A DNA stretch of 64,000 nt from Bryum argenteum (Eukaryota; Streptophyta; Bryopsida; Bryales; Bryaceae): the NCBI GenBank assembly GCA_037043015.1, contig CM073324.1, forward strand, positions 3,279,413-3,343,412, given 5' to 3'. The position numbers were made by a program, and so were the translations under genes. Under the pieces are notes generated by a model, which searched no databases, was not told the origin of the DNA, and saw only the letters and a list, made by a program, of their open reading frames with translations. Of the stretch, positions 1-64,000 are shown one piece after another (the first letter of the stretch is position 1; every line of letters begins with the position of its first letter).

Positions 1-370
1 TACTAAACCATACTTTTAGAAGCTAGATTACAAAGGGTACTTAGCATAAAGCAATGCAAAGTGGTCGTAGGACATTAGATTTTCAGCCTTAATGTTGGTA
101 AGTACTTAGTCCTTCATCTGAAAGGCTCACAAATTTGGACCCTTCCCTTGCCGTGTGGGGGGTGTCGGCCTTTGCGCGGAAAGAAGGTAACCAACCAGGC
201 TAGTTAGTTGCGCTTAGCAAGCCCCCCCCCCCCCCCACTTGCAAAGCAAAGTACTGTATTATCATATCGATCACGGGGATCCTTCCTAATTACAGGTTTG
301 GAACTCGACAATTGGTACGGCCCCAGGTTTCAACACTTTCTTGCTTATGCCATTACACAAGAGTTTTTGA
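1..370. other. No gene seen
   Basis: No open frame or family match is visible. A homopolymeric C tract lies near 222-237. The stretch ends at the first TTAA-flanked element. Confidence 0.5.
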
Positions 371-740
371 TTAACCCTTAAAGGTCCTTCCACTCCTCAA
401 TGGGCAGCCCGAAATTGGATCTCAGCATCTTTTGGACTTGGGCAACATGAATAGTGCACTTCTTGAACTTGGGCAGCATGAATGAACCAATCAATGATGA
501 ATTTGCAACCTCCTACAAGGTTTTGTGCAATCCCAACCTACCTACCACAATCCTTTCAAAGTACAAATCACTCATACAAATTGCCATTTGAATTGTAGGA
601 TTTCACTTTTGTAGATGCATCACAAAAAGGTGACCAGAATGATATAAAAAAATATGTGAAAAATTGAGAATCAAAAGAGCTACAGGCAAGAGTCTGTTGG
701 AAAACAGCCCGAGGGGCTGACAGGCGCCTTTAAGGGTTAA
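371..740. mobile_element. piggyBac-like MITE, short subfamily, copy 1
   Basis: The 370-bp element begins TTAACCCTTAAAGG and ends CCTTTAAGGGTTAA, a perfect 14-bp inverted repeat that includes TTAA at both ends. No coding capacity is seen. The interior is clearly homologous to the element at 16644-17029, with shared stretches about a leading gggcagc/gggcatc motif and a run reading cctaccacaatcctttcaaa. TTAA duplication plus CCC-starting termini is the hallmark of piggyBac; Kolobok is the other TTAA-targeting superfamily and cannot be excluded. Confidence 0.8.
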
Positions 741-781
741 ACGTTAATTGTGAACTCGTGGGATGTACGCGGACCATGTTC

Positions 782-1095
782 CACTCCACAAGAATTGTAA
801 ATTAGTGTTACAAACGTTCATTGCGAACTGTAACATTACATGTCACACGTCACTATAGAGTTGCAACACTAATCGTCAAACTATAAGACCGGATGTGAGA
901 GCATGCATACTCTTTTTGCAAGTGGAAGAATACATTGGAAATGGTGCAATTGGGGTTTGAAGAAAAGACAAGGGACATTGATTGCAATGATGGCCCAAAA
1001 TGAACACTATTATGACGAGAGTTGAGATATAGTGTTATTTACCAAAAATTAAAACTAATTTCCATGTAACACTAATTAACAACTCATGTGTAGTG
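782..1095. mobile_element. CACTAcACAAG-type MITE, copy without SINE insertion
   Basis: The element is bounded by CACTCCACAAGAATTG and its imperfect inverted copy ending CATGTGTAGTG. It is about 315 bp, has no coding capacity and is homologous along its length to 55849-56396. The shared interior includes gaagaaaagacaagggacat. The termini recall CACTA-type ends (CACTACA), but no clear target duplication was found, so the superfamily is uncertain. Confidence 0.7.
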
Positions 1096-1211
1096 AAAAA
1101 CAAGTCCTCAATTACTCAACAACAATATTTAAAAATGACTAAAAATTGATTATTGTAAACACTTTTGATTATTGTCATTGCATGATTGAGAACCTTATTT
1201 ACTTGTCCTCT

Positions 1212-1464
1212 TTAACCCCTAAATTTCCTTGTTGCAAACTGATGGTCTAAGTCACAAAATTTGACCTTCCTTTAGATTAAGCTCAAAAATCTCAATCTAA
1301 GCATTATTTGAAAGATTCAACTGTAAGATCTCACATTTCACTTGACATTCTTCTCACATACTAAATTTGAACCGTTCATTCTTCCTCATCTATCAGATTA
1401 TAATGGTCAAAGTTGGCTGAGTTTTTCTCCTGCAAGAACCTCCGAAACCCGTTTCCAGTTTTAA
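1212..1464. mobile_element. TTAA-flanked MITE, degenerate, abutting the next element
   Basis: Starts TTAACCCCTAAATTTCC and ends at the TTAA of 1461-1464. In its body it matches the reverse complement of the cleaner element at 49223-49490: shared stretches include ctcaatctaagcatta and ggtcaaagttggctga. The 3-prime inverted repeat has decayed. Confidence 0.6.
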
Positions 1465-2065
1465 CCCTTAACTCTCCTTGAAGCGTGAAATGGATTTTTG
1501 CAATTCTGGGCAGCTTAGATGAAGGGGTTAAAAGTAATATTTTTGCCTCAGATTTTTATTGGGTTCTCCTTATATTGCAAAGTGTATGTGGTAAAATTTG
1601 TAAAGTCAAATTCCAATTTTTGAGTCTTCTAGAATGATCCTTGGGTTGCGAGCCGAGATGAGGCAGCTTCAAAAAGTAACTTTTTTAAAATTTGTTTTTT
1701 GAGACATGTTCATTACTAAACCATTACTTAAATTTCAAAGTGACTCAAGTCAAAAAGTTTACCAATTTTACAAGGGCAGCCTCCAAAACTTTCAAAACCA
1801 ATCTTTGCAATGCCCAAAAAAACTTGGGAGACAAACTTTGGATGTTATGATTTCTCAAATGGTAAACATCTGACGGTAAATTTTTTTAACAGTAATCAAG
1901 CATATTCTTAGGTACAAGATCTTACGGTTGGAAGTTTTAAAAAAGGAAAAGAAATTGGTTCACACCCCCACGAGTGCTTAGAGGTAGAGAATCGCAGTTT
2001 TGAGGTTTTGAGCTCCAAAAAACACCATGGAGATTTACCTAGGGTTAAGGAAAGTTAGGGATTAA
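1461..2065. mobile_element. TTAA-flanked MITE, long subfamily, decayed
   Basis: Runs from TTAACCCTTAACTCTCC to GGAAAGTTAGGGATTAA, an imperfect inverted repeat with TTAA at both ends. Its interior is homologous in the opposite direction to the element at 27058-27636, including ggtacaagatcttacggttg, and also resembles 46515-47450. It shares its left TTAA with the preceding element. Confidence 0.6.
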
Positions 2066-3999
2066 TGTTGTGAGAGGAAAGGGATGCATGCAATATTGAG
2101 ACCTGCTGTTAGTATGCAATTTGATTTGTGGGATTGGTTCATGTCGGTTGCAGAAAGTATGATGGTCAAAGCGTTGAATTTCAGAACTTTTTCAGCAGAC
2201 AGCTTCATTTCCATCATTTTGATCGCCATGATTTTGCAGTTTAACCCCTAAAAGCCATGTTGTCCTTACAAGGAACAAGTGAAATTGTACCTTGATCTTT
2301 GCAATTTAAGTCGTCTGAGGAGAAACCCACCACTCTCAGGAGGTATATTTTGTCGTGTTGTCACCCACATATTAATGTACCCACGTGAACATCTTATGAA
2401 AAACATGGAATTATAATGATACCCTAGTACAACTCAAACTTCAAAAGTTCGCACTTTCTCATGAAGTTACGAGCTTTACACATCTTTCGAAACTCGACGT
2501 TCACTTTGCCATTCCGCAAGAAATTTTACTAATTTTGAACAATTCCCCGGTCGTTTACGCTAAGTGCACGGCAAAGCTACTGACACGATTCTGCGAAAAC
2601 TTCCAAATCATGTTGCATTAAGAAAACGAGGGTAGGATAGGTGTGGATTTTGAGGCGATGTGGAGTGATATGTGAGCAAGGGGTGGCATTGCTTGAAAAG
2701 TGTCCTAAGGGCACATCCCCAACATCCCTAAAATTCTTTCATGGGGACTGGTCTGGCATGGATGAAGTGGACGAAGTCAGATTGCTTGGCGTGATCAGTG
2801 TCAGGGGGGGGGGGCTGGTCTTTGGGATACGCTGCGATTCTAACGGTTAGCCTGCTGCACCTGGCTCCTATCCCACACTTCCGTAAGCTTTTTTTTGTTA
2901 CATCCCGTGAAACACCTACTGTGGATGGTTACCCAAGGTAAGTTAGAGCATCTCTCTTAGACTCCCCGGAAAAGCCCAAGTGTGACAATTTACCGAGCTG
3001 AAAATGGTAACTGTAACTCATACCATTGGAAGCACATCTTTGAAAATTTAGGAGTACACTAGATCTTGCTTCGAATTGAAAAGAACTATTCTTCATTTAA
3101 CTAAATTTGAGCTCATTCACGAATTCTGGACTAGAGCAGATTTTGGAAATTACAATTTTGTGGAAAGATCATTACAGTAAACGAAAATTTACGTCGGGAT
3201 GTGAGTATCTTTATATTCTCCGAAGATCCCCAGATTTGCATTTTTGTGTTCACATTGTATCTTACTCACATGAGTATGAGGGGATCCCCGTTGCCTTACT
3301 TCTGGACTGCTTCTAGTAATCTAGTCTAGAAGTAGTTAAATATGTCATATTTTCACTTGTTCACCACGCAACGAAATACGGCATAACGTTTCTTTTTACA
3401 AAGCAGAAGCAATGGGAAAATTGAGGGAGTTGGACGTGTAGCTAAATCACCTCAAGCTTACGGGGTTGAGCGTGTGAAGAGGAGCCATGGTGAAAATGGA
3501 GAAAGTGATGGTTCAAAAGCATGGTGACTACAAAACTGGCCATGCTTTTAATCACGTAGCCAAAGACAGGATCGCATGAAGCAGCCAGACAGTCAGACAG
3601 GCTCTGTACGTGAGCTCGAGGCAAGGCAAGGCAAGGCAATCAGAACCCATTTGGTTTGGCGTTTAGCAGCCACACATGCCCGATATTGTCCACTTAATTA
3701 CGAGTTACATGTTCCCCGGCTCAAATTATCACTACTAACCCCGGACATCATCAAGTGTTTATGTTTCTCACTTCTTTGTTTACTTGTTTTGTGACCAATC
3801 AATGCATTCATCATTTGAAGAGTATCGTACATCAACTTCTTGGTTTCCCTCTACGCCCTTTTTTTTTCTCCCGACACCCTTTTCGATTTCTTGGTTTGCA
3901 TAAGATACTAGTATGAATACTGCAAAAACATCCTAAGACTAACAATCATATTGTTTTTTTGTTCTAGGGATCAAGACGCCACGAATTCCAAGTGATATA
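2066..3999. other. No gene seen
   Basis: Only short incidental frames are visible. A lone TTAACCCCTAAAAGCC end near 2241 looks like an orphan terminus of the TTAA-flanked family. A poly-G run lies near 2804-2813. Confidence 0.5.
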
Positions 4000-4184
4000 C
4001 TCCCTCCGTCTCAAAAAAATACATTGCTTTGCTTAATAAGTTTGTCTTAGAATAATACCATGATTTGATATTAATGAGTGATCCAAACCATATCCAACTA
4101 TATCAATGAGTAATCAAGACCAATGATTAGAAAAATCCAACCATTTCTAACAAAGTATAATGTTTTCTTTTTTAGATGAGGGAG
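4000..4184. mobile_element. Stowaway-like MITE (Tc1/mariner type)
   Basis: The 185-bp element begins CTCCCTCCGTCTCAAAA and ends with an imperfect inverted copy reading ...TTTTTTAGATGAGGGAG. It is flanked by TA on both sides (3998-3999 and 4185-4186). CTCCCTCCGT termini with TA target duplication are the usual signature of Stowaway elements. Confidence 0.75.
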
Positions 4185-4288
4185 TAGTAACCTAGTGATC
4201 AAGAGCTAAGTATCCAAGACGAGAAGAAAAAATTGTGTTTCATAACTAGTCTACAAATATTTAGACTAGTAGTTATGAGTGGTCTCAA

Positions 4289-4387
4289 GAGATAGAAACT
4301 CCGGTCCCTTTCTAAGGGGCTGGCGTGAATGAAGTGTCCGTTCATGATACTAATATCCCGATGGCCACCGGACAAGGGGAAATTGGA
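4289..4387 (-). mobile_element. 5-prime-truncated SINE copy with target duplication
   Basis: These 99 bp match the 3-prime part of the full-length SINE at 25929-26291 (shared cggcgtgaatgaagtgtccg-type core). They are flanked by a perfect 12-bp direct repeat, GAGTGGTCTCAA, at 4277-4288 and 4388-4399. The truncation plus long target duplication supports retroposition by a LINE partner. Confidence 0.8.
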
Positions 4388-4399
4388 GAGTGGTCTCAA

Positions 4400-7300
4400 C
4401 TATTAGTCATAGAACACAATTTTCCAGTTTATGCTGCAAATAGTGTTTGTCTAACTTCTTTGGAATTTGTGTAAGGATGTATTTTCTGAGAATAAAGTTT
4501 GGACTCTTGTTTAAAAATCTATTGTAGGGTTTTTCTTTATTTTATGACCAGATATTACATTAGTTATAAGAATCCCAGGATAAGTTTTTGGGGGTTTAAA
4601 TCTTATGACAGAAATTTTAGCCACGCTTCAGCCTATCCAATAACTTGTTTCTTCAAGGTCCCACCCTCAACACACTCAAAGCATTTCCCATAGCAAAGAA
4701 GGCAAGAGAACAACCTTCACACCTTTGCATGTCATGCATTTAGAGTTCAAGTAATGAGTTTCATTACTTTTTAGTTGGTTCTACACTTCCACTTCATCCG
4801 ATTACTTTACACACGTATCTTCATGAAAAAAACTTGGCCTATAACATTTGAGACGGTACAATCTGCAATTAATGTTTGTAACACTAATTAACAACTCTTG
4901 TGTAGTAGCCAAGCGGACAGCGTCTTTACATTTATACACAATCATTAAATTACACTCCATATGAATGAGCAATCAGTCCGAAACTTTGCTCATATTTGAA
5001 ATAAGGTAAACCTGTTTGCTTTTTGGTGCAAAGTCAAAAAATGGCCCCAAGGTGAACTTTGGAGGAGGTGTACGTAGTAGCCTCATTTTCAAGCCTTAGT
5101 TAACGCTATTCTCAAACCTTATTCCATCCTAACCAACAAACTTTTAAAACCTTTTTTATATGATATTTTTACAACATCTCACAATACCTTTACCATATTT
5201 CGCGAGCCCCTCCTACCTAAACTCAAAATTTGGATGGTTATGGTGCTCCGGTCCACCCTTAATAACAAAAGGCTTGAGATTCATTGCTTGTGTGTTGACT
5301 TCTATTACCATGCTCAAATCCACATTATTTGGCACCATGATTTATTCACATCTTTTCAAGCCCCCTTAGTAAAAAATGCGGAATCTTCAATCTTTGCAAG
5401 ATTTCGCACTAAATCAAGGCAAAATTGCAGCCAATTCTTTTCCAACCTTAAGTACAAGCATGTCCCGGGCCGCCCAAGGCTAGCTAGATGCCTACGAGTG
5501 CTAGTGAAATTGACGTGACTTACGAAAATATAATAATTTACGCGGGGTACACGGATTGAGTAGGTGCGTGTGATAGCGCGGTTTGGCCTCCCATCTCATC
5601 GGCGCTGTACCCATCTGAGCAGTTATTTACTCCAACGATGGCAAAGGACGCACAAGGGCGTGGGGCGTGGGGCTAGCTAGCGGACTAGTACTACTACGAC
5701 CACTCGGCCATGATCATGGTTGTGCCTTAACCCTCAATTCCTGTCTTTTGATTATAATCTCCCTCATCATCCTCTTTAGTGCTCGGCCTTTGTCTAACCT
5801 ACCAGCTACTTAAATTCCTTGAGGTTAACAAACCATTTGAATGTACAATAACTACCATCATGTACTATACTCTTCATATTATCACTATTTGCCTCCCCGA
5901 TTCAGAACCTTGTCTGCACTACTAACAGCCTCATGAGCGCGCCTTTGGTGTCATGCATACCATGCCATGATTAAGCGTTTTTAGTCAGAGTAACAGATTA
6001 TGAAAAAGCTGCCATGGAAAAGGGTTTAAACAGATGATGAAAAAAGATCTGTAGATGTGGCGGATACTAAATTCAATCCAGATTCTACCCCTGGAATTTT
6101 GAAATATGGAGGGGCCTAATTAAAGGGATCCTGGTAATTTTTTGCGTTTAAGAAGCCCTTAAAAATCCTCAGAGAGACTCCATGTGGGAAAATGGGGGCG
6201 TAGATCTTAAAGGGTCAGAAATGAAATAACAGTATATTGGGCTTAGTGAGCGGATTGGATTTGGTGAGCGGCTGCAGGTATCATGCCTGCAGTTTGTTCC
6301 CTTGATTGGTACCAAACTTGCCCAAGTGTTAAAATAAAAAAGCCACCCCAGGTGATTAAACAAAATAAAAATATTGATTCTCGCTGAAGAATCATAAGAA
6401 ATTGTGCAAATTTGATGTATATAGGCTCATAGGTTATACTATTTCATATAAACTATTAACCATGGAGAAGTGTGATATTTTCACCAAGCTTAATGACTCA
6501 TTTTTGGAACATTCTTGGGTGAGAAGACTAATGGAGAGCTTGGTGGCAATACCACACTTTTACACTATTGTTGTGAATGAATGCCCCTCTTGTCATAAAC
6601 CACAATATTAGTCCCCCTTCCACTACTCACGATCTTCACTGCAATGCCATTATTCATGAAGAACAGCCAATCGAACAAGATTGAGGTAAGTTGATCATTT
6701 GTGCATCTGAAAAATCAGTTTATGGGAAAATAAGATGAGAAAAAGCTTGATGCTTTCCAACAATGACAAGGTGGATAATGTGGAATTAAGGTGGTTGTAA
6801 GAATGAAGGAGTGTAGGCTGCAAAAGGGCATGAGGAGGGGGAGGTAGGCCGAGGCCTGCGCATGTGGAAATGGCAGAGATGCCAAGTTGATACTGCGATT
6901 GGTGTGCAGCCTGAGCCTCACTGCTGCTCACTGCATGCCAGCCCTCGGCAGGCAGAACAACGAAAAGATGTGATCATGCAAACCTGGTCGGCGTGATCGA
7001 TTGACGTGCCCTCACAACTGCCTTCTTACTAACTTGGAAAGAATCATATCTCTCCCCCACACTTGAGCAATTCAAACGCTCAAATGCTTTCCTCAGTCTT
7101 GCGAGCGAGCATCATTCGTGTGTGTGTTTAATGTTGGAGCTTCAGAGCCGCATGGGTTGCCAAAGTACTCGTTGACCGCCATTAATTAACGACCTCGCAG
7201 AGAATATCATCTTGAACAGTGACACCGCGAGCTTTTTAGTGTGATTAGCAAGGGAAAGGAAAGCATGGGTGGCTTTGGTGATGAGTGGGGTCGTAGCTAG

Positions 7301-7782
7301 CTACCCCTGAGTGTGACTGTAGGTTTGAGCGATTCATGGAAATTTTGCGCCGGCCGCTTTGCTTTGTAGTGTAGGAGCAATCCATGATGACACTAAACCC
7401 GTGAAAGTGTCAGTGAGTGAGTGGTGTTTCTTGCCGTCTTGTTTTATAGCATCACAATGCGCCAAGGCTCGACAAGCTGCATGTTCTGTACTGGACAGTG
7501 GTTCCTGCAATTGTCTGTGGGGTGGCGTTTTCGAGGAGTTTTGAGGTGATGATTCCGTGGACGGGAGCACCATCGGTGTGCCCATTGTGTTGTAGTACTA
7601 GCTTGGCGAAAGAGAGAGGATTGGACTCTGCTCTCGGGAGATTCTAATAATTCAGTGGGGACCTCCACGACGCTGACTTTCCCTGAAGCGAAAGCACTCT
7701 TCATGCCATTGAGAGTTCTTTGCTCCTGTCAATGCTGTCGTTCTGGAGTTCGAATTGGCCGAGGTGCCAATAGTGAGCAGAA
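4400..7782. other. Upstream intergenic region of the receptor kinase gene
   Basis: No gene is recognised. An isolated terminus of the CACTAcACAAG MITE lies near 4875-4908 (TAATTAACAACTCTTGTGTAG). The last kilobase is probably promoter and leader of the gene starting at 7783, but no specific binding site could be assigned. Confidence 0.5.
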
Positions 7783-10700
7783 ATGGCGTTGATTCTATCG
7801 TTTCGAGTGATCGCCATAAGCTTGGTAGTTTTGCTCTCGCGAGTGACGATTTCCATTGCAATTGATGATGAGAGTAAGGCACTGTTGGCTCTGAAGGCAA
7901 GCATGAACGATCCGTTGCAGCACTTGGTCGACTGGAAGGAGGGGGAAGTTTCACCGTGCTCGTGGACTGGCGTAGGGTGTGGAGATTCCTCTGTGACGAG
8001 CTTGAATTTGTCCAACATGAATCTTTCCGGCGTGGTGTCGGCCGAGATAGCAAATTTGCGGAGCTTGGTGAATGTGTCTCTTGATTGCAACAACTTCACT
8101 GGAAGCCTCCCTGGCGAGATTGCCACCCTCTTAAACCTGCAGTATTTGAATGTGTCCACTAATAGCTTCCATGGCAACCTCACCTTCACGTTTTCCCAGC
8201 TTCAGCAGCTGCGGGTCCTGGATTGCTTCAACAACTACCTCTCCGGACCATTACCACCCGATTTATGGAAGATTTCCACTCTCCAACACCTCAGCTTGGG
8301 AGGAAACTACTTCGAAGGCAGAATACCTCCTGAGTATGGAGCTTTTCCGAACCTCGTTTACTTGGGTCTCAACGGGAACTCACTCACAGGCCCCGTTCCG
8401 AGCGAGCTTGGAAACCTCACAGGTATGTCGACTCTCGAAAATTACATTCGTGGAAGAAACGGCATGTTGTGACAATGTTCTTGTTGTGCCAGGGCTGCAA
8501 GAGCTGTACATGGGCTACTACAACAACTTCAGTTCAAATATCCCCGCCACGTTTGGTAACCTGACGAAGCTGGTCCGCCTTGACATGGCTAATTGCGGCT
8601 TGGTTGGACCCATCCCTCCTGAACTAGGAAAGCTTGCGCAATTGGACACCATATTTTTGATGCTGAACGAGCTCGAGGGTCCGATACCTGCAGAAATAGG
8701 GAAGCTTATTAATCTCAAGTCGCTAGACCTTTCATACAACAAGCTCTCTGGAGTGCTGCCCAACACCCTGGCGGTCCTTCAGAAGCTGGAGCTCATGAGC
8801 CTGATGAGCAATCGCCTCAATGGCACCATCCCGGATTTTCTCAGCAATCTCCCCAATTTGGAGGTCAGTGTACACACCCTCGAACTCGAACTTTGATCAT
8901 TCAGAACAGAGTACTTTGCAGCTTTTGATCTTCGAAGTGTAGTATACTTCCACTCAGGGGTGAGCGGCTTGCAGGTTTTGTATTTGTGGAAAAACAATTT
9001 GACAGGGACGATTCCAGAGAGTTTGGGGACGAACATGAACTTGACGCTGCTGGACTTGTCATCGAATGCGCTCACGGGAACGATTCCTGCAGACTTGTGC
9101 GCGGGGCAGAAGCTGCAATGGCTGATTTTGCTGGAGAATGAGCTCACGGGGCAGATCCCCGAGAGCCTCGGGCGCTGCGAGAGCCTCACGAAGCTCCGCC
9201 TCGGTGGAAATGCGCTCAACGGATCGATTCCTCGCGGCCTGCTTAGCCTCCCCAACCTCACCATGGTGGAGATTCAAGAGAATCAAATCTCTGGTGCTAT
9301 ACCCTCGGAGATCATCGATGCGCCGTTGCTGAGCTACCTCGATTTCTCGCATAACAACCTCAGTAGCCGCATCCCGGAAAGCATCGGCAATCTCCCCAGT
9401 GTCATGTCGTTCTTCGTTGCGCACAATCAGTTCTCCGGACCCATACCCCCGCAAATCTGCGACATGCCTAACCTCAATAAGCTTGACTTGAGCGCCAACA
9501 ATTTCTCAGGTCAGCACTCTCACAATCACTGCATTCTCAAATTAAGTCTCGTCTATGCTGAGTTCAAATGTTGTAATTTTCGCAGGGGCGATTCCAGCGG
9601 AGATTGCGAACTGCAAGAAACTGGGGTTACTGGACGTGAGTCACAACAGTCTGAGGGGAGAAATTCCAACCCAGATGGAGTACATTCCAGATCTCTACTT
9701 CCTCAACATGTCGCACAACAAGCTGTCTGGGCCGATTCCGTCCCAGTTCGCGGCATTGCCGACGTTGAGTATCTTCGACTTCTCGTTCAACAATTTGTCC
9801 GGTCCCGTTCCTCTCTTCGACTCGTACAATGTTTCGGTGTTTCAGGGCAACCCGCTCCTTTGTGGAGGCTTGCTCCCTCGGGCATGCCCTGATACCAGTC
9901 ATGATCATCACTCGAAAGCTGGAAACTCCAACCTCCTGCCCTGGTTGGTCGGAGCCTTGTTCTCGGCCGCCTTGGTCGTCCTCTTGGTGGGCGTCTGCTG
10001 CTTCTTCCGCAAGTACCGCTGTCATATTTACAAGTTCTTCCACGGGGAATCTATCATCCGACCTTGGAAGCTGACAGCCTTCCAGCGCTTGGACTTCTCA
10101 GCCACCGAGGTTCTCACTCGCACACTCCATTGAATTTGTACCACGACCAGTCTGCTCTTAATGTATGGGAGTTATCCATTGAGAGCAAGGGTCGATTGCG
10201 CAGGTGTTGGATTGCTTGGACGAAGACAACATTATTGGAAGGGGCGGAGCAGGGACAGTATACAAAGGGGTGATGCCAAGTGGAGAGATAGTGGCCGTCA
10301 AGAGATTGGCAGGAGAAGGCAAAGGCGCCTCACACGACCACGGATTCTCAGCCGAGATCAAAACGCTTGGCAAAATCCGGCACCGCAATATAGTTCGTCT
10401 CTTAGGCTGCTGCTCCAACCACGAGACCAACCTTTTGGTTTACGAGTACATGCCCAACGGCAGCCTGGGCGAGCTTCTTCACAGCAAAGACTCTCAATCT
10501 GTCAATCTGGACTGGGACACAAGGTGCATGCCCTTCCAATCACTGGTGCTAACCTTTTTATTGCAAAAAACGGGAGTCACTGAAGTGTGCAAAATTGCAG
10601 GTATAACATTGCAATCCAAGCTGCACATGGGCTGTGTTACTTGCACCACGACTGTTCTCCGTTGATAGTGCACCGAGATGTCAAGTCCAACAACATTCTC

Positions 10701-11766
10701 CTCGACTCTACATTCCACGCTCACGTTGCAGACTTCGGGCTTGCCAAACTGTTCCAAGACACCGACAAAACAGAATCCATGTCGTCCATTGCTGGCTCCT
10801 ATGGCTACATTGCCCCTGGTAGAGCTCTCTCTACCCTTTCTCATTTCTCATTTATCACTTGTTCAGATATTTGAGCTCCTGTTCTCCTGTGGTGCATTGC
10901 AGAGTACGCATACACATTGAAGGTAAACGAAAAGAGTGATATCTACAGCTTCGGAGTGGTCCTCATGGAGCTTTTGACGGGCAAGAGACCGATCGAAGCC
11001 GAATTCGGTGATGGAGTGGATATCGTGCAATGGGTTCGGCGAAAGATCCAAACAAAAGACGGTATTTTGGACTTGTTGGACTCCAGGATGGGCGGTGTCA
11101 CGGGTGTACCCCTCCAAGTAAGACAGCTTCACCATATCACCTTCTTCGCTTACAAATCGTATTGTACCTCCATTAGCATATTCTCCAGTCAATAGATCCC
11201 ACTGGTTAACCTGCATTTTACCTACACCACTAATGAAACTTCGGTTACCTCATCTCCAAGTTGAGGCTATTCTCCTTCTCAAACTGTTGCTTTCTACACT
11301 TCATTTTTGTTCTCTTGGCATAAAAACGACTGAACTCCAAGTGTCATTCTCTAGCACCATTGTTTGAAAAGTTCGAGGTCAACGTTAAATCGACACATCG
11401 AGGTCGGGCAGATCAGTTTTCAGTCACGATAAATTCAAATAAGTTTCAGTTGGTTTATAGAAATTTGCTAAGTTGCTGATATTTCCAAGTTGTTGACTGA
11501 AGGGCAAGAGATCTATTTAGTAGAGGAGATGACGAATTTGGCTATGGATGCAGGAGGTGATGTTGGTGCTGAGAGTGGCGCTGCTATGCTCCAGTGACTT
11601 GCCAGTGGACCGGCCAACAATGCGAGATGTGGTGCAAATGCTAACTGATGCCAAACCCAAGAGGAAGAAAAGCGTAGGGGACTCCCGGGAGCTCATGTCG
11701 CCCCTGGTGGACATCAAGGATGAGGAACTCATTCACCAGGTCCTGGTGTGCGTCATGAGTCCCTGA
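7783..11766 (+). CDS. CLAVATA1/BAM-type LRR receptor-like kinase
   Basis: Eight exons: 7783-8422, 8493-8863, 8975-9509, 9586-10109, 10204-10523, 10601-10818, 10903-11117 and 11554-11766, giving 1011 residues in frame. Residues 1-27 are a signal peptide. An N-terminal cap with the CSWTGVGC motif and about 20 plant-type LRRs (LxGxIP) follow up to about residue 600. A membrane helix spans about 632-656. The kinase starts near 698 with the P-loop GRGGAGTVY (703-710), VAVK lysine 723, HRDVKSNN (821-828) and DFG (841-843), so it is an active-type RD kinase. The link before the kinase ([20 protein letters not shown]) is typical of the CLV1/BAM clade (LRR-XI), which binds CLE peptides in meristem control; assignment to CLV1 rather than BAM is not possible here. 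Seven introns are unlike angiosperm relatives, which usually have one. The start ATG directly precedes the signal peptide. Confidence 0.95.
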
Positions 11767-12958
11767 TTCGTTATTCATACTTCGTGCCTGTTTTAGATCT
11801 CACACACTGTTGATATGGTGTATGTACACAACATAACATTTGACTCTTGGTCATATCAACCAACTGTACTCTTACAATTTCTCTCTCTCAGAGAGAACAC
11901 ACATTTCTTAGCAGAAGACATGAGGGTCTCGCAACACAAAACATTCTGAGACTTGATTTCTGGTATCGGCTTTGATGGGCAAGTATTCTGTTCTAGTCAT
12001 CGTGATTTGTCGTAAGGAATCTGTGTGATTACGCACTTGCCAGCCACGAACACTGAGGAGATTTCAGTTTTACTTGGTGATGGATCAAAACTAGATAATC
12101 CATTCACTAAAAGTGGAAGAGAGAATTAGTGGATTGATGATAAAACTCAAGTTTCATCATTCAAAGTGGACGAAAGGAAGAACTATCACATGACTCAAAA
12201 GAACGGAGAACTTCAGTTTCTAAAAGAGGCCAGAGTGGATAAATTATGCTCATTTGTGAGGCAACAGCCAGTTGGAATTGCCTCCTCCCAGGGTAGAGAT
12301 ACTGTACACTAAAACCCTATCTACGTGCGTAAAAGACAACGAACATCATGAGCTTGGACCAGAGTCACGTATTGCACTTTATCTCAACACAATAGAGGAC
12401 ACCACTAGTTTCAATAACAAGTCCAACGTGAACGTAGATCTTATATCGAGTTTTGGCCGCAAAGCAAGCACACACCCCAAGTTTATGTGGAGGCAGCGTT
12501 ACACATTTGCGCAGATAGTGCTGAAATATCATTCCCCACATCTGTAATAACTCCCAACAAGAAATTCATGAACTTAAATGTACTGTACACCAGTGCAAAG
12601 ATTTCTTCGATGACCGTGCACCACAAGAAACCCATCCACAAAAACGCAGTCCTGTCCAAATTCATCCGATTATGATGCAGTTGTTTGCGTTGAGCAATAC
12701 ATATGTCCTCATGAAATCCTCATTCTCGAGCATAACCCTGCTCAAAATGCACAATTATCTTCATAGATCAGATTGGGCAGCATGAATTCAATCTGGAGTT
12801 CGTTCTGAAAAGAGCGACTTGCACGAGACACCAAGATGTGATACTACAGGATATGTCTCCACTGAGAGTATGACTGCTTACGAGGTCGAGGGAAAGCATT
12901 AGGACTTGAGGGATGCGCAAGTACAGCAGAGAAGACACGAGGTAGTACAGACCTGGAA
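11767..12958. other. Intergenic region between convergent genes
   Basis: 3-prime flanks of the receptor kinase and the Dabb protein. Short frames here show no family resemblance. No repeat or RNA gene was recognised. Confidence 0.5.
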
Positions 12959-13418
12959 TCACAAACTGGACTTGGGCAATGGCATTTGAATAGCTGTGCG
13001 GCTGACGACAAACTTTTTGTTGTGAGTCACGGCAGCCACATGAAGGTCGTGCTTCTGGTAGGTCTGAAAGTTCTCCTCGTCTGGGAAATCCACAACAAGC
13101 GCCACATCCGCATTGCCAGCACTGAGCCCTGCAATTCCACAAGAGTAAAAGTTCATCCTACCGACGAACCTCGACATACAAAATTCTACTTGCACAAGAT
13201 GATCTAAGCGATGAAAATTTCATACAAAAGAGAGTGGAGCACGCCTACAAACCTAGATCAGAGTTGATGTCGAAGTTGATCCAGGAGACATGCTTGCCCT
13301 TGACAATTTCTTGGGCCATCTCGGACAACGTCCTCACAACTTCGGGCACATCCTCCTTCTTCCCTACTGCGAGCAACACGATGTGCCGCAACGGACCCTT
13401 CGTTGCTTCGCCTGCCAT
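12959..13418 (-). CDS. Stress-response A/B-barrel (Dabb) domain protein
   Basis: Two exons, 13253-13418 and 12959-13128, joined in phase 1, encode 111 residues. The start MAGEATKGPLRHIVLLAVG and the central motif ADVALVVDF followed by YQKHDLHV match the dimeric alpha/beta-barrel (Dabb) family, whose plant members such as HS1 have about the same length. The conserved His after the start and the His in the second half fit the family. HS1-type proteins are small soluble stress- or defence-linked proteins without a settled enzymatic role. The gene is divergent from the PPR gene, with 644 bp between start codons that probably hold both promoters. Confidence 0.9.
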
Positions 13419-14062
13419 CAGAATTACTCTGACAGAACAAACATCTTCTTCAGGCTTTATTAATAAAATGATCGATTCAAAGAACGACTCTGAACGAAGA
13501 AAATTCTCAACAAGGAAAACCGCAAATTATTACACTGTTTCAATTCACTTCGAACAGAAAAAAAGGGAAAACCCAGGTGTACAAGCCTCGATAAGTCAAC
13601 TGAAATTTACTCAAAAAGAGAAATTCAACAACGCAAGCGTAATTGGCAGCAGAATGTACCGAAAACACAAAGATCTTGTCGGAATTCGAAGAATGGAGGT
13701 GACGATGGGGGTGTTCAGATGGGCGAGGCTGGATATTTGAGTGGAAGATGACCGTGAACCTGCTTGAGGATGAAGAATAATGAACGTCTTCGATATTTCA
13801 TCCATTTCGGTACTAGAGTTCATCCTGGAACAGATCCACGCCCCGTGTATGGAATTCAGCTGATTCATGCTGAGAACCAGCAATTTCGATCATCAGAGCA
13901 TCCTCAATCGACCGGCGACAGCCCGCGTTGGGGATTGTCGATTGAGGTCAATGCACCTCGCATGAATAAGGATGCTTTCAGGTGGTCTAAATGGAACTGG
14001 GTTGATACATTTGGATGCTTGCGATCAGGAATTGATGAAGTTTTAGGGCACAGTTGAGGAGG
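13419..14062. promoter_or_regulatory. Shared divergent promoter region (Dabb / PPR)
   Basis: The two start codons face away from each other across this 644-bp stretch, so it must hold both 5-prime leaders and promoters. No defined element could be recognised. Confidence 0.5.
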
Positions 14063-16341
14063 ATGCGGCGTAGGTCTGTACAATTGTTTAGTCAGAGTTT
14101 AGAAAAAGCCTTTCGAGGTGATTGCTGTAGGGCGATAGTAGGAGGTGCAGGCGGACTTGATCAAAAGTGCAGCAGCTCTTGGTTTAGGGTTTTTGGATTG
14201 GACTTATCGGTAGACACTAGTTTAAAGAGTAGAGATTCATTACTTGCAGGTAGGGCACGCTTTAGTACTCTGGTCGAGGAGGACCGCAACGAATCTCGGG
14301 GATATCGCCGTGAGATTGAACAAGCGGAGATTGTCCGTCGATTCGAAAAACTGCTTCAGAAGTGGAGCTCGAATACGCCCCTTCTTCTTGATGATTTGCA
14401 GGTGAATTCTCGTTACATTGTGCTTGCGAGCAGAGCTTGAAACCATAAATTCTTCGTCTTTTTGGCTTGATTCAACTTTGCTCAATTGATACTCTTACAG
14501 GTTCAGTTGACTCCGTCGTTAGTTTGTCAAGTGGTGAAGACGATTCCCAAGCCGACAGCAGTGCGAAAGTTTTTCAAATGGGCAAGCACGCAGCCAGGGT
14601 TTCAACACGATGTGTACACATACGCAGCGGTACTCGATCAGTACGGCAAGGCCAAGAATTTTCAGGCCATGGATCAAGTGGTGGCGGAGATGAAGGAAGA
14701 CGGGATCGCACCGAATGTGATCACTTTCACTTCGCTCATGTTCTGGCATTCGCAGATAACAAAACTGGCAGGAGTTCGGCGAATGTGGCAGCAGATGCAG
14801 GAAGCAGGTTGTAAACCCAACGAATACATCTATACAAGTTACCTTGATTCGCTTGTGAAAAACGGCTGTCACGAGGAAGCGAACACAGTCTTCCAGGAAA
14901 TGCAGAACGCGGGTTGTCGTCCAAATATATACACATTCTCGGTGATGATCCAGAGCCTTGTGGACACAATGCAACTGGAAGCCGCATTCGAGCTTTACGA
15001 AAGAATGACGAAGCTGGATTTCACACCGAATAGTGCAACGTACTCTAACCTCGTGAAGGCGCATGCCAGAAGGCCGGACTTGGAGAAGGCGATCTGGTTT
15101 TACCGGGAAATGATGGATGCAGGCTTGACACCGTCGCACTCCTTGCGGTCGCTGTTGTCGGCAGCTTTGACAGCTCAAGGGAGGGCAAACGAAGCGGAGG
15201 AACTGACCCATATTAGTGCAGCGATGGCGGTGGAGGATCTGAGGAGCAAGCAATTGAAAGCGGTGCTTAGTGGCTGTCTGCCTAGGCCAGAGAGACTGGC
15301 AGAGCTGTTGCGAGAGTGGGGACCTGACACGGAGCTGGCTCTCGAGAGAGTGAAGCTCACGATGCGGCATCCGTACCTGTTGAATGTGTTGGTGCTTGTG
15401 AGCGACGAGCCGGAAGTGGCGTGGCGGTATTTCGAGTGGGTGAGAGCTCAGGAGAATTATAATCCCACCAGGCACATGTTCGCTCGTGTGCTGGACATTG
15501 TTGGCAAGACGGGCCACACCGCATTGCAGAATCAGATCATCTCCGACGCTGAGACTCCAATGCAAGCAAATGCTGTCACTTATCACAAAGTCATCGAAAG
15601 CTATTGCCACTCGAAGCACACCGACGCTGCCCTTTTGGTAAGCACCTGCACTCTCACTAACCCCTGCAAGCAACACTATTCAGGATACAGAACTTGATAT
15701 TATAACGTATGTATTGGTGTGACATCGTCTTTACTATTTCCTCGTTGCAAGTCTTGGAAACAGGAATCGGTATTGTGGGTAGTGAACAGTGTTATTGCTC
15801 GATGCAGGTGTTTGAGCGTATGAAAAAGCAAGGAGTAGAGCCAGACGCGAACGTCTACACCATGCTGATTGATGTTTTGTCAAGAACACGTGATCATACC
15901 CAAGCTATGGAGATGTACGCTGAGATGCTGAAAGCGAAGTGCAAACCTACGGTCCACACGTACACAGTGATTCTGCACAGTTTGGCGAGGTCAGGGAGGG
16001 TGAAAGCTGCTCTGACTCTATTTGAAAGATTGCCCAAGTTTGGTGTTCCGCCAAGTGTAGGGACCTACACCATTCTACTGAGAGCCTGTCTAAAAGCAAA
16101 TGAGTTAGAATCGGTATTGAAACTGTACGCATGTATGCGATCAGATGGGATTGTCCCATCGAGGGGCATCCATAGACTGGTTTCTCGAGGTCTTCATGCT
16201 GCAGGAATGCATGACGAGGCAGATGCGCTCAGCGAAGTACCTGTTTATTTCCCGGAACCTCATAGAGGTGTTGTTCAACCTCGGATTCCAAGAGCACGGA
16301 AAAGTGTCTCTAGACTTGTGAGTAGATTCTATGAGCAATAG
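14063..16341 (+). CDS. P-class pentatricopeptide repeat (PPR) protein
   Basis: Three exons, 14063-14401, 14501-15637 and 15808-16341, give 669 residues. The N-terminus (MRRRSVQLFSQSLEKAFRG) is basic, Ser/Arg-rich and lacks acidic residues early on, consistent with an organelle transit peptide. From about residue 145 onward 35-residue PPR units recur (for example GCRPNIYTFSVMIQSLVD, GVEPDANVYTMLIDVLSR, CKPTVHTYTVILHSLAR). A repeat-poor middle part (about 330-430) separates two blocks. No E, DYW or SMR domain follows, so it is a P-class protein, probably binding organellar RNA. The RNA target cannot be read from sequence. An in-frame upstream TTG at 14054 is not needed; the ATG at 14063 is used here. 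Confidence 0.92.
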
Positions 16342-16643
16342 AAGACACGTCCACAATACATTTTTAGCAAAATTTGATTCTTAGCAATTGTTTCACTCCT
16401 CTTGCCATGAACATAGGGGCGTATGTTACCATTGCTTTGATCGTAATTGCATCACTATTGAATAGGAAGTATCCATCTACTTGGGTCATAAGAGCACTTT
16501 AAAGACCAGGTTCAAGGTGGGAGGAAGAAAGTCTTGTAATCTGAAAGTACTTGAGCATTGCACTTGCTCTCCTTTGTCCCGCTGTACTCTAAAAGCTCAC
16601 TACACTAGTATCAGCAGCACAAACCTTGTACTCTTATGTCAAC
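16342..16643. other. Intergenic, no feature recognised
   Basis: 3-prime flank of the PPR gene; nothing recognisable. Confidence 0.4.
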
Positions 16644-17029
16644 TTAACCCTTAAACGTCTAGCTATACGGATTTGGGCAGCCGAGTATTGGATCACAACA
16701 TCTTCTAGATTTGGGCATCATGAATAGTGCACTTTTTGAACTTGGGCATCATGAATGATCCAATCAATTGGGCATCATGAATGATCCAATCAATGATGAG
16801 CTTGCAACCTCCTACAGGGTTATGTACAACCCCAACCTACCTACCACAATCCTTTCAAAGCACAAAATCGCTCATACAAATTGTGATTTGAATTCTAAAA
16901 TTTCACTTTTTGGATGCATCGCAAGAAGGTGACCAATTTGATATCAAAATATAAGTGAAAAGTTGAGTACATTGAGGAGATTCTGTTGGATCATGACCCC
17001 TCCGGTCACCTTAGGCGTTTAAGGGTTAA
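16644..17029. mobile_element. piggyBac-like MITE, short subfamily, copy 2
   Basis: This 386-bp element has perfect 14-bp inverted ends TTAACCCTTAAACG / CGTTTAAGGGTTAA, including TTAA on both sides. Its body is homologous to 371-740. It contains an internal direct duplication of about 26 bp (gggcatcatgaatgatccaa occurs twice near 16744-16795). Confidence 0.85.
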
Positions 17030-17307
17030 AAGGACTTTAATGACATCGAGAAGAAAGTTCAATACGATGCACACAAAATAACATGGATACAAGCTACTCT
17101 AATTCTTTCACATTTGTCAGTGCACATGCATCGTCATCTAAAAGCCAAAATCTGGCGTTTCAGGATTAATACCCCTGCCTTCAGGATGAAATTCAAGCCA
17201 GTGACAAAATGATGCTATTCCATGTTCACCATATATCTATGGTATAATCTTGTGCTGCAGAAAGTAACCTGCTCCGCATTCTAACTTCATGCTACCATTT
17301 ACCGGGA

Positions 17308-19835
17308 TCAAATTTTAATACTTCGATTCACTCCATATGCAATATAATTAACACTCGTGTTGCTTCCTGATATAGACCACCTTTGAGTGATAGGATTGTA
17401 CACCATTCCAGCAGTATCTTTCACCTGCCACTCCAAACGCTAGAATCAGATTTCCAACCATCGCCGCACAAAAAGGACTGTAAAACATGAAGGGCTTGAC
17501 AACATGACGTTACCTCTATTGAAGACCGATCCATGATATTGGACAACTCGCCTGGAGTTATGAATTTAGACCATTCATGAGTCCCCTTCGGTAACTGCAA
17601 GACAACAAGTGTCAAAGATGCATTCATTTCTTTCAGTCTCCTATTGGAAGACGAGCGATATCAAATGGAAGACTTCTTACAGTTGTTGGTTTGAACTCAC
17701 TACAAGATAAAGGTAAGGAAAGTACCCAGCCAAGAATGTACTCGGCAGCGACTATGGCCAGGCCAAATGAGGGAAGTGATCTATTGAGAGTAGAAATAAA
17801 GACCAAGCCATCCTTCTTTGTCAGAGCTGCAAGGGACCTGCAGAAGTCCTCTGGATCTGCTACGTGTTCAATCACCTGCACTTCCAGAAAATCAAGACCA
17901 TGAAGCAGACAAATCACAAGATGGTCAAAATCTTGTATAGAAGGTATATTACGTTAATTGCTTCCTCGATCAACTTCTTGCTCCTTCAGGCCATAAGAAT
18001 CTGCCTGTTGGCGTCATTAACTCACCTCAAGAGCAAGTACAACGTCGAACTTCTGCTCCTCCCGCACTAACTGCTCTGCAAGAAAACGACGCACCCAATT
18101 TTTCAGAATGAATATTGCAACATACCACTAGATCCCGCACATTGTTCCTATGCATCGCAAAACTGAAGGCGTTGAAAATCTATTACTTCTTCGTCATTAT
18201 AAGACCACTTACCAGCTGTTGTCCACAAATATTTGATAGATGCTGTAGAAGGGTCCCGACCCTGAAATCAATCAATCAACAGACACAGATATTTCAAGGA
18301 CAAAAATGATCACCCGTCTCGCTCGACAAAAGAATTAGCTTGATCGCCAGGCATAAGTGAATAGAGCAATATGGTTCTGATAAGAATATACCGCATGAAC
18401 AGATGCAACTCCGATGTTTTTTTCCACGGCATCTACACCCGTCATTTCGGCACCCATTCTAGCGAAAGGCTGCAGCACACAAAGCTTTGCACATCAGCGA
18501 TCTAAGCATGAACGTAGACCTCAACCATGAGATATATCAATAAAAAACATTCTCAGACAGCTTGGAGATTAAAATGATACGTCAGGAAGAAGAAACTACG
18601 CATTCCAGGACGTTGAATACCTCACAGACAAGACCCCCTCCGCAACCCACGTCCACGATCTTCAACCCTTCCAATGGTCGTGCAGTATTGGCATCCTTTC
18701 TGTCCAGAAGGCCCACAAATTTTTGGGCTTTCAGATCTGTACGAGAGTACATCACAGCTTTGGTAGTACAAACTCACATAGTCCGAAGCAACATACTCAT
18801 TGGTAGCTCCTATACCTGAAGTGTTGGCATATGGAAGAACGAATGTAAGACACCCGTGTAGGATTCATGATGTGCAGAGGCTTGTAGGGCCCTTTCGGAT
18901 CCCACCTAAGAAAAATCACAAAAATAGATCAGATGAAAAATCTTCTTACAACATGAAGAACGACAAAGAGTTCTGTAACCCAAAATTAAGTGCACGTACC
19001 AAGTGGCAGCAATGGCAGCAAACTTGGCAGTCTCCTTCTTGTCGACAGAGTCTTTCCGGACCTCATGCGAGTTCGAACGAGCCTGTCTCTCTTTCATACC
19101 CAAATTGGGCAAAGCCGATGACAGAGGTTCAGTTTCTGCAGCCTTAGGAACATCAGGTCGAGTCGTTTCACCTGAATCTTCCCTCTTCGGAAGCTCTAAA
19201 TCATTCCTCTTGGGAATCTCAGCAGGAGCTGAAAGTTCACATGGATACTCTTCCGGGACTTTCACAACGACCTTGTCATTCGTCTTCGGAGGCTCAGCAG
19301 GCTCAGAAGCTAGAAGTTCACGGGGATATTCTTCCGGGACTTTCACAACGACCTTGTCATTCGTCTTAGGAGGCTCAGCATGCGCAGGAGCTAGAAATTC
19401 ACGGGGATATTCTTCCGGGACTTTCACAACGACCTTGTCATTCGCCTTAGGAGGCTCAGCAGGCTCAGGAGCTAGAAGTTCACGGGGATATTCTTCCGGG
19501 GATTTCACAACGACCTTGTCATTCGTCTTAGGAAGCTCAGCAGGCTCAGAAGCTAGAAGTTCACGGGGATATTCTTCCGAGACTTTCACAACGACCTTGG
19601 TCCCATCCACCTGTTGGGGAGGAACTAATACTGCCGAAGTGTGTGTCTGCGCCACCAGAGCCTCAACGATCTGTGGCTCTGGAGCTTTAGGCAGAGTGAC
19701 CGGTGCATTGCCAGTATTATTAGCGGTGGACAAGCACTTGAAAGGATTCATTACCCTCGAGACATCGTCACCCAACCTCTGATTGCCGATCCAACGCACA
19801 GCCCTGCCGGCAATCCTCGATGCCATCCACGACAT
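17308..19835 (-). CDS. COQ3: Ubiquinone biosynthesis O-methyltransferase, mitochondrial (COQ3)
   Basis: Nine exons (minus strand): 19000-19835, 18816-18905, 18621-18699, 18392-18469, 18213-18261, 18026-18075, 17726-17875, 17514-17594 and 17308-17424, total 509 residues. COQ3/UbiG uses S-adenosylmethionine to methylate the ring hydroxyls of ubiquinone precursors at the matrix face of the inner mitochondrial membrane. Motif [10 protein letters not shown] (323-331), the acidic VDAVE segment, EVIEHVADP (394-402) and [15 protein letters not shown] follow the family order to the C-terminal SVNYIAYG. The N-terminus ([20 protein letters not shown]) is a good mitochondrial presequence. Between presequence and catalytic domain lie about 240 extra residues, including five 27-residue tandem repeats (81-212), absent from the COQ3 proteins I know. 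Exon 3 uses the acceptor giving [14 protein letters not shown]; a nearer upstream AG would break frame. Confidence 0.93.
19200..19595 (-). repeat. 81-bp coding tandem repeats inside COQ3 exon 1
   Basis: Five units of 81 bp (27 residues; consensus [20 protein letters not shown] then TNDKVVV) run in frame; the last is shortened and diverged. Neighbouring units are nearly identical at DNA level, suggesting recent expansion or homogenisation. The units are Pro/Glu/Lys-rich and probably disordered. Confidence 0.9.
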
Positions 19836-19839
19836 CGGG

Positions 19840-19856
19840 AACCCTAAACCCTAAAA
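19840..19856 (-). promoter_or_regulatory. Double telo-box in the COQ3 leader
   Basis: The plus strand reads AACCCTAAACCCTAAAA just upstream of the COQ3 ATG. AAACCCTAA telo-boxes are frequent near transcription starts of plant housekeeping genes. Function here is inferred from position only. Confidence 0.6.
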
Positions 19857-21469
19857 CTCTAGTCACTCACCACCACATCAACACCTGATTCCTCAACCAG
19901 ATCACTACACACCTGCGACCAGGAATCAACACTACATTCATCACAATCCCCTCAAAAGGCTCAATTCGCATTACATTGTCATGATTTGGAACGCATCAAG
20001 CCATTGAGTCAGCTCAATTCATTTCAAGCAAGCTTTCCTTGAACAGAAATAGAAAAAAAGATTCAAGTAAACCCTGAACCTCACCTGCAAAGCAACGACA
20101 CAATACGAATTGACGAATATATACTTGCTATACACTTCAATGGCGAGGAATATGCAGAACCCTAATTGCGACTCTGTAAGAATCTCACTCACCGCGAATT
20201 TTTGACGATTTGTCGAGGGTTTAGCGCGTTCAGTGTTGGAGTGATTGCTGATTTGAGCAGCCGAAAATTGATCCTGCCCTGAACCAATGTCGCGAAAATT
20301 CAAAATTCAAAATTCAAATTATCACGCCCTGATAAGTCCACGAAGCGAATTTCGAAATGCAAGTGCAAAAATTTTCTCACTCGAAACAATAGCTCGATCA
20401 CAAGTGGCCGGTTCACGTCATCAACTTGTGCATTTGCATTGAGAATGTGAAATCGCCACGTGGGCGCTCCCGAATAGCAACATTGATGGAAGTTGTTCTC
20501 GCTGACAACGCACCCTTCTCTCTCTTTTAGCACACCTCTGACGAAGTGCTCAAAAATGGCTCAATTGTAATTGAAGATAATAATGGAAGTAATTTTCGTT
20601 CATGGGGAAAGAAAGTGGAATGACAGTCATAGTGGATTCATGATTTTTGGACTCTTCTACAATTTGTTGTGATCTTTTGAAGGTGGTCGTACAGATGTTT
20701 ATGAAATGGTGACCTAATTTTGCACCATATGATGTTTGTTGTGAGTACATGCTATTGTTGAGTGAAGAAGCTATTATGGACCTCTAGGTCAAGAAGCCTA
20801 GTACTCCATTATTGTACTGCTCGAGTTTTTGAGCACTCTCCCTAGGGTTGAGGTACTTATAACCAACATTTTGAGAATTTTATCGTGCTAGGGGTTACTT
20901 GTAATTATTAACCACGTAGCATGGAAATCTACAAAATTTTCACAAAAATTTAATATAATCAAAAAGGAGTAAAACATGTACATCTCACAATTTACCAATA
21001 CAAGTCACTTTGAACGATAGCTATAGGAGATTGGTCAAAAATGGGTATCTTGAGCTAACGGTATGAGGTGATTAGGAATTTTCTTAGATAATCTTACAAT
21101 TTTTGCAATTCATTGTGCTCATTTCTATAAATAATGAAGAAAATATATTCACATTAGGGTTAATTTTTCAAAAAAATTATAAGAATATTGTAATGCACCT
21201 TATGACTATATACAAAAAAATTATAAGAATACTGTAATGAACCTTATGACTATATACAAAAAAGTTAGAGCTAAAGTCATATTCTTGTTAATTTTTTTCT
21301 ATTAATAAGTTCAAAAGCATCTATTGTGTGGCCATGGAAAGGCGGACCACAAATAGCAAGCAAAATCACAAAGAGAGGCCTCAACATGAGCCGCTTCATC
21401 CCTGTAAGGACCGAAAGTCTACCAACTTGCTCGCAATCGATCTATCTACTTCTATAACATAATATTGTT
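19857..21469. other. AT-rich intergenic region
   Basis: COQ3 5-prime flank followed by AT-rich DNA. Near 21160-21265 there is a local direct repeat around aaaaaaattataagaat...ccttatgactatatac, duplicated at a spacing of about 52 bp. No gene seen. Confidence 0.4.
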
Positions 21470-21707
21470 CGGCGATCCTTCCTACCCACCAACATACCAA
21501 CCTACCAACATAGAAATCTACCAACCTACCTACCTACCTACAATCTTTTATGTTTTCTAGATTGATGTATAACAAAATTTAAAAAACACGGACATATATA
21601 AAAAAATAATAAACATAATATTGTTTTGAGGAAATGATCGATATAAGATACTTTTTTAGATGTACCATATAACGAGCTTTCCCGTCGGGACGACAAGGAC
21701 CTTACTA

Positions 21708-21709
<2 letters not shown>
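21470..21709. repeat. Dispersed repeat, copy A
   Basis: Contains ggcgatccttcctac, a CCTAC/CCAAC-rich run and a terminal ...cccgtcgggacgacaaggaccttactag. The same order recurs at about 22846-23042. It may be the 3-prime part of a retroelement. Confidence 0.5.

Positions 21710-21763
<54 letters not shown>
21710..21763. repeat. (AT)n microsatellite
   Basis: About 54 bp of uninterrupted AT dinucleotides directly following dispersed repeat copy A. Confidence 0.95.
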
Positions 21764-21768
<5 letters not shown>

Positions 21769-21899
21769 TCGAGTTGTCTAGGAAATCACAAAATTATTAG
21801 TTTCATAAAAAACAAATCAAGATGCTATACTCTTATGAATGCCAACACATTCAATGAAAATTCACCGGAGAATACAGTCCCATCATGGTTACTCCCATG

Positions 21900-22347
21900 C
21901 ACATGCATGCAAGGCAGATGCCATTGCAATGCAAGCCTTAAACCAGACTTATTATGAATTAAGGGACATCCTTATCAATTGAGCCCCCCTACAACTCCTA
22001 ATAATAACCTGACTATACAATTCATAGAATTCACATATTGTATCGACAGATTTTCACCAGAAAGTATAAATAGAAAAGTAGAAAAATACCAACCTCTCAT
22101 TGATGACGTTAAAAATAAAGGATGGATGGTAGAGCCACTAACAGTTATTACAGCAGGAGCTAGAGCATCCACATACATCCCATCTATGAATATTTTTCAC
22201 GACAAATTCAAAATGCCAAAAACAATTATAAGAAACACCTTCAAAGAAATCAACACTATTGCCATACACTATGCTATGTCTATTATACTCCACAAAAGAA
22301 AAATTGAAAACAATGAACCGCTACCACCAGACACGCAACTCCCATAA
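21900..22347 (+). pseudogene. Fragment of a retroelement polyprotein C-terminus
   Basis: An open frame encodes IEFTYCIDRFSPESI, KYQPLIDDVKNKGW, VITAGARAS and AMSIILHKRKIENNEPLP and stops at 22345-22347. One frame away, just upstream, ADAIAMQALNQTYYELRD reads like the same protein before a frameshift. Spacing of a KY..L motif, a Gly-Trp and an AGARA motif resembles the tails of non-LTR retroelement proteins of plants and algae with a nuclease-like C-terminal domain. This is recalled pattern, not a search result. There is no in-frame start codon and no reverse transcriptase core nearby, so it is a dead fragment. Confidence 0.4.
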
Positions 22348-22845
22348 GACAAAAAGAACAAAGTAATGATCATTAACCACATTTATAGAGAAAGTAATCT
22401 TGTCACACAAGGGGTACATGGACCCAAGCTTATGTAAATTTAGTCTAGCTCACTAGATAGCACCGACATGAGAAACATTGCTCAAACAATATCGTAGCGA
22501 TTCAAACTCGGACCATTGTTAAAACACAGTTGTATCTTTACCAAACAACATGGCAATGTCAACAATGTGACGATCAATTGAATCAACATTCTACATTTAT
22601 ACCAATATGTGGTAAACGAACAAACAAACCGTAAGTTATATAACAAAATATTTAGCTACTAGTTCAATGGTTACTGGTTACTACTTGTGGTTATAGTGTT
22701 CACCCTCATAGGGCTTAGTAGTCCTACGTCATTGTTGTTATGTCCCGTGGGCATATCATCAAGGGTAGGTCGAACGGGCATTTTATTCACGCTAGACCTA
22801 CAAGGGTTTGGTGTTCTTATTTATATAAGAAATGGGTCCATCCAG

Positions 22846-23042
22846 CGGCGATCCTTCCTACCTACTAAAGTACCAACCTACCAACATACAAACTTACTAA
22901 CCTACCTTGGTCTTACCAATCTAAGAAAATAAAATAAAATAAAATAAAAATTATAAAATAATTATTATAAAATAAAATAGTAGATGAAACGGTAGACATG
23001 GGATACTTTTTTTCCCGTGGGGACAAAGGGGACCTTACTAGT
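22846..23042. repeat. Dispersed repeat, copy B
   Basis: Matches copy A at 21470-21709 in order of motifs: ggcgatccttcctacctac, repeated CCAACCTACC, an A/T-rich centre and ...cccgtggggacaaaggggaccttactag. It follows the retroelement fragment by about 500 bp, consistent with its 3-prime flank. Confidence 0.5.
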
Positions 23043-24041
23043 TTAGTTCACAAATTAGTTTGCCATAAGGAAGGGAACTTACACTAAGAGCTGATGAAGA
23101 TCGGAGCCGAGTACAACTGCGAGACACCAAGAAAAAGATTTGAGGACATGGTCAAGGTAGCAATTCAGTGAGAAATTGGAGTTGGAGGTGAACATTGGAG
23201 CATCCTCTCGAAACTCTTCTAGTATTAGCCCTAGGGTATGAAAACCTATTTTAAGGAATTCACTAAACTTGAATTGGTGGAACGAGTGATGTCCTATTTT
23301 CAGTAATTTGTGAATTGAGAAGACAAATTTTCTCTATTATTAGGTTATTTATAAGCACTTACAATAATAACTACAAATTTCAGAAGGGACCAATATAGGT
23401 TAACCTATAATACGACACCTTACTAATCGGACACCCTAGTGTATGTACGCATGGGATACATTCAAAATAATAGGCTTCTTTATGAAGCAAATATCACACA
23501 TTTATACCGTGTAGTACTTAGAATGTTACTGTAATACCAGATAAAATGTTAAGAGCAACTTCTGAAGGATTCTTTCGGTCTTTCTTCTTAGATTTCCGAG
23601 TGATAAATTCCTAATCTAAAAAAATACAGAAATCTTCCAAAATTCCTCGTAAAATTTCATCTTACTCAAGATGAAGTTTAGAGGTAAGGCAGCAATGCCG
23701 TGATGACAATATGCGACTTCATTGAATAAGAGCCGAGAGATATATATACAAAAATTCTCTATGTACACAAAATAGTCGATGTAACGATGCTTTGAGCATG
23801 CAATGCTCACATCCTCGAGATTGCTAAGAAACAATTCTGCCACCATCTATCTTCAGACAAAACAGGAATCTCGGCCTTCCTTCTCCATCGCACAATCTCA
23901 CATTCGTATCGTGCTCAATCGCGAAGCGATATCATTGTCATCCTTATATCCACATAGTCGAAGCGTCGATTGAACAAGTGGGGATCCGAGAGCTTCATGA
24001 AGATGGGCCCAAACTCGGTGTCTGCAGATCCAATTTCCGGC
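23043..24041. other. Intergenic, no gene recognised
   Basis: Short incidental frames only. The right end is the 3-prime flank of the membrane protein gene. Confidence 0.4.
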
Positions 24042-24590
24042 TTACAGGACTGGGAGCACAATCTGCGGCGGAGGAGCAAACATCGACCACGGAAAACCTA
24101 CTCTCCGACCGCCAACAGCGACAGGCCCGGGCGAAGTGACGAGAGAAAAGAGCCAGAGGCCGAGAATGATGAGAAGCCAGTGACCGCCATAGTCCATGAA
24201 CGTTGAGGAATAAGTTCTGTTGTGAGGACCGTTGTAGCGTTGGTTGTCGTCGTACGCACCACCAGGATAATACTCGCCGTTGCCATAAGCCATGCCTGCA
24301 TTTCGGAAGGGAAAGCGCTCGTTTCTGTAATATGCAGCGGCTCTTGGGCTCCCGGTTCCCAAGAATTGAGTCACAACGTAGCAGATTATCGGTATCCAGA
24401 TCAAGGCGGGCGGAATGCCCAAGCCGGTTGCTGCTGGCCTGATTGCTGCTCCCGGGTATCCCACGGCTGCTACATCCGGCGCGCTTCTGTAGGGCGCGGT
24501 GACAATCAGCAGTATCACGCCGAGAATTGTCACTGGCACCCACGGCGACGGCCCCCGCTCATAAGGATCTCCTCTGTACTGATACGCCAT
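24042..24590 (-). CDS. Small multi-pass membrane protein, function unknown
   Basis: A single uninterrupted exon of 182 residues starting MAYQYRGDPYERGPSPWVPV. Three hydrophobic segments are visible: about 17-34 (VPVTILGVILLIVTAP), 61-77 (ALIWIPIICYVVTQFLG) and 136-153 (WLLIILGLWLFSLVTS). Between the second and third lies a Tyr/Gly/Asn-rich hydrophilic stretch (YYRNERFPFRNAGMAYGNGE). The tail is Pro-rich (FAPPPQIVLPVL). I do not recognise the family. The higher GC content of this frame against its flanks, the long open frame and the clean membrane pattern argue that it is real. It is the only intronless gene of the window. Confidence 0.65.
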   Translation of the reverse strand: MAYQYRGDPYERGPSPWVPVTILGVILLIVTAPYRSAPDVAAVGYPGAAIRPAATGLGIPPALIWIPIICYVVTQFLGTGSPRAAAYYRNERFPFRNAGMAYGNGEYYPGGAYDDNQRYNGPHNRTYSSTFMDYGGHWLLIILGLWLFSLVTSPGPVAVGGRRVGFPWSMFAPPPQIVLPVL

Positions 24591-25089
24591 ACCCGCGCTA
24601 GCTATTCACTCAAACACCACTCAATTATCACGAACCTGACTTCCCCACAAAATCACTCAACCTTCCCGAACAACAACGCTCGTACTAGCTACAACTTCAA
24701 GCATGAACACAGTTGCCCTCCCGGCAAATCGACTTCAAGACCTTCCCGAACAACGACGCTATACAACTTCAAGCATGAACCCATACAGACTCTCGGACAA
24801 ATCGACTAAAGACTCGATCGGAACAGCTCTTTCTAACCTCAACGACAGACACACCCGCAGATGTCAGAAATCACACAAGTGCAAAGATTCTGTTCTCAAC
24901 AAGATAGCGAGCAAGGGAAGAACGCTGACAGCACGAGCATCAGGATAAAGAAATCGAAGCTAAGCTTGTCTTGAGCGAATTTTTTAGCTAGAATTACCGG
25001 ATCCCGAGGGGAATTGCAGCGTCTCTCGAGCCGCCGACAGCAAGGCCTGAGTGGTAAAGATCCTGCAATGGCAGCATGCTAGAGACTTC
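24591..25089. other. Promoter side of the membrane protein gene
   Basis: Contains a diverged direct duplication of about 50 bp (ccttcccgaacaac...caacttcaagcatgaac occurs at about 24662-24705 and 24739-24780). No further gene seen. Confidence 0.45.
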
Positions 25090-25390
25090 CATGGATCCAA
25101 GGGAGTGTCTAAATATCCTCTACGAGCGTGGCTTGGATGCCAGGCTCGGGTGGGGGTGGGGAGGGTGGGGTAAAATCTCCCCCTATTTTTTAATTTGTTT
25201 AGGCCCCATTTGAACACAAAAGGGGCTTCCAAGGGTAATTTGGGGCCCCAGGTCCCAAATTTTGCAAAAAAAAATTCAAAAAATGGCCCCAAATGGGGGA
25301 AACGGGAAGGGCCAGAAAATTGATCCCCACCGAGCCTGGCATCCGAGCCACGCTCGTAGGGGAGAAATAAAGAGACCCTGGATCCAAGAG
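25090..25390. mobile_element. Foldback-type element with long inverted ends
   Basis: The left arm tggatccaagggagtgtc...tacgagcgtggc..gatgccaggctcggg is repeated in inverse at the right end (about 25328-25388) over roughly 60 bp with few mismatches. The interior is a GC-skewed spacer with no gene. This fits a non-autonomous hairpin element. Confidence 0.65.
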
Positions 25391-25928
25391 TGTGGGTGGA
25401 GCCAGTGATGGTGCCAATGGCTTGGATGCAAGTGGCAAAAGGCAGAGGTTCGGCCACGGGGTGATTCACATGTTGTGTACTGAGGAGTCAATAGAATAAC
25501 CTGTAGAAAGCAGCTTTCAGATGTGTCCTGCATGTATTGTACCATTTTCTTTGCATATTATCAATGGACGTGAATTGGGGCGGCATGCAGTTCGGCTGCC
25601 GTGTGTGTGGCTGTCGACGTGAACGTGAATTGGTGTGGCATGTTTGTTGACTTGACTTATTAATAACGTCCACACATGTTGAACTGAATCAGTCTGCGTG
25701 GCCAACATTTGTGGTGATTATCTTCACGCACTTTTCTTTTTCTTTTCTGTTCGGTGGTCACTTGAGAGCAAGAAGAGTTTTTTAAGGACTTTGCTCTCCT
25801 AAAGTCGACATCGACCACACATCACCACGCAATCGACTACAAAAATATGTTGTTTTTGTAAAAAAACTGAAACCTTGACTCAGTATATCTCAAAATCCTT
25901 ACGGTGAAATTTGATGTAGATTTGTGGG

Positions 25929-26291
25929 TAAAGATAGATAGATAGAAACTTCGGTCCTTTCTAAGGGGCCGGCGTGAATGAAGTGTCCGTTCGTAATGCT
26001 AATATCCCGATGACCACCGGACAAGGGGAAATCAGAACAATACTACTTCCCCCTCTCGAGGGTGGACACTATAACTACGCTAGTTTCTAGCCTAGTTACT
26101 AGTGCCTTGAAGATACTTGACATAGTATGTCCCCAAAGGGCTTTGAGGTACCCATACAACAAGGTCCAAGGACCTCCCACAATAGTTGGGTGGACTATAG
26201 TAGTGAGCACCACGCCAGCATGGGGAATAAAACCCACAACCTCCTCATTGGGGGCCTAAGCCCTAACCACCAAGCCATGGCTTGTGGTGCC
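25929..26291 (-). mobile_element. Full-length tRNA-derived SINE
   Basis: Read on the minus strand, the head has a pol III A box TGGCTTGGTGG (26267-26277) and, 25 bases on, a B box-like GGTTGTGGGTTTTATTCC (26224-26241). A tRNA-unrelated body of about 230 bp follows, and the element ends in a (CTAT)n tail at 25929-25942. Length, promoter boxes and simple-repeat tail are those of a tRNA-type SINE. Truncated copies lie at 4289-4387 and 55935-56147. Confidence 0.8.
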
Positions 26292-26379
26292 TTAAAATTA
26301 TTGTTGACTTATAAATATGAATGGTCTCTTTATTAACTACAATTCTCCTTAGAAAGGGCAAAAATAGATAAGTTATACT

Positions 26380-26410
26380 CCCTCTGTCCCATTATGATTT
26401 TCTGGTAGGT
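26380..26410. mobile_element. Orphan Stowaway-like terminus
   Basis: TACTCCCTCTGTCCCA at this position matches the Stowaway terminal motif. No convincing inverted partner was found downstream. Confidence 0.35.
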
Positions 26411-26647
26411 TCTCTCAAATCTACCTTTGGATCTATTTCGCTTTACTATCTTTTGATGAAGGGAGACTTTCAATTACTTTCTAACATATTAATAAAGTGT
26501 TAATATCCTTCATGACATTTTGGTGATGCCAAAGACAGCCGGTGAGGGTCTAGGTCAGTTCAGTGATAAACACAAATTTACAAATCCGAGAGCTTTGGAT
26601 TGTTTAATTGATAAAACCCTAATCAACACTTGGGTAATCAACATCGT

Positions 26648-26803
26648 GACCTCCAAGTCTCTGAGTGGTATCAACTTGTTGAAGGTTTTTTGGAGTGCTG
26701 ACCTCCAAGTCTCTCGGTGGTATCAACTTGTTGAAGGTTTTTTGGAGTGTTGACCTCCAAGTCTCTCGGTGGTATCAACTTGTTGAAGGTTTTTTGGAGT
26801 GTT
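26648..26803. repeat. Three tandem 52-bp units
   Basis: gacctccaagtctct..gtgg then tatcaacttgttgaaggttt and tttggagtgct/t repeats three times with one or two differences between units. Confidence 0.95.
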
Positions 26804-27057
26804 GGTGCGAGGTGTATAACTTTTAGCATGGTAAGGTTTTGCAAGGAGTAGAACTTCTAGTATTATGTGAGGTTTTTGTCTGTGACGACTTGCACGCGTT
26901 CAATGTGTGCACCAGCCACTCCGAAAACTTACAAAAAAATATCTCCAAAAAGCATTATGCATTCTCCTTTCCAAATTTACACCCATTTACAAAGCCATGG
27001 CGTTTCTGCATTTCATATATTGAAGCCAAAAAATGCATTGTGATATCAAATCTCATA

Positions 27058-27636
27058 TTAACCCCTAAAGATCCTTGGGTGTTTTTGGGAGCTTAAAACC
27101 TCAAAACTCCAATTCTCTACCTCTATGCACTTCAAGGGGTGCGAAACAATTTTTTTATTATTTTCTTAACTTCCAACCGTAAGATCTTGTACCTAAGCCA
27201 ATTTTCAGTATCTGATATAAAAATTGACCGTTGGATGTTTACCATTTGAGAGATTATAACATCCAAAGTTTGTCTACGAAGTTTTTTTGGGCATTGTTGA
27301 GATTATTTTTGACACTTTTGGAGGCTGCCCTTGTAAAATTGGTACACTTTTTGACTTGGGGCCCTTTGGAACTTAAGTAGTGATTTGGTCATGAACATAT
27401 TTCCAAAAAAAAATCTCAAAAAAATACTAAATTTAAACTGCCCCAGTTCGGCTCGCAAACCAAGAATTGTTGTAGAAGACTCAAAAATTGGAATTTGGCT
27501 TTGTAAATTTTGCACTTTGCAGTATAGGGAGCACCCATTAAAAAATTTAGGCAAAAATATTACTTTTAACCTATTCATCTAAGCTGCCCAAAATAGCAAA
27601 AGCCCGATTTGGTCCTCTTGGATCTTTAGGGGTTAA
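27058..27636. mobile_element. piggyBac-like MITE, long subfamily, well preserved
   Basis: The 579-bp element has a perfect 17-bp inverted repeat, TTAACCCCTAAAGATCC / GGATCTTTAGGGGTTAA, with TTAA on both sides. Its interior is shared with 1461-2065 and 46515-47450 (for example aagttttttgggcattg and ccgtaagatcttgtaccta). No transposase is encoded. Confidence 0.88.
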
Positions 27637-27821
27637 AATCTTGTACTATTTGTGATATCATAATGTTTGAAGTTAGAAGTAATTACCTTTTTCCTAGTCC
27701 TGTAAAGAGATCCAAACATTTTACATGCCAAGAATTGATTTTAACGCTTGAAGATAGTAAACTCTGACTACCCAAGTTTCAAACACTAGCGCCGGAAAGC
27801 AAGGAGGGTTTTCACCTTTCG

Positions 27822-28178
27822 GCCCTAAATAAGCGATTTGGCAGGACATCCCCCAAGCCGGGACTTACCAAGTACCAACCTCCTTGCCCCCCAAATCTTG
27901 CCGGCCATAAAAAAATTTGGGAGTGAATTTGCCCCCTATTTTTTCAATTGTTGATGTCACCCATAATACCATTGTAGGGTCTCCCAAAAGTAAAATGGGA
28001 TCTTAGATCCCATTTCAAAACTCAAAGTTTCAAAGAAAGTAGTTGAAGGCCTCAAAGAATGAAATATATAAAAATGCCATTTTTTTGGCCGGGCAGGGAG
28101 TATGGGCGGGCAGGCGCTAGGGTAAGCCCCAGCTTGAGGGATGTCCTGTCCACGCCCAAAATAAGTGCCTTAGGGCTC
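27822..28178. mobile_element. Foldback-type element with long inverted ends
   Basis: gccctaaataag...ggcaggacatcccccaagcc..gggacttacc at the left recurs inverted at the right (ggtaagccccagcttgaggg then atgtcctgtcc...taagtgccttagggc), with arms of at least 50 bp and weaker pairing further in. The spacer carries ccctattttttcaattg, resembling a spacer motif of the foldback element at 25090-25390. Confidence 0.6.
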
Positions 28179-28613
28179 TTGTGAAAATTTGAACTGAAAT
28201 AATAGAGGTTGCGATAAATTTGCAAACCAAGAGTGTCTATGTGGACAAAATGATAACCTTTTCTCACTAAAAAAAGTATTATAATTTGCTCATAACAAAA
28301 GACCCAACTCTGATAACAAAGACATCTTTCTACTGAAAAGAGGGAGAATAATTGAATGGACATAATTGAATCAGATGTATACAAGGCATGCACAGCGGGA
28401 AAATCATTGAATAAACAGTAGAAGGGCTGCACAATTCCAACTCCAATTCTCCTGACTCAACCTATTTCTGTACTACAAACACCGCATGGGTACTGAGATA
28501 GGATCATAAAACCTCGTGTCTGCCAGAAAGGTCTAAAAACATATAGTATAAGACTTACTGAAATCCACAAGTCCAGTCTCACGAATTAATACTACACAAA
28601 AATGAAATTGCAC

Positions 28614-30873
28614 CTATCTGAGAGATGAAGGAGGAGGTGGTGGCATGTTGGATTTCGCCAAACCAACCCAAGCAATCACTCCCACAGCAAGAACTATCCA
28701 ACCCATGACGTCGTACTTGAAGTCGCTATCCTTCTTCTTCTTTGCTCCAGCCTGAAAAAAATCATGCAGTACCGAGTGAACTCAGCGACCTTGGTTCCGC
28801 TCTCATTTATATCAAAATAGTAAACATTCCCTTGACATCGCAGGACATTGTGGAACAAGGGTAGTAAGCTCTCTTTCCTAAATGTTTTACAACTGAAACC
28901 TAGAGAATACTCGCGTCCTGTATTCCAGTGATTCTATGGTGCTACAGCAGAATATCATCCACTGCTACAGACTTGATCCACTATATATATGCAAAAAAGA
29001 CTCGTGCTTCATATATGAGCAATGTCAACCGTGTCCAGCAGCATTCAAAAGGCTAAAGTAGATCCATTTTAATTTTCATACATATCAAACTGAGATTAGT
29101 CAGTGAACTCCAAATTGAAGGACGGAACCTACTCGTTATGAAAAATTGATGTCCATCTAACAAAACCAATGCTTTCCTTTGAGAGAGGTACTTACTTGTT
29201 TCACTGGTCCGGCTGTTGGTCCTGCACCAATTGCTGCCTGCGAAGCCAACTGCTTCTGCAGTTCCTGGTGAAGTGAAGGGGCCTGATGCAACAAGTACTT
29301 CATTAGCGAAAGTAATTCGTTGAGGATAATCTCTCGTGCACGTGTGAAGCCCGGAAAGGATAACGACTCTATGAAGACTATTTAACTGGGTGTAGATAAA
29401 GATGAAAAAAATCGTAGCGCTCATGCTCGTGAGAAAACGAGAAAAGCTGAATTATACCTTCTCCGTCATCTCCAGCGCCTTCTGGTAAAGCTCGTTGTGA
29501 GGCTCCTCGTCAAGTGCTTGCTGGAAGCAACGAGCGGCTTTCTTGAAGTAGTCGTTAGCCTTGTCAGTCTCGGTGACCAGGAAACCCTGAGACGTATGAG
29601 CATTACCTAAGCACCACAGAGCATCGTGCTTGCGAGGATTGATTCTCAATGCCTCCTCCAACTTTGACACGGCATCTGAGACCAAAGCACATGCGTCACT
29701 CCATTTCGTACGATTCCCAACCCTAGAATTATAGACATTTTTATCGAAAACTACTTGCACTCGACCCGTCACAAATTCATATTCCTGCAGTCACTCTAGG
29801 GCAACCATTAACTGCAAGTTTTTGATGCGTAACCCTCGAGTTTGAGCTCTTAAGACTGAGGCTTTATGCTAACAGTGGCACACTCATACGGACAAGTTGC
29901 GAAACACTACGATTCTTCTAAAAATTTAAGGAGTCCTTCCAATCAGAATACATACGAAGTGGTAAACAATGAGCGCATTGTAACACTGTATTCAGCTGTC
30001 TTCCACTATTGCAGTATACTACGAAGGAAAAAACTTTCAAAGATGACTACCTTGCACCATGTCGATAGAATCTTGACCCTGTCGGAAATGCGCAAGCTCC
30101 AAAAGTGCACCTCCCCATCTTGTCAAGTTCTGCAATTACGTTCGCAATAAAACTTTTCAGATACAAAGAAATGGCAAAAAATAACAGATGAGCTTAATGA
30201 TCCCCACTAAAAAGTATCAACCAAAAAGCCACAAACGGAACGCAGAGTCTGAATTGCTTGACCTAAAACACATTCCGTCACACAGGAATGCGACCAGACC
30301 TTAAAGCCACAAGAGATACTCCGCACATAATCATTTCAATCAATCCAGATCCAGCAACACGTGATATGAACTAATCTCCAAGCTGCTTAAGTGCCATTCG
30401 ATTGGACTGAATACATAATTTTCAGCTTGAAGCGAAGAAAGCATCCACGATAAAATTCAAAATAAAATAAAATAAACACAGTATGCAATCTGCTTCTTCT
30501 GCATGTTACCGGAAATGCATGCTCTTCTAGCAAGATTTATAAACAAAAATCGAATAGAATTGCAAAGAAATCTGCAAAGTAACAATCTAGTTAAGATCAT
30601 AACCATAAGGAGTCCTACTTGAGAGGTAAATACTCCATATATCTCCAATGAAAACTCTTATTCGTAAAACGTTCGAACAATCGACGAATTTGTAAAAGAA
30701 AAGCCGTAACCCTAATCATAAACCCTACAGTCCAAAGAGTGGGTATGAGAGAGAGCCAGGAAATGACATACATCGGCGTCAGTGGGCGAGCGGATGTAAT
30801 CAGCGGCAGCCTTCTCGCGCGTCTGCTCGAAGAACATCAAGCGCTCCAACTCTTCCCTCTGCATGCTATCCAT
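28614..30873 (-). CDS. TOM20: Mitochondrial import receptor subunit TOM20, plant type
   Basis: Five exons (minus strand): 30772-30873, 30051-30129, 29458-29675, 29196-29282 and 28614-28751, total 207 residues, all in frame. Plant TOM20 sits in the outer mitochondrial membrane and recognises presequences as part of the TOM complex. The order is as in plant TOM20: an N-terminal acidic helix ([20 protein letters not shown]), [15 protein letters not shown], a TPR pair with [18 protein letters not shown] and [13 protein letters not shown], a Gly/Pro linker, a lysine-rich stretch ([10 protein letters not shown]) and one C-terminal membrane helix (178-194) with a short Pro-rich tail. Being tail-anchored with reversed topology is typical of plants and unlike animal TOM20. 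Confidence 0.95.
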
Positions 30874-31733
30874 GTTGGGAAGTGCGCCGAATTTCTCACT
30901 TACAGAATGAGAGAAAAGCACAGGCAGGACGTCAGAATCACAAAACAATGGAAGGGCGAAGTTGGTTTTGAAGGAACCCTCACTGTGACGGAGATGCAAA
31001 AGATATAGTAACAATCGAGGCTCTCAAGGCATGTAATACTGATCAAGCGGTCACGGGCTCCGCGGTCATGCCGTCGTTATTCGTGGGGCGCCTGTCACCG
31101 TGCTCCTCTTGCCGTCCTTCCACCTGTACTGCAATGTTCATCTAGATAATTTTAGCCCCTAAAATTAAAATGACCCCTTTTCTCTGTTTTTCTTGCCCTT
31201 TTTCAATGCACGGTGATCTTTTTACATTGTGACTTATTTTGAAGATATAATTGAAGGATCTTGTGCACCAAATCTTAGTTCAAATTTCTTACTATATTCA
31301 AGATCATGATGTTCAAAGTTTTAAAAAGAATCTCTTGTAATAAAAAGGGAAAGGCATGCTTTGCAAGTTAAAAATATATGAGTTATGTAAGTCAAACCAA
31401 GAGTGCGGTATAAAAGGCCTTACCCGTCCCCAAAATCTTGAGTCCTATTATGCATGTTAGGTCTCGAACCTAATGCAAAATGGGGTAGCAATGGCATCTA
31501 TTATACAATAATTGTCAAAATTGATCAAACATCTGCAAACACTTCATTCAATTCTTTGTGAACAAAACATGAACACACGAAAATGGAGCAAGTAATTTAA
31601 TTAACATACTATGTAATATATGATACATATTAGAGGAAACTCGCTTTCAATATTAAAGCTCTCAAAAAGATTGAGAAAAACAAAGTCCACCCAAGCATTT
31701 GATCACTTTTGCCAACCTATGAATGATGATCTC
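30874..31733. other. TOM20 upstream region
   Basis: TOM20 promoter and leader side, then AT-rich DNA with no gene. An isolated TTAGCCCCTAAAATT near 31153 may be a decayed TTAA-family terminus. Confidence 0.4.
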
Positions 31734-32400
31734 TCAACACTTTTCCCCCCTCCCTTTTGTTGCTTTTATAGCTGCAATTCTATGTGGCGTACTTTCTACA
31801 AGCCTCTTACAATCATGTGATGTAAATCAGTGAAATCTTTTGCCACAAGATCCCATTGTTCTAATGATCCATTTGGAGGCCTCTCATATGGATTGAGTCT
31901 CTGTGTACGAATTGACCAAAGCTGTTCGATGGGATTCAGATTAGGCAATTCAGCAAGCCAAGGTAACAGGGCAAAAGGTTGCCAAGAGAACTGCTCTTAA
32001 AGCATCTTTATTGTGTGAATGGGAGAATTGACTTATTGGAAAATAACACGAGAACGGTCTGAGTTGAACCTGGAAAGTACCCTGTGGATACTTTCCTATA
32101 GACATCACCATAACAAATCTGATTAATGCACCCCTCTACGTTGCTTATCAATTCAGATATATGCATGCATACACAAACCATAATCCTCCCACCTCCATGT
32201 TTCACTGTTTGATTGATAAATTGTTTTGAAAGTGGCATTGCCTCTTGTGTCTAACACCAACCCTTCCATGTGAGGTGAAGCGGTTGATTTTACACGCGTT
32301 TCAGAAGATTACTCGGCTTTAATCCTCTATGGTCTAGAATTTGCCGACACTAGTAAACTCGAAACACGCCTTTACGTTTTTGAGAAAAAGATGTGGTTTT
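31734..32400 (-). pseudogene. Tc1/mariner transposase, broken
   Basis: On the minus strand, fragments of a Tc1-type transposase follow in correct order but in different frames: VKACFEFTSVGKF, TVKHGGGRIMVC, VEGCINQICYGDVYRK, ALLPWLAELPNLNPIEQLW and LVESTPHRIAAIKATKG, ending at a stop at 31734-31736. NLNPIE-LW and the closing ESTPHRIAA motif are Tc1-like (DD34E type) rather than the plant mariner type. The catalytic segment before the last motif is scrambled (FSNKSILPFTQ then stop). Several frameshifts and stops make it non-functional. No terminal inverted repeats were identified. Confidence 0.8.
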
Positions 32401-33828
32401 TGACCTTGGTGGTTGTTTGCGAACATAAACCATCTCTATGAAGTGCATGTTTAAAAGCATGAGAGCTCACTTTTACTCACGATATTTGTTGCGAAGACCT
32501 TGCTATATCTACACAAGTACCCACTCTTTCCCTCACTATTTTTTACACACACCTTTGTTCGTGTGGTCTATTTCTTTTTCCACGTCACCTCCACCCAAGG
32601 GGTTTACATCTGAAACATGTACCAGACAAAGGTTATGAACACTTTCCACTCACATGCTAAGTATTTGTTATCTCCTTGTGTGATCATCCTCTCTGGAGCA
32701 TCGAAACTACGTTATCTTGTGTCTATTGAGATAATGCTTTGGGCATCTTGAAACACTAAAGAAGAAGGCCCATACGGTAGTGATAATTGTATACACAACT
32801 ATTAAAGACTAGAGAAATTAAGGTTCTGCGAGAACCACGAGACAATCTCTCACAAGTCTCTGCACATCACTTTATGAGTTTTTGCATTTTATGAATTGTC
32901 AAGCTCAGAGCTAAAAGCTCAAGCAACCTCAAACCTCAACAACACTCTTCCCTATTCATACGCTATTCAGATTCTAATCTTGTTTGCACTTACCGATAAT
33001 TGCAGTCGACACACTGTTCCCTTACAACCACTTCGACTTTGCTTGCACAAGATTTGACTCTACGATGACAGCGAGAACTAGTCCTTGGGGCTCGACAGGG
33101 TGCATAAGAATCAAAATAATAAAAAAAGATCAAACCGTCTCCAATTCAAGTACTAGAATCCACAGAGCCTTCATGTACACTCAATGGATAAAGACATATG
33201 AGAATCATTCCATGATAAACACTTTCTTCTTTATTGTATTGAATCATCAAAAATTCATCCAACAGAATGAATACAAAAGAGAATCGTAACAAACAGTCAC
33301 GCTGACTGCCAAAAGATGGCACTCTCATTGGCGTACGGTCTCAACAAACACATGAGTCCTGTCGACTAACCCAGAAAAAAAGGCAAGAAGAATAATTTCT
33401 CAACAAGAGCATCAGTTTATTTTACAAGGATTGGATCAAAAAAGAAGTGAACAGTACAGTCGAAGCATCTTATAGTATCCAGCAACTCTCGGTCGGTCGG
33501 AGCTTCGGAACTCCTCCAAAATGGCGAATGGCGAAGCACATGATTGTAGAGAATCATGAAATTCTGCGCTCGTGGCCACCTTAAATGCAATCAAGAAGAA
33601 GACGAAGAAGACGACGCAGCAGTTGTAAATTGAAGCAAAGACATCGCTGGTTGTACCACTTTGGCCCTGTCCGCACGCCGCGATCTCGTCGGCTCACGGC
33701 ACGTCGACATGCCCATGAACTGCTCGTGCTCATGCTCATCACTCCCAATTGACTTTACGGACATTCTCGATCTCGACTGACTCCTCGAAGTCCAGCTTTT
33801 CCGCAGAGGTTGAGTGATTGCTACGGCG
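32401..33828. other. Intergenic region upstream of the PfkB gene
   Basis: Outer part of the transposon debris, then the PfkB gene promoter. No other gene seen. Confidence 0.4.
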
Positions 33829-36133
33829 ATGGCGATGGCGAGCTTGGTGCGGAATGGTGATGCGGATTCCCACTTCTGCGATGCTGTTGTTACTGGCAGA
33901 GTCTTGGAGCTCGTCACTTTCTCTCCCATCCTCGACGACATTATCTTCCCTGATGGGCGAGCTTCCATTTTCAGCCTCGGCGGTGGAGGTATCCATTGCA
34001 TCATCTCCTCTCGATTGTGGTTATGAATCTGAGATCGGGTGCTAAGTAGCAAGGTGTGTAATTGATTGCTTGCAGGGCCTCAATGTGCGTTCGGGGCTCT
34101 TCTATGGTGCTCGAATGGCGAGAGGTTGGTCGGTGGACCACTACCAACAACAATTTTGTCGGTGTGTTTTCGAATTTCACCGACTAAGTACTCTGTACTG
34201 TACCTGGTTGTTTGTGCAGAGTTGGACTAGCAGGAGGTGTCGGTGAAGACTTTCCAGAATCATGTGAAATGTGGCTAGAGAAAGCGGGGGTCGACACTGG
34301 CGGCCTCTTGCGTTGGCCATGTCCTTCCGTCAGAGTGTGGCACTTGAGGTTTGCAATCATTCAATTAGATCCCCCCCAGCTCTCCTCTTCTTTTCGCGAG
34401 TTTGTCAAGCAATGATGAGTGTCACGAACTTCATGTGTAAGTTTCAGAGGATAGTAACACATCAAAGAAAGTCAAACAAGGTCCGTATTGCATTCGAGAT
34501 GTACACAACTGAGAAGTTACGTTCGTTTTCCAAGTTTCTCTGAGTGTTTACGAATTGATTTCGCCTCCTTTTCACTAAGATTGGATTCTGAACGTTCGCA
34601 GTGAGCCTGTGGACGGATCTGAACAGAATATAGAGAGCGATCACGTACAAGCAGAGGTACAGAGTAGAGTCGGTAAATCTTTTGATATGATGCAGATTCC
34701 TCTATTACTTGAGAGATTTTGAAACGAAATGTTCTGCTGCAGATGAAGAGACTGGCCTTTCATGATCAGCCGTGGGAAATACTGCTGCCAGACTTGCACT
34801 TGCTCCCTCCGCGTTTCCAGTACTAAATCGATTCCCCTTACAATCACTTTATAGACTTAGAGAAGTCTCGAGTAAAATACGTCCTCCGGTGTCTGACTCT
34901 GATTATATAGTCCAGTCGCACAATTGAATCCGACTCTTAGAACGCTCATGCTTGTTTGTGGAATGCTGTTAGGAAAGCAAGGACGTATCATGTTGCGGTG
35001 CATCCCAGTGGGCGTACAATTCCGTTTCTTCGGAGTTTGAGAACAGGTGCAGCTATTGTGAGCGTTGAAGTCTTCCATCCTGCCGACGAAGTGCTTCCCC
35101 ATTCTGAGCTTCAGTATGGAATCCTTGCCGTACTTACAATTGTGACTTACCTGGGTGTCAATGCTTGAGTGCTCAATGTGCATGATCCAATACTCAAACA
35201 GGCGATACGCCCTTCATGTCTCACTGAGTGCACTAACATTTCATCTCATATCAATATTTGAACGAGAATATTGTGCAAACATCCCTATTTTTTCGATACT
35301 TTACCAGCGATGTATTGAAAGCAACATGTTTTTTGTGCAGGGCCTTGGTTTCAACGGGTCAGATATTCTCTCCAAACGAGCAAGAAGCCGCCTCTTTAGT
35401 AGGGTCAGGAACACCTCTGGAGCTCATAAAGCGGCTTTCAGAACTAGGGGCTGAGGTGCGCTTCCATCGATTCCCGATTCAACAATTGACTTTTATCAGA
35501 AATACATATATCGGTTCATTGATGAGGACCTTTTGCAGATTGTTGTGTTACGACGGGGACCTCTGGGCAGTATTGTGCACCGGTAAGAACGTGCATGTAA
35601 TTGATCCATCGTAGTTCGAATCTTGCTTATTGCCCGTGGCCATGAACTGATAAAGAGCAAAGTGGCAGGTCGGATACTAAAGAGACGTGGGAGGTTCCTG
35701 CATTTCATACAATATTCTTGCAACAGACTGGTGAAATGAAGAAAGTGCACAAGGCTGGTTTGGATGTGAAGCCTTTGGTCGACCCAACGGGGTGCGGCAA
35801 TGCCTTCTGTGGAGCCTTTTTGCTTGGATGGTACAAGACTCGCAACTTGTTAATAGCAGCTCTGTGGGGAAGTGCTTCGGCAAGCTTCAGTAAGTCTTCT
35901 CTCCTCCCAACCAATTGTTTATCTATGGTTCTATATACACAGCATCATTGTCTCTTTTGAGTAGTTCTATGTGCATTCGCATAATGCTGTGTGAGCTCGT
36001 ATTGGCACGAGATTTGATTGCAGTGTTGGAGTATGAAGGTCTTCCTCCACCTTTGGTATCTGACTGGAAGACTGTAGCTCAACGACGGCTTGCGCTTCTG
36101 CAACCACATGTCAAACGAATCGAGTTTCTTTAG
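33829..36133 (+). CDS. PfkB-family (ribokinase-like) protein, MAK32-like
   Basis: Ten exons: 33829-33988, 34076-34124, 34220-34348, 34602-34656, 34743-34819, 34973-35113, 35341-35455, 35539-35582, 35669-35889 and 36024-36133, total 366 residues with every junction in phase. The N-terminal beta strand (LVTFSPILDDIIFPDG), the LGGGGPQ glycine cluster (about 50-56) and VGLAGGVGEDFPE are the sugar-binding start of the fold. IFSPNEQEAASLVG and EIVVLRRGPLGSIVH are the ATP-side strands, and DPTGCGNAFCGAFLLGW (295-311) is signature 2. In this signature the usual catalytic Asp (DTxGAGD) is Asn301. The GGGG start is reminiscent of the fungal MAK32 branch. Substrate is unknown and kinase activity doubtful. 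Exon 1 overlaps minus-strand frames that I reject. The gene converges on ARP5. Confidence 0.88.
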
Positions 36134-36675
36134 GACTGTCTCTTGTATTGTGAAAATCAGGTGTGCATACCATTTTATTGTCGATATGGTCATAAACAAA
36201 GTGGTACTGTGGATACTGTGCCTCTCTATCGATTTTCCACCATTTTGGTGATGAATTTCTCCGGAGTTGAGCCACTGTATTCTAGTTCCTTCTGTGGGAG
36301 TCAGCAGTTTGAACATTTCAGTAGAATGTACCATTTGGACATAGCATGTAACATTCATTGTGGTACAAAAAAGATGTTTAACAATTTGAAGCATGAAGGC
36401 TTTGGTTGGGAAAATTCTACATTCTGCAAAACAATTTCAACTTCATACAATTAATACTGAGTTAATGGGAGCCTCCCAAAGTCGAATCAACCCCATTTGG
36501 AGGCGAGCCATGTGAAACACTACAAGAAGTACATGAGAAATAATCATCTATTTTGAACATCCGAGGATCTTGATAGGGGAAAAAAAAAACCTTGCAACAT
36601 GTGGAGACTATAGAGCTAGAGGATCAATGTCCAACATGCCTAGACCCTGAAAGAATGTAAGTCCTCCATTTACTT

Positions 36676-39600
36676 CTATCTGGAGATGCTTCCAGCCGAG
36701 TACTTCACATTGTAGTAGCGCAACCACTCGGGACCTCTCTCCTCGTAGTCAGCTTTCGTGAAAGAGTACTTCTCAAAGGACTCGGAGGCAAATGTGGAAG
36801 CACCACGCCATGCATCTAACAAAGGATTGTGTCCTCGGACTACTTTGATAGTGGAACCCAGGGGGCGAGTCTTCTGCACTTCGGACAGCATGCGCACGTC
36901 CAGACCTTCAAACAGTGAGCTCCCTCCAGTGAGAAGAATGGAGCCGTTGATCACTTGCTCTCGGTACTGTGGTGGCAAGCGCCTAAGCGCCACGGCAACC
37001 GCTTCGCCTAGCCCTGCCCGATCTACTCCCACCATTGCTGGCTGCATTATGATCTCTGGGCATCGGAACCTCTCTGTCCCTAATGATATTCGGAAATCCT
37101 CCATTGTTTTTGGTCGTTGTTGCAGTGGATCTAGACTTGATGCTTGTCCACCCGATTCAGAAACTGGCGCTGGTACGAACGTAGGGTCCAACTCCTGAAC
37201 GAAGCGGATCAACATCAATAGCCGAGTGACCCAAGTGGGAGCAAGATTTCATGGTTCCAAGAGGATCGTGTTGAGGAAGATAAAATTAACACAGGGCTAT
37301 CAAAATGGACGAAGAGCATTAAGAAAAACCAGAAAGTGCTTTGAGCTTTAATCACGCACTATTTCCAATGGAGGATAGTAGTTAGCAGTGTGACAAACCT
37401 TCAATCGGTTGGTGAGCCAGGCAAGCTCAGCTTCTTGATCATCGTCTTCGTCAACATCATCTGCATCTTTACTCATGCGTTTGTACAGTTGCCAATCTTC
37501 GTCGTCCATGCCGAAGGTATCCTCCTCTTTACCTCTGTCAAAGGCTGCCGTCGTCAGCAGCTTCATGCGTTCTTTCTGCGCTGTGTTCAACCTCTCTCCA
37601 CGGCCACCGGTTCCAGAAGTCAACGCTGGAGCATTGCCACCTCCCGCCCCAGCACCTGTTACATACATCGATGAACTTAAACCATGATGGACCATTTGAT
37701 CCAAAGCTAGAACAAAAGGGAACAGTGGTGATGAAAAGAACCTGTTTTTTGCCTCTTGCGTTGCTCGACCTTGGCTGCCTGCTCAGCCTGCCTGGAACGA
37801 AGCTCCTCCAAGTACAGCTCTGGATTTGCTCTGTTCAGAAAAACAATTGTCAAGGTTCGTGTTTCCATGGAGAGAACTCCTGTTCTGGATTGTTGACAAC
37901 TTGACGTGTAAATGAGAAGAAACTTACAGACGACGATCCTCTTCCAGCTGCTGTTCACGCTCACGCTGTAAGTTCAGCTCCTGCCTTTTTTGTTTAGCAC
38001 GAATTCGGCCCTCTGTGGTTATCTTCAAGAACTTCTGTTTCTTCTTCTCCTTGATCTACTCATTTCCAAGCATTTCACCACGTGAGAAACATGGCAACAA
38101 CCAAGAAGCTCAATGAAAGCTGCTCACGCTCACCTCAGAACATCCCATACTCTCATACGGATGCGTAGAAGTTACCTGCTCTGCTGTAAGCTGACTGTTC
38201 GGGATTTCAAGCAAGGGGTATCTTTCTGAGTCGGGGATGTTTTCTTCTTCTACTGGTTTGGTGTCTGCGGGTTGTCCTTTTGCCTTCCGGAGCGAGGCTG
38301 AGACTTTTGCAAGCGCGGCCTGCACCTCCACTTTGGAATTGTAGCCAGATGGTAAAAGGATAGAGGCCTCTTGCTTTTCATCTGCTGCATCGTCTAGCTC
38401 CTGAAAAGAAGACGAGAATTGTTAAGAGAAAATATTCCTGGGTACTAGAGTATCTGGTCATAAGTCCTCGCCGACGATTCTGGGCCCTCGGACAGTAAAT
38501 AGCAATTACTACCCACCTGTAGGAGATACTCCAGTCCTTGAACATTTGCCTCCATATCAGCGATTTTTGATTCACGTTTGGCGTTAGCCATATCCCGCAA
38601 TCGCTGGCCCTGCTTTTCCTTAATAGCTGCCTTCCTTGCTAGCTCTTCCTCAGATTGTTCTTTTACTACCGGCGGTGTCCATGGCAATTGCCAATATCTT
38701 GTCTTTGCCTCAGCCTCTGGACCACCCTTCTGCAGCGAGAAAAATGGCAAAAATTGTTACAAATGTTCCTCCCCAGACGCATAATTGGGGATCTTTCCAA
38801 ACTTTGAATAAAAATGGAATTTGAACAACACATTCTCGCTCTAAACTTAAACCCCGGATTCCCCTCTCAGTGTCATATCAAACACTTGTGCTAATAGAAA
38901 CACCTGCTATCAATCCAGACCAATCAGCAAAGTAGCATGAACCCCACCTCAAATATACTCAGTTCCTTGTTATAATCTTCAGCAATGTAGCAATGTTCTT
39001 GCTTCAACCCTTCCGCCTTCTCCCAAGTGATGCTATTCCTGAGAATTGCAACAAAAAGAATCAACAATTCTGTGACTCTTGATATGATAAGTGTTCCCTA
39101 TAAAATTCGTGGAGCTAGTAGAGATCATCCACAACGAAGCAAAAACTTAATCTTGTTCACATATGCCTTAGTATGGACAGTGCAAATCTACTAAAACTCG
39201 AAAAGAAGAAGTGTTTCACAGTATTGCTTACACATGATAAGGGTACTGCAAAGATAGCAGGCGCTTCAAGTAACTCGAAACCTGAAAACCCCCGACAGGG
39301 GTTCTGCAGGCAGCTTCCAGAACCGGCTCCCCTTCCACGATCTAATCCATGCTGATCGATGTCAGATAAAGAACTACGCATCTGTTCCATCCAAACCTTT
39401 ATGAAAGAAAAAAGACAAGAATAAGCCGAACTGTATTATCATGGCACAATGAATATTGACCAGTACCGGGATGACATGAGTTGTTTGGTGGCCGATATTG
39501 ACGAGTAACCCATCCCGGTCGCAAAGACCTAATTTTTGGTTGTGGACGTATCCAAATACACCGTCTATGCCAAAGGCTGCCAAATAGCAAGGACCACGAC

Positions 39601-40984
39601 AGAACAAGTTCAAATTTAGAAGTTGGAAGGCAGTAAATTATTTGGATTAGAGTGAACAAGCATGCAAAGACTGGAATTTAGTGTCCATGTTACATTGAAA
39701 AAGACGGTCTCGCATGTTTCGGATTTTGATGCAACAAAGCGCTTAGCTGGAAGTTACTTATGCAAAGAATGAACGTACTCTGAAACGATAGAATGATGTG
39801 TTGAAAGGAACTTGCAAGCTTCTGCAATACACTTTCTATTTTGAGCTAAGAAAGGAGGGAGTAGTGTCTCCCCGCGTGCTGTATCAGCACCATTTAAACT
39901 AAGAGATGTGAGCACACTAACCAAGTGAGGGAACACCGTAGGTCTCGAAAAGAAGTTCAGCCATGCGGTTTCGAGAAGACAGCGGATTACAAGCGCCCTC
40001 AGTTATCAATATCGGATGCTCAATCTGCCAATTTCCATGCCTCATCAGATCATCAACATATACACCAAAAAAACAAGTATGTTAAGTAAGGGAGGTGAAG
40101 GTTCCGACAAATACCTCAGCTGCATCAACGCCCATTCGGTCGAACGCATAATCCAGAATCTGTCACAAAAGATCGTTTCATCTTTTTTAATGAACAAGTC
40201 TTGGCACTTAAGGAACTAATAGTTCCACATACTCTGAAAAAAGCTGAAAATATTCACCTCACTAAAAAGAATTTAAATAAACTTACACTTTCCATGGTCT
40301 CGAACTGATACACAACATTTCCATCGAATGGGCTGCGAATCGAGGATCGTGTAAAATCGAATAACTTGACGAGATTCGAATCAAACTCTCCGACAAGACT
40401 CACCAATTCACCTGCCAACAAAAATCTCCTTCAAGTGAATTAATACACGTCCAGAAGTCCATCAGCACGGACCCTTTGTGTCGATGTATATTCGAGCCAT
40501 ACAAGTTCTGGAAGAAACCAAAGTAAACACTCAATCTTTTTTTCTTAGAGCCTTTTTCTCCTGTACAATCCGATAAAAAACTGGCATCTTGACACTGACG
40601 ATCTAAACAACTCAATCTCTCACAACTTTGTTAAACCCTGAGAATCTAGGGTATGAAAACGAGTGAACACAAAGGCGTACCAGATGGCCGCTGTCGAGGT
40701 CTGTTGAGGATGTTTCGAAATGCTAGTCGTGGATCGTCTTCTCCGCCCCAGCTACATTCCGAGCATTCAAATCAATACAGTAGTAATGAGCATTTATTTT
40801 TTGAAGAAAAGCAGGAAATAAAATAGCTGTGCCATCAATTCATAGTCCAAAACACCGAGAACCCTAGTTACACTTACCCGACGCGACAATGATAGGCTCC
40901 ATTGTCAATAACAATGGGACATCGCAGGGGAATGGAGGAGTAATCCGACTGACGGCCAGGTCGCACCACCTCCTGAGACGGCAT
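36676..40984 (-). CDS. ARP5: Actin-related protein 5 (INO80 chromatin-remodelling subunit)
   Basis: Fourteen exons (minus strand): 40878-40984, 40681-40751, 40287-40411, 40115-40159, 39922-40024, 39461-39576, 39232-39341, 38948-39038, 38517-38729, 38176-38400, 37928-38055, 37742-37830, 37399-37655 and 36676-37194, total 732 residues, close to Arabidopsis ARP5. ARP5 is a nuclear INO80 module subunit that couples ATPase action to nucleosome sliding. Actin-fold hallmarks are PIVIDNGAYHCRVGWGGED at the start, HPILITEGACNPLSSRNRM, ELLFETYGVPS, NIGHQTTHVIPVL and LLTGGSSLFEGLD. The long charged helical insertion typical of ARP5 lies between (IARK-like EELARKAAIKEKQGQRLRDM, EDRRLANPELYLEEL, AAFDRGKEEDTFGMDDEDWQ). 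The end LDAWRGASTFASE...DYEERGPEWLRYY is family-specific. The acceptor of exon 5 could also lie six bases further in. Confidence 0.96.
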
Positions 40985-42712
40985 TGCTGGAGCATGCTAC
41001 TACTCCATGGACCTGTTGCATCAATTGAGAGTAATCTGAGCAAACAAATTCGCAGTGAGATGAGAAATAAAAAAGCCAGCGATTGTAACGTAACAATAAC
41101 CCCTCATTCCACCTTAGAATATACTCATGAGATTGTCAGCACAATCGCTCTGAATGCACATCGCAAATTGAAGATGGAGCAAAAACCTGACCTTAAACCC
41201 TAATTATACATGGAGGTCTCGAAGACTTGAAGTATAATTTTTTTCGCAAAATGAAGAAGCTCGTTTTTTTCGAGAAGATTGACCCGATTGTGCCTGATGG
41301 ATTTATAAAAAAGAGTGGTACTGCAATTCATGAGAAAAGCTCGATGATTCGAACTGATTGTAGTTCGTGATCTGCAGCCGATAGTAAACATAACTCAATC
41401 TTGGTTAACGTTTACTTTAAAGTACCCTTCACATTTGTTCGCAATTATCTATCACCGGCTTGTATGCGAAGTTTCTACTTGAAACTTGGTTCCTTTCATT
41501 CCACGAATGCATGTGGGACGAGAAACCATCACAAATTAGAGCACTTCCGTTCTGCAACAAATTGAGATTATTAAGCACGGTCGGATCACATTTTCATTTG
41601 TTGAAGTCAATATAACAATAATTATGTCATTCGGGAAGTTTTTTGTGATCATCTGGTTAAGATCCTCTACTATACTTCATCATCCGGCATATCTAGGTTC
41701 TACTCGGGCAACACCATATACTTAGGATATATTTCAGTATTTTTAAGCGGCAAAAGCCTGAACTTTCAAAGTTGAACCCGTAATATCTTGACATTGTTCG
41801 GCTCATTCGCTATTGTTTGCCGGTTCTTCTCGTACCTTGATATAACCTTTTTATTGAAACTAAATTGTACCCATGTATAATAAACACGTACAATCTCTCT
41901 AGTGTCACCCCCTTTGACCTTGGTGATATCTCTACCTCTACAGTAACACCCCCCTCCTCTTCTCATCTTTTAGTGTCATCCTTCTAATCTTCGTAGTGTC
42001 AACCCCTCATTTTTGTGATTACAACCCCTCAAACTTTCATATTATCACCCCTCCTATCACGGCGGGCAACCACCTTAACCACCATAGCCAATCATATTCA
42101 ATATGATAGTATAAATTTCCATCTACTCTTTAATTTATATACTATTTTTGTATAAGAATTACATGGGGAAGCCCCATGGGGTCCCTTAGATTCCCAAGCA
42201 CAACTACGAAATTAAAGTGCACCTCTCCATAAACTCTATGACAAAAAATAACTATGTTCTAGAATACATCTCAACAAGGAGATTTTCTAAAGCGATTTTT
42301 TTCACTATACCTTCAAATTGTGATGAAGAGATGGCATTTAGCAAATTGGAATATTTTTATGGGAAACCGGGGTCTCACCAACACGTCATATACGTGTTTA
42401 TTTAGATTTAATCAATTTCCCATTTACACTACCTAGGAATTCGTACACATATGTAGGATTCAATCACTTCAAATACAATTTCTAAAGGTAATCTTCAGGA
42501 CAAGGCCTGAGTGGTTCCGTCTTGTACCTTATTTCAATACTAGTGTTCCAAAACTCGATTAGGGTTCCGAGACCTGTTTGCCTTCGTTCCCAAGTTTGCT
42601 CGCTCGCTCCATTGCCACCGATCGCCCTGCTCTGTGTTGCCTTCATTTCATTATCGTCGCAGTATCCTAATTCTGAATCAGGTTCGTTGAAGGGAAATTC
42701 TGTATCTTCACT
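40985..42712. other. Divergent region between ARP5 and the proteasome gene
   Basis: Holds the leaders of both flanking genes. A degenerate pyrimidine-rich repeat of about 30-35 bp (tagtgtcaccccct / tagtgtcatccttct / tagtgtcaacccctc / attacaacccctc / attatcacccctc) occupies about 41898-42056. No gene seen. Confidence 0.5.
41195..41203 (-). promoter_or_regulatory. Telo-box upstream of ARP5
   Basis: AAACCCTAA, 211 bp upstream of the ARP5 start codon, is a common plant promoter motif of housekeeping genes; role inferred. Confidence 0.45.
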
Positions 42713-44698
42713 ATGGCAAAAAGCGTGATCGAGGTGCCCCCCAAGGGCGGGTTCAGCTTCGATCTGTGCCGTCGCAACGCCATGTTGGAGCAACAGGGCG
42801 CCAAGCTTCCCAAGTTCCGCAAGACGGGAACTACCATCGTCGGCCTCATCTACAAGGCAAGCAAGTTATTCTATTACTGATATCGATTTTGTATTGCAAG
42901 GGTTTCCCGCTCACGTTTTGGTTTCAGGATGGAGTTATTCTTGGAGCTGATACGCGAGCCACCGAAGGAGAGATTGTTTGTGACAAGAATTGTGAGAAGA
43001 TCCACTACCTTGCGCCTAACATCTCCTGCTGTGGAGCCGGGACTGCCGCTGACACCGAAAATGTCACAGGTTCGGTCTCCGTACTTTCCACTACTTTGCG
43101 CTTCCAGTCTTGGTGCTAATCAAGACATCAATTGTCGTCTCTGCATCGGGGGCTTGCACTTGATTAGGGTTCTTGTAGGAACATATGTATACCATTGGAC
43201 ATTCCAGTAGCGGTGAAGGTTTCGATTATCTGATAGTTGATTGAATATGCTTGCTCTGTAGTTGCTAGGGTTTTTATCTGTATGTAGCCATTTGAGGATT
43301 AGTTGGTCATCTTGTGATATCGGAGACGTGGATTCTCGGTCTTTGATCGGATCAGTGGAGTTTTGCTTGCTCTATGGTTTCTAGGGCTTGCTTTTGTGTG
43401 TAGATGTTGCAAAGACCTGCCATCGGCAGAGCAACTTGTAGGTTGCCGGCCACTGCTTTGATCATGGTTCCTAGTAGGAGTTATGTATGCTCCTGAGGAT
43501 TTCCATTAGGGTGAAAGTTGGCTGATAACCATCCTGCTTGTCTTTTTTGTAGATATGGTTAGTTCTCAGCTGGCACTTCATCGGTATGCTACTGGGCGTG
43601 ATTCACGCGTTGTGACGGCATTGACAATGCTCAAATCTCACTTATTCGGGTACTGTCTTGTTGTCCCGAGGGTTCATCTTCTCAGAGCGAAGCCGACTCT
43701 TCTTATATTGTATTTGGTGTATAATCCGGTATGCTTTAGTCTGATGTGAAAATCTGTCGCAGTTATCAAGGTAAAGTTAGTGCAGCTCTAGTCCTCGGTG
43801 GCGTGGATGTTACTGGTCCTCACCTACATGCGGTGAGTCTTTTTGCTCGTACTCAGAATATCTGGTTGTCTTTATAGAAATCAGCTCGCATGATCATTTG
43901 CCTCTTGCACAGATATAGATTTTTGGTAAGTTAAACTCTCAGAAGTATTACAAGCTGACTATGGAGGGAAATCGTGCCAGGTATACCCTCACGGATCAAC
44001 AGATACACTCCCATTTGCCACAATGGGTTCAGGTTCACTGGCGGCCATGTCTGTCTTTGAATCGAGATACAAGGAAAATTTGACGGTAATCGTCTTCTCT
44101 TATCGTGAACCCTGCATTCAGCTGCCTTCAGTTCTTTTCACTAACTCAAAGTCTGTGATTGTTCGAGCAATTGTCTGTTGCTTATGGTGAAGAGTTACAG
44201 GTAGTCTGTATGCTAATGTGTGGCTACTTTGGATAACAGAGAGAGGAGGGGATGGAGATTGTGTCCGCTGCTATTTGCGCCGGTATCTTCAACGATCTCG
44301 GCAGTGGTAGTAATGTGGATCTTTGCATCATAACTAAGGCAAGCTTGGTTCTCCCTTGCCTCTTAAGAGTGTAATTGCTCGCTTGTTTTTTCACTATACT
44401 AACATTTGAGTCTCAATTTTAACAGGGAGGCAAGGAATATCTGCGCAACTACCAGACGCCTAATCCACGAAGCTACACTAGTGCCCGCGGTTATGATTTC
44501 AAAAATGGACACACAGGTATGCTCCTTTAATCACATGGCATTTCAGGTTCTCTATGTGATTATGTTTCATATGAATCAAGTTCACGGTGGCTAACGGATT
44601 CAATTCTTCAATGCATTACAGCTGTTTTATCGACCAAGATCACACAGCTGCGACAACACATCCAAGTCCTGGAAGGGGATGCTATGGAAGAGGAGTGA
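42713..44698 (+). CDS. PBB: 20S proteasome subunit beta type-7 (beta-2)
   Basis: Eight exons: 42713-42856, 42928-43069, 43553-43649, 43763-43832, 43981-44085, 44240-44338, 44426-44516 and 44622-44698, total 274 residues, matching plant PBB length. This is the trypsin-like catalytic subunit of the 20S core. The propeptide ends KTG before TTIVG, so Thr40 is the mature nucleophile; Asp56 (LGADTR) and Lys72 (NCEKIHY) occupy catalytic positions 17 and 33. [38 protein letters not shown] and [15 protein letters not shown] are beta-2 diagnostic. The first and sixth introns have GC donors (AAG then GCAAGC) instead of GT; both are needed to keep frame and conserved protein sequence. Confidence 0.96.
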
Positions 44699-45817
44699 TG
44701 GTTTCGTTAAAACAGCTATCATGGTCAGACACTGACATTTAGCCTGTTACTGTGCAAAATGTCCATAAGCTTCGTTTCGTTCAAGCTGGGATTGATCTAC
44801 AGGATATAATGTTGACGGCCACACTTGGGCTATTTTGTTCACAAATAACTATTTTCAATTGCTGTAAGGTTACATCTCTTTCTTCCTCCAAATTTTCACA
44901 TTTTTAAGTATCAAACTTGGATCGTTGTATAGTAAAGTGAGAATAACATCGAATAATGTGTCAAAAGCAAATAGGGTTACGACGTGAGTTTTCTGGTGAA
45001 GTTCCTGTGAGTGACTTTAGCAAGGATCGTCACGCATCCTTCTTCTGCAGTGACGATCCTTCGAATCAACGTGAGGTGAACGTGAGGTGGACTGCTTAAA
45101 ACTGGTCAAAGCAATGTTGCTGTGGAGTCAAATTTTCAGTGAATTCAAAGTGAACGTTTTAGGGTTTTCCGAATATCTGCAAGTCCAACTATGGTAGAGG
45201 AACCTAAAGTCGACCACTTAAAGCGATTTTTCAGACATAATTGAGGCAGAATATTACGGGGTTATTTTTCTTGCATAGGGAAATAGGGTTCTCAACGTAT
45301 GGTCATTTAAAAATAAATTTTTGGGCAATATTCAAATTACCTTGAATTTTAGAAGCAAAAAGTGTTGGGCAATATTCAAATTACCTTGAATTTTAGAATC
45401 AAAAAGTGTTCTGAAACTAGTACACAGCCAGTAGGCTCACGAGAAGCTGCCAGTACGCACACGAGAAGCTGTGAATGAACTGAGATAAAATTGTCAATTA
45501 CAGTTTCCGATAGTCGTTCATACATGTGACAAGTGCCTGCCAGAACTACATACTCATCACTGATAATCTTGGAACTAGAAGTCGACCACTTGGTCATCTC
45601 GAAGTCGACCAGTGGTTCTACTCAAAGTTGGCACACATTGCAGCCACTTGCACTTCTCCTGAACCGGAAACCTGTGTTGTTTGAACTCAAATGTCTACGG
45701 AACTCACCCTGCTAAAAAGCTCACCCAGAGCTCACTGAGTGCGGACGCCGGATTGCGGAGCTCCTCGGTCGAGTTGGACGCTATCATAGCTTCAATCGAC
45801 TTAAAAACCCAAGCTTT
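44699..45817. other. Intergenic, small tandem duplication
   Basis: 3-prime flank of the proteasome gene. A 43-bp unit (gggcaatattcaaattacct...) is repeated in tandem at about 45323-45408. No gene seen. Confidence 0.5.
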
Positions 45818-46235
45818 TTACTTGGGGGTCCCAAGTGTTTACTTGGGGGTCCCAAGTGTTTACTTGGGGGTCCCAAGTGTTTACTTGGGGGTCCCAAGTG
45901 TTTACTTGGGGGTCCCAAGTGTTTACTTGGGGGTCCCAAGTGTTTACTTGGAGGTCCCAAGTGTTTACTTGGGGGTCCCAAGTGTTTATTTGGGGGTCCC
46001 AAGTTAGTACTTAGGGTCCCAAGTTATTACTTGGAGGCCCCAACTGTTTATTTGGGGGTCCCAAGTTATTGCTTGGGGGTCCCAAGTTATTGCTTGGGGG
46101 TCCCAAGTTAGTACTTGGGGGTCCCAAGTTCGTACTTGGGGGTCCCAAGTTTTTACTTTGGGGTCCCAAGTTGTTAGTTGGGGGTCCCAAGTTGTTAGTT
46201 GGGGGTCCCAAGTTGTTACTTGGGGGTCCCAAGAT
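45818..46235. repeat. Palindromic 20/21-bp minisatellite
   Basis: About 20 units of the form TTTACTTGGGGGTCCCAAGTG. Each core, CTTGGGGGTCCCAAG, is almost self-complementary. The first half has nearly uniform 21-bp units and the second more varied 20- to 22-bp units. It gives repetitive open frames on both strands by arithmetic of the period; I do not consider them coding. Confidence 0.97.
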
Positions 46236-46514
46236 TGAAGTCCGATCTTGTTTTATAATGCAATTCTCAATAAAAGCTAGGCGGCTGGTTGCTCTAAAAG
46301 AACCCAGAAGCCGCTAACTGAAGCCTCACATTTCGTTAAGCATCATGCCTACAAATCAAATCTGCATCCACCTTAACTGAACTCCCTAAACTCGGAATAC
46401 CACTTGGATAGCTCTTTAAATTCGGCCAAGATTAGCACCCTTCTACAAACTGCTTGGCCTCATTCACCAACCACGTCGAGATATTTTTCTCACAGGCCAC
46501 CACATGCCATGCCG

Positions 46515-47450
46515 TTAACCCCTAAAAATCCAGGAAAACCGATTCGGTTTTCTGAGATTTCGGGCAACTCATTTTAAGCATTTAAATTGATATTTTTGCC
46601 TAAGATTTTTATTGGGTGCTCCCCATACAGAAATGTGTATGTGGTATAATTTTCAAAGTCAAATTTTAATTTTATAACCTTCACCTAGAAATTTTAGGTT
46701 TCAAGTCCAAAACGGGCAGTTTAAAATTAATTTTTTTAATTGATTTTTTTTTTGGAAATATGTTCATTACCAAATTACTATTCAAATTCCAAAGTATCTG
46801 AAGTCAAAAAGTTTACCAATTTTACAATGGCAGCCTCCAAAACTTTCAAAAACAATCTTCACAATTTCTAGTAATTTTACATTTTTTTCTTTCAAAAATT
46901 GCCAAAATTCGAGATTTTGGATTTTTTCCAAGATTTTTATTTTCAAAATTCACATTATCATAAATGCACCTTCTTACCGTTGAGATTTTTCTCAAACTAA
47001 ATATATCATACGTGGTGCTTGTTTTACTATATGGCTGTTTTTAGACCTTCTTTCATAAAATATTTTACATTAAGGTCAAAAAGTGGAATTGGTCTCTAAA
47101 ATTTTGCATGAGCATACCCAACTTGATTACCTACATGAAAAAAAATGAGGGAAAAATATTTGGAATAACAATCATCAAGTTGCCCTTGGCACCATTTAGA
47201 CAATGCCTCTCACTCAGCGGCAAAAAAAAGTGTTGGTCAAACTTTGATTGTTATGATCTCATAAATGACAAACATCCAACGGTTGAAATTTTGACCGGTA
47301 CTTTGTATTCAAGTTAGGTACAAGATCTTACGGTTCAAAGTCTAAAACCAGAGAAAAAAGTTTTTCCATTTCCCCATTTCCCAACGAAGGTGAAAAATGG
47401 CAGTTTTTGGTTCTGGAGGTCAAGGAAACCCCTAGATTTTTAGGGGTTAA
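46515..47450. mobile_element. piggyBac-like MITE, long subfamily, largest copy
   Basis: The 936-bp element runs from TTAACCCCTAAAAATCC to GATTTTTAGGGGTTAA, with TTAA at both ends. The interior shares ggcagcctccaaaactttca and acaagatcttacggtt with related copies at 1461-2065 and 27058-27636. No transposase-like frame is present. Confidence 0.85.
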
Positions 47451-47824
47451 TTCTGTGACCCTAAACCCAATCACCGAAAATAAGCTGACGACCACCATTC
47501 TGAGATTAGATCGTGTATGTGGTTGGGCACTGGTCGTGCAAGTGGCGGCTACCTTCTAAGTCTAATGTATGGGTATGGAGACCCGGTCGACTTTAGGTTC
47601 CTCTACCATACAAGAATTTGTAACAACTTTCAGAAGAGTCTGGAAGTGATGATTCCAATAATCCCTTCCATGCTTTTGCAAATTGCTCACAGGGTTAACT
47701 TCACTGCCCAGAGATGGCTAAATTTGTGCCCTTAGTAATGCACCTCTAAACTTGTCTTACCTCAATAAAAAAACACTTGGAATTTTATTGGAGCACAATG
47801 TGTGCACCTGATTTAGTGACTTAC

Positions 47825-48380
47825 TTAACCCCTAAGAACCCAATCAACCATGGGCGATCCTGGTCGATCCCGGAGCTGTACCCGGATTTTAAAAAGATTA
47901 CTTCTTCTTCTTTCTTTCTTTCTTTCTTTCTTTTTTTTTTTTTTTTTTTTTTTAATTTTTTTATTTTACTTACTTTCCACAAATTTGGTGAGTTAAGAAC
48001 CATATTCAGTTTACAGAACCTCATTTGGATTCTTGGATTGTTCACAATAAGCCTTCAAACACAAACAGGGTAAGGTTTTCTTAATGTAAGAAAACTTATT
48101 ATTTTGGCACATTAATGATGTTCCTTATAGATTTCTAGTGGCCTCTCTTCAATTTATCATACAATATGTGATTTTAATCAATCATATTAATTTCCAACTC
48201 AATATGAAAATATACATTTTAGACTGAATTTTGAACTTTTAGTCATTTTAATTCATTATAAAATAAATTTATCCTATTTTAAGAAAGTCAATTGTATAGA
48301 TCAAATTTAAAGTTTACGGGATCCATAATTTATAACAAATCTAAGTTTTTCTTTGAACCCCTTGTGCCTTTATGGGTTAA
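47825..48380. mobile_element. TTAA-flanked element, left member of a contiguous run
   Basis: Starts TTAACCCCTAAGAACCC and ends ...CCTTTATGGGTTAA; the inverted ends match imperfectly. It contains a CTTT/poly-T microsatellite at about 47905-47955. The right TTAA is shared with the next element. Confidence 0.55.
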
Positions 48381-49226
48381 CCCCTATACGCCCTTGCCTA
48401 TCTATAGCCAAAAAAAATACATGTTCAAAAAAAGTGTTATATATGAAATTGAAGGTGATCTATTCAAATTTCAACTCTACAAACTTATAGTAGTCTTATT
48501 GTAAATCATGTGGACTAAATTTTAAATCATGAACCCTCATTGATTGGGAGATTATAACATATTAATACTAAAAGCAAGTTGTGAAATTTCATCATTTTCA
48601 CTTTGAAGTGAAAATACTACCAATTGAAAACAAACATATTGCAATCAAAAAGTCACCAACCAAAAAGTTGTGTGCCTTCATCAAAATGACACACTTGTAC
48701 CAAAAAAACTCATTGGCTCCTATAGTAGCCTTGCAACGGTGAAAATTGCCAAAAAATTTACAAAGGAAAAATAGTCCAAAACTACACCTCTTGCACTCAA
48801 ATCTACGTCTTATCCTTAAAACACCTTCAATCAAGTCTAAATTTCTACCACTAAAACTAGACTCTAATTGGAATCATTTCCAAAAAATAAAGTCAAAATC
48901 TAATTGTAAATGATGGAGATATAGCTCCTCAAACTTTTTTTTCAAAAAAATTCATGAAAAATGATTTTTAATTTAACAAAATCGGCTTGCAATGGCAAAA
49001 CATGCCCAATGTATGAAATCTCAAAATCAAAAGTTGTTGTCACTAAAGTGCATGCCATTAATTTATATATCATTGTATGGGTCTGCAATTTTCACCACAC
49101 AAACTAGACTTGATTCGGAACCCGACCCAAGTGATTTAGTCAAGAATAAACATTGTATGATTAAGTTATGGCTCTTCAAAGCTTCTTCCCTTCATTAAAA
49201 CAACCGCAAGGACGTGCAGGGGTTAA
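48377..49226. mobile_element. TTAA-flanked element, middle member of a contiguous run
   Basis: The left end TTAACCCCTATACGCCC pairs with the right end GGACGTGCAGGGGTTAA at 14 of 17 positions. The interior is AT-rich, with no recognised gene. It shares TTAA with both neighbours. Confidence 0.65.
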
Positions 49227-49490
49227 CCCCTAAAGATCCAAGAAAGCCGAAATGGCTTTTTGGGGTTTCCGCAGGAAAAAAAGTCAGCCAACTTTGACCT
49301 TTATAATCTCAAAATCGGAAAAAAATTAACGGTTCAAATCTGACATATGAGTATAGGGTCAAGTTCACTTCAAGATCCTACGGTTGGATCTTCTAATTAA
49401 TGCTTAGATTGAGTTTTTTTGGGCCTGAAGTAGAAGAGGGTCCTTTGTGATAATTTAGACAATTTTGTATCAAGGATCTTTAGGGGTTAA
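49223..49490. mobile_element. piggyBac-like MITE, small subfamily, well preserved
   Basis: The 268-bp element has a perfect 17-bp inverted repeat TTAACCCCTAAAGATCC / GGATCTTTAGGGGTTAA. The body is homologous in reverse to 1212-1464. Identical ends to the 579-bp element at 27058 suggest mobilisation by one transposase. Confidence 0.88.
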
Positions 49491-50986
49491 AGTTGGTGCT
49501 TGACCCATTTGTAAATGAGTGTTGTAATGTGATGTGATAAGTAATTGGGTGCTTACCGCAATTATAAAGAGGAACAAAACAGTAGATTCTCAATATGAAG
49601 TCTCGGAGACACTTGTGCAAATTACTAAGGTTTGCACAAAAAGGGTCGAACATTCAAATGTAATGGTACAATTGTTGGTGTACAGACAAAGTAAATAAGC
49701 AATCTTAGAAAAGACCAACTTTCAAGTTTTTTTGTTTTATATAAGCAAATACTATAAATATTAAACTTATCATATTTTTTGAGGACCTAGTGGACTTAGG
49801 CTTTAAAGGCATTCCCAACTGCATGGTTAAACGACCGGCTACATTTAACAGGGAGGAGGGGTTGTTATATGTAGCACCCCTTTGCATCTACACTCTTTTT
49901 CGACGGAGTGGCTAAATGACCTTGTTATATTTTGTCTTTCATCACACTTTGACAAGAATTCCAAAGTAGCTCATAAGCTTTGGGGTTTCCCGAAAGGCAA
50001 ATGAAATCTTCCAAAAGTCAAGTTAACCTTGAAAGCAACGATGCATTCGAGTGAGTGTTGGATGGGTATCAAGGCTAAGCCACTACCTCTACAGGTTTCA
50101 AGATGAGCGTTTCTTTAGATGGAATGCCCTAATAGCATTCCGGCTAAAGGAACAAGACTGGCTACTTTTGGCCAAGCAAACGTCATTTCCCTTTCCCAAC
50201 ATACCTGCTACCTTTGGTAGCCCCTTAGAGAAACCCCTTAGAGAAACGTTATAAACCCACTAGTTGTGGGGCATGCCACAAACCTACTCCCTCCATTTTA
50301 ACCCAAAGAACCTTCTTCATGGATCCGACACTTCATCTTTGTATCTTCATTATTTTTAGCATCCTTCTAATATTTCATCTTTTTGAGCGTTTAATTTCTC
50401 CATTCTTGTTTGGCATCTTTCTATTGACGGCATCAGCTTCTTTTTCATCGTTACAACCGCAATTCATCTTCAATGCGCGATCATACAACTCATGTGACAT
50501 CCCCCAATCACTGCAAAAAGTGCTCAACTCTTCAGATTTGCTTGAAAACAAGCATTGATTTCAACGTCAGAATTGGCTCCTCACAAACTCCTACAAAGGT
50601 TTGTACTGTACAATCACTGACTCGAATTGGCAATATGCCGGGCCGAGGACGATCAAGTCTGCAGACACAGATTTCTATAGCACATTTCTTGCTTCGTGAT
50701 TCCTTGTCTCCGCATCCTGATCACAACACAGAACAGAAACTTAGCTTTGTTATATAGAAAATCTCCAACTTGACCACATTGCAAAAACTTCAACATGGTT
50801 CATAACATCAACATGGCAACACACGGAAGTCGAATCTTACGATGATTATTCAGTCAGTGTACATTCTAGGCAAGGAGAATTGCTTCTGGATAAGGAGCAG
50901 TTACCTTGAATGGAGAGTAAGAATCGGTGGTGAAGATTGGCGCGGCCCCACGCATGAAGGGAAAGTATCAACAATGATTGTAAAGT
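49491..50986. other. Intergenic, no secure gene
   Basis: A 79-codon frame at 50319-50558 begins with a hydrophobic stretch (MDPTLHLCIFIIFSILLIF) but shows no family and no supporting context; coding status is doubtful. TACTCCCTCC near 50286 resembles a Stowaway terminus. Confidence 0.4.
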
Positions 50987-53647
50987 TTAGATAGGACTAG
51001 AGGAGCGCCTCGGTCGCCCTCCATGACTACTCCTTCGACGTTCGGCTGAGGCTGTGCCAGAGCCCGAACCAGATCCACTACTTTGTCTCCTCGGGTTATG
51101 TTTCTCTTGCTGCATCACGAGAATTTGTCAATGCAGACTCCACACAGAGCTCCCGAATACAAGCCTCGATGATACAGTATCATTTCAATATATGCTGCTA
51201 CCACGCACAGCTCTCTTATACAAGCCCCAATGATGCTATATCATCTCAGTGTTATGAAAACCCTCATTTGTCACATTGATCACTCTCCACACATAGAAGT
51301 AGTTATTCCTTAGGGAAGGTTTTCGTGACTTTTAAGGATAAGTGTGTTGTGTTGAGGGTGGTGAGCACTTACGGAGGGGGATCTGTCCAGCAGGGGTGAT
51401 CTATCACCGTGATACTCAACAAGAGGCACGCGATTTGCATCCTTGATAGCCAGATACTCAACGCAGAACGGGCCTTGGTTTCTGCGAGGGTCGTTTGGAG
51501 CCAAAGCGTCCCAGTTGGTGCGCAAGACGACATGCCATTGCGCTATCAGCTTCACGTCGTCACCCACTGTAAACTCCCGGGTGCTGTTGGCGTTGTAAAA
51601 CCATAAGCCCTTCTTCCACAAAAACGCCCCATTCAACGACGCCTCCACCTTGTTCAGGCCGAAGTTCCGAGGCGTCGGCCATATCTTACATCGCAATACC
51701 ACCTTTGAGCCTGCTACCGTGCATTTCAACAATATGCTGTTCTCCTTGATATCATATGAAGCCGAGCTGCATCACACATGCGAATGAGTTGGAATGTACT
51801 TGAATTCCATATTATTACTTTCCGACATTGAGCATTCTAATCTCATGTACGATGATACCAAAAAAGAGAATTCAAAGTGTATTGAAGCAAAGGTTCTTAG
51901 TTTACTTTTGTCCATGGGTGAGAAATATATGTACCTGTCGCTATTCGTTTGCGTTTTGTGGTTACTCCCATCGTGACTAGAAGAACCACCGTTGCTAGCA
52001 AACCGATTCAAAGGCACCTGCAATTCGCAACATCTCCTCCGGTGAGTGTTATCTTTCAATCCTGTAAGGTAATGACTGATAAAGAAGTGCTTCAAAGAAA
52101 TGAAAGCCCAATGTAGGAAGTTGCGATGTCCCCACAGCTGCAATGGTATTGCTGTTGTTATGGTTTGTCTGAACTCTTGTGGATATGAGGGGAGGAATTA
52201 AGGGTTGACAAGGAAGTACCTCCTCGGTGGAGGGGAAGTCCTCGCCGCTGGTAGACAAGTCCTTGCAATTAGCATTGTACAGGCCAGCCACCACAGCTTG
52301 CATGGACGGCCGATTCTCTTGCTTCTCCTGGACGCAGCTGCGAGCCACTTTCACAACTTCAAAGATCTGGTCGTAGGAAACGTCCAAGGGCGTCATCCGA
52401 GCGTCCACTATCCGCGGCAACTGTTGAAGCATGGTGCGCTCGTCTGCTCCAAGAATGTCCCTACACCAGTGAACCAAGCTCACCTTCTTTTCTATCGCAC
52501 GCTTCCCTGTTATCAGCTCCAACAACACCACGCCGTAGCTGTACACATCGTTCTTATCACATGGTATGCCACTTTGCATGTACTTTGGATCCCTGCACAC
52601 CAGCAAACATCCCATTCGCCATTTCAGAATTGCCTTGTTCCCTAATAAAACCAAGAATGGCATTGTGTCTACTTGCTAGAATGTTAGTAGTTGATAGATT
52701 TTGAGAGGTTCCGGGAAATGGGCTTACACGTATCCATGCGTGCCGCGAACGCGGGTCGTCACACTGGCTTCGTGATCAGCGTCGACAGGCTTGCTGAGTC
52801 CGAAGTCTGCAATTTTGGCGTTCATTTCAGCATCGAAGAGAATGTTGCCCGCTTTGATGTCGCGGTGTACAAGTGCAGGGCTAGCATGGCTGTGAAGATA
52901 CTCCAGCCCTTGCGCCACTTCCACAGCGCACCGCATCCGAGCCTTCCAATCCAGCACCGTCGCATTTTCAGCTTTCAGATGCAAATGTTGGCTAAGGGAG
53001 CCCTTCGCCATGTACTCGTACACCAAAAACAAGTCGTCATTTTCCACGCAGTAGCCCAGAAGCGCCACCAGATTTCTGTGATGCAAGCGGGAAATCGTCT
53101 TGAGTTCCGCCCAGAAAGCCTTCTCTATGATCTCTTGGTTCCGAATGTTGTTATAGTTGTTGTTCTCGTTCAAACTGTTTTTGAGTACGAGGTTCTTCTG
53201 TAGCCTCTTCACGGCCGCTTTGCCACGGCCATCAGGGAGGACTGCAAAGTAAACGATGCCTTGGCCGCCTCTTCCCAGCTGCTGCTTGAAGTTGTCTGTC
53301 ATGTCCTCGATCTCCTTCAGCCGGTACTGCTTCAAGGAGCCCACTGAAATTGCGCGCGTAATTTTTCGATCGGGAGGTGACGGAGGTGGCGTTGACGGAG
53401 GCTCGGTTGCAACTGGTCTGTTCACCCTGTGAAAGCCTTTCCATATGAAGCCCGAGAAGCTGACACCTACAATGAACATGAACGTGGAGAAGAGAACGCC
53501 CATGTTTGCCATCCCGTTACGCCCTGCAATCACTTGCTCCCCGGAACTCGCTACTTCGCTACACATTAGAGCTTCTCCATTCGCAAGAGATAAAGCGCTT
53601 GCAAGCACTAGTGCGTTCAACGCCACTCCACTCCAAGAGTCCGCCAT
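50987..53647 (-). CDS. Transmembrane receptor-like kinase with novel C-terminal domain
   Basis: Five exons (minus strand): 52728-53647, 52220-52592, 51935-52017, 51373-51766 and 50987-51109, total 630 residues in frame. A signal peptide (about 1-24) and an ectodomain of only about 25 residues are followed by a membrane helix (50-69). The Ser/Thr kinase spans about 122-420: GRGGQGIVY (126-133), Lys147, Glu181, HRDIKAGN (261-268), DFG (281-283) and GTHGYVDPKY. All catalytic residues are present and it is an RD kinase. An Asn-rich insert (about 153-172) separates strand beta-3 from helix C. Exon 3 is a Ser/Asn-rich linker. Exon 4 encodes about 130 residues I do not recognise (KCTVAGSKVVLRCKIWPTP, LWKKGLWFYNAN, LIAQWHVVLRTNWDAL) and exon 5 an Arg/Ser-rich tail. 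Ligand and pathway are unknown. Confidence 0.88.
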
Positions 53648-55848
53648 GAGCCGCACACTAATTTCTACACGACTATTGCGACCTCTGGCGCCTAAACAGC
53701 CATGCAGAAGTACGAAAGCGAGCTCAAAAGCATCATGTGGCTCCTACGCACGAATTTGCTTCACCTACCGTTAACTGCAACAATGTGGTAAAAATTGCCC
53801 AGCTTGCAACGCAATTTCTTGCCCTAACCGAAACGAGAATCAAGCCCAATTTCACAAATAGTAACCATATCAAAATTTCCACTGAGGTATTTAGAGATGG
53901 GCAACACTGGAATGAAGAACCTGGCGTTGAAAGCTACAGACAAAGGCTCTCTCAGTATCAAAATTTCAGAGCAAGGGCTCGCAGAATTCCAAATTTCTTG
54001 TGTCGCAAGGCCAAGCTATGGATGCCGAATTTCTTGTGTCGCAAGCCCAAATTCTCATGGCAGGTCTGAGCTCCAAACAACTACGGTAGTGTCGGCCCCC
54101 TAAGAGCTACCCTAAACCTCGCACGGGCACGAAACACCACACCCTAGATACACGCAAACTTGAAATTTATATAACATGAGCAGTGTCTAAAGGGGGCGGC
54201 CGGAGTCATGGACGAACAAGATGCTCCACAATCGATGAAAGGAAAGGAGGGAACGAGAACAGTCGGAATCCCGACGCTCGAATGGGTCAAATCCGGAAGA
54301 TGATCCTCAAATAAAAACAGGGGCGGGCGTGAAAAGTGAAAATAGAAAAACATAATCCCGCCAGAGAGCAACTCAGCAACTGCGTCGTAGCTGCGACCGT
54401 GGTGGCCGCCCCACCTCCTCTGACATATGACCCCTGTACAATACTGTACTGTAGCAACCACAAGTCCAACTGCGCAATCAATCAAAGAATTGCTCGAGTC
54501 GATTGTTTCGAAAAGAAGAAAATAGGGATTGCTCAACTCGATTGCTGCATGCAGTACTGTAGCGGAGGTATAAAGCGGGATCTCTAGCTAGTGGGCATTC
54601 ATGGCAAGATGCTTGTATCGAAGTTTATGTTTCATATTTTTGGGGGCGATCCCCAAGAGATATAATTATCTCTACCGATGATTCTGCAGACAATTGACTC
54701 ATCTGACTGTTCCTGGGTTGACGATCGAGGGGACCACCTCGAGGAACGTGGGATGACTTATTGACAGCTACTGTCGAAGTGCCGTTAGTGCTTCATCAAA
54801 ATGCCGACATTGCTCTATCGAGTAATTCTTTCAAGCAAATGAACAAAATGCCGACATTCTCCGATAGACCCAGTGATGATTCGTCGCAAGTGAGATCTGT
54901 CACTCCGAAAGCGGCGACATAACTTGCGAGGCCGTCGCAGGCGTTCTGTCAAATCTAGGTTTTCTAAGTAAATTTTGATCAGGTCACACATATCTTCAGC
55001 CTGTGTGGCCACATGCAATTTTTTGACTGCAAAGTCTTCTGATTCCAAATTTTGCATAATGATTTGTACTAACGAAATGTCCAAGATTGCGATGTTTGAA
55101 TGGAAAAGTCGATCCATACACATGCACTAAATCAAAAAGAAGGGAGGAATATGCTTAATGATACTTTTACCACATGGTTCATCACCTTGTTCCTATGACA
55201 TAGATGTGATTACTCTAACTACGTTAAAAAGAAGAGAATTGAAATTTCTTTCAACCACTCAATATTTTACTACACCCAAACTTGATGCGAATAAGACTTT
55301 CTTCACACAAGGTATGTTTACTCAACCTTGCTTTGCTGAATAGAGCCGTGAAAGCTCAACCGCACACAAATCCTTGCCATTACAAAAGACCACTCACGTG
55401 ACATAAGGAATAGTGCTCAATACCAATAATGGAGTAGTAGGCTTCTTCACCCAGAGGAACCTAAAAAGCTTCATATTTTCAACAGTACCATGCACTCATC
55501 TCAAACATCATAGGGTGTTAAATTAGGGCACCAAACATGCAGAAAAGGTGAAGTAAAAATATCTAAAACCTAGAATGAGATAAAGAAACGCCACAAAAAA
55601 TGAAGAATGTAGGGAACATGCACATAGGTGTTGTATTGAAAAGGAAGCAGCGAGGTGAGGCATAGAAAGGGTGAGAGATGGGAGCCTGGTAGTGGACAGC
55701 CGTTATTTGGACATTCTTTTGGGCAGTCGCTGTCTGGAAAGCTCGGTTTGCTTGTGAGCCACTCCACCGAGCTTGCTTGCAACCACAGCAACTACGGTGC
55801 TGCAGCTCTGCTGCAGCTGGTACACTGAAAGCCCAGTTTATGTCCATC
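53648..55848. other. Intergenic, no gene recognised
   Basis: Kinase gene promoter, then DNA with no recognisable gene. A short direct repeat, gaatttcttgtgtcgcaag, occurs near 53991 and 54029. Confidence 0.4.
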
Positions 55849-56396
55849 CACTACACAAGAGTTGTTAATTAGTGTTACAGACGTTAATTGTGAACTGTAA
55901 TAGTAAATGTCACACGTCACCATAGTGTTGTAACAGATAGATAGAAATGCTAGTAACTCGATGCCTAATAGACAAGGGAAAATTGGGACAATACTACTCC
56001 CCCATTTCGAAGGTGGACACTATAACTACGCTAGTTTCTAACTAGTTACTAGTGCCTTGAAGATACTTGATGTAGTATCCCCAAAGGGCTTTGAGGTACC
56101 CGTACAACAAAGTCCAAGGACCCCATCATAGTTGGGTGGACTATGGAAGTGTTACAACACTAATGGTTAAACCATAACATTACTGTAGTTGTCAGAGCAT
56201 GCAAAATTTCTTGCAAGTGGAGAATCTATTGGAAGTGATGCAATTGGTGGCTTGAAGAAAAGACAAGGGACATTGATTGCAATGGTGGTCCAAAGTTAAC
56301 AGTAATCTTAAGAGAGTTAAGAGACAGTGTTATTGACCAAAAGTTACCGGTTACAATAATCTCCATGTAATACTAATTAACAACTCTTGTGTAGTA
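55849..56396. mobile_element. CACTAcACAAG-type MITE interrupted by a SINE
   Basis: Inverted ends CACTACACAAGAGTTG and CAACTCTTGTGTAG frame a body homologous to 782-1095. The body is split at 55935-56147 by a SINE fragment absent from the other copy. Confidence 0.8.
55935..56147 (-). mobile_element. SINE copy, 5-prime truncated, nested in a MITE
   Basis: 213 bp matching the 3-prime part of the SINE at 25929-26291, beginning with the GATAGATAG tail (seen on plus strand). It is flanked by AGTGTTGTAAC (55924-55934) and AGTGTTACAAC (56148-56158), a slightly diverged target duplication. An internal stretch covering the cggcgtgaatgaagtgtcc region is deleted. Confidence 0.82.
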
Positions 56397-56483
56397 GGAC
56401 TATTGGCAAGACAAAAAAGATTCTAGAAGTTTCTTAAATGATAGGATGTCATTTTGATATTCAAATGGTGATACATGAGCTGC

Positions 56484-56920
56484 TACCGTAACACCATAGC
56501 TGGTTCGTTCTCTGCCGAACAAATCATTATCTTTTTTGAAAAAATAAGGTTCGTTTCTCGCAAATCAAATTTTTAAAAATTCGTCTCTATATTTTTAGAG
56601 AAAAAAATTTGGGGCAGAGAAGGGGGTTTATCTGTGGATGGAGCTTCATAATGACATGACTAATCAAGACTTGAAATCACTAGATTTGGCAGCAACATTA
56701 GTGGGGCCAGCGCATAGTTTCGTCATTTACCCATTTTTGGAGGGCGGCCCTGAATAAGTCCACAATTCCTCCAGAATCATTATACTCTCTTTTCTCAAAT
56801 TTCGGTTTATATTGAGATTATTTTTCCTGAAATTCGTTCTTGAAGGCATGGAATTTCCGATTTTTTTCGTTTGTTATTTTTGGAATTATTTAAGAACGAA
56901 CCAGCTATGGTGTTACGGTA
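56484..56920. mobile_element. Tc1/mariner-type MITE with perfect 28-bp ends
   Basis: TACCGTAACACCATAGCTGG then TTCGTTCT at the left is repeated exactly in inverse at the right. Counting TA as target duplication, the element is CCGTAACACC...GGTGTTACGG flanked by TA, the pattern of Tc1/mariner elements. No coding capacity in its 437 bp. It is unrelated in sequence to the Stowaway-like copy at 4000-4184. Confidence 0.82.
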
Positions 56921-59500
56921 CTATTGGATCATGGATTGACACAAATGATATAATGTTGGTAATGACATGACGTGAATAACATTGTGTCATTCAAGACACT
57001 TTTTGTGCACCTTTAAACAAATTGTCGTCATTTCCGATGTCATTTTTTTTGCTATTTTCTACTACTGATTCCATACTTTTAAATCACGACGATGCATGTA
57101 TGTAAGGGAGATGTTACAATTCATCTAGGTTTGGATTCCAAAACTATGGTAGGTTCCTTGGCCTAATACAAAGGAGCAAAAACAATTAATTGAAACCCAA
57201 GAGGTCTTGAGTCTAAATCGCACGAGCTCCTCAACACGCAGACTCACAGCATTGGATTGTCAAATTTAATCCCTAAAGTTTCAAGGCACTATTTACATGC
57301 TTAACCCTCAAAACTGCCCTTTTTGATTATAAGGTGAGAATTTTCATTTTACGATGTATGGAGTATCTGAATATAAAATCTTAGATTTCAATTTCTTACC
57401 ATTTGTAAGATCACACCGTGCAAAGTTGTAAAGAGGGTGAGCAAACTTTGAGGGAAAAAAACCATTTTTGGTAAATTGAACTTGATAACAAGGGAATTAG
57501 GGTGTGTAAGGTAGAGGCACCTATAACCCACCACTTAAGGATTTTAGCATATGATATCAAGGTATATATTTTTTTAGGAATTTTTCATGTGTGCAAATAT
57601 AAGGTTCTTGTTGAATGCAAAAAGTGTCGTGATTTTATTTGCATTATTCAAATAGTTATAATTGTTTAAAGTGAAAAGTTGCTTGGAACCTAAAGTCGAT
57701 CACATGCTCAAATATACAAATGAGGTACATCTGTTCTTTCAAAATCTAGAAATTGGGCTTGATTGGTTATGGGTCCCCGGTCGGGAATGGGTCCTTTACC
57801 TAAAAATTCAGGTAGGTGGTGGAATAAAAGGAGTGAGGATTTGCGCCTGTTGGTCGGACATGATGAGGATTTGCACTTCATGGGGTTGGTGGCTTGGCTT
57901 GGAATGAACGGCTATGCATGCTACTCTTTGTCCCCAAGCAATCAACTCAAACTCTCACATGCCTTTTGCATCAAACAAAATCACAACCGACTGATTGTGT
58001 ATTGTAATCTGTGCGACATTCTCTCATGCCAAATAATATCGACTTGATGCCACTTTTGTTGATATTCCTGTTAAAAAGCATTTGCTTGAATTTTGATCAT
58101 AAGTACACTGCACTTCTTATGATGTTGCATCGTACTTAGCGTTGTAAGACAAGGCGAGGTGAGATTGTTTTCTGCCGATTTGATTCACAAGCCAAATTCA
58201 AATTTATGATTCTTTTAGTCTGTTGGATTGTAGTTATTACCTTTTCTTGTATTTTCTTTCTTTTTTCTTTGTTATTGCTGGAACTACTAAGCATATGCTT
58301 TATCTAATTGAGTCACATAGTACGTGGCTCAAATTTCCATTTGGACAATTCTAAAAAAAAGTAGCCAAGTGAAATAATTCTGAAAACTTGTGAATATGTG
58401 AATCAATACTTTTCTATTACAGATATGAGATATTGAAGAATTTCCATATTTTTGTCATATTTTTAAAGCACTTTTAAAATAAAAATAGAAATAAAAATTT
58501 AGAAGTGACATGTACCACATTACCTAAAACCGTTCACATGCTCTATGTGCACATGAGGTACATCCTTCTACATGAAATCTAAAAAGTAGGCAAGAATTTA
58601 GAGTGGGTGGTTTAAGGAGATGCATAGATTCAGCATTATCTACCTTAAGAGAACTTTGTGTATAAAAAAGTGCAAAAGTGCCTCCACCCGGGCACAAAAA
58701 GATTCCTGGTATATCTTCACAGCCCAGCTTTTAAAGAAAAAAGCGTATGGCCATTCAACTTTTATCCGTCAAAGTGTGATTACAAATCTTCTTAAAAGTC
58801 ACAACATGGGGCAACCTGGTGGTCATGGAGATGATTGGGTTCAGTGGGTAGTCCGCCATTATGAAAATCAAAGGTGCCAGGTCAGCCTTCCATTGATCCC
58901 AGTCAGCCATCACTCTCCAACCGTCAGCCCCCCTTCAGCTGACTCACCACGCCACGTCACACCCAATCGTTGCAAGGTTCCATTGATTTCTCTCAATCCC
59001 TTTATAGTTTGCAATCCTTTTCTAGGTGGGATGTTTTTGGTGCAATTCTCGTTCATTTGGTGGGCGGGTTATGGCCCGTAATCATTGGTTACGCGGTATT
59101 TCCCTCCCAACCGGGGATTACAAAAATTCATTCATGGAACCACTTTTCATTCAAATTGTGAATGATTTCTCGTTAATCAGGAGCGTTTACGTCGGACAAT
59201 CACCCTCGTTGTGGGTGATTGCCCTATATGTGATCTCCGGTTTTGGGGAAAATACGACAACCGAGATGTTCTGCACTGTAATTTATCCAACAAATGAATG
59301 AGAAATCTCGTCTGAGTGGTTTACGTGAATGGAATGTCCAAAGGGTGGTACCAAATACATGGAAAGATATTCAGTTCAATCTGATGGATTCCAACTGCCG
59401 GCCACTTCGCGTTGAACAGTTACGTATCAGCGCAGCGCTCTTCCACCTCCCACTACAACCCCCACGAGGATTTTGCAGGAGCCATCACTCTCACCCCGCC
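56921..59500. other. AT-rich intergenic region
   Basis: Scattered short frames with no family resemblance. TTTAATCCCTAAAG (57265) and TTAACCCTCAAAACTG (57301) look like decayed TTAA-family termini without clear partners. Confidence 0.4.
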
Positions 59501-59967
59501 CCCATTTTAAAATTCCCGCGGGCCCATGCCTCCGTTTGCCACCCACCTCATCCCGTCGTCGTCTCTGCACGATCTCATGCCTCCACCTTTTTATTGCATT
59601 CCTTCGATCTCCCCAGTTGCCATTTCCCTTCCCCCTACCTCTTTCCGCTTCCAAGCTGTGATTCCGGAACATTCTTCTTTTCTGCCAATTGGAACTAGTC
59701 TTGGAGGAAGAGGCTACATCTGTCCTCTTAGACTTTCACAATTCTTGTAAAAGGCTCGGAGGATTCAGATTTCATAGGGTGCTTATTTAGTCCTCACCGT
59801 TTGCTTCTTGCGCGCCAATTCACTGGAATTCAAGACTTGGAAGTTGAAGTTCGATTTTGCGATCAATCGGGGGTTTAGTCGTTAGCTGCATTGCACGATT
59901 TTACGGGGATGATTCTTCACTGCAGTTACTGATATTTTCATTGAATAATTGAGCTTAGATCTTCAAG

Positions 59968-60765
59968 GTAAGTAGCGTATGATGATTCCCAGATTCATTT
60001 CTCTGTTTCTCTGCTTCGCGATTGCGTTGGATTGCAAATAGTGGATGTTACTAATTTGGTTGTGGCTGCTATTGTGGGAAGCTCGTAAGATTCTGTCTCT
60101 CATGTTGTCTCCTCTTGCATTCACGTAGACTTCACTTGATCTCCACAGACCCGGGGGAGCTTTCACGTTTGCTGGTGGAAGAAAGCGGCACGGTTGGCTG
60201 GGAATGCGACCGACTCGTCCTACAAGTGTGAGACTGTTTCCATGATGTTTTCATTGTGCTGTGGACTTCGTGGTTTGCCTCGATTGCGCTGTATTTCACA
60301 CGTCAATCGTTGAATCATCGTGGCACGCAATTGTATTCGAAAAATATAGGAAAGGTTTCACAATTACAGCTTCTTTTTTCCGAAACCCTTACTTCCTGGT
60401 TCACAGAACAAAGACAGAGGAATTTCTCTTTTAATAATCGTGAAGGAAATCTTAACCCCTCGAGTATCAAGAGCGTAAACTAGGTCTTTCGTAATTAAGT
60501 CATGCAGTTATGCGAATGAAGAACATTCTCGTTATGCAATTTTATGAACTCGTGCACCTTTAATTATGCAGTGTTCTTCACAATTTCCGGTGATGTCATA
60601 GCCGGCCGCCTTGTGAATTGAATCATAAAACACGAGTAAATATATTGAATTTTTTTATAACTGAGAATCCTCTTTCATTTAGGGTTAAGTCGAGGTTAAG
60701 TGGAGGGTGGAGATTTTTCATATTGATGATCTCTTACACATCTCTAATAAGAGTGTACCTTGCAG
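59968..60765 (+). other. Probable leader intron of the LKR/SDH gene
   Basis: A strong donor, CTTCAAG then GTAAGTAG, at 59968 and an acceptor TTGCAG ending at 60765 lie upstream of the ATG at 60780. The region between has no coding signal. This suggests a non-coding first exon ending at 59967 and a 798-bp leader intron. Confidence 0.5.
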
Positions 60766-60779
60766 GGTAGCAGAGGTCA

Positions 60780-63525
60780 ATGGTAGGAATGGCAGAGCAA
60801 GGATCACCGCGACGTGGTAATGGGGTTGTAGGTGTGCTGAAAGAGCAAAGCAGCAAGTGGGAAAGGCGTGCTCCTTTGTCTCCGCATCATTGTGCCAAGC
60901 TTCTGAAATCCGGGGTGAAACGGATTCTGGTGCAGCCATGTTCCAAACGCATATACAGAGATGCACTTTACAGAGACGCGGGTTGTGAGATCACTAATGA
61001 GCTCTCAGATTGTGGTCTGATTCTTGGAGTCAAACAACCTCAGGTGCGAGAACCATCCTGTACTTCTCAATATTGAATTACGGGTGGATAGCGGTGGATA
61101 TTGTTTTAGCTTCAGCAAAGCTTTAATGTGGTGGCATGGTAATGTGATGCAGCCTGATACCCTGTTAGCGAACAGGTCCTATGCTTTCTTTTCTCACACT
61201 CACAAAGCACAGCCCGAGAACATGCCTTTGCTTGACAAGGTTTTCCTATTCGCCTTTCATTTCTGATAAGCGTCAGGTTCCTCTTTATCCAATGTTGTTC
61301 AGGACAATGCGGATTTTGTTACTGATTCGAACATTGGTTTCACGTCTAGGTGCTTGAGAGGAGTATAACATTGTTCGATTATGAACTCATCAAAGATGGC
61401 AACGGGAGGTGTGTATACTTTGGGCAATTTGCGGGATACGCAGGCATGATTGATGGCCTTCGTGGCTTGGGTGAATGTGAGCAAAGACCTCAACCCGAGT
61501 GATTTGACGGTGTTTTTCTCAGTAATATGTCACTTCGATAATTGAAGGTGGACAGTCTTCGTTTGCAAGGTGTTAAGATCCGTGTGGTTAATCATAATTA
61601 TGTTCGCAGGGTTACTGAGTCAGGGTTATTCTACTCCGTTCCTTTCCATCGGCTCGGCTTACATGTACACGAGCTTGAGTGTTGCCAAGCAGGCTGTTCT
61701 TGCTGCTGGAGAGGAGCTCAAGAGCTCGGGACTTCCTCCAGAAATATGTCCTATTGTCTTTATCTTTACTGGCACCGGAAATGGTACACATTGGCTAACC
61801 GCGTCTGTCGTTTCAAAATGTTGAAAACCTTATGCATCTCTCCTAGTCAGACTTTAGCATCTATCAAATGACGAAGCACATGATAGATACTGACGTGATT
61901 AACGGTTTCTCGCGTGGTTGTAGTTTCATGTGGAGCACAGGAGATTCTGAATTTGTTACCTCATGAGTATGTGGACCCATCTAGGCTTCATGAACTCACG
62001 GAAACGTCATCTTCTAAGGTCAGCCCAGGAGTTTTTATTTTTATGGAACGAGTTCAATCAAACACCTTGATGTACCGGTCGCTCTACTCAGATAGCATTG
62101 TTATTGATATGGAAGAAGCCTGGGGAGTAATGTAAGACTCCGTTCAATGGACCAATGACTTAGTTGTTATTGTTCTCTAGAAATGCATCAGTGTCTTGAA
62201 GTGCTTCTGGTTGGCGACTTCCTTGAGACTGTTCGACTGATCTAAGAACCTGCTCCACTTGTAGGTGCCAAAAAAAGGGATAAACAACAAAGTTTTTGGT
62301 TGCGTGGTCTCGGCAGAGCACATGGTGGAACGAAAGACGTCCTCTGGTGCTTTTGATAAGGTTTTGCTCCTGATTCTCTTACATGAATTACTTTTCAGCA
62401 TGCACTCATGTTAGGCACTTGGGGCTTATTATCGTTTATGCGGAGGTCCCAAGTCGATTTAGAAATCGGGAGGCATATGAATAAATGGTAATGGGACTGG
62501 CATCCGATGTAGGACTTTTGCATCATTGAAGTCCTCTGACTTGTGCATTTGTATGTTTCAGCAACACTACTACGAACATCCAGAGGAGTACTCATCAATT
62601 TTCGCGAAGACCATCGCCCCTCATGCTTCTGTAATTGGTATGTTGAGCTGTCGCGGTGGCCACCTTACTTCTGTTACTGCCATCTTCAGATGTTTGTCTT
62701 AAAATAAATTGGGTGCTTCTTCATGTCGGCTTTCTCCATAGGTACTAATTAGAGGTTTCACTGTTGAGGCACTTCTACCCCATGACTCTTCCACGTCTTC
62801 TTCAACATATGGTTGTATTCTTTCTAAGATCCAGGGACGTATTGTGCTTGACCTTCTCGTTTGACTTTGCAGTTAATTGCATGTACTGGGAGCAGAGATT
62901 TCCAAGGTTGCTCACAAGCACGGAACTGTTGGAATTGCGGAGTAGGGGTCAGAGTCGATTGTTGGAAATAGCGGACATCACTTGTGATAAGGGGGGCTCT
63001 GTTGAGTTCTTAAAGAAGTACAGCTCAATACAAAATCCTTTCTACAGGTTAACCTCTCAGACCGTCGTCACGAGTGGAAGTTTCTGGTTCACAGCTTTTT
63101 TTTTATCATATTATACACATACTCGTGCATGGATTTATAGTTCGCAGAAAGTCTTTATAACTACCTGCATCTTTCAGGTATAATCCCGAAAATGACAGTA
63201 TTCATGACGATATGGAAGGCGACGGTGTACTGTTCATGGCAGTCGATTGTCTCCCAACAGAACTTCCGCGGGAGGTGTGCTTACTTCTTAACTCTTTGCT
63301 TGTGATTTTGTAAAGATATTATAAAAGGCATCTTCCAGTAAGGCTGACAAGTCAAATATTGCTGTGCAGTCCACGAAGCATTTTGGAAATGCTCTGTTTC
63401 CATTTTTGGCCAGTCTCGCTAACGCAAGAAGGGTTGAAGAGGCTCCTGCTCCACTGCGTAATGCGTGTATAACTCACGAAGGAAGCCTCATGGAGATGTA
63501 CAAGTATATCCAGAAATTGCGCGAG
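60780..63525 (+). CDS. Lysine-ketoglutarate reductase/saccharopine dehydrogenase (LKR domain), 3-prime end uncertain
   Basis: Ten exons: 60780-61043, 61153-61239, 61350-61476, 61610-61783, 61924-62018, 62265-62360, 62562-62637, 62873-63047, 63178-63274 and 63370-63525. They encode the LKR half of plant LKR/SDH, the first enzyme of lysine catabolism (lysine plus 2-oxoglutarate to saccharopine, NADPH-dependent, cytosolic). Diagnostic stretches are GVLKEQSSKWERRAPLSPHH, SYAFFSHTHKAQPENMPLLD, LLSQGYSTPFLSIGSAYMY, VFIFTGTGN, EIADITCDKGGSVEFL-like ITCDKGG, and DDMEGDGVLFMAVDCLPTE. A GT at 63526 follows a conserved Glu. If it is used, the saccharopine dehydrogenase part lies beyond the window. If not, the frame stops at 63589-63591, giving a 470-residue monofunctional LKR. 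Both are possible; the splice reading agrees better with relatives. Confidence 0.93.
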
Positions 63526-63591
63526 GTCACTCCCATGTACGGCTTTTCAACTCTAGTTATTCTCAAGTGGATGATTGAGTTGCTTGCGTAG

Positions 63592-64000
63592 TAGACACTT
63601 AGAATATAATCAAATTCTTTGGAGGCTTTGGAGGCAAGCGTACTGTGAGAGGTTACTCAAAGAGCCCTTAACCTCTAAAGGACCAAAAGCTCCCGTAGAG
63701 CCTTTGCGCTGTTCAATTACATATTTCGAGCATGACTGGCTATGAAGCCGAGCACTCGTTTGTATGTAAGTGAGTTCGTTCCGAGAGCCTAATATGGAGT
63801 GCTCAATGCAACGCTGCATCGCTGTGTTAGTAAGAGGTACTCCATGTCGGCGAAATTATCATAGGATCACAGGCATTACATGAGCGATATTTTTTACTTG
63901 GAATACGGTTCTGAGAATGTGCGTATTTCAATACAGGCAAACACCAAGGCCTGAAGAAAGGCAAAACTTAAACAAGAACCCCCTGTCCACAGTTGTAAGC
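63592..64000. other. Last intron or 3-prime flank of the LKR gene
   Basis: No saccharopine dehydrogenase motif is readable here in any frame on the plus strand. It is therefore either intronic or downstream DNA. Confidence 0.4.

Follow-up and report, generated by a model that had tools for sequence, protein, structure and literature searches.

Miniature piggyBac-type elements and transposase-bearing relatives in the genome of the moss Bryum argenteum

PiggyBac transposons are best known from animals and fungi, and the superfamily has supplied, from an insect, a widely used gene-delivery tool. The closest described systems, T. ni piggyBac (6x67, 6x68) and Myotis piggyBat (9c0f), resemble the moss elements analysed here in their CCC-type ends, their TTAA duplication, a homologous transposase core with three aspartates in the same columns, and a C-terminal cysteine-rich part. 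The moss elements differ from both in their long N-terminal coding parts, in a conserved upstream module without a Pfam match, and in transposases that form a clade of their own together with metagenome sequences. They are also longer than T. ni piggyBac, at 4,950-5,791 bp against roughly 2.5 kb (given as 2472 bp in the excerpt available of PMC10803768), and their ends fit the 5'-CC..GG-3' termini given for piggyBac in a passage of PMC10045372. Short, non-coding, high-copy derivatives are likewise described as piggyBac MITEs in coral (PMC2872659, compared by its title only); the hosts there are animals, whereas the host here is a land plant.

The preliminary description of this locus regarded piggyBac as rare or unreported in land plants. 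This is right in part, as there are mentions at the level of annotation. In the portions available of these papers, PiggyBac belongs to the superfamilies found in every group examined, land plants among them (PMC4438587), is one of seven angiosperm MITE superfamilies (PMC10004981), appears in a plant superfamily list (PMC10794571) and accounts for 1,230 repeats, or 0.00% of the assembly, in a fern (PMC6890710). A further excerpt has piggyBac 'isolated from ... insects, fungi and plants' (PMC10813416), and others describe its use in plants as an imported tool (PMC10905368, PMC10794571). One moss paper (PMC10619864) was discarded as a mention, both hits in the text available being the word 'piggybacking'. 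Among the papers listed in searches of the open-licence literature, we found none on an autonomous piggyBac of a land plant. What we describe is a known superfamily in a host where it has seldom been described, and where it is abundant and has moved recently. The short elements presented below are very probably non-autonomous MITEs of the piggyBac superfamily, resident in the moss nuclear genome and moved by the transposase of larger elements.

Miniature elements in the window and across the genome

The window, that is, the whole 64,000-nucleotide stretch that was analysed (G000:C4:3279413-3343412, from a genome of 258.8 Mb on 25 contigs), contains six clear and two degenerate TTAA-bounded elements with CCC-starting inverted repeats. 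By sequence they fall into families A (268 bp), B (586 bp) and C (370-386 bp), plus one 850-bp element:

371..740, + strand: family C element, 370 bp, with ends TTAACCCTTAAAGG
1212..1464, - strand: degenerate family A relative, inverted, 73% to 49223-49490; absent from the preliminary description
1461..2065, - strand: degenerate family B relative, inverted, 82% to the 27058 element over 533 bp; ends decayed
16644..17029, + strand: family C element, 386 bp, with ends TTAACCCTTAAACGTCT/CCT; holds the empty TTAA of a family B insertion on contig C4
27058..27636, + strand: family B element, 579 bp (the 586-bp family with a 7-bp gap), with 17-bp perfect inverted repeats TTAACCCCTAAAGATCC
46515..47450, + strand: 936-bp family B relative, with ends TTAACCCCTAAAAATCC; 75% to the 27058 element over 353 bp
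48377..49226, + strand: 850-bp element, one copy looked at, with imperfect ends TTAACCCCTATACGCCC / TTAACCCCTGCACGTCC
49223..49490, + strand: family A element, 268 bp, with 17-bp perfect inverted repeats; TTAA 49223-49226 common with its left neighbour

A script that pairs TTAACCC...GGGTTAA ends with matching inward sequence returned nine pairs when run over the window, namely the six clear elements (371-740, 16644-17029, 27058-27636, 46515-47450, 48377-49226 and 49223-49490) and three that cross-pair their ends or adjacent ones, against none in 100 first-order Markov simulations of the window. At least seven such elements had originally been counted; the seventh, 1461-2065, was missed by the script and has a degenerate right end, TTAATCCC, but belongs with the others by its likeness to the 27058 element. 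The best ends had been described as perfect over 17 bp, and those of 27058-27636 and 49223-49490 are indeed identical over that length. With up to 3 mismatches, the 17-mer TTAACCCCTAAAGATCC occurs 11 times in the window against 0.26 expected, and exact copies number 1,746 genome-wide (859+887), with none for the reversed control. Part of this total lies in a larger repeat and does not represent dispersed elements. Adjoining piggyBac-type elements have a single TTAA in common at 1461 and 49223 of the window and at G000:C3:19290764, C3:19635716 and C7:2310994, as if one element had inserted at the end of another.

Genome look-ups with one query copy per family, in which the best 40 places were scored each time, gave at least 39 further full or near-full copies of family A at 98-99%, of family B at 98% and of family C at 96-97%. 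The first look yielded 2,231 (A), 4,534 (B) and 1,382 (C) places, which are candidates rather than confirmed copies. Among the first 100 sites listed for TTAACCCCTAAAGATCC there are 8 pairs, at 267-268, 579 and 586 bp. Families A, B and C thus combine the traits of MITEs, being short, homogeneous, high in copy number and bounded by terminal inverted repeats. Five family B copies were fetched (contigs C10, C9, C5, C4 and C2), all with TTAA on both sides; those on C10, C5 and C4 are identical over 586 bp, and the remaining pairs differ at 2 positions. Because these copies were picked from ten rows tied at the top score, they represent the young end of the family and not its average age. PiggyBac elements have apparently been mobile in the moss in recent times, to judge from such copies, and the homogeneity of the miniature families makes TTAA target choice in a plant genome directly measurable.

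An alternative in which most copies are a satellite or segmental repeat carrying the motif by chance, rather than transposed elements, draws on the 34 exact TTAACCCCTAAAGATCC sites in the stretches that were read (the window and loci L001-L029, with 30 of the sites on contig C1), 20 of which have a common flank inside a larger repeat, and on the 21-mer TTAACCCCTAAAGATCCATGG, which has 54 of its 100 listed sites on C1. Yet that 21-mer covers just 108 of the 1,746 sites, the top-scoring A, B and C copies are spread over nine or ten contigs each with none of the 120 places on C1, and the five fetched B copies have unrelated flanks. We therefore consider such a repeat highly improbable as the source of most copies.

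Target sites and transposase-bearing elements

Duplication of TTAA, proposed at the outset from the element boundaries, is seen in two independent comparisons of filled and empty sites, one of them for the 586-bp family B. The first concerns a 268-bp element that interrupts four units (L002, L017, L019 and L020) of a large C1 repeat, each with one TTAA on either side of it. The paralogous units in L007, L023, L024, L027 and L029 are empty and carry a single TTAA within ...TTTAGAGTTAAGATG..., as a single TTAA is also found in the units of L006, L008, L010, L021 and L022. Other units carry a different sequence at this position, such as GTTCAG or GTGAAA, and are uninformative on duplication. As the four filled units have one site in common, they count as one event. 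The inserted element has the length of family A, but only a 20-bp collinear stretch in common with it. In the second comparison, the filled site is a C-type end whose inner TTAA has received a 586-bp B copy (C4:18401616-18402201), and the window element 16644-17029 provides the empty version, GACGTTTAAGGGTTAA.

These comparisons bear on whether the elements might be Tc1/mariner- or PIF/Harbinger-type MITEs, with TA or TTA duplications and ends that merely resemble TTAA. Such MITEs are the usual plant types in the excerpt available of PMC10004981, and TA and TTA are both contained in TTAA. Filled and empty sites nevertheless differ by one whole TTAA, TTAA flanks both sides of all five fetched B copies, and the transposase-bearing elements with CCC/TTAA ends are piggyBac. 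There is consequently very little room for a Tc1/mariner or PIF/Harbinger origin.

The genome was searched with the PF13843 (DDE_Tnp_1_7) profile, and the best 116 of 775 first-look candidates were scored. All 116 exceed the curated cut-off, for a genome total of at least 116, and 93 are free of stops within the match, while the same search was positive in 0 of 14 control genomes. Six transposase rows on five contigs have a score of 258.4 bits in common, which suggests that their sequences are identical. Five elements were obtained with both ends, from 4,950 to 5,791 bp and with TTAACCC at every end, in keeping with the expectation that a DDE_Tnp_1_7 transposase would be found between such ends:

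C4 element: 4,950 bp, with ends TTAACCCTTAAACGCCC on both sides
C1 element: 5,199 bp, with ends TTAACCCTTAAACGCCC on both sides
C3 element: 5,412 bp, with ends TTAACCCTTAAGTGCCC and TTAACCCTTAAACGCCC
C6 element: 5,286 bp, with ends TTAACCCCTCAAGGCCC on both sides
C2 element, 7740885-7746675: 5,791 bp, middle read save 1,127 bp, with ends TTAACCCTTAAACGTCC and TTAACCCCTAAACGTCC

Upstream extension of five transposase loci yielded both ends at four and the 3' end only at T34, where TTAACC is absent from the 3 kb read upstream. The C4 and C1 elements match at 97-98% from end to end, apart from a single stretch close to the 3' end that does not align; outside the TTAA, the sequences on either side of them differ. 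The main frame is long and uninterrupted in the C1 copy (897 aa) and the C6 copy (1,187 aa) and is split over frames in the C4 and C3 copies, two of the four elements with a fully read main region. A candidate end beside the gene of L030, TTAACCCCAAATTCC, was rejected and is regarded as internal, because homology between copies continues past it. Close to its 3' end, the C1 element (L031, L043) carries a roughly 21-bp minisatellite, GGGAACTTGGGAACCATTTGC, which the C4 element lacks in the part that was aligned.

The 897-aa frame of the C1 element matches PF13843 at 1.4e-82 and, among PDB sequences, T. ni piggyBac 6x67 at E 2e-29 and piggyBat 9c0f at E 7.7e-24. In the alignment with the T. ni chain, its residues D572, D651 and D764 are paired with the catalytic aspartates D268, D346 and D447, and the three aspartates (D173, D251 and D363 of the alignment) are invariant in six of six moss rows. 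A C-terminal cysteine-rich domain is a trait of the piggyBac family; in this part, aligned here to piggyBat, three cysteines are invariant in the same number of moss rows. When ten loci were compared, the raw alignment near the second aspartate read TERF in L036 and TMDKF in L035, and the cysteine-rich tails of L030 and L032 were altered, a pattern to be expected where a large family includes decayed copies.

Structural comparison was carried out on a model of a metagenome relative, P0002, which is 64% identical over the searched region and stands in for the moss protein. With a mean pLDDT of 74.6, the model has 6x67 (E 2.5e-29) and 9c0f (E 1.6e-25) as its best structural matches. In its strand-rich N-terminal part the confidence is low (pLDDT about 53-67), and for this reason we name no domain there; the N-terminal region of the moss transposase had no match among the sequences of solved structures. 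In a tree of 54 rows, six moss transposases fall with 12 metagenome sequences in an 18-row group with 100/100 support, which includes none of the six named animal rows. The branches between the moss rows are long, and we therefore conclude that several transposase lineages coexist in the genome.

A module of about 90 residues, for which there is no Pfam match, precedes the main frame in the C1, C3, C6 and C2 elements. Differences between the C1 and C3 versions number 35/24/68 at codon positions 1/2/3 (p about 2e-6 against thirds, with sites taken as independent), and this concentration by codon position makes translation of the module probable, be it as a first exon or as a second protein. The alignment places an in-frame stop within the C4 version.

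The identity of the transposases also bears on the choice between piggyBac and Kolobok, the other superfamily known for TTAA duplications, which it has in common with the moss elements in the excerpt available of PMC9587614. According to the same excerpt, Kolobok termini are 5'-RR..YY-3', unlike the CC..GG found here, and Kolobok was rejected on these ends; furthermore, the resolved elements with CC..GG ends code for a PF13843 transposase. The original preference for piggyBac over Kolobok is upheld by the at least 116 DDE_Tnp_1_7 matches and by full TTAACCC-ended elements whose transposase is homologous to that of T. ni, and a Kolobok origin is exceedingly unlikely.

Matching ends and the proposed mechanism

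The subfamilies had been thought to have related ends and a transposase elsewhere in the genome. This stands for the 370-bp and the approximately 979-bp miniature families, whose ends are identical to those of autonomous elements at 17 of 17 positions; for the 268-bp and 586-bp families, the closest autonomous end seen agrees at 15 of 17. The end TTAACCCTTAAACGCCC of the C4 and C1 autonomous elements has 3,298 sites genome-wide (control 0), and the first 100 listed include 12 neighbouring inward-facing pairs at exactly 370 bp, other pairs at 270-863 bp, one at 5,199 bp, which is the C1 autonomous element, and one at 5,941 bp; outward-facing control pairs below 8 kb among these sites amount to one, at 7,805 bp. 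For TTAACCCCTAAACGTCC, the 3' end of the C2 and C10 transposase elements, there are 1,405 sites (control 0), and in the first 100 listed, 68 sites make up 34 pairs with spans of 974-989 bp, with no outward-facing control pairs below 2 kb among the same 100.

The A/B end TTAACCCCTAAAGATCC agrees with TTAACCCCTAAACGTCC except at 2 of its 17 positions, and its exact form was found at none of the 16 transposase loci with the 3' side read (L030-L039 and L045-L050). Eleven of these have a TTAACC-type end, weak in the case of L032, and L033, L035, L038, L045 and L046 have none within the stretch read. Exact A/B ends followed by C or G occur at 17 sites, none of them, by eye, within 10 kb of the transposases listed, a search for partners that is weak because only the first 116 of at least that number are listed.

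A cut-and-paste route would account for these observations. The larger elements (4,950-5,791 bp in the five resolved) would make a piggyBac transposase, which would recognise CCC(C/T)TAAA ends, cut the element out at TTAA and allow it to be pasted into another TTAA. On this view the transposase would be expressed and would act on these ends, and the 268-bp and 586-bp families would be mobilised in trans by the transposase of elements with ends equal or nearly equal to TTAACCCCTAAAGATCC. Taken together, the TTAA duplication, the transposases, the matching ends and the identical B copies lead us to recognise a piggyBac system that is resident in a land plant and has moved recently. If this is true, a native mobile piggyBac would supply plant-adapted transposases and ends, give insertion markers in moss and offer a test of how the superfamily reached plants, through old inheritance or transfer.

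Contig C1 and neighbouring features

Of the 116 transposase matches that were scored, 5 lie on contig C1 (44.1 Mb), which makes up 17% of the assembly and would be expected to hold 19.8 (p 3e-5). If the listings are complete for C1, which the order of their entries suggests, exact ends are likewise scarce relative to its length, with 85 of 1,746 against 297 expected for TTAACCCCTAAAGATCC, 38 of 1,405 (by eye) against 239 for TTAACCCCTAAACGTCC and 60 of 3,298 against 562 for TTAACCCTTAAACGCCC. One possibility is that C1 is a sex chromosome. Tentatively, and with somewhat more doubt than belief, we put forward a broader picture of an active, plant-resident piggyBac, in which an old and diversified moss transposase lineage with a Pfam-unmatched upstream module is still multiplying several miniature families at TTAA sites, reaching thousands of copies and largely missing the chromosome-sized contig C1.

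C1 also carries, in loci L002-L029, a large and apparently tandem repeat with a trapped B-type end, which is the source of the flank common to 20 of the 34 exact ends. Solitary exact ends on C1 were considered as elements that had lost one end, an explanation that was rejected since those 20 belong to the larger repeat.

Several further features of the window were recorded. Another inverted-repeat family, with ends like ACTACACAAGAGTTGTTAATTAGTGTTACA, has two copies, at 55850-56395 and 779-1098, and a 437-bp element at 56484-56920 has 28-bp perfect inverted repeats TACCGTAACACCATAGCTGGTTCGTTCT. Around the 46515-47450 element, 26-bp perfect inverted repeats TATGGTAGAGGAACCTAAAGTCGACC lie 2.4 kb apart (45190-47610), and tandem repeats at 45663-46111 read YLGVPSV, similar by eye to the YLGSPST of the C2 element (L051, about 769-1120). 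Other inverted-repeat structures are found at 25100-25379 (55 nt, 80%) and 27821-28169 (49 nt, 73%). An open reading frame at 14471-15697 encodes a PPR protein that places the host among the mosses, with best named relatives in Ceratodon purpureus (76%) and Physcomitrium patens (75%) and a further relative at 96% over 72% of the query.
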